Source of the DNA: Patescibacteria group bacterium
GTDB lineage: Bacteria; Patescibacteriota; Minisyncoccia; Phycocordibacterales; Phycocordibacteraceae
Direction of reading: 5' to 3'
NCBI GenBank assembly: GCA_018969385.1
Contig: JAGWYL010000004.1
Span: 1 to 47,579 of the forward strand
DNA length: 47,579 nt
Both the position numbers and the translations under genes were made by a program. Shown one piece after another: positions 1-47,579 of the stretch; within the stretch, counting starts at the first letter, position 1; each line of letters opens with the position of its first letter. The notes beneath the pieces were generated by a model. It had not been told where the DNA came from. It made no database searches and was given only the letters and a program-made list of their open reading frames with translations.

Positions 1-2
1 AC

Positions 3-74
3 GGCCCGGTGGCGAAGTGGTAACGCGACGGTCTGCAAAACCGTTATGCGCGGGTTCAATTCCCGCCCGGGCCT
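3..74 (+). tRNA. tRNA-Cys (GCA)
   Basis: 7-bp acceptor stem ggcccgg/ccgggcc, T-arm ggttcaattcc, anticodon loop ctGCAaa; no encoded CCA. Confidence 0.95.
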
Positions 75-92
75 CACGTATACTGAAGATAT

Positions 93-181
93 GCCAAGGT
101 GGCGGAATGGTAGACGCACAGGACTTAAAATCCTGAGAGGGCCTAAAAACCTTCATGTGGGTTCGAGTCCCACCCTTGGTA
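93..181 (+). tRNA. tRNA-Leu (TAA)
   Basis: Class II tRNA with long variable arm; acceptor gccaagg/ccttggt; anticodon loop ctTAAaa; T-arm ggttcgagtcc. Confidence 0.95.
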
Positions 182-238
182 CAAATATAAAATGTGTTAG
201 ATTATGAAAGTTCCTTCGTTCGGTTCTTATCCTCACTT

Positions 239-311
239 GCACCTATAGCTCAGTTGGTAGAGCAGCTCCCTCTTAAGGAGACGGTCCCTGGTTCGAGCCC
301 AGGTAGGTGCA
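239..311 (+). tRNA. tRNA-Lys (CTT)
   Basis: Acceptor gcaccta/taggtgc; D-arm agctcagttggtagagc; 7-nt anticodon loop ctCTTaa; T-arm ggttcgagccc. Confidence 0.9.
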
Positions 312-333
312 CAACTTGGTATAGTGTTGGAAC

Positions 334-415
334 GCTGGGGTGGCGAAATTGGTAGACGCACTAGCCTTAGGAGCTAGCGCCGCAAGGCATGGAGGTTCGA
401 GTCCTCTCCCCAGCA
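334..415 (+). tRNA. tRNA-Leu (TAG)
   Basis: Class II tRNA; acceptor gctgggg/ccccagc; anticodon loop ctTAGga; variable arm; T-arm ggttcgagtcc. Confidence 0.95.
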
Positions 416-442
416 CAAGACGAGCGGAAAGGCACCGCCATT

Positions 443-464
443 CCACCGCGTAGCTACGCGGTGG
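443..464. repeat. 22-bp perfect palindrome CCACCGCGTAGCTACGCGGTGG downstream of the tRNA cluster (likely terminator/hairpin)
   Basis: Read directly; outer gagcgg (422-427)/ccgctc (469-474) extends the structure. Confidence 0.7.
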
Positions 465-486
465 TACGCCGCTCCAGGCACGTATT

Positions 487-1365
487 CTAATCAATAGCTT
501 GGAAACACTTTAAGTATTTAAGCGGCGTGGAAAGAGCGAGTCCGAAGTGATGCCGCTCGCTGTTGTACCAAGGAATATATGCCCCAAGAGCCTTGTTGAA
601 GGCTTCAGGCGTCCGCTCGACCTTGTCCAAGCACTCTTCCTGGAGCGTCCGGTTAAAGCGTTCGATATGGGCATTGTCGTTCGGTTTGCCGATACGGGAG
701 TGACGGTGCTTCTTCTGTGCTCGCTCGACGAACCACTTCCCAAACTCCGGCCCGTGGTCGGTTTGCAGCATCTCGAAATGGAACGGAGCCTGTGCTTGTG
801 CCTCTGCAAGGAAGCGCAGCGTGATGGCCGCATTCATGTGCGGGTATGTCTTGGCGTATGCCCAGCGGGAATATACGTCGATCAGGGTGAAGGTGTACAT
901 GCGCTTCTTGAGGTCGAGCATGGTATGGATGGTATCCAGTTGCACCAAGCTGCCAGGCCGCTCTGCGAGCGGCCTCTCCACATGCGGATGGAAGCGTTTC
1001 CAGGGACTGCGCTTCTTCAAGAGTCCCGTACGGTCGAGCGTGCGCTTCACTGTGGTGAGTGATACCAAGACCCCTTGCTCCTTCAGGATTTGATGGACCA
1101 CTTCAGCACTCCTCTTCACTCTCAATCGTGTACTGAAAATCTGCCAGACCAGTTCGTTCGAAATCTGCTTTGGGTGATGCCTGGGCTTCGATGATTTTGT
1201 GGGTATGGGATGCTCGCCAATGCGCATGGCCTTCCGCATCCGCTTCGTGATGGTGCCGGGCGAGACGCCAAAACGTCTCGCCGCTGTGCGCACGCCGTGC
1301 TTCTTGGCGAAGGCGGCGGCATCTCTCCTGACTCGGGGAGCACGGGGATTGTCGGTATATGCCAT
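487..1365 (-). CDS. IS481-family-like transposase (integrase core, DDE)
   Basis: N-terminal helix-turn-helix; rve core with QLDTI, QTDHGPEF, NAHIERFNRTLQEE (D, D, E) motifs. Confidence 0.9.
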   Translation of the reverse strand: MAYTDNPRAPRVRRDAAAFAKKHGVRTAARRFGVSPGTITKRMRKAMRIGEHPIPTKSSKPRHHPKQISNELVWQIFSTRLRVKRSAEVVHQILKEQGVLVSLTTVKRTLDRTGLLKKRSPWKRFHPHVERPLAERPGSLVQLDTIHTMLDLKKRMYTFTLIDVYSRWAYAKTYPHMNAAITLRFLAEAQAQAPFHFEMLQTDHGPEFGKWFVERAQKKHRHSRIGKPNDNAHIERFNRTLQEECLDKVERTPEAFNKALGAYIPWYNSERHHFGLALSTPLKYLKCFQAID

Positions 1366-1413
1366 GAGACTTGGAAACGGCTGTTAAGGGCACAGGTGTT
1401 TCCAAGCTATTGA
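491..1413 (-). mobile_element. IS481-like insertion sequence
   Basis: 18-bp perfect terminal inverted repeats TCAATAGCTTGGAAACAC (491-508) and GTGTTTCCAAGCTATTGA (1396-1413) bracket a single DDE integrase-core transposase ORF; no clear target duplication seen. Confidence 0.85.
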
Positions 1414-1428
1414 ACCATTACGCAGGCA

Positions 1429-1457
1429 TTGACTTTTCGTATTTATGTTGCTATACT
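1429..1457 (+). promoter_or_regulatory. Sigma70-type promoter for the SPFH gene
   Basis: TTGACT - 17 nt - TATACT, 15 bp outside the IS right end. Confidence 0.75.
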
Positions 1458-1547
1458 TTCCTGCAGAGGGCGTAGTGTCTTTGACGTCCCGAAAACAACA
1501 GCATCAACCACTGTTCCGGCGCTGCCGGACAAACGACGGAGCAAGTC

Positions 1548-2939
1548 ATGTCAACAAAGCGCATCATCATCGCGATCGCCGTGCTGGCGGTCATCGGGTA
1601 CTTCTTCTACGCAGGCGCGGGCTGGGCTATCGCCGACTTCGTGCTCATCGCGCTCATTGCGGCATCCGTGCCGTTCATCCTCCCTGTTCTGGCGAAGATG
1701 AACGCCGTGGTGACGTCCACCAAGGAAGGGACAGGCAAGTTCATCATGATAGGCGGTCCTAAAGGACGCGTGCATCATATGATCGCGAACCTTCGCGGCT
1801 TTCATGTGAACGATCCCGCGGCACCCTGGTATGAGGAGGCGAAACAGGACTACCACATGCTTCCGAACCAACACGGCGACGAGTACTACGACTACCACGC
1901 CCCCCAGTTCCTCCGGCCGCTTCTGAAGCATCTGGGGCTCTACTGGGTCGGGTGGCCGTGGCAAAACTATGCGGTCTATGTCTACGACTTCGACTGGAAC
2001 GAGCTCGTCACCGACGAGCGAGGCCATCAGAAGTTGCGACACCGCGTGGAGAAGTCCGACTTCGGCTACCTCATCGACTTCCCCTATGTCATCGTCACCC
2101 CTGATATCGAAACGAAAGGCGGGGAAAGCGACAAGGAAAAAGGAGACGAGGTCGATTCCGACAAAGATGCGGACGGAATCGGTCCGACCGTCGATATGCT
2201 GGGGGTGTACCCCTTGCAGATCACGAACCTCTACCGGGCCTTCTTCGAGACCGAAGATTGGCTCACGTCGACTTCGGCCGCAATCATCCGCGCAAGCCGC
2301 AACTACGGCGGCGCACGGACGTATTCCGAGCTTAAGACGGAGGTCGGAACCGATACGCCGGAAGCGTACACCACGAAGATAAGCGACCTCAACAGACTTT
2401 TTCCGGGACAGGCCATCGCCCTTCCGGAAAATGAGCGCGGCCTGGGCGCATACGGCGTCAAGGTGAAAATCAGCAACATCCAGAACGTCGAGCTGTCCGC
2501 GGGAGCAAGCGCGGAACTCGGGGCTGCGGTGACGAGGAAGTACGTCGCGCGCCAAGAAGCGGGCGCGACGAGAATCGAAGCCGACGCCAAGGCGTATGCG
2601 ACCCGTGCAGTCGGTGCGGCGGATGCGGATGCTGAACGGTTGCGCGGGAAGGCGAAGGCCTTCTCGAACCTCCAGCAGCTCCGCGTCCTCCTTGCAGGCG
2701 GCAATCGCGCGGTATTCCTCGAGCAACTGAATGCGATGAGGAACCCGAGCGAAGGTGAGAAAATAATCTGGGCGAACAATCCGTTCGTCAAGATGATTCC
2801 CGGGCTTGGAGAAGCCCTCGAAGAATCGGGAGCGAAAACTCCGGAGGACGCGAAGGCAATCCTCTCCAACCTAGACGACTTGGAGCGCGGACTCGCGCAT
2901 AACCTGTCCGCGGCGGAAGCCGCCGCGGCAAACCCATAG
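1548..2939 (+). CDS. SPFH/Band 7 domain (stomatin/flotillin-like) membrane protein
   Basis: N-terminal TM segments, SPFH-type body, coiled C-terminal region AxxRxxAxAxAxAxRAxGxAxAxAxRLRGKAxAF typical of SPFH proteins. Confidence 0.75.
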   Translation: MSTKRIIIAIAVLAVIGYFFYAGAGWAIADFVLIALIAASVPFILPVLAKMNAVVTSTKEGTGKFIMIGGPKGRVHHMIANLRGFHVNDPAAPWYEEAKQDYHMLPNQHGDEYYDYHAPQFLRPLLKHLGLYWVGWPWQNYAVYVYDFDWNELVTDERGHQKLRHRVEKSDFGYLIDFPYVIVTPDIETKGGESDKEKGDEVDSDKDADGIGPTVDMLGVYPLQITNLYRAFFETEDWLTSTSAAIIRASRNYGGARTYSELKTEVGTDTPEAYTTKISDLNRLFPGQAIALPENERGLGAYGVKVKISNIQNVELSAGASAELGAAVTRKYVARQEAGATRIEADAKAYATRAVGAADADAERLRGKAKAFSNLQQLRVLLAGGNRAVFLEQLNAMRNPSEGEKIIWANNPFVKMIPGLGEALEESGAKTPEDAKAILSNLDDLERGLAHNLSAAEAAAANP

Positions 2940-2948
2940 GGGGTAGTC

Positions 2949-3728
2949 ATGGCAACGTTCCTCTTAATCCTGTTCCTCGTCGGCGCATCCATCATCGCTG
3001 TCGGCATTTCCGTGTACAGGAACGGACGGCAACGCGGAACGGCACCGCCTGCGCCGCAAAACGGCGCAGGCGGTGCCCCCACCCTGTTCGGCATCGTCAC
3101 CGAACGCGCCGGGCGCTGGAACATGCTCTACTGGGCGCTCGGCGGCATCCTCGGCTTCGTGCTCCTCTTCGGACTCCTCGGTTGGATTCCGACGCCGTCG
3201 CCCGAGGGCGTGGTGGAGTGGTCGGGAGGCGCGTGGCTATTCGTCATCCTCGGGCTCGGTTTCGCCGTCGCAGCGACAAGCGGCGGAAAGACCGGTTCGG
3301 TGAGGGCGAAGCTGCACATCCTCTCCTGGGCTTTCGTGGCCCTCTTCCTGCTTGCGATGCTCGGCACCTTTGCCGAGTCGATGCAGATGCAGCAAGCTGC
3401 CGAGGCGGTGAAGACTCGGGCCGCGCTCGTTGCGGTCCAGGAGGCGAATGCCGACCTCGCGTGCGACGGACAGGAACGTAACGTATACGTTCCGCCGCAC
3501 GTGAAGCAGCATTCGCGCTTCATCTTCACCGGGAACACGGACATCGTGCCGACCATCCCGTTTACGAGCGGGCGGTACGCCGTCTGTACCGACTACGACG
3601 TGTGCTACACGTCGGACACGCCGGTCGACAAGATGCAACCCGCGCCGCGCTGGTACTTCAAGACCACGCACGCGGGTGACGGCTTCAGTATGGGATACCA
3701 CTGCATCAAGAAGGGTGATGCATCCTGA
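2949..3728 (+). CDS. Membrane protein of unknown function, multiple N-terminal TM helices plus Cys-containing C-terminal domain
   Basis: ORF directly follows the SPFH gene (9-bp gap); hydrophobic stretches; no family recognised. Confidence 0.7.
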   Translation: MATFLLILFLVGASIIAVGISVYRNGRQRGTAPPAPQNGAGGAPTLFGIVTERAGRWNMLYWALGGILGFVLLFGLLGWIPTPSPEGVVEWSGGAWLFVILGLGFAVAATSGGKTGSVRAKLHILSWAFVALFLLAMLGTFAESMQMQQAAEAVKTRAALVAVQEANADLACDGQERNVYVPPHVKQHSRFIFTGNTDIVPTIPFTSGRYAVCTDYDVCYTSDTPVDKMQPAPRWYFKTTHAGDGFSMGYHCIKKGDAS

Positions 3729-3755
3729 GCCGGATGTTTTCGGGTCGATGAGAAA

Positions 3756-3821
3756 GTCCGCCGCGCCATAATGGCGCGGCGGACAAAGGGGACTGCCGCT
3801 TGCGGGGTCCCTTTTCTTTTT
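3756..3821. terminator. Tandem hairpins between convergent genes; second is a terminator with T-rich tail
   Basis: GTCCGCCGCGCCAT-A-ATGGCGCGGCGGAC (3756-3784), then AAAGGG-GAC...GTC-CCTTT followed by tctttttat. Confidence 0.75.
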
Positions 3822-3831
3822 ATGCGAGAGC

Positions 3832-4110
3832 CTATGCCGGCGGCGTAATGCCGAAGGTCGCGAGCGCTATGGAGAGTATCGCTTTGGCGCCGAAGATGAC
3901 GACGAGGCCGACGAGGCCCCAGATGAGCTTCTTCTTCCCCTCTTCGCGCTTGCTCTCGTCGCCCGCGTTCATGATGAACTCGACGCCGCCCCACAGGAAT
4001 AGGACGAATGCGGCAAGCGCGATGAGCGTGATGAGCGGGTTCACTATCGCCCCTTCGACATTCGCGAGGAAGGTGGCGGGAGTCAGTGCTGCAGCCATGC
4101 TGCCTATCAT
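3832..4110 (-). CDS. Small two-TM pilin-like protein (T4SS_pilin/VirB2-like)
   Basis: FVLFLWGGVEFIMNAGDESKREEGKKKLIWGLVGLVVIFGAKAIL matches the FxxxxxFxxxGxxxExxxxGxxxlxWGxxGxxvxxxxxxxv pattern shared with the neighbours; start placed at MIGSMAA. Confidence 0.75.
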   Translation of the reverse strand: MIGSMAAALTPATFLANVEGAIVNPLITLIALAAFVLFLWGGVEFIMNAGDESKREEGKKKLIWGLVGLVVIFGAKAILSIALATFGITPPA

Positions 4111-4111
4111 A

Positions 4112-4145
4112 GCAGAAGCCCCGCGAAATCTCGCGGGGCTTCTGC
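4112..4145. terminator. 15-bp perfect stem hairpin between pilin-like genes
   Basis: GCAGAAGCCCCGCGA-AATC-TCGCGGGGCTTCTGC. Confidence 0.6.
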
Positions 4146-4172
4146 ACATCGGGGGGACGGAGGGTCCTCGGA

Positions 4173-4535
4173 CTAGTACGGACCGTTCGACGTGTACGGA
4201 GCCGTCGGGTACGTGGCGGCGGTGTTGTTCAGGTTGAAGGTTCCGCGGATGATGTTCACGAGTCCCCACACGGACACCATCACGAAGAAGCCGATGAGGC
4301 CCCAGAGCATGAGGGACTTGCCGTTCTCCTTCGCCTCTTCATCGGACGCGCCCTGGATGAAGTAGCGGAAGACGCCGAAGATGAAGACGATGAACGCGAT
4401 GGCGAACAGCACGGGAACGGCGACATTGTTGATGAGGCCGATGATGGTGTTGCCGAGGTCGGAAGCGTTGCTGATCTGGGCGAACGCGAGGAGCGGGAGG
4501 AAAAGTCCGGCACCGATGTAAGCGAGTTTCTTCAT
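4173..4535 (-). CDS. T4SS_pilin-like protein
   Basis: Signal peptide MKKLAYIGAGLFLPLLAFAQ; two TM helices; FRYFIQGASDEEAKENGKSLMLWGLIGFFVM. Confidence 0.8.
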   Translation of the reverse strand: MKKLAYIGAGLFLPLLAFAQISNASDLGNTIIGLINNVAVPVLFAIAFIVFIFGVFRYFIQGASDEEAKENGKSLMLWGLIGFFVMVSVWGLVNIIRGTFNLNNTAATYPTAPYTSNGPY

Positions 4536-4630
4536 AGGATGATTTATTGCTAGTGACTTAAGGGTAACCGGTTTCGAGCGTTAGTCAATGCGGCGAGGAC
4601 GATAGTGTGGAAAACGATTTCCAGAGGAAA

Positions 4631-5104
4631 TCAGCCGCCCTGTGTCGTGTTGCAGTCGCTCGAATTGCCGAAACAGGGCAGGCTCGGCTTCGACTGGTCA
4701 TTGAAGCCGAACGTGTTGTTGACGACATTCACGATTCCCCAGATGCCGAACATGACGAAGAAGCCGATGACGGCATAGAGGATGAATTCGCGGCCCGTCT
4801 CGCGCTTCGACTCGTCATCGGCACCCTTGATGAAGTAAAGGAAGATGCCCCAGAGGAAGGCGATGAAGGCGATTGCGAATACGAGCGGTACGACGTCGTT
4901 GATGAGCGTGATGAGCGTCTGGAAGAGTTGGGAGAGATTCTGCGGCGTGGAGGGGGTGAGATTGCTGTAGCTCACGCACTGCCCGTTCAGGTTGCAGTCC
5001 TGGCCAGAAGGGCATTCGGCGTTCGTGGTACACGCGAAGGCGGCGGACGGGGCGAAACCGACAAGCAGTGAGAAGAATAGGATACCGATGACGACTGTCG
5101 TGCG
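4631..5104 (-). CDS. T4SS_pilin-like protein with Cys-rich N-terminal extension
   Basis: MRTTVV signal peptide, then CTTNAECPSGQDCNLNGQC, then LYFIKGADDESKRETGREFILYAVIGFFVMFGIWGIV. Confidence 0.8.
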   Translation of the reverse strand, partial: RTTVVIGILFFSLLVGFAPSAAFACTTNAECPSGQDCNLNGQCVSYSNLTPSTPQNLSQLFQTLITLINDVVPLVFAIAFIAFLWGIFLYFIKGADDESKRETGREFILYAVIGFFVMFGIWGIVNVVNNTFGFNDQSKPSLPCFGNSSDCNTTQGG

Positions 5105-5191
5105 CATGGGCAATGAGGTAATGCTGGTACCGAGTAAGTGTAGCACCGTTAATAGGCCGAGAGTCCCTTCATGGGGACAACCGCGAAGCGC

Positions 5192-5527
5192 CTAGCCGGC
5201 GATGAAGAGCGTGTTGAGAAGCAGGTGCACCATGCCCCAGACGCCGAAGATGACGACGAGCCCGACGAGGCCCCACAGGATGAAGCCGCGCGCCTCTTCC
5301 CTGCCGCGTTCCTCGCCGGCCTTTATGATGAAGTAATTCAGCATGCCCCAGAGGAAGGCGAGGAAGGCGGCGGCGTAGAGGAGCGGGATGAGACCCTTGT
5401 CGACGACGCTGACGATGGCGCCCGTGAAGCCGGAGAAGGTCTGCGCCTGCGCCGCCGCCGCGGCAGCGGGTACCGCGCCAAGAATCGCGGCGACGGCATA
5501 GGCGGCACGCCGAGGAAGCCGAGTCAT
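5192..5527 (-). CDS. T4SS_pilin-like protein
   Basis: Signal peptide; LNYFIIKAGEERGREEARGFILWGLVGLVVIFGVWGMV. Confidence 0.8.
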   Translation of the reverse strand: MTRLPRRAAYAVAAILGAVPAAAAAAQAQTFSGFTGAIVSVVDKGLIPLLYAAAFLAFLWGMLNYFIIKAGEERGREEARGFILWGLVGLVVIFGVWGMVHLLLNTLFIAG

Positions 5528-5528
5528 G

Positions 5529-5969
5529 CTATCCGCCGCTTATCGCGGTCACCGTTCCCTGTATGAGGAGATAGATGGCGTTCGCGCCGAGCAGGAGCAG
5601 CCCGCCGATGACGGTGTAGATGAGCGCCTGCCGCGCCTCGCGTATCTTTTCCTCCTTTCCCTGCGCGGCGACGAACAGGAAGCCGGTATACACGAGCGCC
5701 AGCACCACAAGGACGTAGCCCACGGTTCCGAGCGCCGTAAGCACGGTCGTGACGAGATTCGGAAGCGATGAGTTCGAGCCGAGCGGGTTCTGAAGCGTCG
5801 TGTTGCCGCCATTCGTGACCGGCTGGCTGTTCGGCGTGCCGCCGTTCGTGACGGGCTGCGCGTGCGCCGCCGCAAGAGGAAGGCTGCACATGATGACGCT
5901 CATGAATGCGAAAAGGAGGATGGCCGCCGCAAACGGGGAGACGGAGGTTTTGAAATGGGTTCCGTGCAT
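5529..5969 (-). CDS. T4SS_pilin-like protein with QPVTNGG repeat
   Basis: LVYTGFLFVAAQGKEEKIREARQALIYTVIGGLLLLGANAIYLLI; start set at MHGTHFK, immediately after the upstream CDS stop. Confidence 0.78.
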   Translation of the reverse strand: MHGTHFKTSVSPFAAAILLFAFMSVIMCSLPLAAAHAQPVTNGGTPNSQPVTNGGNTTLQNPLGSNSSLPNLVTTVLTALGTVGYVLVVLALVYTGFLFVAAQGKEEKIREARQALIYTVIGGLLLLGANAIYLLIQGTVTAISGG

Positions 5970-5970
5970 A

Positions 5971-7269
5971 TCAGAGGTTCTTGAGGGCGGCGTCGAGCGA
6001 AAGGCCCGCCGAAATGAGGGCATTGTCCGCCGTCTCTCTGCCGCTCGTCACGTCGTTAATCATAGCAGCGAAGATGGCGTCGGTCGTCGCGCTCGATGGG
6101 GACAACCAGGCCTTCGCGATGAGCGCCTCCGGATAGAACACCGCCTGGTACGGGTCGGCGGGGTCCGGGGCGAGGAGCGCCGTGCTCGCAGGCGCCGTGT
6201 GCGTCGCTTTCGCGATTGCCGACATGGATGCGCTCGCGGAAAGCGCCTCTGCAACCGTAAATGCGCCGCTGGGGTTCTTTGACGCGGACGGGAACATGAA
6301 GGCGTACGCGAGCGCGTAGTCGGCCTTCACGCCGCCTGCGGCCGCCTGCGGGATGGGCGCCATGTCGAAGTGCAGGTTCGGATTCGCCGCGGAGAGCGAC
6401 GGGACTTCCGACGCGAATCCGGGGTAGAACGCGAGGTTTCCCGCAAGGAAGAACTGCCGCGAGTTCGGCAGGGACGGGTTCCAGGAGTAAACGGACTTGG
6501 CGGCGTCCGCGAACTGCGTATAGAAGCGCACTGCGGCGGTCGCAGGCGCCGTCTGCGCCGAGCCGCCTGCAGGCACGAGTGCGGAGCGCATGCCGCCGCT
6601 CGCGGACATCATGGTCACGGGCGAACCCGCCTGGAGGATGAGGAGGGAGAGGATGGAAGCGGCGTGCTCGACATTGCCGTACCCGCCGAACGGGATGGTG
6701 CTCTGCTGTATCGACTGCGCGTTCGTCTGCTTCGTGAGGAGCGGGACGAGCCCGGCGAACTGCTCCCATGCCGAGGGCGGAGCGGCAACGCCCGCGTCCT
6801 GCAGCAGCGTCTTGTCGTAATAGAGCACCATGGGGTCGACGACGAGCGGCACGCCGTACGTGCCTGTCTGCGTGAGATAGATGCCGAAGACGCCTTCATA
6901 GGTATTGAGGAACGTGCGCTGCGGGAGCGACGCGTACGGGATGACGGCGAGCTTGTTCGCAAGCGGAAGCAGCAGGTCCTGCGAAGCAAGGACGAGGTCC
7001 GGGCCCTTCCCCGTGGCGATGGCCTGCGCGAGGTCGTCGTTAAGCGTCGCGGGGTCCTTCTCCACATACGTGACGTTCTTATACGCGGTATTCGTCTTCG
7101 CCTCGTCCGCGATGGCGGCCTGCATCGCCGCTTGCGGCAGCACGCCCCAGATGAGCACGGTGCCGATGCTCGAACCGCCGCTTCCGCCGGTGAAGTTCGC
7201 GAAGACATAGAGACCGGCGAGCGCGAGGAATCCGAAGATGGCGACGACGACGAGCTGGAAGGGTTTCAT
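5971..7269 (-). CDS. Extracellular solute-binding protein family 1-like (ABC-type sugar SBP)
   Basis: N-terminal TM anchor, LPxxDxxDLVLAS-type region, YGVPLVVDPMVLYYDKTLLQDAGVAAPPSAWEQF signature. Confidence 0.85.
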   Translation of the reverse strand: MKPFQLVVVAIFGFLALAGLYVFANFTGGSGGSSIGTVLIWGVLPQAAMQAAIADEAKTNTAYKNVTYVEKDPATLNDDLAQAIATGKGPDLVLASQDLLLPLANKLAVIPYASLPQRTFLNTYEGVFGIYLTQTGTYGVPLVVDPMVLYYDKTLLQDAGVAAPPSAWEQFAGLVPLLTKQTNAQSIQQSTIPFGGYGNVEHAASILSLLILQAGSPVTMMSASGGMRSALVPAGGSAQTAPATAAVRFYTQFADAAKSVYSWNPSLPNSRQFFLAGNLAFYPGFASEVPSLSAANPNLHFDMAPIPQAAAGGVKADYALAYAFMFPSASKNPSGAFTVAEALSASASMSAIAKATHTAPASTALLAPDPADPYQAVFYPEALIAKAWLSPSSATTDAIFAAMINDVTSGRETADNALISAGLSLDAALKNL

Positions 7270-7288
7270 ATCCGCAGTTCGGGAATCC

Positions 7289-7819
7289 TTATGGCGCGGT
7301 AAAGACGATGCCGTAGTGATGCGGCCCCGCGCGGAAATCCTTCAGCTTATGGAATCCGCCGCCGATGAAGAGGTCTTCGGCGGCATACTCCGTTACGACG
7401 CGGTCGCCGGACGGTCCCATGCCGCCGTACGCGCCCGCCCAGTCGATGACGAGGAGCTTCCCTCCCGGACGCAGGATGCGGCGGATCTCCTTCACCGCCT
7501 CATCGCGCCGTTCGAGCTGGAAGAGCGTATTCGAGAGGATGACGGCGTCGGCGACATGGTCGCGCAGCGTCGTGCCGCCGACCTTCTCCGCGTCGCCCCA
7601 TATCGTCTCCACGTTATGGAGCCCGCGCTCCTTCGCGTGGTCGCGCACGTGCTTCAGGATGTCTTCCTGCACGTCGACGGCGTAAACCTTCCCGTCCTCG
7701 CCGACGATGTTCCCCGCCGCGACGGCGTAGTGGCCGGAACCCGCGCCGATGTCGCATACCCGCATGCCCTCGCGCAATCCGAGCTGGAGTATGTTCGCCT
7801 TCGGGTCGCTGAAATCCAT
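7289..7819 (-). CDS. Class I SAM-dependent methyltransferase
   Basis: VCDIGAGSGHYAVAAG motif I, YAVDVQEDIL motif II, RILRPGGKLLVIDW. Confidence 0.88.
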   Translation of the reverse strand: MDFSDPKANILQLGLREGMRVCDIGAGSGHYAVAAGNIVGEDGKVYAVDVQEDILKHVRDHAKERGLHNVETIWGDAEKVGGTTLRDHVADAVILSNTLFQLERRDEAVKEIRRILRPGGKLLVIDWAGAYGGMGPSGDRVVTEYAAEDLFIGGGFHKLKDFRAGPHHYGIVFTAP

Positions 7820-7866
7820 ATCGATACGATAGCACGCGCAGGAACGCGGCGTCCGTGCAATCAACA

Positions 7867-7891
7867 TCCCGCGCCGCTCCGCGGCGCGGGA
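7867..7891. repeat. Hairpin (11-bp perfect arms) in a divergent intergenic region
   Basis: TCCCGCGCCGC-TCC-GCGGCGCGGGA between divergent methyltransferase and gpsA. Confidence 0.7.
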
Positions 7892-7913
7892 ACGGAAGTG
7901 GTATGCTCTCTCG

Positions 7914-8789
7914 ATGATTGTCGGCATTATCGGCCAAGGAGCGTTCGGCAAGGCCATCCGCGCCGAACTTTCGCGCGGCGGCGTCGAACCGGTCTGCGTG
8001 GACGCGGGCGAGACGCTCGCCGGCAAGGGGCCGTTCGACGTCGTCTTCCTCGCGGTGCCCGCCGCCGCGCTCCCGGAAGCCCTCGCGGATAATCAAAGCG
8101 CGTTTAGGGATGCGCTCGTCGTGAACACCGCGAAAGGCATGGACGAGCGCGGGCGCATGCCGCAGGCCGTCGTCATGGAGGCGCTTTCCGGAATCACCTT
8201 CCGGTATGCCGCCGTGTTCGGGCCGTCTCTTGCGGATGACCTTCTTGCCGGGAGACCCGTGGGCCTCACCATCGCCGCGAAGGACGCTGGAGACCGCGCG
8301 CTCCTTTCGACGCTCCTCGCGAAGGGCAACCTGCTCCTCGACGCGACGGACGACGTGCGCGGCGTCGAGCTTGCGGGCGTCATGAAGAACGTCTACGCGC
8401 TCCTCTTCGGCTACGCGGACGCCATCGAGCTCGGTCGCTCCGCGCGCGCGGCGCTCTTTTCCGCCGCCGTGCGCGAGTTCGAATCGTTCGCGAAGGCCGA
8501 GGGCGCCTCGCCGGACATCGTAAGCTTCGGCGCGCTCGGCGACTTCGCCCTCTCCGCGCTCTCGAACGCGAGCCGGAACCACGCCTTCGGCATGGAGCTT
8601 GCCGCGCTCGCTCCCGCGGACATCGAAAAGCGCGCGGCCGCGAAGACCGTGGAAGGCTACCGCACCGTGCGCATCCTCGCGGACCAGGGCCTCATCACTG
8701 ATGCGTTTCCGCTCCTCTCCGCCGCGCACGCTATCGCCGCCCGCGGCGCGGACGCCCAGCCCCTCGTACGCGGACTCTTCGCGTCGTAG
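7914..8789 (+). CDS. gpsA: NAD(P)-dependent glycerol-3-phosphate dehydrogenase
   Basis: GIIGQGAFGKAI Rossmann motif; NTAKGMD; FGPSLADDL; GVMKNVYALLFGYADAIELG; EGYRTV. Confidence 0.88.
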   Translation: MIVGIIGQGAFGKAIRAELSRGGVEPVCVDAGETLAGKGPFDVVFLAVPAAALPEALADNQSAFRDALVVNTAKGMDERGRMPQAVVMEALSGITFRYAAVFGPSLADDLLAGRPVGLTIAAKDAGDRALLSTLLAKGNLLLDATDDVRGVELAGVMKNVYALLFGYADAIELGRSARAALFSAAVREFESFAKAEGASPDIVSFGALGDFALSALSNASRNHAFGMELAALAPADIEKRAAAKTVEGYRTVRILADQGLITDAFPLLSAAHAIAARGADAQPLVRGLFAS

Positions 8790-8803
8790 CCGGCGAAGGC
8801 ATA

Positions 8804-8832
8804 TTCACAAATCGGGCGCGGGCGTGCATAGT
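8804..8832 (+). promoter_or_regulatory. Putative promoter (TTCACA-N17-CATAGT)
   Basis: Upstream of the first small helical-protein gene; TTCACA recurs at 9637 and 15694. Confidence 0.45.
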
Positions 8833-8875
8833 GCGGACGAACCCTTGAACCTTAACCCAACCGATGGAGGCCACG

Positions 8876-9250
8876 ATGGCTGCTGATGCCTTGCGGCAAT
8901 TCCTGCTTATCCTGAACGACACATACAAGGTCCGGCTTCTCACCTTGCCGCGGGACGGCGGGGACGAAGCGGCTCTCCTTATCCGCGAACGCCTGGACAC
9001 GATTCACGAGCTCTTGTCGACGCTCGAGAGGGACGGCGTCGGACCCGCGCGGACATTCCTCATCGAGCGCAAGCAGGAATGGCTGCGCGCCATCGAATCC
9101 TGGAACCGCGCTCGGGCGCATCCGGAACGCGGGGAGTTCGCCGATGGCGAGATAGCGTTCTACCGGCGGCTCGTCGAGCTTGCGGACGATGCGATTGCGA
9201 GTCTTCGTCCAGGCAAGATTCCGGGAGGCGGAAATGGATACGATGCGTGA
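8876..9250 (+). CDS. Small helical hypothetical protein
   Basis: ATG preceded by GATGGAGG SD; related architecture to the next two genes. Confidence 0.7.
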   Translation: MAADALRQFLLILNDTYKVRLLTLPRDGGDEAALLIRERLDTIHELLSTLERDGVGPARTFLIERKQEWLRAIESWNRARAHPERGEFADGEIAFYRRLVELADDAIASLRPGKIPGGGNGYDA

Positions 9251-9581
9251 CCGCCTTCGCCAGCTGCTTGAGGGCGACCTCTACGTCGCCGCGGAGATCT
9301 GGCGCGTCGCGCGCGCCGAGTATGGGCCGAAGCACATCACCGCGGAGGCGTCCGTGCGCGCATACGGACGCGCCGAAGCCGCGCTCCGCGCGTTCCATGC
9401 GGGCGACGGCATCGCCGTACTCGCGTACTTCCGCGAGGAATACCGGACCGCGCTCCGGAACATCGCGTTCTGGGAGTCGAAGCCGCTTCACACAGACGGT
9501 CGCGCCATGCTCATCGCCGTCTCGCGGACGCGCAAAGCGCAGCTCGAGCTGTTCCTGCCGGGCGCGGAGCATGTCTCATGA
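9234..9581 (+). CDS. Small helical hypothetical protein, likely paralog of the 9698 gene
   Basis: SVRAYGRAEAALRAFHAGDGIAVLAYFREEYR aligned by eye with KVERRQKAIEAYHSGDLARVVRELALTRR; SD GGGAGG upstream. Confidence 0.68.
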   Translation: MDTMRDRLRQLLEGDLYVAAEIWRVARAEYGPKHITAEASVRAYGRAEAALRAFHAGDGIAVLAYFREEYRTALRNIAFWESKPLHTDGRAMLIAVSRTRKAQLELFLPGAEHVS

Positions 9582-9597
9582 CGCTATTCGCCCGGAC

Positions 9598-9631
9598 ACG
9601 TCCCGTCTTCGCTTTGCCGAAGACGGGACGT
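9598..9631 (+). terminator. Hairpin terminator, 14-bp perfect arms
   Basis: ACGTCCCGTCTTCG-CTTTGC-CGAAGACGGGACGT then tcgcttt. Confidence 0.75.
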
Positions 9632-9636
9632 TCGCT

Positions 9637-9664
9637 TTCACAAAATAGATTTTTGTCGTATAAT
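9637..9664 (+). promoter_or_regulatory. Promoter TTCACA-N16-TATAAT
   Basis: Consensus -10 between the terminator and the next SD (gaggaagcgacATG). Confidence 0.7.
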
Positions 9665-9697
9665 CAGCGCAGAGACCGCAAACCGCGAGGAAGCGAC

Positions 9698-10129
9698 ATG
9701 ACCCACGAGAATCCGAACGCGGTCGAGCTCCTGCTCGCCACGCTCATGGAACGCGATTGGAGGGCGTTCAAGGTTGCATACTCGTTCGAGCATAGGACGA
9801 GCATCCCGTACGCGATCGCGAGAGCGAAAGTGGAGCGGCGGCAGAAGGCCATCGAGGCATACCATAGCGGAGACCTCGCGCGCGTCGTCCGCGAACTCGC
9901 GCTCACGAGGCGCGAGCTTTCGGAACCGGCGCGCATCGCCGACGAGACGCTCAAGCTCTTCTACGGAGAGAACCTCGAACGGCTCGACGAGCTCGCCGGA
10001 ACCGAAAGCGGCGAACTTCTCAAGCGACAGCTCGCGGACATGGAGGCCGAGTGCGTCTCGCTCCATACCATCCTTGCGCGCATCGCGGACATCCTTCCGG
10101 ACCTTGAGACCCGCTCGAAGACCGCATAA
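9698..10129 (+). CDS. Small helical hypothetical protein
   Basis: ATG with upstream SD, promoter and downstream terminator. Confidence 0.72.
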   Translation: MTHENPNAVELLLATLMERDWRAFKVAYSFEHRTSIPYAIARAKVERRQKAIEAYHSGDLARVVRELALTRRELSEPARIADETLKLFYGENLERLDELAGTESGELLKRQLADMEAECVSLHTILARIADILPDLETRSKTA

Positions 10130-10133
10130 GCAC

Positions 10134-10170
10134 GTGCCCGCTGACATCCGTCGGCGGGCACCATTTTTTA
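10134..10170 (+). terminator. Intrinsic terminator
   Basis: GTGCCCGC...GCGGGCAC followed by catttttta. Confidence 0.85.
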
Positions 10171-10232
10171 TCCGATCAGCCGAATCTCCCCGCTGAAACG
10201 AACCGCACCCGGACCTCCCCTCTCCGTCCGAC

Positions 10233-10268
10233 ATTCTTATCTTTGGACGGTCGGCGATGGATAAGAAT
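10233..10268 (+). repeat. 36-bp palindromic element, copy 1
   Basis: ATTCTTATC-tttggacggtcggcgatg-GATAAGAAT. Confidence 0.9.
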
Positions 10269-10274
10269 AGCTCG

Positions 10275-10862
10275 CTATCCTTTCGGCAGCATGAAATGGG
10301 CACGGAGCGGCGCATCGCCTTCAAGGCTGTCCACGATGGCGTAGAGCACGCTTCGCCCTATCTTGAGATCGGCCTTAAGCATCGCGACGAAGTCTTCGCA
10401 GTCGTAGGGATACACCCATACGCTGTCCTGAAGACGGAGGAATCCGATATCCGCCATGACGCTGCGCAACTGTGCGCGCACCCTTCGCTGGCGTTCAGGC
10501 ACGTCAAATGCCACCATGCGCCAGCGTCCGTCCCACTTGCGCGGCCGTATGCTTAGCGCAGCCTTCGCTTTTTCAAGCGCGAACGCTCTCTCGCCAGTAG
10601 CGGTGAGCCGCAGGAACTTCATTCCGTTACTCTTCACCCATTTCGCATACCCTTTCGTTACGAGTCGGCCGGCTGCCGTGCGTGCCCGGTACCCGAGCAA
10701 GGCGTCCTGTCCGGGAACGTATTTGAGCAGCTGTAACGTCTTGGGCGCGATTGCCGCCCAGGCAAGCAGTCCTGCGCCCGCAGTCGCCATGAGCACCGCC
10801 GTCTGTATGTTCTGCTTGCGCCGTCGCTTCCGTGCGCCTTCTTCCATCTTTCCCATTCTCAC
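10275..10862 (-). CDS. PaaX-like / Cas2-like-fold regulator common in Patescibacteria (winged-helix-like N-terminal part, Cas2-like C-terminal part)
   Basis: KWDGRWRMVAFDVPERQRRVRAQLRSVMADIGFLRLQDSVWVYPYDCEDFV typical of PaaX central Cas2-like domains; N-terminal TM segment. Confidence 0.8.
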   Translation of the reverse strand: MRMGKMEEGARKRRRKQNIQTAVLMATAGAGLLAWAAIAPKTLQLLKYVPGQDALLGYRARTAAGRLVTKGYAKWVKSNGMKFLRLTATGERAFALEKAKAALSIRPRKWDGRWRMVAFDVPERQRRVRAQLRSVMADIGFLRLQDSVWVYPYDCEDFVAMLKADLKIGRSVLYAIVDSLEGDAPLRAHFMLPKG

Positions 10863-10874
10863 AGCATACGCCGT

Positions 10875-10910
10875 ATTCTTATCTTTGGCCGACCGGCTGT
10901 TGATAAGAAT
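10875..10910 (+). repeat. 36-bp palindromic element, copy 2
   Basis: ATTCTTATC-tttggccgaccggctgtt-GATAAGAAT; same length and orientation as copy 1. Confidence 0.9.
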
Positions 10911-10944
10911 ATGAGGACGCCGACGAACGCTTGTTTATCCGTGT

Positions 10945-11250
10945 TTATCCGAGCGTATAGATATCTATGACCGGCTCTTCGTACGGATGCGCGTCACGGA
11001 TGGCGCGGACGACCTCGCTGACTCGGTCGTCCGCGACCGCCACCTCTATGCGTTCTTCCTCCACTTCTTCCATCTTCCCCACTTCTCCGATTGCCGGGTG
11101 CGCGCCTTCTTCCGGCTTGAAGCGCCCCACGCCGCGCATGCTGAAACTCGCGAACGAGTAGTTCCCGATGCGCCCGCCGCCCGCATCCCCTATTGCCTCG
11201 CGAACTTTCTCCGCATCCGCGACCGGCGTAGTCGTGACAATCTTTTTCAT
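10945..11250 (-). CDS. Stand-alone NIF3/YqfO PII-like insertion-domain protein
   Basis: GNYSFASFSMRGVGRFKPEEGAHPAIGEVGKMEEVEEERIEVAV...IRDAHPYEEPVIDIYTL. Confidence 0.82.
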   Translation of the reverse strand: MKKIVTTTPVADAEKVREAIGDAGGGRIGNYSFASFSMRGVGRFKPEEGAHPAIGEVGKMEEVEEERIEVAVADDRVSEVVRAIRDAHPYEEPVIDIYTLG

Positions 11251-11256
11251 AGTTGG

Positions 11257-11673
11257 CTATGCGGGGCGTATAAAGAACTTTTGACGATGCTTCTCGAATC
11301 TCACTTCGAATAAATCGAAAAAGCGCCGTTGGCCTAAGAGGCAAGCATAAGGCAAGGAAGGCACGAACGTCGCGTCAGTCATGAACGGCGTAAAGCCATC
11401 CACGGTCACGGAAACATCGTGCGTGAACGCATCCCGTCTTTCTCCTGTGACCCCTCCGACGGAAACTGAATTTGAAAACTGTTTGATACTTAGAGCTTCC
11501 GCTAGACTGGCCTCAAGCATCGTACAGTCACAACCTGAGTCAATAAGTGCGTTCACCCGTATCGAACCGCTGTCGCTGCGGAGCTCAACGGGAATTATCG
11601 GACGATAGCCGACCGTCGTGCCTTGAGCGTCCCACTGATATGAAAAGTCAAATTCTTTCCAACGTGCAGCCAT
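11257..11673 (-). CDS. Retropepsin-like aspartic protease
   Basis: VNALIDSGCDCTML (DSG) and LPYACLLGQRRFFDLFEVRFE. Confidence 0.8.
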   Translation of the reverse strand: MAARWKEFDFSYQWDAQGTTVGYRPIIPVELRSDSGSIRVNALIDSGCDCTMLEASLAEALSIKQFSNSVSVGGVTGERRDAFTHDVSVTVDGFTPFMTDATFVPSLPYACLLGQRRFFDLFEVRFEKHRQKFFIRPA

Positions 11674-11682
11674 TGCAGCGAA

Positions 11683-11883
11683 CTAAAACGCGAACGTGAC
11701 GTCGGTAGGCAGAACTTTCATGTAAGTGGCTTCATCGCGGCGGTCGCCAAGCCGGCTGCGCAGTACCGCAAGATCCTCCGCATAGTCAATCACTCGCGTC
11801 TGCTCCGGATTCAATGCAACCCACTTGCGTTCGTGCTCCTTTTTCAGAATTTTTCTGAAATCCACGTTCTGTCCCATACTCAT
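11683..11883 (-). CDS. Small DUF5678-like protein paired with the retropepsin gene
   Basis: KILKKEHERKWVALNPEQTRVIDYAEDLAVLRSRLGDRRDEATYMKVLPTDVTFAF; SD aggaggt upstream of ATG. Confidence 0.6.
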   Translation of the reverse strand: MSMGQNVDFRKILKKEHERKWVALNPEQTRVIDYAEDLAVLRSRLGDRRDEATYMKVLPTDVTFAF

Positions 11884-11932
11884 ATAGTATACCTCCTGAA
11901 ACGCCAGCTGCGCGTAAGCGGGTGCGCAGGCA

Positions 11933-14410
<2,478 letters not shown>

Positions 14411-14414
14411 GACG

Positions 14415-14750
14415 TCAGAACGGGATGACCGTCGGCCCGACCGTGCTCGGGGTGGCGGATGCGGAGGCTCCGGCGTTCACGACGGTGATGGCCGGCTGCG
14501 CGTTCGCGGCGTTCGAACCGTTCGCGCCCTGCACTGCCGCGTATCCCGCGGCCGCCTGGGAGACGCCCGCGCCGACCGCCGCCACGCCCTCCGCCACGGA
14601 AGACGCTTGGAGCGCGAAGAGTCCCGAAGAGGCGGCTGCGGCAAGCCAGCCGACGGCCACGACCGCCGTCACGCCGATAGCGGACATGAGCGCGATGCGC
14701 TCGCGCACGTGCTCCGGCTTTTCCCTGAGACGAGCGATGAATTGCTGCAT
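14415..14750 (-). CDS. Small single-TM hypothetical protein
   Basis: [20 protein letters not shown]; Ala/Ser-rich C-terminus; 4-bp gap to gyrA. Confidence 0.6.
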
Positions 14751-14752
14751 GG

Positions 14753-15421
14753 CTAGGGGCTTATGACGATAATAGCACCGTCGCGGGAAGCCGCATCCTT
14801 CTTCTTGAGCGTAAGCTTCTCGACCTTCTCCGGCGTCTCCCCTTCCTCCTTGAGGAACGCCTCGAGCGACTTCGGAACGCCCATGCCTTGCGTTCCTCCG
14901 GACGTCCCGCTGCGGGACCAGTGCATCGGGATGATGATGTGCGGCTCGAGCGATACGGCGAGCTCATGCGCGTCTCCCGCGGAGAGGACGCCATCGCCGC
15001 CGACCGGCAGGAACAGCACGTCGATGTCATCGATGGCTTCGCGCGCCTCCTTCGAAAGCGTCGGTTCGGAAAGCGCGCCGAGGTGGACGAGCGTCATATC
15101 TTCAAGCTCGACCGCGTACACCGTATTCACGGCGCTCTCCTCGCCTTTCGCGAGCCCGTACTTGCTCTTCGTGAGGAACCCCTGGACCGTGACGCCCGCG
15201 CGCTCGTACTCTCCGGGACCGGTGATGGCGAAGGGAACCTTCTCTCCGTACGTCACCTCCGATACGCCGTTCATGTCGGGATGGTTGCGCGAGACGAGCG
15301 CGATGTCCGCGCCGAAGCGGACGCTCGGGAGCGTTCCTCCCTTGTTGATGGGGTCGAAGACGAGCGTGAGGTCTCCGAGCGTCACTTTGAAGCACTGGCC
15401 GCCGTGGTGGGTGATAACCAT
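14753..15421 (-). CDS. Metallo-beta-lactamase-fold hydrolase (UlaG-like)
   Basis: THHGGQCFKV, FDPINKGG, VSRNHPDMN, IIIPMHW motifs. Confidence 0.82.
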   Translation of the reverse strand: MVITHHGGQCFKVTLGDLTLVFDPINKGGTLPSVRFGADIALVSRNHPDMNGVSEVTYGEKVPFAITGPGEYERAGVTVQGFLTKSKYGLAKGEESAVNTVYAVELEDMTLVHLGALSEPTLSKEAREAIDDIDVLFLPVGGDGVLSAGDAHELAVSLEPHIIIPMHWSRSGTSGGTQGMGVPKSLEAFLKEEGETPEKVEKLTLKKKDAASRDGAIIVISP

Positions 15422-15492
15422 CGTGCGCCCATTATACCGCTTTTTTCGGCATTGTGGTAGGCTCACCCGGCAATCTCGTTTGGGAGGTGTGC

Positions 15493-15513
15493 ATGTACAA
15501 ACTGGGACCGTGA
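15493..15513 (+). CDS. Very short ORF MYKLGP* with strong SD (possible leader peptide)
   Basis: GGGAGGTG-tgc-ATG; hexapeptide then in-frame TGA; see finding. Confidence 0.3.
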   Translation: MYKLGP

Positions 15514-15594
15514 ATCGCAAGGAACCCTGAAGCAATCCTGATTTGGCTTTGGCGTTTCTTTTCCGCGTTACGGTCCCGCTGATTCCTTATCGCC

Positions 15595-15627
15595 GCCGCG
15601 CCGGGGCGCTCCTTTCCCCGGCGCGGC
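15595..15627 (+). terminator. GC-rich hairpin, 12-bp arms
   Basis: GCCGCGCCGGGG-cgctccttt-CCCCGGCGCGGC then acaaaac. Confidence 0.65.
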
Positions 15628-15693
15628 ACAAAACCCTACGGCCATGACTCGTTCATGGCTTGTATCGTATACGGGGCCGTCCCCATGCCCCGC

Positions 15694-15721
15694 TTCACAA
15701 ATCGCGAGCAAGTGCTAGCCT
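15694..15721 (+). promoter_or_regulatory. Putative extended -10 promoter (TTCACA-N16-TAGCCT, TGC before -10)
   Basis: Same TTCACA -35 as at 8804 and 9637. Confidence 0.45.
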
Positions 15722-15792
15722 TCCAGGGTCGCTCGGTTCCGTCTTCGAAGAAGCGGGATAGACGGGCGACACGTCGCAACACGGAGGAATCC

Positions 15793-15927
15793 ATGACCGC
15801 GACAAAATCCGATGGCTCTCCGGCCCTTCACGGGCCCCCTGCCATCGCCACGAAGATGTCGTCGACGGACGCTGAACCGATCGAACGCGTCGCGACACCA
15901 AAGGCCAACAAGATACAACTCGCCTAA
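15793..15927 (+). CDS. Putative 44-aa small protein
   Basis: ACGGAGGAATCC-ATG start; MTATKSDGSPALHGPPAIATKMSSTDAEPIERVATPKANKIQLA*. Confidence 0.5.
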   Translation: MTATKSDGSPALHGPPAIATKMSSTDAEPIERVATPKANKIQLA

Positions 15928-16037
15928 CCGGCCAGCGCCGGCAAGAATGAAGCCTCGGCTTGGGAAGGGGTTCGCGTGGTAATTGAATCGAGCGGTTCGG
16001 GAATACCGCAGTAACAAAAATCCCAAGACTCCGCAAC

Positions 16038-16103
16038 GGGGAGTCGGCTCCGGATCACTTCAACAGCCTTGTTGGGAGTGGCCCGTCCGGAGCCGACGAC
16101 CCC
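16038..16103 (+). ncRNA. Strongly structured RNA candidate upstream of rpsA
   Basis: GTCGGCTCCGGA/TCCGGAGCCGAC 12-bp stem (16043-16054/16086-16097) continued by CACT/AGTG and CAACA/TGTTG with GCCT tetraloop. Confidence 0.5.
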
Positions 16104-16128
16104 TTAGTCCTTACGGGTTACTTTGTCG

Positions 16129-16160
16129 AAGGCCTGCCTTTCCGGCGGGTCCTTTTTTAT
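16129..16160 (+). terminator. Intrinsic terminator
   Basis: cCTGCC-tttcc-GGCGGGtcctttttt. Confidence 0.75.
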
Positions 16161-16311
16161 CCCTGCCGTTTTACCGCGCGCCGCCGCGCTTCGTTGTGCC
16201 GCCCTATGAGCCGTGGTATAGTCCCGCCATCGCGTGCAAAGAAGTAGGTTCCGGCTAACCCTCGCGCCGAAAGGACGAGTACCGGCTCCGAAAATGCGCA
16301 CCGCTTTACGC

Positions 16312-17457
16312 ATGTCAGAAGATGCAGTTGCCGCTCCCGCAGGGAGCAAGGAGAAAGCCCCCGGAACGCTGTTCGTGGACCCGAGCCACCCGATGGCCGG
16401 CCTCGTCGATTCCATTCCGACACCGCCGTCTTCAGGCGACCTCGTGGAAGGAACCATAATCGCGCTCGGGCGCGGACGCCTCTACGTGAACCTGCCGCCG
16501 TTCGGCACCGGCCTCATCTACGGCCGCGAATACCTGAACGCCGCGGACGTGCTTCGCAAGGCGAACATGGGCGACACCATAACCGCGAAGGTCACCGACC
16601 CGGCAGGACGCGAGGGCTACATCGAGCTTTCCTTGAAGGAAGCGCGCCAGGCGGCCATCTGGAGCGAAGCCGAGCAGGCCATCGCCGCGCAGACCACGTA
16701 CAACCTCACCGTCGAGGACGCGAACAAGGGCGGACTCATCCTTTCCTGGCAGGGCATCCAGGGCTTCCTGCCCGCGTCGCAGCTTTCGGGCGAACACTAT
16801 CCGCGCGTCGCGGACGGCGATAAGGACAAGATACTTTCCGAGCTCCAGAAGCTCGTCGGGCAGCTGCTTCCCATCCGCATCATCACCGCGGACGCGAAGG
16901 AAGGAAAGCTCATCTTCTCCGAGCGCACGGGAAGCGAGGACGAAGAGAAGGCGTCCCTCATCGACAAGTACCAGGTCGGCGATGTCCTTGCGGGCGAAGT
17001 CACCGGCGTGGTGGACTTCGGCGTGTTCGTGAAGCTCGAGCAGGGACTCGAAGGGCTCGTGCACATCAGCGAGCTCGACTGGGGTCTCGTCGAAGACCCG
17101 CGCGCGCTCTTCTCGGTGGGCGACGAGGTGAAGGTGAAGATAATCGAGATAAAGGACGGCAAGGTCTCCCTCTCCATAAAGGCGCTCAAGGAGAATCCGT
17201 GGCACACCGCGGGCGAACGCTACAAGAAAGGCATGGAGGTGCCGGGCGTCGTCATCAAGTACAACAAGCACGGTGCGCTCGCGAGCATCGAAGAGGGCGT
17301 CGCGGGACTCGTGCACGTGTCCGAATTCGAGTCGCCCGCCGAACTGCGCGAGACGCTCGAGCTCGGCAAGAGCTATCCGTTCAAGATCTCGCTCTTCGAG
17401 CCGAAGGACCAGCGCATGACGCTTTCCTTCGCAGGCACGAAGAAGGAGAAGAAATAA
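16312..17457 (+). CDS. rpsA: 30S ribosomal protein S1-like (S1 RNA-binding repeats)
   Basis: Repeated S1 motifs (VGDVLAGEVTGVVDFGVFVKLEQGLEGLVHISELDW; GMEVPGVVIKYNKHGALASIEEGVAGLVHVSEF); start may be 16294 or 16312. Confidence 0.9.
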   Translation: MSEDAVAAPAGSKEKAPGTLFVDPSHPMAGLVDSIPTPPSSGDLVEGTIIALGRGRLYVNLPPFGTGLIYGREYLNAADVLRKANMGDTITAKVTDPAGREGYIELSLKEARQAAIWSEAEQAIAAQTTYNLTVEDANKGGLILSWQGIQGFLPASQLSGEHYPRVADGDKDKILSELQKLVGQLLPIRIITADAKEGKLIFSERTGSEDEEKASLIDKYQVGDVLAGEVTGVVDFGVFVKLEQGLEGLVHISELDWGLVEDPRALFSVGDEVKVKIIEIKDGKVSLSIKALKENPWHTAGERYKKGMEVPGVVIKYNKHGALASIEEGVAGLVHVSEFESPAELRETLELGKSYPFKISLFEPKDQRMTLSFAGTKKEKK

Positions 17458-17475
17458 TCCGGAGGGAGGGATGTC

Positions 17476-17503
17476 AAAGGGCCGGCGCTTGCGCCGGCCC
17501 TTT
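17476..17503 (+). terminator. rpsA terminator
   Basis: AAAGGGCCGGCGC-TT-GCGCCGGCCCTTT then ccctttc. Confidence 0.8.
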
Positions 17504-17520
17504 CCCTTTCGCACGAACGG

Positions 17521-18087
17521 TCAGGAGCAAAATCCCCCATGGACGATTCCGTGATAGATTTTCTCGTACCCGCCGTAGACGACGGTCTCGTCCGCTTCGA
17601 ATGAGCCTCCTTCCGCCGACTTTACGTACGTGAAGGAATACGCAAGCGGCGGCGCGAGTAGCGGACTGAACGCATGCGGGCCGCGCGGCATCGAACGTCC
17701 GCGAAGCGGCATGGCGTTGCTCGCGCTCAGTATCGCGCCGCCGATGCAGTTGAGCGCATCCTTCGTCCGGACGGACACGAGCGCGAGGCCGCACCAGAGG
17801 ACGACCCAGCGAGGTTTGAAATCGCCTTGGCGAAGAATCGTCTGCGCGCCGCGCAGATGTATGCCGGCCAGGGAGAACGTCTCCTCCGCCTTCCAATCCT
17901 GCGCGGCAGAGCCTTCCGCGCTGACGTGGTAGCGGGTTTCGCATTCGTGCCGGCCGTTCCATGCCTGATGATTGCTCTGGCCGAGCACGTCCTTCCAGAA
18001 GCGAGCGTTCGAGTCGTCGACTATCTTCGCGACGACGGATTCTGAAACGAGATTCTTAAGACGCATCGATACTATCGTTCCCGCCAT
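17521..18087 (-). CDS. Hypothetical protein
   Basis: Long ORF; no recognised family. Confidence 0.6.
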   Translation of the reverse strand: MAGTIVSMRLKNLVSESVVAKIVDDSNARFWKDVLGQSNHQAWNGRHECETRYHVSAEGSAAQDWKAEETFSLAGIHLRGAQTILRQGDFKPRWVVLWCGLALVSVRTKDALNCIGGAILSASNAMPLRGRSMPRGPHAFSPLLAPPLAYSFTYVKSAEGGSFEADETVVYGGYEKIYHGIVHGGFCS

Positions 18088-18214
18088 GACTGCCTCCCAG
18101 CGTTGCGGTTGAAGTAGCTTCGATTATCGAGAGGAGCGTTCCCCGGGTACGCATGATAGAGAACTCTCGCAGACAGTATCCCCCGATACCCGTGCGCTTG
18201 TAAACCTGCCGGCG

Positions 18215-19021
18215 CTACTTCTTCTTGAGGAACGGGCCGACGCGCGCCCGGATGCGCGGCTTCACGAGCGCGCCGAGACCGAGGTGCCCTCCCTTCCGGA
18301 GCGCGACGAATGCCGCACCGGCGGCCTTCGCGAATTCCTGCGCAGGCGCGAACGGCACCACGCCATCGTCCTTCGCATGGATGATGAGGAGCTTCTTCCC
18401 GAAAACTAGGACATCCGATGTCCTAGTTTTCGGGCGGGCTTTCATTTTCGACAGTTCGCATGCGGGATTATAGAAATCGCCCTTCGCGAGCTTCTTCCAC
18501 ACGCCGGGATGCGCGCGATACGCCTCGCCGAACGTGAGCGGCACGAGTTCGGACATGAGCTCGAGCGGCTCGGCGGTCCCCTCCTGCTTCGTCCAGTCCG
18601 TGACCGGCGAGAGCGCCACCGCTTTCGAGACGCGGCGGTCGCGCGAAGCGAGGATGACCGCCGGTCCGCCGAATGAGCTCCCTATGAGGAAATACTTCGC
18701 ATGCGGGACGCGGAATTTCGCCCTGCTCGCGTAATCGACGAACCCCTTCGCGATACCGTCCATGACGGCAACGAGGTCCTCCGCCGGGGAGTGCTTCAGG
18801 AACACGCCGCCGCTCTCCCACGTGCCCCGATAGCGCGGAACGAAGACCCAGTAGCCCGCCTCCGCGAAGAAAGCCATGAGCTTCCCGTTCTTGCCCGGGT
18901 ATGCGGGCGCGCCCCCCGCGAGGATGACGACCTTGTCCGATTTCCTTGCGGGCGGCAGGAACTCGCAGACGATGTCCTGCGCGAAGCGCGTGCGCAGCGG
19001 GAACTTCACTTCGGTTTTCAT
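18215..19021 (-). CDS. Alpha/beta hydrolase (serine hydrolase/prolyl oligopeptidase-like)
   Basis: FLIGSSFGGPAVILAS nucleophile elbow; IIHAKDDGVVPF acid; GGHLGLG His. Confidence 0.82.
   Translation of the reverse strand: MKTEVKFPLRTRFAQDIVCEFLPPARKSDKVVILAGGAPAYPGKNGKLMAFFAEAGYWVFVPRYRGTWESGGVFLKHSPAEDLVAVMDGIAKGFVDYASRAKFRVPHAKYFLIGSSFGGPAVILASRDRRVSKAVALSPVTDWTKQEGTAEPLELMSELVPLTFGEAYRAHPGVWKKLAKGDFYNPACELSKMKARPKTRTSDVLVFGKKLLIIHAKDDGVVPFAPAQEFAKAAGAAFVALRKGGHLGLGALVKPRIRARVGPFLKKK
18398..18434. repeat. 37-bp palindrome (17-bp perfect arms) inside the hydrolase CDS
   Basis: CCCGAAAACTAGGACAT-CCG-ATGTCCTAGTTTTCGGG; encodes PKTRTSDVLVFG. Confidence 0.92.
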
Positions 19022-19059
19022 GCAGCGATGATACCAGCAACCCGCGTCACAAGAAAAGA

Positions 19060-19117
19060 AAAGGCCCGGCAAAGCGCTGCCGGGCCTTTCGCACCCTTGC
19101 AGGCTTAGCCTGCAAGG
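19060..19117. terminator. Two tandem hairpins between pth and the hydrolase gene
   Basis: AAAGGCCCGGCA-aagcgc-TGCCGGGCCTTT (19060-19089); CCTTGCAGGC-tta-GCCTGCAAGG (19095-19117). Confidence 0.75.
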
Positions 19118-19127
19118 CATAGGCGTT

Positions 19128-19724
19128 TCAGCGCGTGTTCGCGAACATGACGGCTGCATCCGCGCCGTCCGCCGCATAGATGCGCGCGGCCTCCGTGGCT
19201 TTCCTCAGAACCTTCGCGAGCACCGCCGCTTCCGCAGGCTTCCATTTTCCGATGACGTGCTTCACGACTTTCTCTTCGCCGGAAACTTTCTTCGCCTGAT
19301 TCTTCTTTCCCTTCCCGCTGATGCCGATGCGGATGCGCGCGAAGTCCTTCGTCTTCACGGCGCGCATGATGCTCTCCACGCCCTTATGTCCGCCGCTGCC
19401 GCGCCCGACGACCATCTTGATGACGCCAAGCGGCAGGTCGAGGTCGTCATGGATGACAAGCAGGTTCTTCGCCGCCTTCGGGCTCTTCACGAACGCGGCT
19501 ACCGCTTTCCCGGAAAGGTTCATCATCGTTTCCGGAAGGACGAGGACGGCGGGTTCGCCGCGAAGCGCACCCTTCGCGACGAGCGCCTTCGCCGTCTTGT
19601 TCAGGGCGAACGCTTCGAACCCCTCCTCTTCCGCAAGCAGTTCCACCGCCATGCGCCCCGCGTTGTGCCGCGTCTTCTCGTATTCCTTTCCCGGATTCCC
19701 GAGCCCCGCGATGATGATAGCCAT
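19128..19724 (-). CDS. pth: Peptidyl-tRNA hydrolase
   Basis: IAGLGNPGKEYEKTRHNAGRMAVELLA; VIHDDLDLPLG; GGHKGVESI; RIRIGI. Confidence 0.95.
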   Translation of the reverse strand: MAIIIAGLGNPGKEYEKTRHNAGRMAVELLAEEEGFEAFALNKTAKALVAKGALRGEPAVLVLPETMMNLSGKAVAAFVKSPKAAKNLLVIHDDLDLPLGVIKMVVGRGSGGHKGVESIMRAVKTKDFARIRIGISGKGKKNQAKKVSGEEKVVKHVIGKWKPAEAAVLAKVLRKATEAARIYAADGADAAVMFANTR

Positions 19725-19748
19725 GGCGCAATCCTAGCACGCGATGCA

Positions 19749-19777
19749 ACTTTACTTTCCTGGAAAATGTTTATACT
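19749..19777 (+). promoter_or_regulatory. Putative promoter (ACTTTA-N17-TATACT)
   Basis: AT-rich segment upstream of an AAAGGAGG SD. Confidence 0.5.
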
Positions 19778-19809
19778 GATGCGGCACCTATCTCAAAAGG
19801 AGGTTGGAG

Positions 19810-20076
19810 GTGGCTAGGATTCGCATCACGAAGGCGCCGGACTACGCGCCGCAGAAACTGAAGAAGTTCTTTGAGGGCATTGAGATTGTCACCGCTGTCG
19901 GGTCCCTTCATATCGGCGTCCCGGTGGACCTCGAAAAGCTCGCACTTGCACTGCAAGCGAACGGAGCAGCGGGAGCGGAGTGCATCTTCTACACGGACTC
20001 GAACTGCGTGTTTCCCAAAGAACGACTCGCGTACATTCCCAACGAGTGTTGCGAACTCCTGCCGGAGCACGCATGA
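19810..20076 (+). CDS. Hypothetical 89-aa protein
   Basis: GTG start after AAAGGAGG; MARIRITKAPDYAPQKLKKFFEG...; TTG at 19804 is an alternative. Confidence 0.6.
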   Translation: MARIRITKAPDYAPQKLKKFFEGIEIVTAVGSLHIGVPVDLEKLALALQANGAAGAECIFYTDSNCVFPKERLAYIPNECCELLPEHA

Positions 20077-20180
20077 CACCCCAGCACCAAGCGAAGGCAT
20101 CCCGACCTTTCGTTTTATGGACGGTCGTCCCTCTTCCTCGTACATGAACACGACTAGCGTAACCGTGGAAGCACGCGCGG

Positions 20181-20300
20181 GCGATGATGGCCGGAGGAAG
20201 CGAAGCGTGTCAGTCTTGAGACAGCCTAGCGGAGCTGCGCAAGACTGACACCGGCCTCGCGAGCGGACTCCGGACATCGCGCACGAGCGTGCGCAGGGGT
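20181..20300. repeat. Nested palindromic intergenic element
   Basis: Inner arms GTGTCAGTCTT (20207-20217)/AAGACTGACAC (20241-20251); outer CGATG..CCGGAG/CTCCGG.CATCG imperfect arms. Confidence 0.65.
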
Positions 20301-20354
20301 CGTATCTGAGCGCAAAACTTGCGCGCCGGAACAGCGAGCGTACAATGACGCGCA

Positions 20355-20942
20355 ATGAAGCTTTTTGGACAGTTGGTGAAAGAGTTTTTCACCTTCATCG
20401 TTCTCGCTGTCGTCATCGTCCTCCCCATCCGCATCTTCATAGCCCAGCCGTTCATCGTAGAAGGCGAATCCATGCATCCCACGTTCGAGAACGGGGACTA
20501 CCTCATCGTCGACGAGCTCACCTACCGCTTCGAGAAGCCGCAGCGCGGCGACGTCATCACCTTCCGCTACCCCGGCGACCCTTCCATCTTCTACATAAAA
20601 CGCATCATCGGCCTCCCCGGCGAGACGGTGGCCATCAACCGCGGCGTCGTGAGCATCACGAAGCCCGACGGCACGACGCTCACGCTTACGGAACCGTACA
20701 TCGCCGCCGAGGACGCGACGTACACGAAGACGACGACGCTCGGTCCGGACCAGTATTTCATGATGGGCGATAACCGCCCGAACTCCTCCGATTCCCGCGT
20801 GTGGGGGCCGCTGCCCGAAAACGACATCATGGGGCGCGTCATCTTCCGCCTCCTGCCGATTCCCGAACTCGGGCTGTTCCCGGGCGCGACCACCTACGCT
20901 CCGGTGCACGCGACGACGAGCGCGGCGGCGCCGATGCCATGA
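20355..20942 (+). CDS. lepB: Signal peptidase I
   Basis: VEGESMHPTFENGDYLIV (Ser), GDVITFRYPGDPSIFYIKRIIGLPGETV (Lys), MMGDNRPNSSDSRVWGPL. Confidence 0.95.
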   Translation: MKLFGQLVKEFFTFIVLAVVIVLPIRIFIAQPFIVEGESMHPTFENGDYLIVDELTYRFEKPQRGDVITFRYPGDPSIFYIKRIIGLPGETVAINRGVVSITKPDGTTLTLTEPYIAAEDATYTKTTTLGPDQYFMMGDNRPNSSDSRVWGPLPENDIMGRVIFRLLPIPELGLFPGATTYAPVHATTSAAAPMP

Positions 20943-22084
20943 GCACGCTTCCGCTTCGTCCGGACGATGTGCTGCGCCGCGCGCACCTGGTCGGGAATTA
21001 CTACGGCTTCACCCCGTTCGCGCAGATAGCGGAGAGCCGCAAGGGCATGAAGACGCGCATGGCGTATCCGGAGGGACTTCCCTTCGAATCGCTCGACCCC
21101 GTCGCGCAGGATGTCGCCACGTTCCTGAAACAAGTACGCGAGCTCGGCCTCGCTCCCTCCGTGCATGAACCGCTCTTCGTCTGGCACACGAACGCCGCCG
21201 CCGGACGTCCCGCGCCGAAGAACCTCACCATCCAGTTCCACGCGCTCGGCGCGGAACGGCCCATCGCGGACGCCGTGCTCATCCGTGCCGTGCGCTCGCT
21301 CGTGACCGACCTCGCGAAGGAAGAACCCGTCATCCGCGTGAACTCGATGGGCGACAAGGAGACGCGCGCGCGTTTCTCGCGCGAACTCACCACGTTCTTC
21401 CGGAAGAACGGCGGCACGCTCCCCGAACGCTGCGTCACCTGCGCGAAGAAGGATCTCATGGAAGCCGCCGAGCTGCTCATCAGCGAAGCGTGCGCGGAAG
21501 ACCTTCCTTCCTCGACCGACCACCTCTCCGAGGCGAGCCGCAAGCATTTCGAGGAGCTCCTCGAATACCTCGAAGACACCGCGACGCCGTACGAGCTTTC
21601 TCCGCACCTCCTCTCGAGAGGCGGGGCGTGGTCCGACACCTGCTTCGAGATGCGCACGGACGGCGAGGTGCGCGCCTGGGGTTCGCGCTATAACGACCTT
21701 GCGCGGCAATTCTTCAAATCCTCTCTGCCGTCCGTAGGCGCGCTCATCCGCTTCCCCTCTTCCTCCCGCGACGTCGTGAAGCCGATGAAGGACAGCCGGA
21801 AGCCGCGGTTCGTCTTCGTGCACATCGGCATGGAAGCGAAGCGGGAGAGCATGCGGCTCGCGGACGAGCTCCGCCATGCGCGGCTGCCGCTCACGCAGTC
21901 CATCGGCGTCGAATCGCTCACGGAGCAGATGCGGCTCGCGGAAAAGATGAACCCGCCGTATCTCATCATCATGGGCCGCAAGGAGGCGCTCGAGCGCGCG
22001 GTCATCCTGCGCGAGCGCGCGACGCACACGGAGTCCGTCATCCCGCTTTCCGAACTCACCGCGCGTCTCGCCGCCGTCGGTTAG
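20939..22084 (+). CDS. Divergent histidyl-tRNA synthetase-like protein (class II core fragment + His/Gly/Thr/Pro anticodon-binding-like domain)
   Basis: RVNSMGDKETRARFSRELTTFF, LPERCVTCAKKD, LSPHLLSRGGAWSDTCFE, C-terminal FVHIGMEAKRESMRLADELRHARLP; ATGA overlap with lepB. Confidence 0.7.
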   Translation: MSTLPLRPDDVLRRAHLVGNYYGFTPFAQIAESRKGMKTRMAYPEGLPFESLDPVAQDVATFLKQVRELGLAPSVHEPLFVWHTNAAAGRPAPKNLTIQFHALGAERPIADAVLIRAVRSLVTDLAKEEPVIRVNSMGDKETRARFSRELTTFFRKNGGTLPERCVTCAKKDLMEAAELLISEACAEDLPSSTDHLSEASRKHFEELLEYLEDTATPYELSPHLLSRGGAWSDTCFEMRTDGEVRAWGSRYNDLARQFFKSSLPSVGALIRFPSSSRDVVKPMKDSRKPRFVFVHIGMEAKRESMRLADELRHARLPLTQSIGVESLTEQMRLAEKMNPPYLIIMGRKEALERAVILRERATHTESVIPLSELTARLAAVG

Positions 22085-22117
22085 GGTCTCATGGCAAGAG
22101 CTGCGTTCACGGCGCGA

Positions 22118-22236
22118 CAGCGGCATGGCGCTTTGCATCCGTCCTCGCGGCGGCAGTGACGATTTTCCGTCGGACCCGCTAGACGCGGAAAATCGTCACG
22201 CGCCGTCTTCGTCCTGCGCAAAGCGTCACGCCGCTG
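22118..22236. repeat. Nested palindromic intergenic element
   Basis: Outer arms CAGCGGCATGGCGCTTTGC vs reverse complement CAGCGGCGTGACGCTTTGC (17/19); inner perfect 14-bp arms GTGACGATTTTCCG (22156-22169)/CGGAAAATCGTCAC (22186-22199). Confidence 0.8.
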
Positions 22237-22297
22237 CCATACCAACGAGCGACCTTCTGGACAACTTCATGCACCCCGTGCTATTCTCCACCGACAC

Positions 22298-22567
22298 ATG
22301 GAAGGAGCAGTCCAGGTAGAAGTCCGGAAAGGCAAGAACGAGAGTTCGGCGGCCCTCATCCGCCGTTTCTCGCGCCGCGCGCAAGGCGCGGGCGTCGTCC
22401 GCGGACTCCGGAACCGCCGCTACTTCCTGCGCACCAAGTCGAAGAACGTGGAGCGCCGCCGCGCCCTGGTGGGCATCGCCCGCAAGGAGAAATACGTCGA
22501 GCTCGTGAAGCTCGGCAAGATAGACCCGACGGCCAGGAAGACGCGCGGGAAGGGCGGAAGGCGATGA
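22298..22567 (+). CDS. rpsU: 30S ribosomal protein bS21
   Basis: VEVRKGKNESSAALIRRFSRRAQGAGVVRGLRNRRYFLRTKSKNVERRRAL. Confidence 0.88.
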   Translation: MEGAVQVEVRKGKNESSAALIRRFSRRAQGAGVVRGLRNRRYFLRTKSKNVERRRALVGIARKEKYVELVKLGKIDPTARKTRGKGGRR

Positions 22568-23061
22568 GCACCGGTTCCGTAAAGCGCCGCTCTCCCGTGG
22601 AGAGCGGCGCTTTCTCCGTATCCGGGCTGCCGAAGCGCCTCCGGCGCACGCCGTTTTCGCGCGCGGCGGCTCTTGCGCTTCCCGGGTGGGAACTCTCTCT
22701 CGCATTCATCCCGCCCGAGAAGGCGCGCGCGCTCAACATCCGCCTGCGCGGCAAGGACTACGTCCCGAATGTCCTCTCCTACCGCGTCGGCAAGATGCAC
22801 GGGGAAGTCCTCATCTGCCCCGCCATCGCGAAAAAGCAGGCGCCGGACTTCGGACTTCCAGCCGACCGTTTCCTGCTCCTTCTCTTTATCCACGGCTGTT
22901 TGCATTTGGAGGGTCTCCCTCACGGGGCTACAATGGAGCGCAAGGAGCGCGCTCTCGTAACGGAGAGTCTGGGTTCCGCAAACACTTCGAACACTCATGG
23001 CACGAAGAATCGCAACCGGCATCGACATCGGAACGCACCAGGTCAAGATCGTCGTCACTGA
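22564..23061 (+). CDS. ybeY: Endoribonuclease YbeY
   Basis: VLSYRVGKMHGEVLICPAIA; FIHGCLHLEGLPHGATMERKE metal-binding motif; ATGA overlap with rpsU. Confidence 0.88.
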   Translation: MSTGSVKRRSPVESGAFSVSGLPKRLRRTPFSRAAALALPGWELSLAFIPPEKARALNIRLRGKDYVPNVLSYRVGKMHGEVLICPAIAKKQAPDFGLPADRFLLLLFIHGCLHLEGLPHGATMERKERALVTESLGSANTSNTHGTKNRNRHRHRNAPGQDRRH

Positions 23062-24169
23062 AGAAGTGCACGGTCCGGACGGCGCGCGCATGCCGCGCAT
23101 CATCGCCACCGGCCTTGCCGAGTCGAAAGGGTTGCGGCACGGCTACGTCGTGAACCGCACGGACGTCGCGGAAAGCATCATCGCCGCGAAGCGCGAAGCG
23201 GAGCGCGGCGCGGGATTCCCCGTGAAGAGCGCCTTTCTCGCTATCGGCGGCGCATCGCTCGACGAGCTGCGCGCCACGGGCGAAACGGTCATCGCGCGCG
23301 CGGACCAGGAAGTCACGGATATGGACCTCGCCGCCACGGAGAACGCCGCGCGGGAGACCATCGCGCCCGCGCTCATCAACCGCATCGTGCTCCACGTCAT
23401 CCCCGTCGCCTACCGCCTCGACGGCGCGCCCGTCCTCGGCGGGACGCCGCGCGGCATGAAGGGGACCCGCCTTTCCGTAGACTACGTATTCGTCACCGCC
23501 CTCTCCCAGCACGTCGAGGCGCTCGTCGGCGCGGTCGAGGACGCGGATATCGAGGTCGTCGACAAGATGGCTTCCCCGCTCGCGGGCTCGAACGTCCTCC
23601 TCACGAAGGACCAGAAGATGAAGGGCTGCGTGCTCGCGAATATCGGCGCGGAGACCGTTTCCATCGTCGTGTTCGATTACGGCATACCGCTCTCCGTGAA
23701 GATGTTCTCCATCGGCTCGACGAGCATCACGGACGACATCGCGCTCGGTTTGCGCATCCCGCTTGACGAAGCGGAGCGTCTCAAGCTCGGCAAGCTCGGC
23801 GGCGCCATGTATCCGCGCAAGAAGATAGAGGAAATCATCGCGGCGCGGCTTTCCGCGATGTTCGACCTCATCGACAAGCACCTCAAGGTCATCGGCAGGC
23901 GCGGTCTCCTGCCCGCGGGCATCGCCCTTTCGGGCGGCGGCGCGGGCGCGGGCTCCATAAGCGACATCGCGCGGCATTCGCTCGCGCTTCCCGCGCGCAT
24001 CGCCGAGCTCCGGCTCCCGCCCGATACCAAGCTGCGCGACTCGACCTGGGCGGTCGCCTACGGCCTCACCCTCTGGGGCCTCACCGGCGAGACGGACATC
24101 GAACGCAAGGGCGCATTCGCTTCCCTCGGCCATACCCTGCGCCGTTTCGTGCGCCAATTCCTTCCCTGA
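22997..24169 (+). CDS. ftsA: Cell division protein FtsA
   Basis: ATGIDIGTHQVKIVV; GCVLANIGAETVSIVVFDYGIPLSVKMFSIGSTSITDDIALGLRI; GIALSGGGAGAGSI. Confidence 0.93.
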   Translation: MARRIATGIDIGTHQVKIVVTEEVHGPDGARMPRIIATGLAESKGLRHGYVVNRTDVAESIIAAKREAERGAGFPVKSAFLAIGGASLDELRATGETVIARADQEVTDMDLAATENAARETIAPALINRIVLHVIPVAYRLDGAPVLGGTPRGMKGTRLSVDYVFVTALSQHVEALVGAVEDADIEVVDKMASPLAGSNVLLTKDQKMKGCVLANIGAETVSIVVFDYGIPLSVKMFSIGSTSITDDIALGLRIPLDEAERLKLGKLGGAMYPRKKIEEIIAARLSAMFDLIDKHLKVIGRRGLLPAGIALSGGGAGAGSISDIARHSLALPARIAELRLPPDTKLRDSTWAVAYGLTLWGLTGETDIERKGAFASLGHTLRRFVRQFLP

Positions 24170-24299
24170 AGGGGCAGGAAGCCAGATTTCCGCTCCGGTC
24201 TTGCCTCTTGACGAGGACACGGAAGACTGGTGCGTCAATATTCCCCCCACCCTTGCCTTTTGCTATCATGCCTGGACTAATTTCAAGGCCACATCCCAT

Positions 24300-25520
24300 A
24301 TGTCCAAAAGAATCCAACCCGAGATAGAGACGTTCGCCCGCATCCGGGTCGTCGGCGTCGGTGGCTCCGGAGGCAACGCGATCAATCACATGATCAATTC
24401 GAAGGTGCGCGGCGTCGAATTCCTCGCCATCAACACGGACGCGCAGGACCTGCACCGCTCGCTCGCGAAACGGAAGATTCACATCGGGAAGAACCTCACG
24501 CGCGGACTCGGTGCCGGGATGAATCCGGACTTGGGACGGCGTGCGGGCGAAGAGACGCGCCAGGAAATCCAGGAAGCGCTCCAGGGTTCGGACATGGTGT
24601 TCATCACCTGCGGCATGGGCGGCGGCACGGGTACGGGCGCATCCGCCATCGTCGCGAAGATCGCGAAGGAGCTCGGCGCGCTCACCGTCGCCGTCGTCAC
24701 GAAGCCGTTCGGCTTCGAGGGCGCGCAGCGCGCGAAGATAGCGGACCACGGGCTCGCGGAACTCAAGAAGGAAGTGGACGCGTTCATCATCATCCCGAAC
24801 GACAAGCTCTTGACCGCGGTCGATGCGCAGACCTCCGCGAAGAGCGCCTTCGCCATGTGCGACGAGATACTGCGCCAGGCCGTCGAGGGCGTCTCGGACG
24901 TCATCGTGACCCCGGGCGAGATAAACACGGACTTTAACGACATCAAGGCCATCATGGAGGGCGCAGGTCCCGCGCTCATGGGCATCGGCGTCGCGGAGGG
25001 CGACAACCGCGCGAAGGAAGCGGCGCAGCACGCCATCAATTCCCCGCTCTTGGACATCTCCATCTCGGGAGCGAAGGGCGTCCTCTTCGTCGTGGCCGGT
25101 TCGGACGACCTCGGCATCCTCGAGATACAGGAAGCGGCGAGCATCATCAAGGAAGCCGTCGACAAGGACGCGAAGGTCATCTTCGGCATCATGAAGGACG
25201 AGAAGCTCAAGAAGGGACAGGTGCGCCTCATCGTCATCGCCACCGGGTTCCCGGACCACGCGTCCGGCGGCGTCCTCGTGAACGAACGTTCGCTCTTCTC
25301 CATGGCGCCCAAGGAGCAGATCGAAGAGAAGGGGAAGATATTCAATACGCTCATCCCGAAGCGCGAGGAAGCGGCGGCGGAAGAGAAACCCGTCGAGCCG
25401 GCTCCGGAACCGGTGACCGTACCCGAAGACAAGCCGCAGGAATCCGCGGGGAAGGACGCGGACGAAGAGACGGAGAATTGGGGCGCTATCCCTTCGTTCC
25501 TCCGCCGCAACAAGAAGTAG
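24300..25520 (+). CDS. ftsZ: Cell division protein FtsZ
   Basis: RVVGVGGSGGNAINHMI; TCGMGGGTGTGASAIVAKIAKELGALTVAVVTKPFGFEG; T3/T7 loop motifs. Confidence 0.97.
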   Translation: MSKRIQPEIETFARIRVVGVGGSGGNAINHMINSKVRGVEFLAINTDAQDLHRSLAKRKIHIGKNLTRGLGAGMNPDLGRRAGEETRQEIQEALQGSDMVFITCGMGGGTGTGASAIVAKIAKELGALTVAVVTKPFGFEGAQRAKIADHGLAELKKEVDAFIIIPNDKLLTAVDAQTSAKSAFAMCDEILRQAVEGVSDVIVTPGEINTDFNDIKAIMEGAGPALMGIGVAEGDNRAKEAAQHAINSPLLDISISGAKGVLFVVAGSDDLGILEIQEAASIIKEAVDKDAKVIFGIMKDEKLKKGQVRLIVIATGFPDHASGGVLVNERSLFSMAPKEQIEEKGKIFNTLIPKREEAAAEEKPVEPAPEPVTVPEDKPQESAGKDADEETENWGAIPSFLRRNKK

Positions 25521-25704
25521 GCTCCGCTCGGGTTACAGAACGGAGCCGCGTCGACCCCTCCAGCGAGGGGTCGCGCTCTACCTCGCCCTCGCAAATTCCG
25601 GCGCAGCTGCCCTACGGCGCCGGAATTACCATGCTGCTTCGGGCTGCGGACGCTCCGTTTTGCAACCCTCGCTCCGCTTCTGACAAATGCTATGCACATT
25701 TGTC
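25521..25704. repeat. Multi-hairpin nested palindromic element between ftsZ and trxB
   Basis: Outer arms 25526-25546/25652-25672 (17/21); inner GACCCCTC/GAGGGGTC, AATTCCGGCGC/GCGCCGGAATT; trailing GACAAATG/CATTTGTC. Confidence 0.8.
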
Positions 25705-25734
25705 TCTCACTTCGCTTGGCAGTAAGCTGTATTC

Positions 25735-26658
25735 ATGAACGACCTCATCATCATCGGCGGCGGGCCCGCCGGAGTTTCCGCAGCCGTATACGCCGCGCGC
25801 AAGCATCTTTCCACCGTCCTCATATCGGAGGATATCGGCGGTCAGAGCATCGTCTCGGAAGGCATCGAGAACTGGATCGGCTGGCCGAAGATATCCGGTT
25901 CCGAACTCGCCAAAGCGCTTCGCGAGCACATAGAAGCGCTCAAGGCGGAGCATGTCGACCTCGTCCTTAGCGACCGCGCCGCGGCGCTTTCGAAGGAAGG
26001 CGAGCGCTTCGTCGTGAAGACGAAGAACGGGAAGGAATTCGCCGCGCGCGCGGTGCTCATCGCCACGGGCGCGAGCCGCCGGAAGCTCGACATCCCCGGC
26101 GCGGACAAGTTCGAGAACAAAGGCGTCACGTACTGCGCGAGCTGCGACGGCCCCTTGTTCGCGGGCATGGACGTGGCCGTCGTCGGCGGCGGTAATGCGG
26201 GATTCGAAACCGCGCTCCAGCTGCTTGCCTACTGTAAGTCCGTGACGCTCTTCCACCGCCACCGCGAATTCAAGGCCGACCCCGTCACGGTGGAGAAGGC
26301 GCTCGCCCACCCGAACATGAAGGTCATGACGCACGCCGAGCCGACGGAAATCCTGGGCGAGCAGTTCGTCACGGGCATGCGGTACCTCGACAAGGACGCG
26401 AACGAGACGAAGGAAATCAAGGTCGCGGGCATCTTCGCGGAAATCGGCGTGCTGCCGAATACGGAATTCGCGGGCGGCCTGCTCGAGCTCGATGCCGTGG
26501 GACGCATCAAGGTGGACGCGCGCAATCAGCGCGCGAACGTGGACGGCATTTGGGCCGCCGGCGATTGCACCGACGAGCTCTATCACCAGAACAACATCGC
26601 CGCCGGCGATGGCGTGAAGGCGCTTGAGGATATCTACCTCTGGCTTAAGACGCGGTAG
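25735..26658 (+). CDS. trxB: Thioredoxin-disulfide reductase
   Basis: IIGGGPAGVSAAVYAAR; VTYCASCDGPLFAG redox CxxC; VVGGGNAGFETALQL; GIWAAGDCTD. Confidence 0.93.
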   Translation: MNDLIIIGGGPAGVSAAVYAARKHLSTVLISEDIGGQSIVSEGIENWIGWPKISGSELAKALREHIEALKAEHVDLVLSDRAAALSKEGERFVVKTKNGKEFAARAVLIATGASRRKLDIPGADKFENKGVTYCASCDGPLFAGMDVAVVGGGNAGFETALQLLAYCKSVTLFHRHREFKADPVTVEKALAHPNMKVMTHAEPTEILGEQFVTGMRYLDKDANETKEIKVAGIFAEIGVLPNTEFAGGLLELDAVGRIKVDARNQRANVDGIWAAGDCTDELYHQNNIAAGDGVKALEDIYLWLKTR

Positions 26659-26663
26659 TAGCC

Positions 26664-27239
26664 ATGCGGAACCGTTACGTACTGGTGCGTCACGGCGAAA
26701 GCAAGGCGAACGTAGAGGGCATAATCATAAGCGACCCGGTCGTTGGTCTTCAGGAAGCATACGGATTATCGTCTCACGGCAAACGTCAGGTACTTGAAGC
26801 GTCACATGCTGCAGCCACCGCGGGACTCGTAGACGCTGAAGCGCTCATACATACCTCGCCCTTCTCGCGAACGAAAGAGACGGCGGAAATCGCACGGGAA
26901 GCTGTCGGGGCGGCACCGGTTATAGAGGACGAGCGGCTACGCGAGCGATGGTTCGGCGTATGGGAGAGAACCTCGAATGCGAATTACTCGCGTGTGTGGC
27001 GCGATGATGAATCGGATATACGCCACACGAACGGGTTGGTCGAGAGTGTTGCGGCTGTCGCGGAACGCATACTGGCTCTCGTGGAAGAACTGGATGAAAA
27101 ACATCACGGCAAGACGCTCGTGCTCGTATCCCACGGCGACCCGCTCGATATTCTCCGGGCTACGTTACGGAACGACGCAGCGGACCACTGCGCTTTCCAG
27201 ATGAAGACTGCGGAATTCCGCGTGCTAGATAACGCATAA
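26664..27239 (+). CDS. Histidine phosphatase family protein
   Basis: VLVRHGESKAN; SPFSRTKETAEI; LVSHGDPLD. Confidence 0.9.
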   Translation: MRNRYVLVRHGESKANVEGIIISDPVVGLQEAYGLSSHGKRQVLEASHAAATAGLVDAEALIHTSPFSRTKETAEIAREAVGAAPVIEDERLRERWFGVWERTSNANYSRVWRDDESDIRHTNGLVESVAAVAERILALVEELDEKHHGKTLVLVSHGDPLDILRATLRNDAADHCAFQMKTAEFRVLDNA

Positions 27240-27293
27240 GCGGCCTCTCCATGAACGATTTCATCATGGCCGCGAAGATTGACGAACTCAGAT

Positions 27294-28259
27294 CTAAGGA
27301 ATCAACGCGGTAAGCGAGTCCCCTTTGTGTGTGCGCATGACGGCGTCGGCCAGAAGATCCGCGACGGTGAGGACGGTGAGCTTCGAGGACGCCGTAAGCT
27401 CCTCCGGAGAGTGCGCGACGCTGTCGGTGACGACGACGCGGCTGATGCCGCTTGTCTCGAACTTCTGGAGCGCGTTCTTCGAGAAGAGGCCGTGCGTGGC
27501 GAACGCCCAGACGTCGGCGGCGCCTTCGCGCAGCGCCGCTTCCGCATCCGCTATCATGGTGCCGCCCGTGTCTATCATGTCGTCCACGAGGACCACGACC
27601 TTTCCCTTCACGTCTCCGACAATCTTTATGGAATCCTTCTTCACTTCGCCCGGCGCGCTCCGGCTCTTCGAGAAGAAGACGAAATCGCGCTGACCGAGGA
27701 GCTGCGCATACTTTTCCGTGCGCGGGCCTCCGCCCTTGTCCGGCGAGGCGACGACGAAATCCGCGCCGCGAAGTTCACCCAAGAGGAACGGCACCGCGAC
27801 GGCGGAGCCGTAGAGATGGTCGAAGACGCCGTCTTCGATGCAGGCCAGGGTCTGCTCGGCGTGCACGTCGAGCATGAGGAATCGGTCCGGCTGCGCTATC
27901 TCGAGCATCTTGAAAGCGAGCTGCGCGCCGATGGGTTTCCTCGGCGCATCTTTCCGGTCCGAACGTCCGTAGCCCATGTAGGGAATCACGTACGTCACGC
28001 GTCCGGCGGAAGACACGCGCGCCGCTTCCGCGAGGTGTATGGCCTCCATGAGATTGTCGGCGGGCGCGTACGTAGGCGCGATGATGAAAACGTCGTGGTC
28101 GCGGACATTCTCGAGTATCTGTACGTCCACTTCCCCGTCGTTGAATCTTCCGACATGCGCTTTCCCGAGCTCGATGCCGAGCTTCGCGCATATCTTCTCC
28201 GCAAGCGGCTTCCCTTCCGTGGTGGTGAATACCTGCAGCACCGTATCTCCGTTTGACAT
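27294..28259 (-). CDS. prs: Ribose-phosphate pyrophosphokinase
   Basis: VGRFNDGEVDVQI; IPYMGYGRSDRK; LDVHAEQT; VVLVDDMIDTGGTM. Confidence 0.95.
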   Translation of the reverse strand: MSNGDTVLQVFTTTEGKPLAEKICAKLGIELGKAHVGRFNDGEVDVQILENVRDHDVFIIAPTYAPADNLMEAIHLAEAARVSSAGRVTYVIPYMGYGRSDRKDAPRKPIGAQLAFKMLEIAQPDRFLMLDVHAEQTLACIEDGVFDHLYGSAVAVPFLLGELRGADFVVASPDKGGGPRTEKYAQLLGQRDFVFFSKSRSAPGEVKKDSIKIVGDVKGKVVVLVDDMIDTGGTMIADAEAALREGAADVWAFATHGLFSKNALQKFETSGISRVVVTDSVAHSPEELTASSKLTVLTVADLLADAVMRTHKGDSLTALIP

Positions 28260-28328
28260 GGACGTTCGTTTCGTATGAGAAATCGGGTAAGTGCCCCTAT
28301 CCTACCACGGTGGAGAGGCCGTATGCGG

Positions 28329-28360
28329 AACGCGCCCCACGATGAATCGTGGGGCGCGTT
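28329..28360. repeat. Hairpin, 14-bp perfect arms, upstream of prs
   Basis: AACGCGCCCCACGA-TGAA-TCGTGGGGCGCGTT. Confidence 0.75.
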
Positions 28361-28369
28361 TAGGAGAAC

Positions 28370-28502
28370 GGAGGGGCTCGCTGTCGCGAGCCCGCTTGAG
28401 GCGGCTTACTACCAAGCGAGCCGAGTCACGAAGGCATGTCTGCATGCATTCGTGCGAGGCGAGCGCCGGGAGCAAGCCCGGAGGGCTTATGCAGCCGCCT
28501 CG
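28370..28502. repeat. Multi-hairpin nested palindromic element
   Basis: GGGCTCG/CGAGCCC; outer GAGGCGGCT...AGCCGCCTC enclosing CACGAA...TTCGTG and CCGGG...CCCGG stems. Confidence 0.65.
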
Positions 28503-28575
28503 CCTTCCGTCGTCGTGCCTTCCGTCGGCTCAGCCGGGGTCGTCGTCTCGTCGATCATGTTGAATCGGAGAGTCA

Positions 28576-28606
28576 GTCTTCTTTCGTACCAAGTACAAAA
28601 GAAGAC
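28576..28606. repeat. Hairpin GTCTTCTTTCGTAC-caa-GTACAAAAGAAGAC
   Basis: 14-bp near-perfect arms (one wobble). Confidence 0.75.
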
Positions 28607-28691
28607 CCTCCAGGATTAGCGGGCAAAGGTGTTTCGACCTTGGGACCAGCTTAGCGCGGATAGAGCAAGAAATCAAGGGTTCGGGAGGAAG

Positions 28692-28739
28692 CCTGTGCAT
28701 GAAAATAGCGCGTATCTACGCGCTATTTTCATGCACAGG
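28692..28739. repeat. 48-bp palindrome, 23-bp perfect arms with 2-nt centre
   Basis: CCTGTGCATGAAAATAGCGCGTA-TC-TACGCGCTATTTTCATGCACAGG, 3' of fba. Confidence 0.95.
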
Positions 28740-28747
28740 TTTGAGTT

Positions 28748-29767
28748 CTACGCTTTCGCCTCCGCCTCCTTCGTGTAGCGCCCGAGCGCTGCGAGCCTAT
28801 TCATCTTCGCGCGGTGCAGGAACGCGGCCTGCGCCGCCGGAACGTTTTCCGGCATTCCACGCCAAGCCTCGAGCGCGCCCTTCTGGAGCGCGCGGCCGTA
28901 TGAGAAAGAAAGCTTCCACGGCAGCGGACCCCGCGCATGCATGGCCGCAAGGTTCTCCGTGGCCTCAAGCTCGCTCTGTCCGCCGGAAAGGAACATCTGT
29001 CCCGGAAGTCCGGGCGGCAGCACCTTCGTAAAGACGCGGAGCGTCGCCTCCGCGACCTCTTCGGGCGTCTTCGTTTCGCCGCTTTCCTTGCCCGGCACCA
29101 TCATGTTCGTCTTCAGTATCATCCCTTCGATGAGGACATCCGCGGCTCGAAGCGCCGCGAACACGTGCGTGAGATTGCGCTCGGAGACCGCCTCGCACTC
29201 CGCCTGGCCGTTACTCCAGTCCATGAGCACTTCCGGCTCGACGATCGGCACGATGCCGTTTTCCTGACAGATTTTCGCGTACGCGGCGAGCCGCCGCGCG
29301 TTCTCCGTGAGGTTCGCGTCCGTCGGTATGCCCTCCCCGATGGTGATGACCGCGCGCCACTTCGCGAACTTCGCGCCGAGCTCCGCGTATTCCGGCATGC
29401 GAGAGGAAAGGCTTTCGAGTCCCTTCGTGACTTTCTCTTCAGGCGAGCCGTCCATCGGCTCCGTGCCCTCGTCCACCTTGATGCCGGGAAGAACGTCCGC
29501 GGACTCAAGGAGCGAAACGAACGAGGCGCCCGTGGACGCGGTGTCGCGGAACGTCTCGTCGTACATGATGACGCCGGAAATCCCCTCCGCGATGTCCGGC
29601 GCCGTGAAGAGGAGCTCTCGGTACGCGCGCCGATTCTCGTGCGTATTCTCCACGCCCACCGCTTCGAAGCGCTTGCCGATAGTGCCGTTGCTCTCGTCGG
29701 CGGCAAGGAGTCCCTTGCCGTTTGCGACCATCCGGTTCGCCGTCGCTTTCAATTGTTCGTCATGCAT
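28748..29767 (-). CDS. fba: Class I fructose-bisphosphate aldolase
   Basis: GKGLLAADESNGTIGKRF; IVPIVEPEVLMDW; EGMILKTNMMVPG; PGQMFLSGGQSELEAT; LSFSYGRALQ. Confidence 0.95.
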   Translation of the reverse strand: MHDEQLKATANRMVANGKGLLAADESNGTIGKRFEAVGVENTHENRRAYRELLFTAPDIAEGISGVIMYDETFRDTASTGASFVSLLESADVLPGIKVDEGTEPMDGSPEEKVTKGLESLSSRMPEYAELGAKFAKWRAVITIGEGIPTDANLTENARRLAAYAKICQENGIVPIVEPEVLMDWSNGQAECEAVSERNLTHVFAALRAADVLIEGMILKTNMMVPGKESGETKTPEEVAEATLRVFTKVLPPGLPGQMFLSGGQSELEATENLAAMHARGPLPWKLSFSYGRALQKGALEAWRGMPENVPAAQAAFLHRAKMNRLAALGRYTKEAEAKA

Positions 29768-29792
29768 GTGTCTCTATATTTAGTACTGAAAA

Positions 29793-30599
29793 TCACCCGC
29801 TCGCGCGCGGCGAAACCTTGTCCATTATCTCGATAAGCTGGTCGTGAATGAGGCCGTTACTGGCCAGAAAGCCTTCCATGTCCCTATCGTACCGTTCCGG
29901 AGTGCCGCCGAAGATGTCCGTCGCCTTGCCGCCCGCTTCCTCGACGAGGAGCGTGCCCGCGGTTATGTCATGCGCCGCGGTGCCGCCGAAGAACGCGGCG
30001 CTAAGCTCGCCTGCGGCGACGAGCGCCGCCATGAAGTGTATCGAGGTGCCGGCGAACACGTGCGCGCCGTATTCGTACAGTTCCTCCATCACGGGAAAGA
30101 ATTTCCGCACCGCGCGCATCTTGCCCATGCCTATCATCGTGTGCTTCAGGGTCGGATTCTCCGATACGCGCATCGGGTGGCCGTTGAGGCGAGCGCCCTT
30201 CCCTTTTTCCGCCGAGAACATGCGGTCCATGAACGGGTCGTAGACCACGCTTATGACCGGCTGGCCGTTACGGGTGAGCGCGAGCGCGAAGGTCGCCGTC
30301 GGTATGCCGTGAGAGAAATTATGCGTCCCGTCCACCGGGTCGCATATCCAGACGTATTCGCTCTCGCGGGAGAAGTGCTCGTTGTCCTCATCCTCTTCGG
30401 AGAGGATGCTGTGGCCGGGATACGCGTCCGCGAGCGCCTTAACGACGAACTCGTTGATGACCAGGTCCGTTTCCGTCACGGGCGTATTGTCCGACTTCCA
30501 CTCCTTCTTCATGTTGGCCGTGAAATTCTTCCTCATGACGACGCCCGCCCGTTTCGCCATGTCCTCGGCAAAATCAAGATATCCGGAATCCGCTTGCAT
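29793..30599 (-). CDS. Inositol monophosphatase family protein
   Basis: VTETDLVINEFV; ILSEEDED; WICDPVDGTHNFSHGIP; GGTAAHDITAGTLLVEEAGGKATD. Confidence 0.92.
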   Translation of the reverse strand: MQADSGYLDFAEDMAKRAGVVMRKNFTANMKKEWKSDNTPVTETDLVINEFVVKALADAYPGHSILSEEDEDNEHFSRESEYVWICDPVDGTHNFSHGIPTATFALALTRNGQPVISVVYDPFMDRMFSAEKGKGARLNGHPMRVSENPTLKHTMIGMGKMRAVRKFFPVMEELYEYGAHVFAGTSIHFMAALVAAGELSAAFFGGTAAHDITAGTLLVEEAGGKATDIFGGTPERYDRDMEGFLASNGLIHDQLIEIMDKVSPRASG

Positions 30600-30662
30600 G
30601 GTGCCCTCCAGTATACCAGGCCGTGCGGTGCCGCCACTCGTGAGAATATTTCCAAATCCTCG

Positions 30663-30731
30663 CCGACAGAACGGAAAAAGAGGGCGCTCGGGCCGCTAGG
30701 CCGATTCTACCCTCTTTTTCCGTTCTGTCGG
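30663..30731. repeat. Inverted repeat with 22-bp perfect arms in a divergent intergenic region
   Basis: CCGACAGAACGGAAAAAGAGGG (30663-30684) / CCCTCTTTTTCCGTTCTGTCGG (30710-30731); 25-nt loop with inner GGCC/GGCC. Confidence 0.95.
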
Positions 30732-30813
30732 TTCGTATTTCCGGTTTTGGCATGTGTTCTAGTACAATACGCAAGGGTATCCGCATCCATTGACCACATC
30801 ACCACTTCAAGGC

Positions 30814-31824
30814 ATGAATCACTCTGACCGCAACGCGCACGCGAACAACGCCTTTACGGGCCCGGACGCCGTCCGCGATTTCTTGAATCCGGGCGCGAGC
30901 CTCCCCACGCCGCTCATCGAGCTTCCGGAGTCCGTGAACCCGTACGCCAAGGACAAGGTCCGCATCTATGCGAAGGCGTCATTCATGGGCCCGCTTTTCA
31001 ATATCAAGCAGCTCGGGGCGCTTAATCTCCTCCAGGATGCGCAAGCGTCCGGAAAGCTGAGGGGCGTCCACACGCTCGTGGAGAATTCTTCGGGCAACAT
31101 GATACTCGGCATCGCGGTCCTCGCCCGCTTCTTCGGCGTGAAGCGCGTCGTCGGCGTGGTCTCGCGCGACATCGCGCCGGGCAAGCTCGAGGTGCTGCGC
31201 CTCTTCGGCGTCGAACCGGAGTTCAATAACGAGACGCCGGGCGAACAAAGCGGCATCGCGCAGGCGAGGGAGCTCGGCAAGCAGCCCGGGTGGCTCAACC
31301 TCGCCCAGTACGAGAACGACGCGAACCCGCAGGCATCGGAAAAGTGGCTCGGCCCCGACATCTGGGAGCAGACCGGGGGCGCGCTCACCGTATTTTGCGC
31401 GGGCATCGGCACGAGCGGCACGCTCGTCGGCTCGGCGCGCTTCCTGAAGACACAAGCGCCGTCCATCGCCGTCGTCGGCGTCATCCCGCTGGTGGATACC
31501 GTTCCCGGCGTGCGTTCGCCGAAGCGTCTCAAGGAGGTGGAGATAGACTGGGCGTCGAAGCTCGACTACCGCGTGGATATGGAGACGAAGCGCTCGTTCA
31601 AGCTGAGCCTCGACCTCTGCCGTCTCGGCGTCCTCGCGGGACCGAGTTCCGGCATGGCGTTCGCGGGACTGCTCAAGTTCATCGAGGAGCGGAAGGCGGA
31701 GGGCGCACTCGACCGGTTCCGAAACAAGGACGGCGAGGTCGTGGCGACCTTCGTCTGCCCGGATTCGGCGCTCCTGTATCTCGAAAAATACTCGACGCAC
31801 CTGGACGCGGCGGACCTCGCCTAG
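30814..31824 (+). CDS. Divergent PLP-dependent cysteine synthase/CBS-like protein
   Basis: ENSSGNMILGIAV (SxGN), GIGTSGTLVGSARFLK (PLP phosphate loop), candidate Lys in FNIKQLGA; start could be 30790. Confidence 0.8.
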   Translation: MNHSDRNAHANNAFTGPDAVRDFLNPGASLPTPLIELPESVNPYAKDKVRIYAKASFMGPLFNIKQLGALNLLQDAQASGKLRGVHTLVENSSGNMILGIAVLARFFGVKRVVGVVSRDIAPGKLEVLRLFGVEPEFNNETPGEQSGIAQARELGKQPGWLNLAQYENDANPQASEKWLGPDIWEQTGGALTVFCAGIGTSGTLVGSARFLKTQAPSIAVVGVIPLVDTVPGVRSPKRLKEVEIDWASKLDYRVDMETKRSFKLSLDLCRLGVLAGPSSGMAFAGLLKFIEERKAEGALDRFRNKDGEVVATFVCPDSALLYLEKYSTHLDAADLA

Positions 31825-31830
31825 AAGACG

Positions 31831-34800
31831 TTACGCCGCGCGCGAGGCGCGCTCCCGGTCGCGCACCTGGGCGCGATAGAAGAGCGTGGGCACGAGCACG
31901 AGCGTGAGCACGATAGCGAACGTGAGTCCGAACATGATGGCGTCCGCCAAGGGTCCCCACATGGCGTTCGTGAGCGAGAGCGGAATCATGCCGATGACCG
32001 TGGCGACCGTGGTGAGGAAGATGGGGCGCAGGCGCGTCGCCGCGGCGTCCACGACCACGTCGAGCGGCGCGCGTTCCGGTTCCGCGCGAAGCCGATGGAT
32101 CATCGAATCCATGAGGATGATGGCGTGGTTGATGATGACGCCGCCGAGCGCGATGACGCCAAGAAGCGAAGAGAACGAGACCGGCTGGCCCGTGAGCGCG
32201 AGCCCGTCGAGGACGCCGATGAGCGAGAGCGGCACGATGACGAGCAGGTACCAGGTGTAGCGGAACGAGTTGAACGCGATGATGAGTATCATGAACATGA
32301 GCAGGAGGCCGGCGATGAGCGCCACGAACATGTCCGTGAAGGACTGGTTGATGTTCTGCGCTTCGCCGCCGTAGGAGACGGCGACGCTCGCGGGAAGATG
32401 CAGCTCCCCGATGCGCTTCTCGAATGCGGCGATGACGGCGGTCGTGGTTGTGTCGCTGTCCGGGTAGGCGGACACGGTCTCGATGCGCTTCTTATCCTTG
32501 TGCGAGATGCTCGCGTTGCTTTGTCCGAGCGAATCCGCGAGGATGGAGCCGAGGAGCACGGGGCCGTTCGCGCCGGGGACGGTGAGATTCTTGATGCTGT
32601 CGATGGTCGTCTTCGTGGTATCGGAAGGCGTCGCATACGCGGCGTTCAGGTTGAGCCGCACGACGACATCGATATTCTGCCCGGGCTCGGTGATGGTGGT
32701 CGCTTTCATGCCGTTCACGGAAGCGCGGAGCATCTGCGCGACCTCGGCGGTCGAGACGCCGTACGCCGCCGCCTTCGCGCGATCGATGGCGAGGTCGAAC
32801 TCCGTACCGTTGTTCTGCGTGCTCGACGTGATGTTCGTCACGTGCGGGATGGTGGAAAGAAGCTGCTTGCCGCTGTCCGCGGCCTGGATGAGCGCGGAGA
32901 GGTCGTCGCCTTCGAATTGGATCTGGATGGGCGAGCCGGACGGCGGCCCGTCCGATGCCTGAAGCACCTGGATGCTCGCGTCCGTCACCGCACTAAGCCG
33001 CTTCTCGAGGTCAGAGACGACCGCGGTACTCGTCTTGCGGTGCCCCGTCGGCAGGTTGACCGTGATGTTCGCCGTGTTTCCGGACGTTGAGCCCCCGCCC
33101 TGCGGACCGCCGCCGGTAAGCGCGGAACTCTGCCCCACCGTCGTCTGGAACGAAGAGATGTCCGGGTCCGCGTACAGGATTTCCTCCACTTCGCGCACGG
33201 CGAGGTCGGTCTTCGCGAGCGTCGTTCCCTCCGGCGTCTCGAGGTTCACGAACACGTAGTCCTGGTCGCTCTGCGGGAAGAACACCGACTGCACGAGCCC
33301 GGACATGGGCAGGAGGAGCGAGAGGACGAAGAGCGCGCCGAGCGAGCGCAGGAAGATGCGTTGGAAACGGCGGCTTTCGAGGATGATGCGCAGCGTCCGC
33401 TTGTACCAGAGCGTCACGCGGTCCGTCGTGCGTTCCTGGAACGCTTCGAGGCGGTTCTGATGCTTCTTCGTGAGCACGATGGCGATGAGCGGCACCACGC
33501 CGAGCGCGACGAATATGGACGCGAGGAGCACGAAGATGAGCGTGTACGGGATGCCGGCGATGAATTTCCCGACGATGCCGGATATGAAGAAGAGCGGCGC
33601 GAACACGGCGACGGTCGCCATGGTTCCCGCGATGAGGGGCCAGGCGTAATCATGGAGCGCCGCGCGCGCGGCGTCGAGCGGGTCCTCGTATATCTTCATG
33701 CGCGCATGGATGGCTTCGGTGACGACGATGCCGGAGTCGACGAGGATGCCGACGGCGAGGATGAGCGCGAACAGGCTGATGAAGTTGAGCGTATTCCCGG
33801 AGAGATAGAGCGCGAGGAAGGCGACGAGGAAGGAGATGGGTATGGAAAGCGCGGCGACGAGCGATTCGCGCCAGCCGATGGTAAGCAGGAGCACCGCGAT
33901 GACGAGCAAGACGGTGACGACTCCGGTGCTCGCAAGGTCGCCGAGCTGCTTGCCGACCTGCGCCCCCGCGTCGGTCGAAGGCGGGATGAAGACGTCGAGA
34001 CCCGCGAGGTCCGTCTTCTTGAGGTTCTCGAGTTCGGCGCGCACCGCGTCCGCCGTCCCCTGTATGCTCGCGCCGGACTGCTTGTAGACGGTGAGCGTGA
34101 TGGCTTCGCTGCTCGGCTTGCCGCCAAGCGAGAGCCTCGAATACGTGGTCGCGGGCGCGAGTCCGTCCGCGATGAGCGCGACATCGCGGAGGTAGATGGG
34201 CGCGCCGTTCACCTGCCCCACCGCGACGCTCTCTATCTGCGAGGAATCCGTGAGCCCGCCCTTGAAATTGACGTCGTAATTCACGCCGTTCATCTCGATG
34301 CTGCCGGCGGGAAGCGCGGAATTGCTCGCGGCTATGGCGGCTATGACTCCCGAAAGCGAGAGGCCGTACTGCGCGAGCTTTTCCTTGGAGACCACGACGT
34401 CCACTTCCCGCGCGGGAACGCCCGCGACATCGACGGACGAGACGCCCGTGATGCGCTTCAGGTCGTCTGACACCGTCTTGCCGAGCGCGGAGAACTGCGT
34501 CGGCGGCAAGCTGCCGGAGATGGAGGCGACCAGGATGGGCTGGTCGCTGAAATTTATCTTGAGCACCTGCGGCGCGGACGCGTCCGCGGGAAGGTCGGGA
34601 ACCGCCCTCGCGACCGCGTCGCGCAGGTCCTGTATGGACTGCGTGATATCCGCGCTCGCGACGAACTGCACGGTGACCTCGGAGACGCCGTCGCCGGACA
34701 TGGACGTCATCGTGTCGATGTTGCTGATGCCGGAAATCTGGTCTTCAAGCTTGTCCGTGACGAGCGTCTCCATGTCCGCCGAGGACGCGCCCGGCAGCGT

Positions 34801-34950
34801 CACGACGACGAAGCCGTCCGGAATCACGATGGCGGGATAATTCTCTTTCGGGATGCGCAGGAGCGCGAAAGAGCCCGCCACGAGAAGCGTGCCGATGAGC
34901 ACGTAGCTGAACTGACGCTTATTGAGGAAGAAGTTCCAGAGCCACAGCAT
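31831..34950 (-). CDS. RND-family efflux transporter permease (AcrB/HAE1-like)
   Basis: 1039 aa; LRIPKENYPAIVIPDGFVVVTLPGAS; duplicated 6-TM halves; RLRPIFLTTVATVIGMIPLSL. Confidence 0.93.
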   Translation of the reverse strand: MLWLWNFFLNKRQFSYVLIGTLLVAGSFALLRIPKENYPAIVIPDGFVVVTLPGASSADMETLVTDKLEDQISGISNIDTMTSMSGDGVSEVTVQFVASADITQSIQDLRDAVARAVPDLPADASAPQVLKINFSDQPILVASISGSLPPTQFSALGKTVSDDLKRITGVSSVDVAGVPAREVDVVVSKEKLAQYGLSLSGVIAAIAASNSALPAGSIEMNGVNYDVNFKGGLTDSSQIESVAVGQVNGAPIYLRDVALIADGLAPATTYSRLSLGGKPSSEAITLTVYKQSGASIQGTADAVRAELENLKKTDLAGLDVFIPPSTDAGAQVGKQLGDLASTGVVTVLLVIAVLLLTIGWRESLVAALSIPISFLVAFLALYLSGNTLNFISLFALILAVGILVDSGIVVTEAIHARMKIYEDPLDAARAALHDYAWPLIAGTMATVAVFAPLFFISGIVGKFIAGIPYTLIFVLLASIFVALGVVPLIAIVLTKKHQNRLEAFQERTTDRVTLWYKRTLRIILESRRFQRIFLRSLGALFVLSLLLPMSGLVQSVFFPQSDQDYVFVNLETPEGTTLAKTDLAVREVEEILYADPDISSFQTTVGQSSALTGGGPQGGGSTSGNTANITVNLPTGHRKTSTAVVSDLEKRLSAVTDASIQVLQASDGPPSGSPIQIQFEGDDLSALIQAADSGKQLLSTIPHVTNITSSTQNNGTEFDLAIDRAKAAAYGVSTAEVAQMLRASVNGMKATTITEPGQNIDVVVRLNLNAAYATPSDTTKTTIDSIKNLTVPGANGPVLLGSILADSLGQSNASISHKDKKRIETVSAYPDSDTTTTAVIAAFEKRIGELHLPASVAVSYGGEAQNINQSFTDMFVALIAGLLLMFMILIIAFNSFRYTWYLLVIVPLSLIGVLDGLALTGQPVSFSSLLGVIALGGVIINHAIILMDSMIHRLRAEPERAPLDVVVDAAATRLRPIFLTTVATVIGMIPLSLTNAMWGPLADAIMFGLTFAIVLTLVLVPTLFYRAQVRDRERASRAA

Positions 34951-34959
34951 GCGCGTTTC

Positions 34960-36579
34960 CTATTGCCCGGGGTCGACGATGACGGCTTGTCCTTCGGAGA
35001 GGCCGCGCGCGTCCGTCACTATCTCAAGCGAAGGGGAAAGGCCGCTCGGGACGGCAACGCGGTCGCCGAGTATCGCGCCGAGCGTTATCGGGACGGCGGC
35101 GAGCGTCGAGCTCGCCGTGACGGTGAAGACGGCGGCGCCGTTCGGTTCCAGTTTCGCGGCATTGATGGGAATCGTGATTACGTCCGTTCCCGCGGCGCTT
35201 TTCGCAGACGTGCTTGCCGTGCGGTCAAGGGATGCCGATACCACTTCCCCGTCCGTGAGCGCGCCTGCTTCGCCCGTAACGCCGACCTTGACCTCTATCT
35301 TTCCGGTCGAGGGGTCGAGCGCGGGCGCGACGAACGTGATGACGCCCGGAACGGAGCCGGCGAGCGTCGCGGCATTCCCCACCGAAAGCGTCCGCGCATC
35401 ATCCGGCGTCACTTGCACGTCCGCATAGAGCGCGCCCGGATTCGACACGACGGCGACCTCGGTGTACGCGGAAACGTAGCCGCCCTGGGTGATGGGCAGC
35501 GAGACGATGGTGCCGGAAATCGGGCTTCTGACGATGGTCTTCTCCAGGTTCGCCTTCGCGGCATTCAAGGCGCCCTCGGCCGCCGTCACGTTCGCCTCGG
35601 CCGCCTTTATGTCGTTTTCGGTGCCGCCGGAAGCTGAATTGGCGGCCGTCGTCGCGCCCGCAACCGCCGCGTCGTACGCGTTCTTCGCGGCGCTCACGCT
35701 CGTGATGGCGGCTATGGCTTCCGCGCGCGCCGCGGCGAGCGAGGTCTGGTCTGCAGCGAGCGTCGCGGCAGTGGCGCTTGCGCCTGGCGGAGTCTCGGAA
35801 ACCGCCTTGATGAGGTCGTCGAGGAACGCCGCGACATCCTTCGCATGCGCGACCATGGCCGTGCTGTTCGCATCGATATCCGCATCGGAGGTATCGTTCG
35901 CGAGCTTGTTCGCGTCGGCGAGTCCGGACTCGAGCGTGGTGCGCTCATTCTGGAGCTTCGTGACGAGTATGCTGTCGGGAACCGTGAGGGAAAGCACGGG
36001 AGAGGCCGAGCGCGGATTGCTGAAGAGCAGGTCCGCGCGCGTATGTATCGCGTCGTCGAGCGCCGCATACGCGCTTGAGAGCGCGGCGAAGGCGCCGGTC
36101 TTCGCGTTCGCCGCGCTTACCGCGGCCTGGCCGGAGGTCACCGAAGAATTCGCGGCGGTCGTGTCGTTCAGTTTCGCGAGCGCGGCAAGCGAAGCGTCAT
36201 AGGCGCCCTGCGCCTGTTCGACCGCGGCCTGCTGGCTGCTGTTCTCGAAAGCGGCGATGACCGTGCCTGCGGCGACGCGGTCGCCGAGCGCATGCGCGAG
36301 CGTCACTATCTCGCCCGACGTCTCCGCGAGTATGGCCGCGCGGCTTACGGACGTTATCTTGCCCGTCACCGGCAGCGGACCCGCTGCGGCTGAAAGGCTC
36401 GCCACGGACGCCACGCGCACGTGCGAAGTGCCGGAGACGCTTGCGGTGTCGACGGCCGCGGGAGCGAGGAGGTGCACGCCGACGGCGACCGCCACGACTA
36501 CTACCGCCGCTCCGCCTATCGAATACCGCCGCGGCAGCGCGAGCACGACACGAACGAGTTTCTTGAAGATGGACGTCAT
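34960..36579 (-). CDS. RND/HlyD-type membrane fusion (periplasmic adaptor) protein
   Basis: N-terminal TM, lipoyl halves GKITSVSRAAILAETSGEIVTL / LEKTIVRSPISGTIVSLPITQGGYVSA, coiled-coil between; start at MTSIFKK. Confidence 0.88.
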   Translation of the reverse strand: MTSIFKKLVRVVLALPRRYSIGGAAVVVVAVAVGVHLLAPAAVDTASVSGTSHVRVASVASLSAAAGPLPVTGKITSVSRAAILAETSGEIVTLAHALGDRVAAGTVIAAFENSSQQAAVEQAQGAYDASLAALAKLNDTTAANSSVTSGQAAVSAANAKTGAFAALSSAYAALDDAIHTRADLLFSNPRSASPVLSLTVPDSILVTKLQNERTTLESGLADANKLANDTSDADIDANSTAMVAHAKDVAAFLDDLIKAVSETPPGASATAATLAADQTSLAAARAEAIAAITSVSAAKNAYDAAVAGATTAANSASGGTENDIKAAEANVTAAEGALNAAKANLEKTIVRSPISGTIVSLPITQGGYVSAYTEVAVVSNPGALYADVQVTPDDARTLSVGNAATLAGSVPGVITFVAPALDPSTGKIEVKVGVTGEAGALTDGEVVSASLDRTASTSAKSAAGTDVITIPINAAKLEPNGAAVFTVTASSTLAAVPITLGAILGDRVAVPSGLSPSLEIVTDARGLSEGQAVIVDPGQ

Positions 36580-36592
36580 GAGAGGTGAATCA

Positions 36593-37027
36593 TTATTTTC
36601 CGCAACCGCGCGCCAGCTTCCTATGCAGGGTGATATACTGCGCGAACTCCTTATCCGAAAGCGCCGAAAAGAGCTTCCGCATGTTCGCGAGCGCCGCCTT
36701 GCGTACGGTAGACAAAGCCTTCTGCGTTTTCGATGAAAGCGAGACGCGCATCGTGCGCGCATCGTGCTCATCGGGCGCCTTCTTCGCGTGCCCGCTCTTC
36801 ACGAGCTCGTTCACCGACTGCGTGGCCGCGCTCCTCGAGATGCGCAGCGCGTCCGCAATCCCGCTCACCGGAATCGGCCCCTTGCGCGCGATGACGCCGA
36901 GCACGAGCCACTGGGACCACGTGAGCGGCAGTTTCCCTTCGAGAGGACGGTGCCTGGATGCGAGACAGGACTTCATGGCATGGAAGCCTTCGAGCATCTC
37001 CTCGAGCGCCTGCGTCCGGTCCGCCAT
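36593..37027 (-). CDS. MarR-family transcriptional regulator
   Basis: LTWSQWLVLGVIARKGPIPVSGIADALRISRSAATQSVNELVKSGHAKKAPDEHDARTMRVSLS. Confidence 0.88.
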   Translation of the reverse strand: MADRTQALEEMLEGFHAMKSCLASRHRPLEGKLPLTWSQWLVLGVIARKGPIPVSGIADALRISRSAATQSVNELVKSGHAKKAPDEHDARTMRVSLSSKTQKALSTVRKAALANMRKLFSALSDKEFAQYITLHRKLARGCGK

Positions 37028-37030
37028 AGA

Positions 37031-37049
37031 TAGTTAAGATACTTATCTA
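37031..37049. promoter_or_regulatory. Putative MarR operator (imperfect palindrome TAGTTAAGATACTTATCTA)
   Basis: 15/19 self-complementary, 3 bp upstream of the MarR start codon. Confidence 0.6.
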
Positions 37050-37176
37050 TAGTGCCCGGCCTGTCAAGCGGCCGGGTGCGCAAACCCTTACTCAAGCGGG
37101 AACGGGGACGAACCGGCTTGCAGCGGCCATGGGTTCCTACGGTTATTTTTGAGACTGGTTCTAGTACAATGGGTCC

Positions 37177-39300
37177 GTGGAACAGACCTTGCGGCGCGCC
37201 TTTCGTCATGCGACACGGGCGCTCATGGATGCTTTCAAAGCGAAGCGTCGCCTTGCCACCTTCGGCTTTCTGGCGTTCGTGCTGCTCGCGCTTGCCTACG
37301 GAACGGACCGTATGCTGCTTGGCGCGTACGCCCGCCTCGAATCGCCCGCGACGCTCGACCGGAACGGCCTCGTCCTCGCGCTCGCGCCGAATCCCAAGCA
37401 GGAATACGGGCGCTACCTCGATTCCCTGCCGCCGCATGTCGCCGACCTCCTGGTCCGGAAGGAGGACCGCTTCTTCTATTTCCTTCCGGGAGTGAATCCG
37501 GTAAGCATGGCGCGCGCGACGTACGGCTACCTTTCGGGCGCAAGGACGGGCGGCGGCAGCACGATACCCGAGCAGCTGGCGAAGAATCTCCTCGGCGACG
37601 AACAGGACCGCACGGTCGCGAACAAGCTCGCGGAAACGTTCGACGCCCTCTGCCTGAGCCTCTTCAATTCGAAACAGGAGCTCCTCACCATGTACGCGAA
37701 CACGGTCTATATGGGCAACCAGGTGGAGGGGCTTGAAGCGGCGAGCGAACTCTATTTCGGTATGAAGCTCGCGGACCTAGACGATACGAAGCTCGCGATG
37801 CTGCTCGCGACGCTTTCGAGCCCGAGCACGCAGAACCCCTGGCAGGAAGCGAACGCGACGGCGGCGCGGAACCTTGCAGCGCGCCTCGGACTGCGGTTCG
37901 ACCCGCGGCTAGCCATCGTGACCGCCGCGCACGCGTACGCGCCGCCGCAAGATCTCGAACTCGCTTCCATGCACGAGACCTGCGCGTCCACCTGCACGAC
38001 GACGCTCGACGGCGACCTGACACGCCGCCTGCGCGCGATGCTCAAAGCACATGTGGAGAAAGCGTGGGACGCGGGCGCGAGGAGCGGCGCGATAGTGGTC
38101 ATCAAGCTTCCCGAGAACCAGCTGCTCGCCATCGTCGGCACGCCGGACGCGTCCGGAACGGCCGCAGGCCAGCAGATAAACATGGCGACCGAACCGCGCC
38201 CCATCGGTTCGACGGTGAAGCCGTTCATCTACCTCGACGGATTCTCGAAGGGGCTGCGCCCCTACACGCTCGTGGACGACCGCGAGTACAAGTTCCCGAT
38301 AGGAAGCGGCTTCCCGCTCTATCCGAAGAATTACGACGGCATGTACCGCGGCTGGATAACGCTGCATGAAGCGCTTTCGAACAGCCTCAACGTGCCGACG
38401 GTCAAGACCCTGGAGTACATCGGCCTGCCGAATTTCTACTCGTTCCTCGAGGACACGCTGCACTTCTCGCCGCTCCAGGACCTGGACCACTATCAGTACG
38501 GCATCGCGCTCGGCGCGCTCGAGATGGACCCGCTTACGCTCGCCGAGTACCTCACGCTCTTTCCGCGCTACGGGACGCTCGGTCCGCTCCGCCTCTTCCT
38601 CGACGGCACGACGACGCCGTACATCGAGACGCCCATGTCGGCCATCACCGCCACGAGGCGCATCGCCGATCCGGCGCTCACGGAACTCGTGACCAAGGTC
38701 CTGAACGACCGTCTCACGGGCGTCGAGCAGTTCGGGCTCGCGAGCAGCCTGAATCTTTCGGAATCGAATTACGCGGTGAAGACGGGAACCTCGGAGAATT
38801 TCCATGACAGCTGGACCGTCGGCTACACGCCGGACTTCCTGGTCGCCGTGTGGTTCGGCAGCCCGGACAACGCGCAGCTGAAGCAGGTGACCGGCCAGGA
38901 GGGCGCCGGGACCGTTTGGCATGACGCGATGGAGATGCTCATGAATTCGCCGTACAACCGGCATACGCCGTTCGACTTCTCGAAGGTCCAGGATTTCATG
39001 ATAGACGGGAGCGTCGACTTCGGACTTCCGGGCGACACGGTGTCGGCGCACCGGAACCTCCTGCCGGATAACGACCTCATCTTCTCGCCGGTCGACGGAG
39101 ACCGATTCCTCCTCGAACCGCATACGGCGATACCGCTCGTCTCGCCGCAAACGGTCGACTGGTATGCGAACGGCGTATCGCTCGGCACGGGAGAGCGCAT
39201 CATCTTCTCCCCGCACGCGGCGGGAAATTACCGCATCACGGCCGTCAGTTTGGACGGCGTGAGCGCGAGCATCACGGTTGACGTCACTGCGACACCGTAA
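37177..39300 (+). CDS. pbpC: Bifunctional penicillin-binding protein, PBP1C-like (transglycosylase/transpeptidase)
   Basis: RKEDRFFYFLPGVNP...GGSTIPEQLAKNLL transglycosylase; PIGSTVKPFIYLDGF (SxxK), SNSLN, AVKTGTSE (KTG) transpeptidase. Confidence 0.9.
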   Translation: MEQTLRRAFRHATRALMDAFKAKRRLATFGFLAFVLLALAYGTDRMLLGAYARLESPATLDRNGLVLALAPNPKQEYGRYLDSLPPHVADLLVRKEDRFFYFLPGVNPVSMARATYGYLSGARTGGGSTIPEQLAKNLLGDEQDRTVANKLAETFDALCLSLFNSKQELLTMYANTVYMGNQVEGLEAASELYFGMKLADLDDTKLAMLLATLSSPSTQNPWQEANATAARNLAARLGLRFDPRLAIVTAAHAYAPPQDLELASMHETCASTCTTTLDGDLTRRLRAMLKAHVEKAWDAGARSGAIVVIKLPENQLLAIVGTPDASGTAAGQQINMATEPRPIGSTVKPFIYLDGFSKGLRPYTLVDDREYKFPIGSGFPLYPKNYDGMYRGWITLHEALSNSLNVPTVKTLEYIGLPNFYSFLEDTLHFSPLQDLDHYQYGIALGALEMDPLTLAEYLTLFPRYGTLGPLRLFLDGTTTPYIETPMSAITATRRIADPALTELVTKVLNDRLTGVEQFGLASSLNLSESNYAVKTGTSENFHDSWTVGYTPDFLVAVWFGSPDNAQLKQVTGQEGAGTVWHDAMEMLMNSPYNRHTPFDFSKVQDFMIDGSVDFGLPGDTVSAHRNLLPDNDLIFSPVDGDRFLLEPHTAIPLVSPQTVDWYANGVSLGTGERIIFSPHAAGNYRITAVSLDGVSASITVDVTATP

Positions 39301-42300
39301 AGAGCGAACCGGCGGTGCGTCCGAAGTCTTCCGGATAGTAGAGGTCGCTCGCGAGCGCGGGCAGGTGCCGGAAGGTCCCGGCAGTCGTCGCGCGCACATA
39401 GTATTCGTACGAATAGGTCCCGGGCGCCACGTCTTCGGCGAAGAGGAAGAGCCGGTCGTCAAGGAGCTCCCGATAATCGGGGATGAACGGCTGATAGATG
39501 ACTCCCGGCGCGCTCGCCGTCGTCTCCGCCGTGCCGAATCCGAAGCCGCTGAAGATATTCCGCAGCAATCCGGAGAAGAAGCTTCCGGAAGCGGGTGCGG
39601 GAGCGCCCGGCGCGGACTGGTCCGCGCCGGCGCTTGCCGCGCCCGAAAGGGTCGTCTGGTCTTCCGTCGCGAGGTTGAAATCGACGAGCTCGAATCCTGC
39701 CGGGATGTAATCCTCCACGGAGAACAGGTGGTGCTCCTTCGGCAGGACGATGGTGAGCACGCCGCGCACGACGTCTCCCACCTTCACGCTCGCAAGCGGA
39801 TGCGCGTCCGCGGTATCCATGAGGCTGTAGAAGTTGCGCGTAATCGCCACCCCCTCGTCGCGCGGAGCAATCTGTTCCGCCGGAAGATAGTACTTGAGGC
39901 TGAGGTCGTAGTAGAACGTGTCCGGCGCGGACGTATGGTCGGCCTTCGTGAAAGTGAGCGGCTCGAGCGCGCCGATGACGAGCTTGGTTATCGGCAGGAA
40001 GGCCGTCACGGGCGTGAGGATGTTTTGCTTCGTGAAATCGGTCGACGATACCGTCGTACCGCCGAGCTTCGTCGTGAGCGTGAAATCGGACTTTGTCTCC
40101 TGCTTCCAGGCGACGTACCGGGAGAGCGCATCGAGCGCGGCCACCGACGCGTTCGTCGAACCCCACGACCCGTCGCTCGCGCGGCTCGCGATCAGCCAGC
40201 GTATGAGGTTGTCCGTCTCGGCGTATGCGCGGTGGTCCGCGGTAAGCGCCGCGATGAGGAGCGCCGTGTCCTTCTCGGACGTCTCGTAGTACTGCCAGTC
40301 GAAATGCGTCGGATCGGGCTTCACGTATGCGCCGCGCGAATCGATGTCCACGCGGTTGAGGAGCGCCGCGAACGCCGCATCCTTGAACGCCGAGGACGTG
40401 CCGCCGCCCGCGGAAAGGAGCGCGAGGTAGCCGAGCGTCTCGCTCGACGCGGTGTCGCTCAGGTAGGCGCCGTTCGCGCGTGCGGTCACGGCACTAAGGA
40501 GACCGGAGAAAGCGGCGGAGCCGGCGTCGGCGCGGGAGAGCACGTACGCCATGAGGATGAGCGTATCCGTATCGCCGCGATTCTCGTACACGGGCACCTG
40601 CCGGTACAGGTACCGGACCGCGGCGTCCATGACATCCTTCCGGACGGCGTATCCCGCGCTCTTCACGGTCACGAGCGAATCGAGTACCGCGATAGTAAGC
40701 GCTGGGTCGGCGCGCATGCCCTTGTAGTAGGAGAAGCCGCCGTCGACGGTCTGATTGTCGTACACGAGGGCGAGACCGGCGGCCACGGCCTGGTCGGGAG
40801 TGTAGCTCGTGCCGTTGAATATGACGGAGGGCGGGGTTTTCCAAACGCCCGCGGCAGCATACGTCTTCTCGGCTATCGCGATGGCGGAAAGCTTGCTCGC
40901 GAGCTGTTCGGAACAGCCGAGCGGATAGGCGAAGAGATACTGAAGCGCATCCGTGAGATACACGGCGAGCGTCGCGCTCGTGCGGACGGTGAGTCCGCCG
41001 CGGTCCGTGAGCACGTTGCCGGGCACGTAGAGGTATTCCGCGGTGCTCGTCGCGGATGTCGAACCCTCCGTGGCGACGGATTCGTACGTCGTGTTCTCGG
41101 TTATCGGAATCTTCTGCTCGACCGTATCGTCGTATGCGGCGTTCTTCGCCGAAAGCGTGAAATCATGCGTGCCGCTCGTCATCGCGAGCGGCGCGAGCAC
41201 CTTGAAGTAGACCGCAGTCGAACCGCCCGCCGGAATGGTCTTGCGGGTGCTCCAATCGCCTTCCTGCGTGAGCGTCGGGCTCGCGAGCGAGACGTCGAGC
41301 GTCTCTGGCTGCGCCGTCTGGTTGAAGATGGTCGCGCCGAGCCAGAACTCGTCTCCGGGCACCACGAAGCGCGGCGCGATGGGGACGGTCATGACATCCT
41401 TCTGCGCGACCACCTGCGTATAATCGACGCCGACTTTCGTATCCTTGGTGATGCCGACCGATTCGATCTGCCACTTGGTGAGGTTGTCGGGAAGCGTGAA
41501 CGACACGTGCGCCGTGCCCGAAGCGTCCGTGATGACGTCCGCCTGCCAGAACGCCGTATCCTTGAATTCGCCGCGCTTGTGCGTCGCAAGATCCGCGGGG
41601 TTCCCGCCGCCGCCGCCCTTCGTGCCGGTTGGAATCGGCATTTCCGCGAGGAGGTTCTTCACGTTGGTCTCCGCGGAAACCGTGAGCGGGAACCCGTCAT
41701 AGAAGAAGACGAGCGGGTCCTTCTTCGGATTGCCCGCGAGCGCGAGCACGGAAAGGTCCGCGACGGCGACCGAGACGTCGGCGGGAACGGCCCGTCCGAG
41801 CGCGTCCGTCGTCCGCACCGTGAGGTTCACCTGCTCTCCCGGGAGGTAGGTCTGCTTGTCCGTCGTCACATTCACGGTAAGCGCGTCCTGCGCGCGGTCG
41901 ACCGTGTATTCAAGCTGGCCGAACTTTACTCCCGGGTCCGGCGAAAGGAGCACGACGGATGCGTACACGTTCGGCGCGTACTCGGCGGTCACCGGGAAGC
42001 TGTATTCGTAGATGCTCTGCGTGAGGTCGACGACGTCATACGTGAAGATGCGCCCGCGTTCGATGGTGATGAGCGCCTTCGCGTGAGGATACGGATTCTG
42101 GATTACGAACTTCGCCGTATCGCCCACTTTCACGTTCGGATTCTCCGCGGTGAGGTTCAGCGTCGCGTTGTTCGTCTCGGCCACCGCAACATTGCCCGCG
42201 CCGTAGACGTACACTTCGGTCGTGCTCTTCACGGCGTTGCCGCGGCTGTCCTTCCCCATGGCGTCTATCTCGTACTCTCCGGACTTCGCGAGCGTAAGCG

Positions 42301-45300
42301 ATTCGCCCCCGTCTCCCGAGCCGTTCGTGGAATAGGTCTTCGTCGAGACCGGCGTGAGCGTGCGGTCCGGACGATTGTAATAGCCGCCGTCCACTTCCTG
42401 CCGCTTGGAGGAGAGCCAATCCACCTTGTTCACCGTGACGGTGATGTTCGATTCGGAGACCGGCTTGCCGGACGTATCGACCGTCTTGAGGCGCAGGTTG
42501 AACGGCTGGTTCACGCCGACGAACGACGGGTCCGCCGCTACGCCGAGGTAGTACTCGCCCCGATGCACGATGAACGACTTCTCGAAGCTGACGGATTTCC
42601 CCTGCGCGTCGTGAATGGTTCCGTGGAAGACGAATATCTTGCTCCGGTCGCCGTCCGTGCCCTGGTAGAGGCTCCCGAAATCGAGCGGGAGCGAGACCGA
42701 GGTCTGCCCGTTCGCGTCGAGCGTCGCCTTGCCGCTCTTGAGATACGTATCGCCGTAGCCGCATCCGTAGCAGGTGTACCAGCCGCTGCCGAAACTGAAG
42801 TAGCGGTCGGTATAGCGGTCGAAGTAGTAATCCTGGGACGTGACGGTGTAGTCGAGCGTGCCGCCGTTAAGCGGGACGCCGAAGTAGTACTTTCCGGAAA
42901 TGGAGATGTCCGCCGTGTCCCCCGCGACGTATTCGTCCTTGTTCGTCGTCGCCGCGGCCTCGAACGCCGCCGCGGAATAGTCCTCGACATTGAACTCGGC
43001 GTAGCCGTTCCTCGCGGATATGGAATACGTCCCGAGCGGCGCGTCCGCGGGAAGCGTGAGGTCCGTGGTGAAAGTCCCGTACTCGTTCATCGGAACGTTC
43101 TGGGTAAGGACGACGTTGCCGCGGCTGTCATCGACCTCGACCTTCACGTCGTTCTGCCGGAATATCTGGAAGAGGCCGTCGAAGTTCACGCGATAGAGGC
43201 CCTTGAGGTGCACCGTCTGGCCGGGACGGTATATGGGGCGGTCCGTATAGATATAGGTGCTTTCCGTCTGGTACGCGCTCTGCCAGCTTCCCTGCGAAAG
43301 CGTGTCCGCCCACGGCGAAATGATCGCCGTGTCGTTCCCGGACGTCACCGTTGCCCCCGCGACGTCCGCGATGAGCGGGAACTCGGCGAAGCCGTTCGCG
43401 TCGGTCGCGTTCGTGCCGGCGCGCACGATCGGAGCGTCCGTGCTGGTCGGGTCGGTCGAACGGTAGACGGAGACCGACGCGGCGGGTACGGCATCGAGCG
43501 TCGTCGCGTTCGTGACCCAGTACACCGAGCCGCGCGTATCGGCCGGCGTCAGATTCGGCACGTCCGGAAGATAGTCATACGAGGTCCACTTCACGCGGTT
43601 ATCGGTGACCGAGAGATTCGTGACGGAGAGGTACGTGCGCGCATAGAGCGGCTTTCCGCTGTCATCCGTGTAGCTCGGGTTGCTGAATGAGAGCACGTAC
43701 TGCCCGCGCGTATCCGCGAAATAATCGGAGAGGTTCACCTGGAAGAACTGGTTGACCCATTGGTCGTTCGTAAGCGGTATCCGCTTCGTCACGGTCGAAT
43801 CGCACGGCAGCGCACTGTCCGGCACCGTGCTCACCTCGGAAGGCTGCGCGGCGAGGAGGCGGACCATGGCTTCGGGACTCACCTTGCAGAGGTAGAGGTC
43901 CGCATAGCCGAAATTCTCCGTCGCGTACGTGAGCGTCGTGCGTCCCGGCGTCGTGACGTCGTATATCTTCTGCAGGTTCTGGAACCGCAGATAGAATTTC
44001 GGCGCGGGCCCCGTCTTGAGCGAAAACGCGAACGAAGCCGTCTGGCCGAACACGTCCGTGACGGTGCCGGTGAGCGAGTACGGGGTGAGCGGCAGGAGGC
44101 CGTAGTGGATGCGGTTCACGTACTGCCCCACCGCGCAGGGCGGGTTCTTCTCGTACTGGTTGGCGGTCTCTAGGTACGGGTTATCCCATCGCCCGAAGAC
44201 CATGTAGCGGTCCGCATGGAAATTCTTATGGAAGGTCGTCGCGTCCTCGCTCGCCAAGGGCGCGTTCGTGCAGAGCACGAGGTCGCTCACGCTCGCGTTT
44301 CCGTCTCCGGTCGCCGGTACGCTTTGCACTATGGCAAGCGCCGGGTACGCGGAAAGGTTCACCGTGAACGGCCTCGCGTTCACCTCAAAGCCCGCGGCGT
44401 TCACGAGCTTGGCGAACGTTATCGGCACCTGCTCGCCGCGCGTAAACGCGTTCGGGTCGAAGGTGAATATGAGCTGCGAAGCGTCGTCCACCTTGATGCA
44501 GTTGCTCGAGGAGAACCAGCTCGTGTCGCCGCCCACGCATTTCTGTCCGTATGCGACGCGCTTCAGTCCCTTCGCCTGTATGGAACTCTTGCCGAGGTCG
44601 ATATCCTCGTAGAAAGAGAGCGTGACCGTCCCCGACGGGTCGAAGAGCGCCGCCGATGCGAGGTCCGTCTTATCCGACTGCGCCGTGACGCCCTCGAGCA
44701 CCGGGCTCGCGGTCACGGTGGTGGTCACCGCGGGCGCGAGGAACGTTCCGGAAAGCGCGATGTCGCCGCCGACCGGGTACGCCGTGTTCACGGAAACGGC
44801 GTACGTCGCGGAGAAATCCCAGACGTTCGCATGGCCGCCGAGCGTGTTCTTCGGGAAGACGCGGAGTATCGAGCGGTCTTCGACGCTCTGGTACGCGTTC
44901 GCGGCGGCATTCCATACGGACTTCGTGCCATACGTCGCCGCAGCGGGAATCTTCCGGTTGGTCGCCGTGTCGGTGATGGTCACCTCCGGCGCCGTCTTCT
45001 GGAGGTCTATCGGCTGGTTGAAGGAGAAATCCACGGGCTGGTCGTACACGATGGTATCCGCGGTCGCGTGATCGAGCCGCAGCGCTTTCGTCGTGAACTC
45101 GTACGTCTTCGCAGGTATGGAGAGCCCGTCCATCGAGACGAGGCTCGAGGGTATCGAGACGCGGTAGTGCGCCGAACCGAAAAGCGAGCCGTGCGGAATG
45201 AACTGCAGCGTCCTCGTGCTTATCCACTTGAATTTCCCGGGCGTCGCGGGCGTGATGACGACGGGCACGTTCGCGGCGCCCGATTCGGATAACGTCGTGA

Positions 45301-45886
45301 GCGGAACCATCGGGCGGTTGAAGACTATCGTGATGGCGGAATCGAGGTCCGCCTCCGCCGAGGCGGACGGGAAGACGCTCTCCACGGCGGGGTCGGCGTC
45401 GACGACGAAATCCTTCGAGAGCGTGCCGCTCGCCGCGGCGAGCGTGACCTCGTAGTGCTGGCCGAGGTCGAGCGCGGCATCCGGCTTGAACACCACCGCG
45501 TCGGGAAGCGGAGAATCGACCCACTGCCCCTTGATGGCGGGCGCGAACGAGACGTCCGCCGCGGCGCCCGCTTTCAAAACTCCCGTCGGCAGGTTCACGA
45601 TGATCGCGCCGTGCTGCGATATCTTGTCGTTCACGAGCGTGTACACCTGCACGTAATTCGTCTTCGGGACGAAGAAGGAGATGCCGCCGGAGAAGGCGCC
45701 CGCGACGAGTACGATGAGGAGGACGGCGAGCAGGATGCCCCCGGCGAAAAACGCCGACCTGCGCGGATGCGCCCGGAACCGCGCCTTGAGGGCTTCGAAG
45801 CGGGACACAGGCGGCAGAGGCGCCGGGAGCGGTGCGGGGAGTGGCGGACGTGCAAGCGTATCCGGCTGGTCCATGGACCTTCTCAC
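39284..45886 (-). CDS. Bacterial alpha-2-macroglobulin family protein with thioester motif
   Basis: 2200 aa; N-terminal TM anchor; MG domains, YIYTDRPIYRPGQTVHLKGLYR; LFAYPLGCSEQLASKLSAI thioester. Confidence 0.93.
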   Translation of the reverse strand: MRRSMDQPDTLARPPLPAPLPAPLPPVSRFEALKARFRAHPRRSAFFAGGILLAVLLIVLVAGAFSGGISFFVPKTNYVQVYTLVNDKISQHGAIIVNLPTGVLKAGAAADVSFAPAIKGQWVDSPLPDAVVFKPDAALDLGQHYEVTLAAASGTLSKDFVVDADPAVESVFPSASAEADLDSAITIVFNRPMVPLTTLSESGAANVPVVITPATPGKFKWISTRTLQFIPHGSLFGSAHYRVSIPSSLVSMDGLSIPAKTYEFTTKALRLDHATADTIVYDQPVDFSFNQPIDLQKTAPEVTITDTATNRKIPAAATYGTKSVWNAAANAYQSVEDRSILRVFPKNTLGGHANVWDFSATYAVSVNTAYPVGGDIALSGTFLAPAVTTTVTASPVLEGVTAQSDKTDLASAALFDPSGTVTLSFYEDIDLGKSSIQAKGLKRVAYGQKCVGGDTSWFSSSNCIKVDDASQLIFTFDPNAFTRGEQVPITFAKLVNAAGFEVNARPFTVNLSAYPALAIVQSVPATGDGNASVSDLVLCTNAPLASEDATTFHKNFHADRYMVFGRWDNPYLETANQYEKNPPCAVGQYVNRIHYGLLPLTPYSLTGTVTDVFGQTASFAFSLKTGPAPKFYLRFQNLQKIYDVTTPGRTTLTYATENFGYADLYLCKVSPEAMVRLLAAQPSEVSTVPDSALPCDSTVTKRIPLTNDQWVNQFFQVNLSDYFADTRGQYVLSFSNPSYTDDSGKPLYARTYLSVTNLSVTDNRVKWTSYDYLPDVPNLTPADTRGSVYWVTNATTLDAVPAASVSVYRSTDPTSTDAPIVRAGTNATDANGFAEFPLIADVAGATVTSGNDTAIISPWADTLSQGSWQSAYQTESTYIYTDRPIYRPGQTVHLKGLYRVNFDGLFQIFRQNDVKVEVDDSRGNVVLTQNVPMNEYGTFTTDLTLPADAPLGTYSISARNGYAEFNVEDYSAAAFEAAATTNKDEYVAGDTADISISGKYYFGVPLNGGTLDYTVTSQDYYFDRYTDRYFSFGSGWYTCYGCGYGDTYLKSGKATLDANGQTSVSLPLDFGSLYQGTDGDRSKIFVFHGTIHDAQGKSVSFEKSFIVHRGEYYLGVAADPSFVGVNQPFNLRLKTVDTSGKPVSESNITVTVNKVDWLSSKRQEVDGGYYNRPDRTLTPVSTKTYSTNGSGDGGESLTLAKSGEYEIDAMGKDSRGNAVKSTTEVYVYGAGNVAVAETNNATLNLTAENPNVKVGDTAKFVIQNPYPHAKALITIERGRIFTYDVVDLTQSIYEYSFPVTAEYAPNVYASVVLLSPDPGVKFGQLEYTVDRAQDALTVNVTTDKQTYLPGEQVNLTVRTTDALGRAVPADVSVAVADLSVLALAGNPKKDPLVFFYDGFPLTVSAETNVKNLLAEMPIPTGTKGGGGGNPADLATHKRGEFKDTAFWQADVITDASGTAHVSFTLPDNLTKWQIESVGITKDTKVGVDYTQVVAQKDVMTVPIAPRFVVPGDEFWLGATIFNQTAQPETLDVSLASPTLTQEGDWSTRKTIPAGGSTAVYFKVLAPLAMTSGTHDFTLSAKNAAYDDTVEQKIPITENTTYESVATEGSTSATSTAEYLYVPGNVLTDRGGLTVRTSATLAVYLTDALQYLFAYPLGCSEQLASKLSAIAIAEKTYAAAGVWKTPPSVIFNGTSYTPDQAVAAGLALVYDNQTVDGGFSYYKGMRADPALTIAVLDSLVTVKSAGYAVRKDVMDAAVRYLYRQVPVYENRGDTDTLILMAYVLSRADAGSAAFSGLLSAVTARANGAYLSDTASSETLGYLALLSAGGGTSSAFKDAAFAALLNRVDIDSRGAYVKPDPTHFDWQYYETSEKDTALLIAALTADHRAYAETDNLIRWLIASRASDGSWGSTNASVAALDALSRYVAWKQETKSDFTLTTKLGGTTVSSTDFTKQNILTPVTAFLPITKLVIGALEPLTFTKADHTSAPDTFYYDLSLKYYLPAEQIAPRDEGVAITRNFYSLMDTADAHPLASVKVGDVVRGVLTIVLPKEHHLFSVEDYIPAGFELVDFNLATEDQTTLSGAASAGADQSAPGAPAPASGSFFSGLLRNIFSGFGFGTAETTASAPGVIYQPFIPDYRELLDDRLFLFAEDVAPGTYSYEYYVRATTAGTFRHLPALASDLYYPEDFGRTAGSLFTVSQ

Positions 45887-45931
45887 TGTAGCAGTTGAAA
45901 GCGGAAGCGAGTAGGGTTATCAACCGCAGGA

Positions 45932-47344
45932 CTATTCGGGAATCTTTCGATACCCTGATTCCGCAGCGCACGAAGTGCACGCGGTGCCAAGGAGCGCGGC
46001 TCCCTTCTTCGCCGACTGCTCGAACCAGTCGGCGAGTTTCGTCGTATCGGCGCCGTAGTCTTCGGACTTGAGGACGATGATGGCCACGCGCCGCGTGACG
46101 CCGTTCACCGGCACGGAAAAGACGGAGGTCATCGTATCGCCCGCGGCGCCCGTCTTCCCCACCTTTCCGCCGATGAAGTCGGAGGAGCCGGAGAATATAT
46201 TGAAATTGTTGATGCGGAAGACGTCCCCGCTGTCCGCATAGAGCGTCTTCGACGGCGTGCGGGTGATGTTCCAGATGAATGACTTCTTATCCGCAAGATA
46301 CGTCGCGAGGCGGAAGAGGTCGTCCGGCGTGGAAACGTTTCCGGAAGAGACGCCGCTCGGGTCCGCATAGTGCGTCGACTGCATGCCGAGCGATTTCGCG
46401 GTCGCGTTCATCCAGGAGACGAAGTTCGCCGTGCCGTACTGCGCCGCCAGCCGGTCGGCGATGGCGTTGTTGGATTCCATAAGGAGCGGATAGAGCAGGT
46501 CGCCGACGACGAAGGTCTCCTGCGTCCTGTCGGCGCTCGCCGCTTCGTGGAGCATCTCGCCCTTGGTGACCGTGACGGGATTGTTGAACATGATGGTCTC
46601 GTTCGCGACGAGCGCCGTCATGAGTTTCGTGAGCGAAGCGATGGGACGCGGCTCTTCCGCGTTGCGGTCGAGGTACACGTCGCCGGTATCCACGTCCGCC
46701 ACGAGGTATGAGGCTGCCGTGACGTCCGGCGCCGGGACGGCGGCAAGCACGAGCGGCGTCGAAGACGCCGCCACGGACGGGTCGTACACGAAGATGCCGG
46801 TTCCCGTATCGGCGAACGCGTAGACCTTCCGCGCGTCATCCGTGCTCAAGCGGATGCAGCCGCCCGAATAATCCGGATTGACCGGCGAGCCGTCCGTGTA
46901 GTACGGCCATCCGTGGATGAAGTAGTTCCCGTAGAATTGCATGCTGTACGGCATGTGCACTTGCTCCTGCTTGTTGAAGTGGTCCGCCTGTTTCGCGAGC
47001 ACGCTGTAGAAACCGGACGGGGTCTCATAGGGCGAACCGGGTTTCCCTTTCGTGAGGATGGGATACTCGGCGACCTCGGCGCCATCCTGGTAGAGCGCGA
47101 GCGTCATATCCTGCAAGTCCGCGGCGACGAACTTCCCCGTCTGCGGAACGGCGTCCGCGATGGTGAGCGAGCCGATGATGCGCTCGGGCGTCGTCGTCGC
47201 GAGCGGGAGCGCGGGCCCGGACGGCGACGCCGCCGTTTCCCGCACCACGACGAGCGCAGGCGCGGGCGTATGGAGGGCGACGGCGTATGAAAGCGCCGCG
47301 CGGCCGAACAGCACGGCCACCGCGCAGGCGAGCAGGAGCTTCAT
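45932..47344 (-). CDS. Fusion of L,D-transpeptidase (YkuD) and D-alanyl-D-alanine carboxypeptidase (DacA/S11)
   Basis: FIHGWPY...SGGCIRLSTDDA (YkuD); PIASLTKLMTALVANE (SxxK), LLMESNNAIADRLA (SxN), GGKVGKTGAAG (KTG). Confidence 0.9.
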   Translation of the reverse strand: MKLLLACAVAVLFGRAALSYAVALHTPAPALVVVRETAASPSGPALPLATTTPERIIGSLTIADAVPQTGKFVAADLQDMTLALYQDGAEVAEYPILTKGKPGSPYETPSGFYSVLAKQADHFNKQEQVHMPYSMQFYGNYFIHGWPYYTDGSPVNPDYSGGCIRLSTDDARKVYAFADTGTGIFVYDPSVAASSTPLVLAAVPAPDVTAASYLVADVDTGDVYLDRNAEEPRPIASLTKLMTALVANETIMFNNPVTVTKGEMLHEAASADRTQETFVVGDLLYPLLMESNNAIADRLAAQYGTANFVSWMNATAKSLGMQSTHYADPSGVSSGNVSTPDDLFRLATYLADKKSFIWNITRTPSKTLYADSGDVFRINNFNIFSGSSDFIGGKVGKTGAAGDTMTSVFSVPVNGVTRRVAIIVLKSEDYGADTTKLADWFEQSAKKGAALLGTACTSCAAESGYRKIPE

Positions 47345-47541
47345 AGCGAAACGGAATCCTTTCCAATCGAAAGAGTGGCCGAGACCCGACATATACATAT
47401 ATAGGTGCAGTATATCGCACCGACACGCCCGCGACGCTCGGAATCGCAGCGCGGGCGAAGCGTCCTTCGCGCTTCCCACGCGTCCTTTTGTCGTCGGGAA
47501 GCGCGCGAAGGAGTAGCCGGCGGGTGGAAGTCCATAGTTCT

Positions 47542-47579
47542 CCGAAGAAACATACCGATATATCGGTATGTTTCTTCGG
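47542..47579. repeat. 38-bp perfect, loop-less palindrome at window end
   Basis: CCGAAGAAACATACCGATA|TATCGGTATGTTTCTTCGG; may extend no further, since the window ends here. Confidence 0.95.

What the first reader, a model, noticed from the sequence alone, without database searches (positions are those of the whole stretch)
10233..10910. PaaX/Cas2-like gene bracketed by two same-orientation 36-bp palindromic elements
Seen: the sites at 10233-10268 and 10875-10910 have identical 9-bp arms (ATTCTTATC...GATAAGAAT) and exactly 18-nt centres. The centres share tttgg.cg..cggc..t, about 12/18 matches, and both sites have the same orientation. They sit immediately outside the gene at 10275-10862, one just past its stop and one just before its start. 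Known: the encoded protein resembles the PaaX/Cas2-like proteins common in Patescibacteria and usually found without CRISPR arrays. Inference: the pair could be an autoregulatory operator set, or the ends of a small mobile/REP-like unit whose gene product (Cas2-like fold) recognises the palindromes.
Basis: partly seen in the sequence, partly recalled or inferred. Interest (0 to 1): 0.78.

Follow-up and report, generated by a model that had tools for sequence, protein, structure and literature searches.

The report
Palindrome-bracketed Cas2-like mobile gene unit
In tiny Patescibacteria, a small DNA-binding gene related to the PaaX/Cas2 proteins is boxed in by two copies of a 36-letter palindrome; the boxed unit turns up at different chromosome sites and lone palindromes have landed inside working genes, which points to an undescribed kind of self-contained, probably mobile, genetic unit.

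Summary
The two 36-bp sites (10233-10268, 10875-10910) have no chance expectation. Paired 36-bp palindromes bracket 63 of 69 same-genus homologues and 41 of 52 from other Parcubacteria, and occur in other Patescibacteria families, mostly with the short (~180-200 aa) wHTH + Cas2-fold protein. Each gene has its own palindrome sequence: the two copies of one gene match each other better than those of the nearest homologue. Homologous units at different loci are alike only up to the outer palindrome edges, and one copy (G016) lies inverted in the gyrA locus although it descends from another locus. Palindromes of these types occur almost only in genomes that have the gene. Solitary ones lie inside uvrC, uvrB, rarA and holB; in uvrC they form a 13-codon in-frame insertion missing from the other aligned relatives. 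The upstream palindrome often overlaps a -10 box of what looks like a leaderless promoter. Best reading: a ~660-690 bp REP/RAYT-like unit with an unrelated, PaaX-fold protein that represses itself through the upstream palindrome and probably mobilises its palindromes. That the protein does the moving is inferred, not shown.

The parts
10233..10910 (-). whole unit, palindrome-gene-palindrome, 678 bp
   Evidence: homologous units at other loci end at the outer palindrome edges
10875..10910 (-). upstream palindrome (before the start codon)
   Evidence: orthologous sites upstream of the homologues in G028, G088, G066, G073
10863..10868 (-). TATGCT, putative -10 box 6 nt before ATG (leaderless mRNA predicted)
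   Evidence: sequence; similar arrangement in many homologues
10275..10856 (-).
   Evidence: PF20803 PaaX_M 75.1 bits; AlphaFold model with wHTH and Cas2-like fold; PDB best match E. coli PaaX 8a39
10233..10268 (-). downstream palindrome (6 nt after the stop codon)

Best explanation
A self-contained mobile unit that works like a REP/RAYT pair ('REPtron') but has an unrelated protein. The ~190-aa protein has a winged helix and a PaaX/Cas2-like dimerising domain, and it recognises the 36-bp palindrome: outer arms by the two winged helices, central CGRYCG/CTATAG core by the Cas2-like dimer (inferred). The upstream palindrome overlaps or abuts the promoter of a probably leaderless mRNA, so the protein represses itself (inferred from anatomy). 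Both palindromes are the ends of the unit. The unit occasionally moves to new loci (supported by unit edges and phylogeny), and single palindromes spread into intergenic DNA and, in frame, into protein linkers (shown by comparison with relatives). Palindrome sequence and protein diverge together, giving each unit its own specificity. That the PaaX/Cas2-like protein catalyses or guides the movement is the main unproven step.
For: Paired palindromes at 63/69 and 41/52 homologues exceed every shuffled control. In a phylum-wide sample 17/22 short proteins have them but only 2/8 long (>=230 aa) PaaX-like proteins. Arms of the same gene match 16.6/20 against 12.7/20 for the nearest homologue, p=3e-14. 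Units at different loci are similar only up to the palindrome edges. L109 (G016) sits inverted at the gyrA locus but nests in another locus's clade, support 100/98. Palindromes are nearly restricted to gene-carrying genomes: 9/24 vs 0/69, p=1e-6, and 13/24 vs 3/69, p=4e-7. In-frame copies lie in uvrC, uvrB, rarA and holB. Most genomes have gyrA and the next conserved gene without the unit between.
Against: Most copies are orthologous residents of a few loci, so movement is rare. No target-site duplication was found. No nuclease or transposase motif was demonstrated, and the fold match is a transcription repressor. Solitary sites match their own genome's unit only moderately: 11/36 against 4.5 expected, permutation maximum 14. 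Other repeated peptides occupy the same protein loops, so a general palindrome-spreading process could be at work.
Confidence: 0.55

Rival explanations
1. A plain autorepressor and its operators. The protein binds both flanking palindromes, perhaps looping them, and controls itself and a few other sites. Units are inherited vertically and lost, and are not mobile.
For: PaaX-fold protein; upstream palindrome over or next to a -10 box in many homologues; mostly locus-specific clades.
Against: Units at different loci end at the palindromes. The downstream site serves no promoter in the window, where the next gene is convergent. Solitary sites lie inside coding genes and at 3' ends.
Confidence: 0.2
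2. The palindromes are a non-autonomous repeat (like Rickettsia palindromic elements) spread by another enzyme or by replication slippage; the PaaX-like gene is a passenger or domesticated binder that carries two of them.
For: Other in-frame repeats occupy the same loops of UvrC, UvrB, RarA and HolB; own-genome match of solitary sites is only moderate.
Against: Almost no palindromes of these types in gene-free genomes; constant bracketing across the phylum; concerted change of the four half-sites.
Confidence: 0.22
3. The palindromes are transcription terminators or RNA hairpins.
For: They fold as hairpins (as single-stranded DNA).
Against: No T-run follows; terminator-like hairpins lie further downstream in relatives; one copy precedes the start codon; no Rfam match.
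Confidence: 0.03

Closest known systems
REP sequences and RAYT (TnpA-REP) transposases
   Same: One gene always flanked by two palindromes (PMC2817692); solitary palindromes dispersed in the same genome; gene and palindrome diverge together
   Different: Protein unrelated: no Transposase_17/HUH-Tyr domain found. Copy number is low (6 in the window's genome). Palindromes also lie inside genes, whereas REPs are by definition extragenic
Rickettsia palindromic elements (RPE)
   Same: Palindromic units inserted in frame in unrelated protein genes (PMC10969869)
   Different: 36 bp instead of ~150 bp; here a gene bracketed by the same palindromes is known
PaaX repressor family
   Same: PaaX_M Cas2-like domain and fold, winged helix, predicted operator at its own promoter
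   Different: Short form (~190 aa against ~300), far below the PaaX equivalog cut-off; multicopy, patchy, bracketed on both sides
Cas2
   Same: Ferredoxin-like domain with an invariant Phe-Asp at the end of its first strand
   Different: Below the Pfam Cas2 cut-off; fused to a winged helix; no CRISPR association seen or tested

Membership tests
REP/RAYT | single gene flanked by two palindromes | tested here: met
REP/RAYT | solitary copies of the palindrome elsewhere in the genome | tested here: met
   low copy number
REP/RAYT | Y1/HUH transposase (Transposase_17) protein | tested here: not met
   Pfam gives PaaX_M, weak Cas2; fold matches PaaX
REP/RAYT | palindromes extragenic | tested here: not met
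   in-frame copies in uvrC, uvrB, rarA, holB of relatives
Rickettsia palindromic elements | in-frame insertion in protein genes | tested here: met
   13-codon insertion in UvrC of three genomes
Rickettsia palindromic elements | length ~100-150 bp and RPE sequence families | tested here: not met
   36-bp units; sequence families not compared
PaaX family (fold) | PaaX_M Cas2-like domain above cut-off | tested here: met
   75.1 bits against 24; 8a39 best PDB match
PaaX equivalog (phenylacetate repressor) | TIGR02277 above cut-off | tested here: not met
   36.7 bits against 264.55
Cas2 | Cas2 family model above cut-off | tested here: inconclusive
   Pfam 19.3 against 23.8, below; NCBIfam 26 against 24.5, above
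Cas2 | adjacent cas1 and CRISPR array | not tested
   no dedicated search; no such gene was recognised among the neighbours looked at
classical insertion sequence | target-site duplication | tested here: inconclusive
   none visible at the unit edges; no empty site close enough at nucleotide level

The most novel reading that the evidence does not exclude
The PaaX/Cas2-like protein is itself the mobilising enzyme: a new class of DNA-moving protein built on a Cas2 fold that acts on 36-bp palindromes, moves its own ~670-bp unit and seeds solitary palindromes in frame into genes across Patescibacteria.
Probability: 0.42. Interest if true: 0.93.

Novelty: new variant of a known kind. Interest (0 to 1): 0.82.

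Why it matters
If right, Patescibacteria, which have few known transposons, carry a phylum-wide family of minimal mobile units whose protein is related to Cas2 and PaaX and not to any transposase known to me. It would connect a transcription-repressor fold and the CRISPR adaptation protein Cas2 with DNA mobility. It also shows short palindromes entering DNA-repair and replication proteins in frame, a route of protein change so far best known from Rickettsia. The many natural pairs of protein and palindrome make the recognition code directly testable.

Tried and rejected
Intrinsic terminator: no T-run, no Rfam match. Phage or plasmid origin: no relatives in phages, plasmids or IMG/VR by the searches used. 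Coherent regulon: solitary sites in the window's genome lie near dinB/purF, folA, guaA and others, mostly intergenic or at 3' ends, with no shared promoter position (gene names by eye). Published description: searches for PaaX with Cas2 and palindrome, or with Candidate Phyla Radiation, found nothing in the held open-access library; subscription papers and preprints could not be searched. Exact empty site of the window's own unit: the gyrA-methyltransferase junction is too diverged between species.

Full report
Observation. The two sites are present as described, with perfect 9-bp arms and 18-nt centres, and none is expected by chance. They flank a 195-codon gene on the minus strand. The likely start is the ATG at 10856, since homologues start M-G. 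The own genome (757 kb, 32 contigs) has four further copies without the gene, three with perfect arms and one with a single mismatch to the relaxed pattern; reversed-pattern controls give zero. All copies share an inner dyad around CG[AG][CT]CG as well as the outer arms.

Family. The protein carries the PaaX_M Cas2-like domain. The predicted structure (pLDDT 84.5) shows a winged helix followed by a beta-alpha-beta-beta-alpha-beta domain, and the best solved match is E. coli PaaX, TM 0.54. In the genus the gene is patchy (24 of 93 genomes) and often multicopy, up to 11.

Paired palindromes are a family trait. In 69 same-genus homologues the best pair of 35-37-bp palindromes, one near the start and one near the stop, scored above every shuffled control in 63. 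Of 52 new homologues from Kaiser-, Nomura-, Zambryski-, Adler-, Taylor-, Doudna- and Wolfebacteria and unnamed relatives, 41 did so. In a phylum-wide sample 17 of 22 short proteins did, with cores such as GCGATCGC and ACGGCCGT, but only 2 of 8 long PaaX-like proteins (counted by me from the listed scores against the control maximum of 38). The pair was chosen partly for mutual similarity; the shuffled control went through the same choice.

Concerted change. Arms differ widely between genes (ATTCTTATC, TCTCACTATC, ATCCACAA, GTCGGAATT, TTACCTTA and others), yet the two palindromes of one gene agree at 16.6 of 20 outer-arm positions, against 12.7 with the nearest homologue (mean 72% protein identity) and 7.0 with distant members. 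The same-gene figure is somewhat inflated because the pair was chosen for similarity. Four half-sites therefore change together, as expected for sites read by one co-evolving protein.

Mobility of the unit. Many copies are orthologous residents of the same locus. There are clear exceptions. L109 in G016 lies inverted between gyrA and the methyltransferase gene but nests with 100/98 support in the clade of another locus, where the same genome has a 72% identical copy. L091 in G073 is similar. For five pairs of related copies with different surroundings, sequence similarity stops at the outer edge of both palindromes: for L073/L085, 33/36 inside against 9/20 just outside upstream, and 27/36 against 5/20 downstream. 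The moving unit is thus palindrome-gene-palindrome, 655-687 bp. No target duplication is visible. Most gene-free genomes have gyrA and the methyltransferase gene with no unit between.

Solitary palindromes. A CTATAG-core pattern occurs in 9 of 24 gene-carrying and 0 of 69 gene-free genomes; a CGRYCG-core pattern in 13 of 24 and 3 of 69, the three being doubtful short matches. These counts include bracketing copies. Of the solitary ones, several lie inside genes. In UvrC of G116, G066 and G016 the palindrome makes a 13-codon in-frame insertion at one position that the other aligned relatives lack. Others lie in UvrB of G016, in a 25-residue insertion relative to solved UvrB structures, and in loops of RarA (G016) and HolB (G066). 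The RarA and HolB loops and the second UvrC position are variable in length, so insertion is less sharply shown there. The window genome's four solitary copies have that genome's own arm type. Over 36 solitary sites, 11 have their best-matching unit in the same genome against 4.5 expected, a moderate excess.

Regulation. In 68 of 104 bracketed genes the upstream palindrome abuts a possible start codon, and in 45 of these a 5/6 match to TATAAT lies close before it, most often 6-8 nt. Downstream copies reach 5/6 in 27 when both orientations are tried, so the enrichment is modest, but the placement suggests a leaderless promoter inside or beside the palindrome. In the window TATGCT lies 6 nt before the ATG. 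Autorepression is the natural reading, not shown.

Mechanism. Shown by sequence comparison: the architecture, its breadth, concerted divergence, unit edges, in-gene insertions. Inferred: binding of the palindrome by the protein, autorepression, and mobilisation by the protein. The analogy is REP/RAYT (PMC2817692) with a different protein, with RPE-like in-frame insertion (PMC10969869). It is not a member of either: the transposase domain is absent and the sizes differ.

Novelty. I found no description in the open-access library. I grade it a new variant of a known kind because the layout is REPtron-like; if the Cas2-like protein is proved to move DNA it would be categorically new.

Noticed in passing
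UvrC, UvrB, RarA and HolB loops in L320-L349, L290, L381-L439: Other repeated peptides (e.g. GSTLNPNSQGRTL, SWTSDIHGGRGYPMST, PLDFARGKPA) occupy the same variable linkers, including in genomes without the gene; they look like further in-frame repeat families.
   Followed up: partly
L288:2823 and L288:6499 (G016:C5): Two nearly identical palindromes with arms GTTCGTTATC lie in a longer repeat (about 185 bp) and bracket 3.7 kb; the same arm type occurs in G066 and G003, with no matching PaaX-like unit found.
   Followed up: partly
L289:2502 and L289:3968 (G073:C10): Two palindromes of the gyrA-locus type bracket an exonuclease III-like gene, next to a tyrosine-recombinase-like gene: a possible cargo version (gene names by eye).
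   Followed up: no
window 8027-11932: The interval between gyrA and the following methyltransferase gene varies from nothing to about 4 kb between species of the genus: an insertion hot spot.
   Followed up: partly
window 11257-11673: Retropepsin-like aspartyl protease gene (PF13650) between gyrA and a P-II/CutA-like gene.
   Followed up: no
window 9598-9631: Perfect 14-bp inverted repeat with a 6-nt gap (ACGTCCCGTCTTCG/CGAAGACGGGACGT) near the start of the 9578 ORF, a possible terminator that would put the true start downstream.
   Followed up: no
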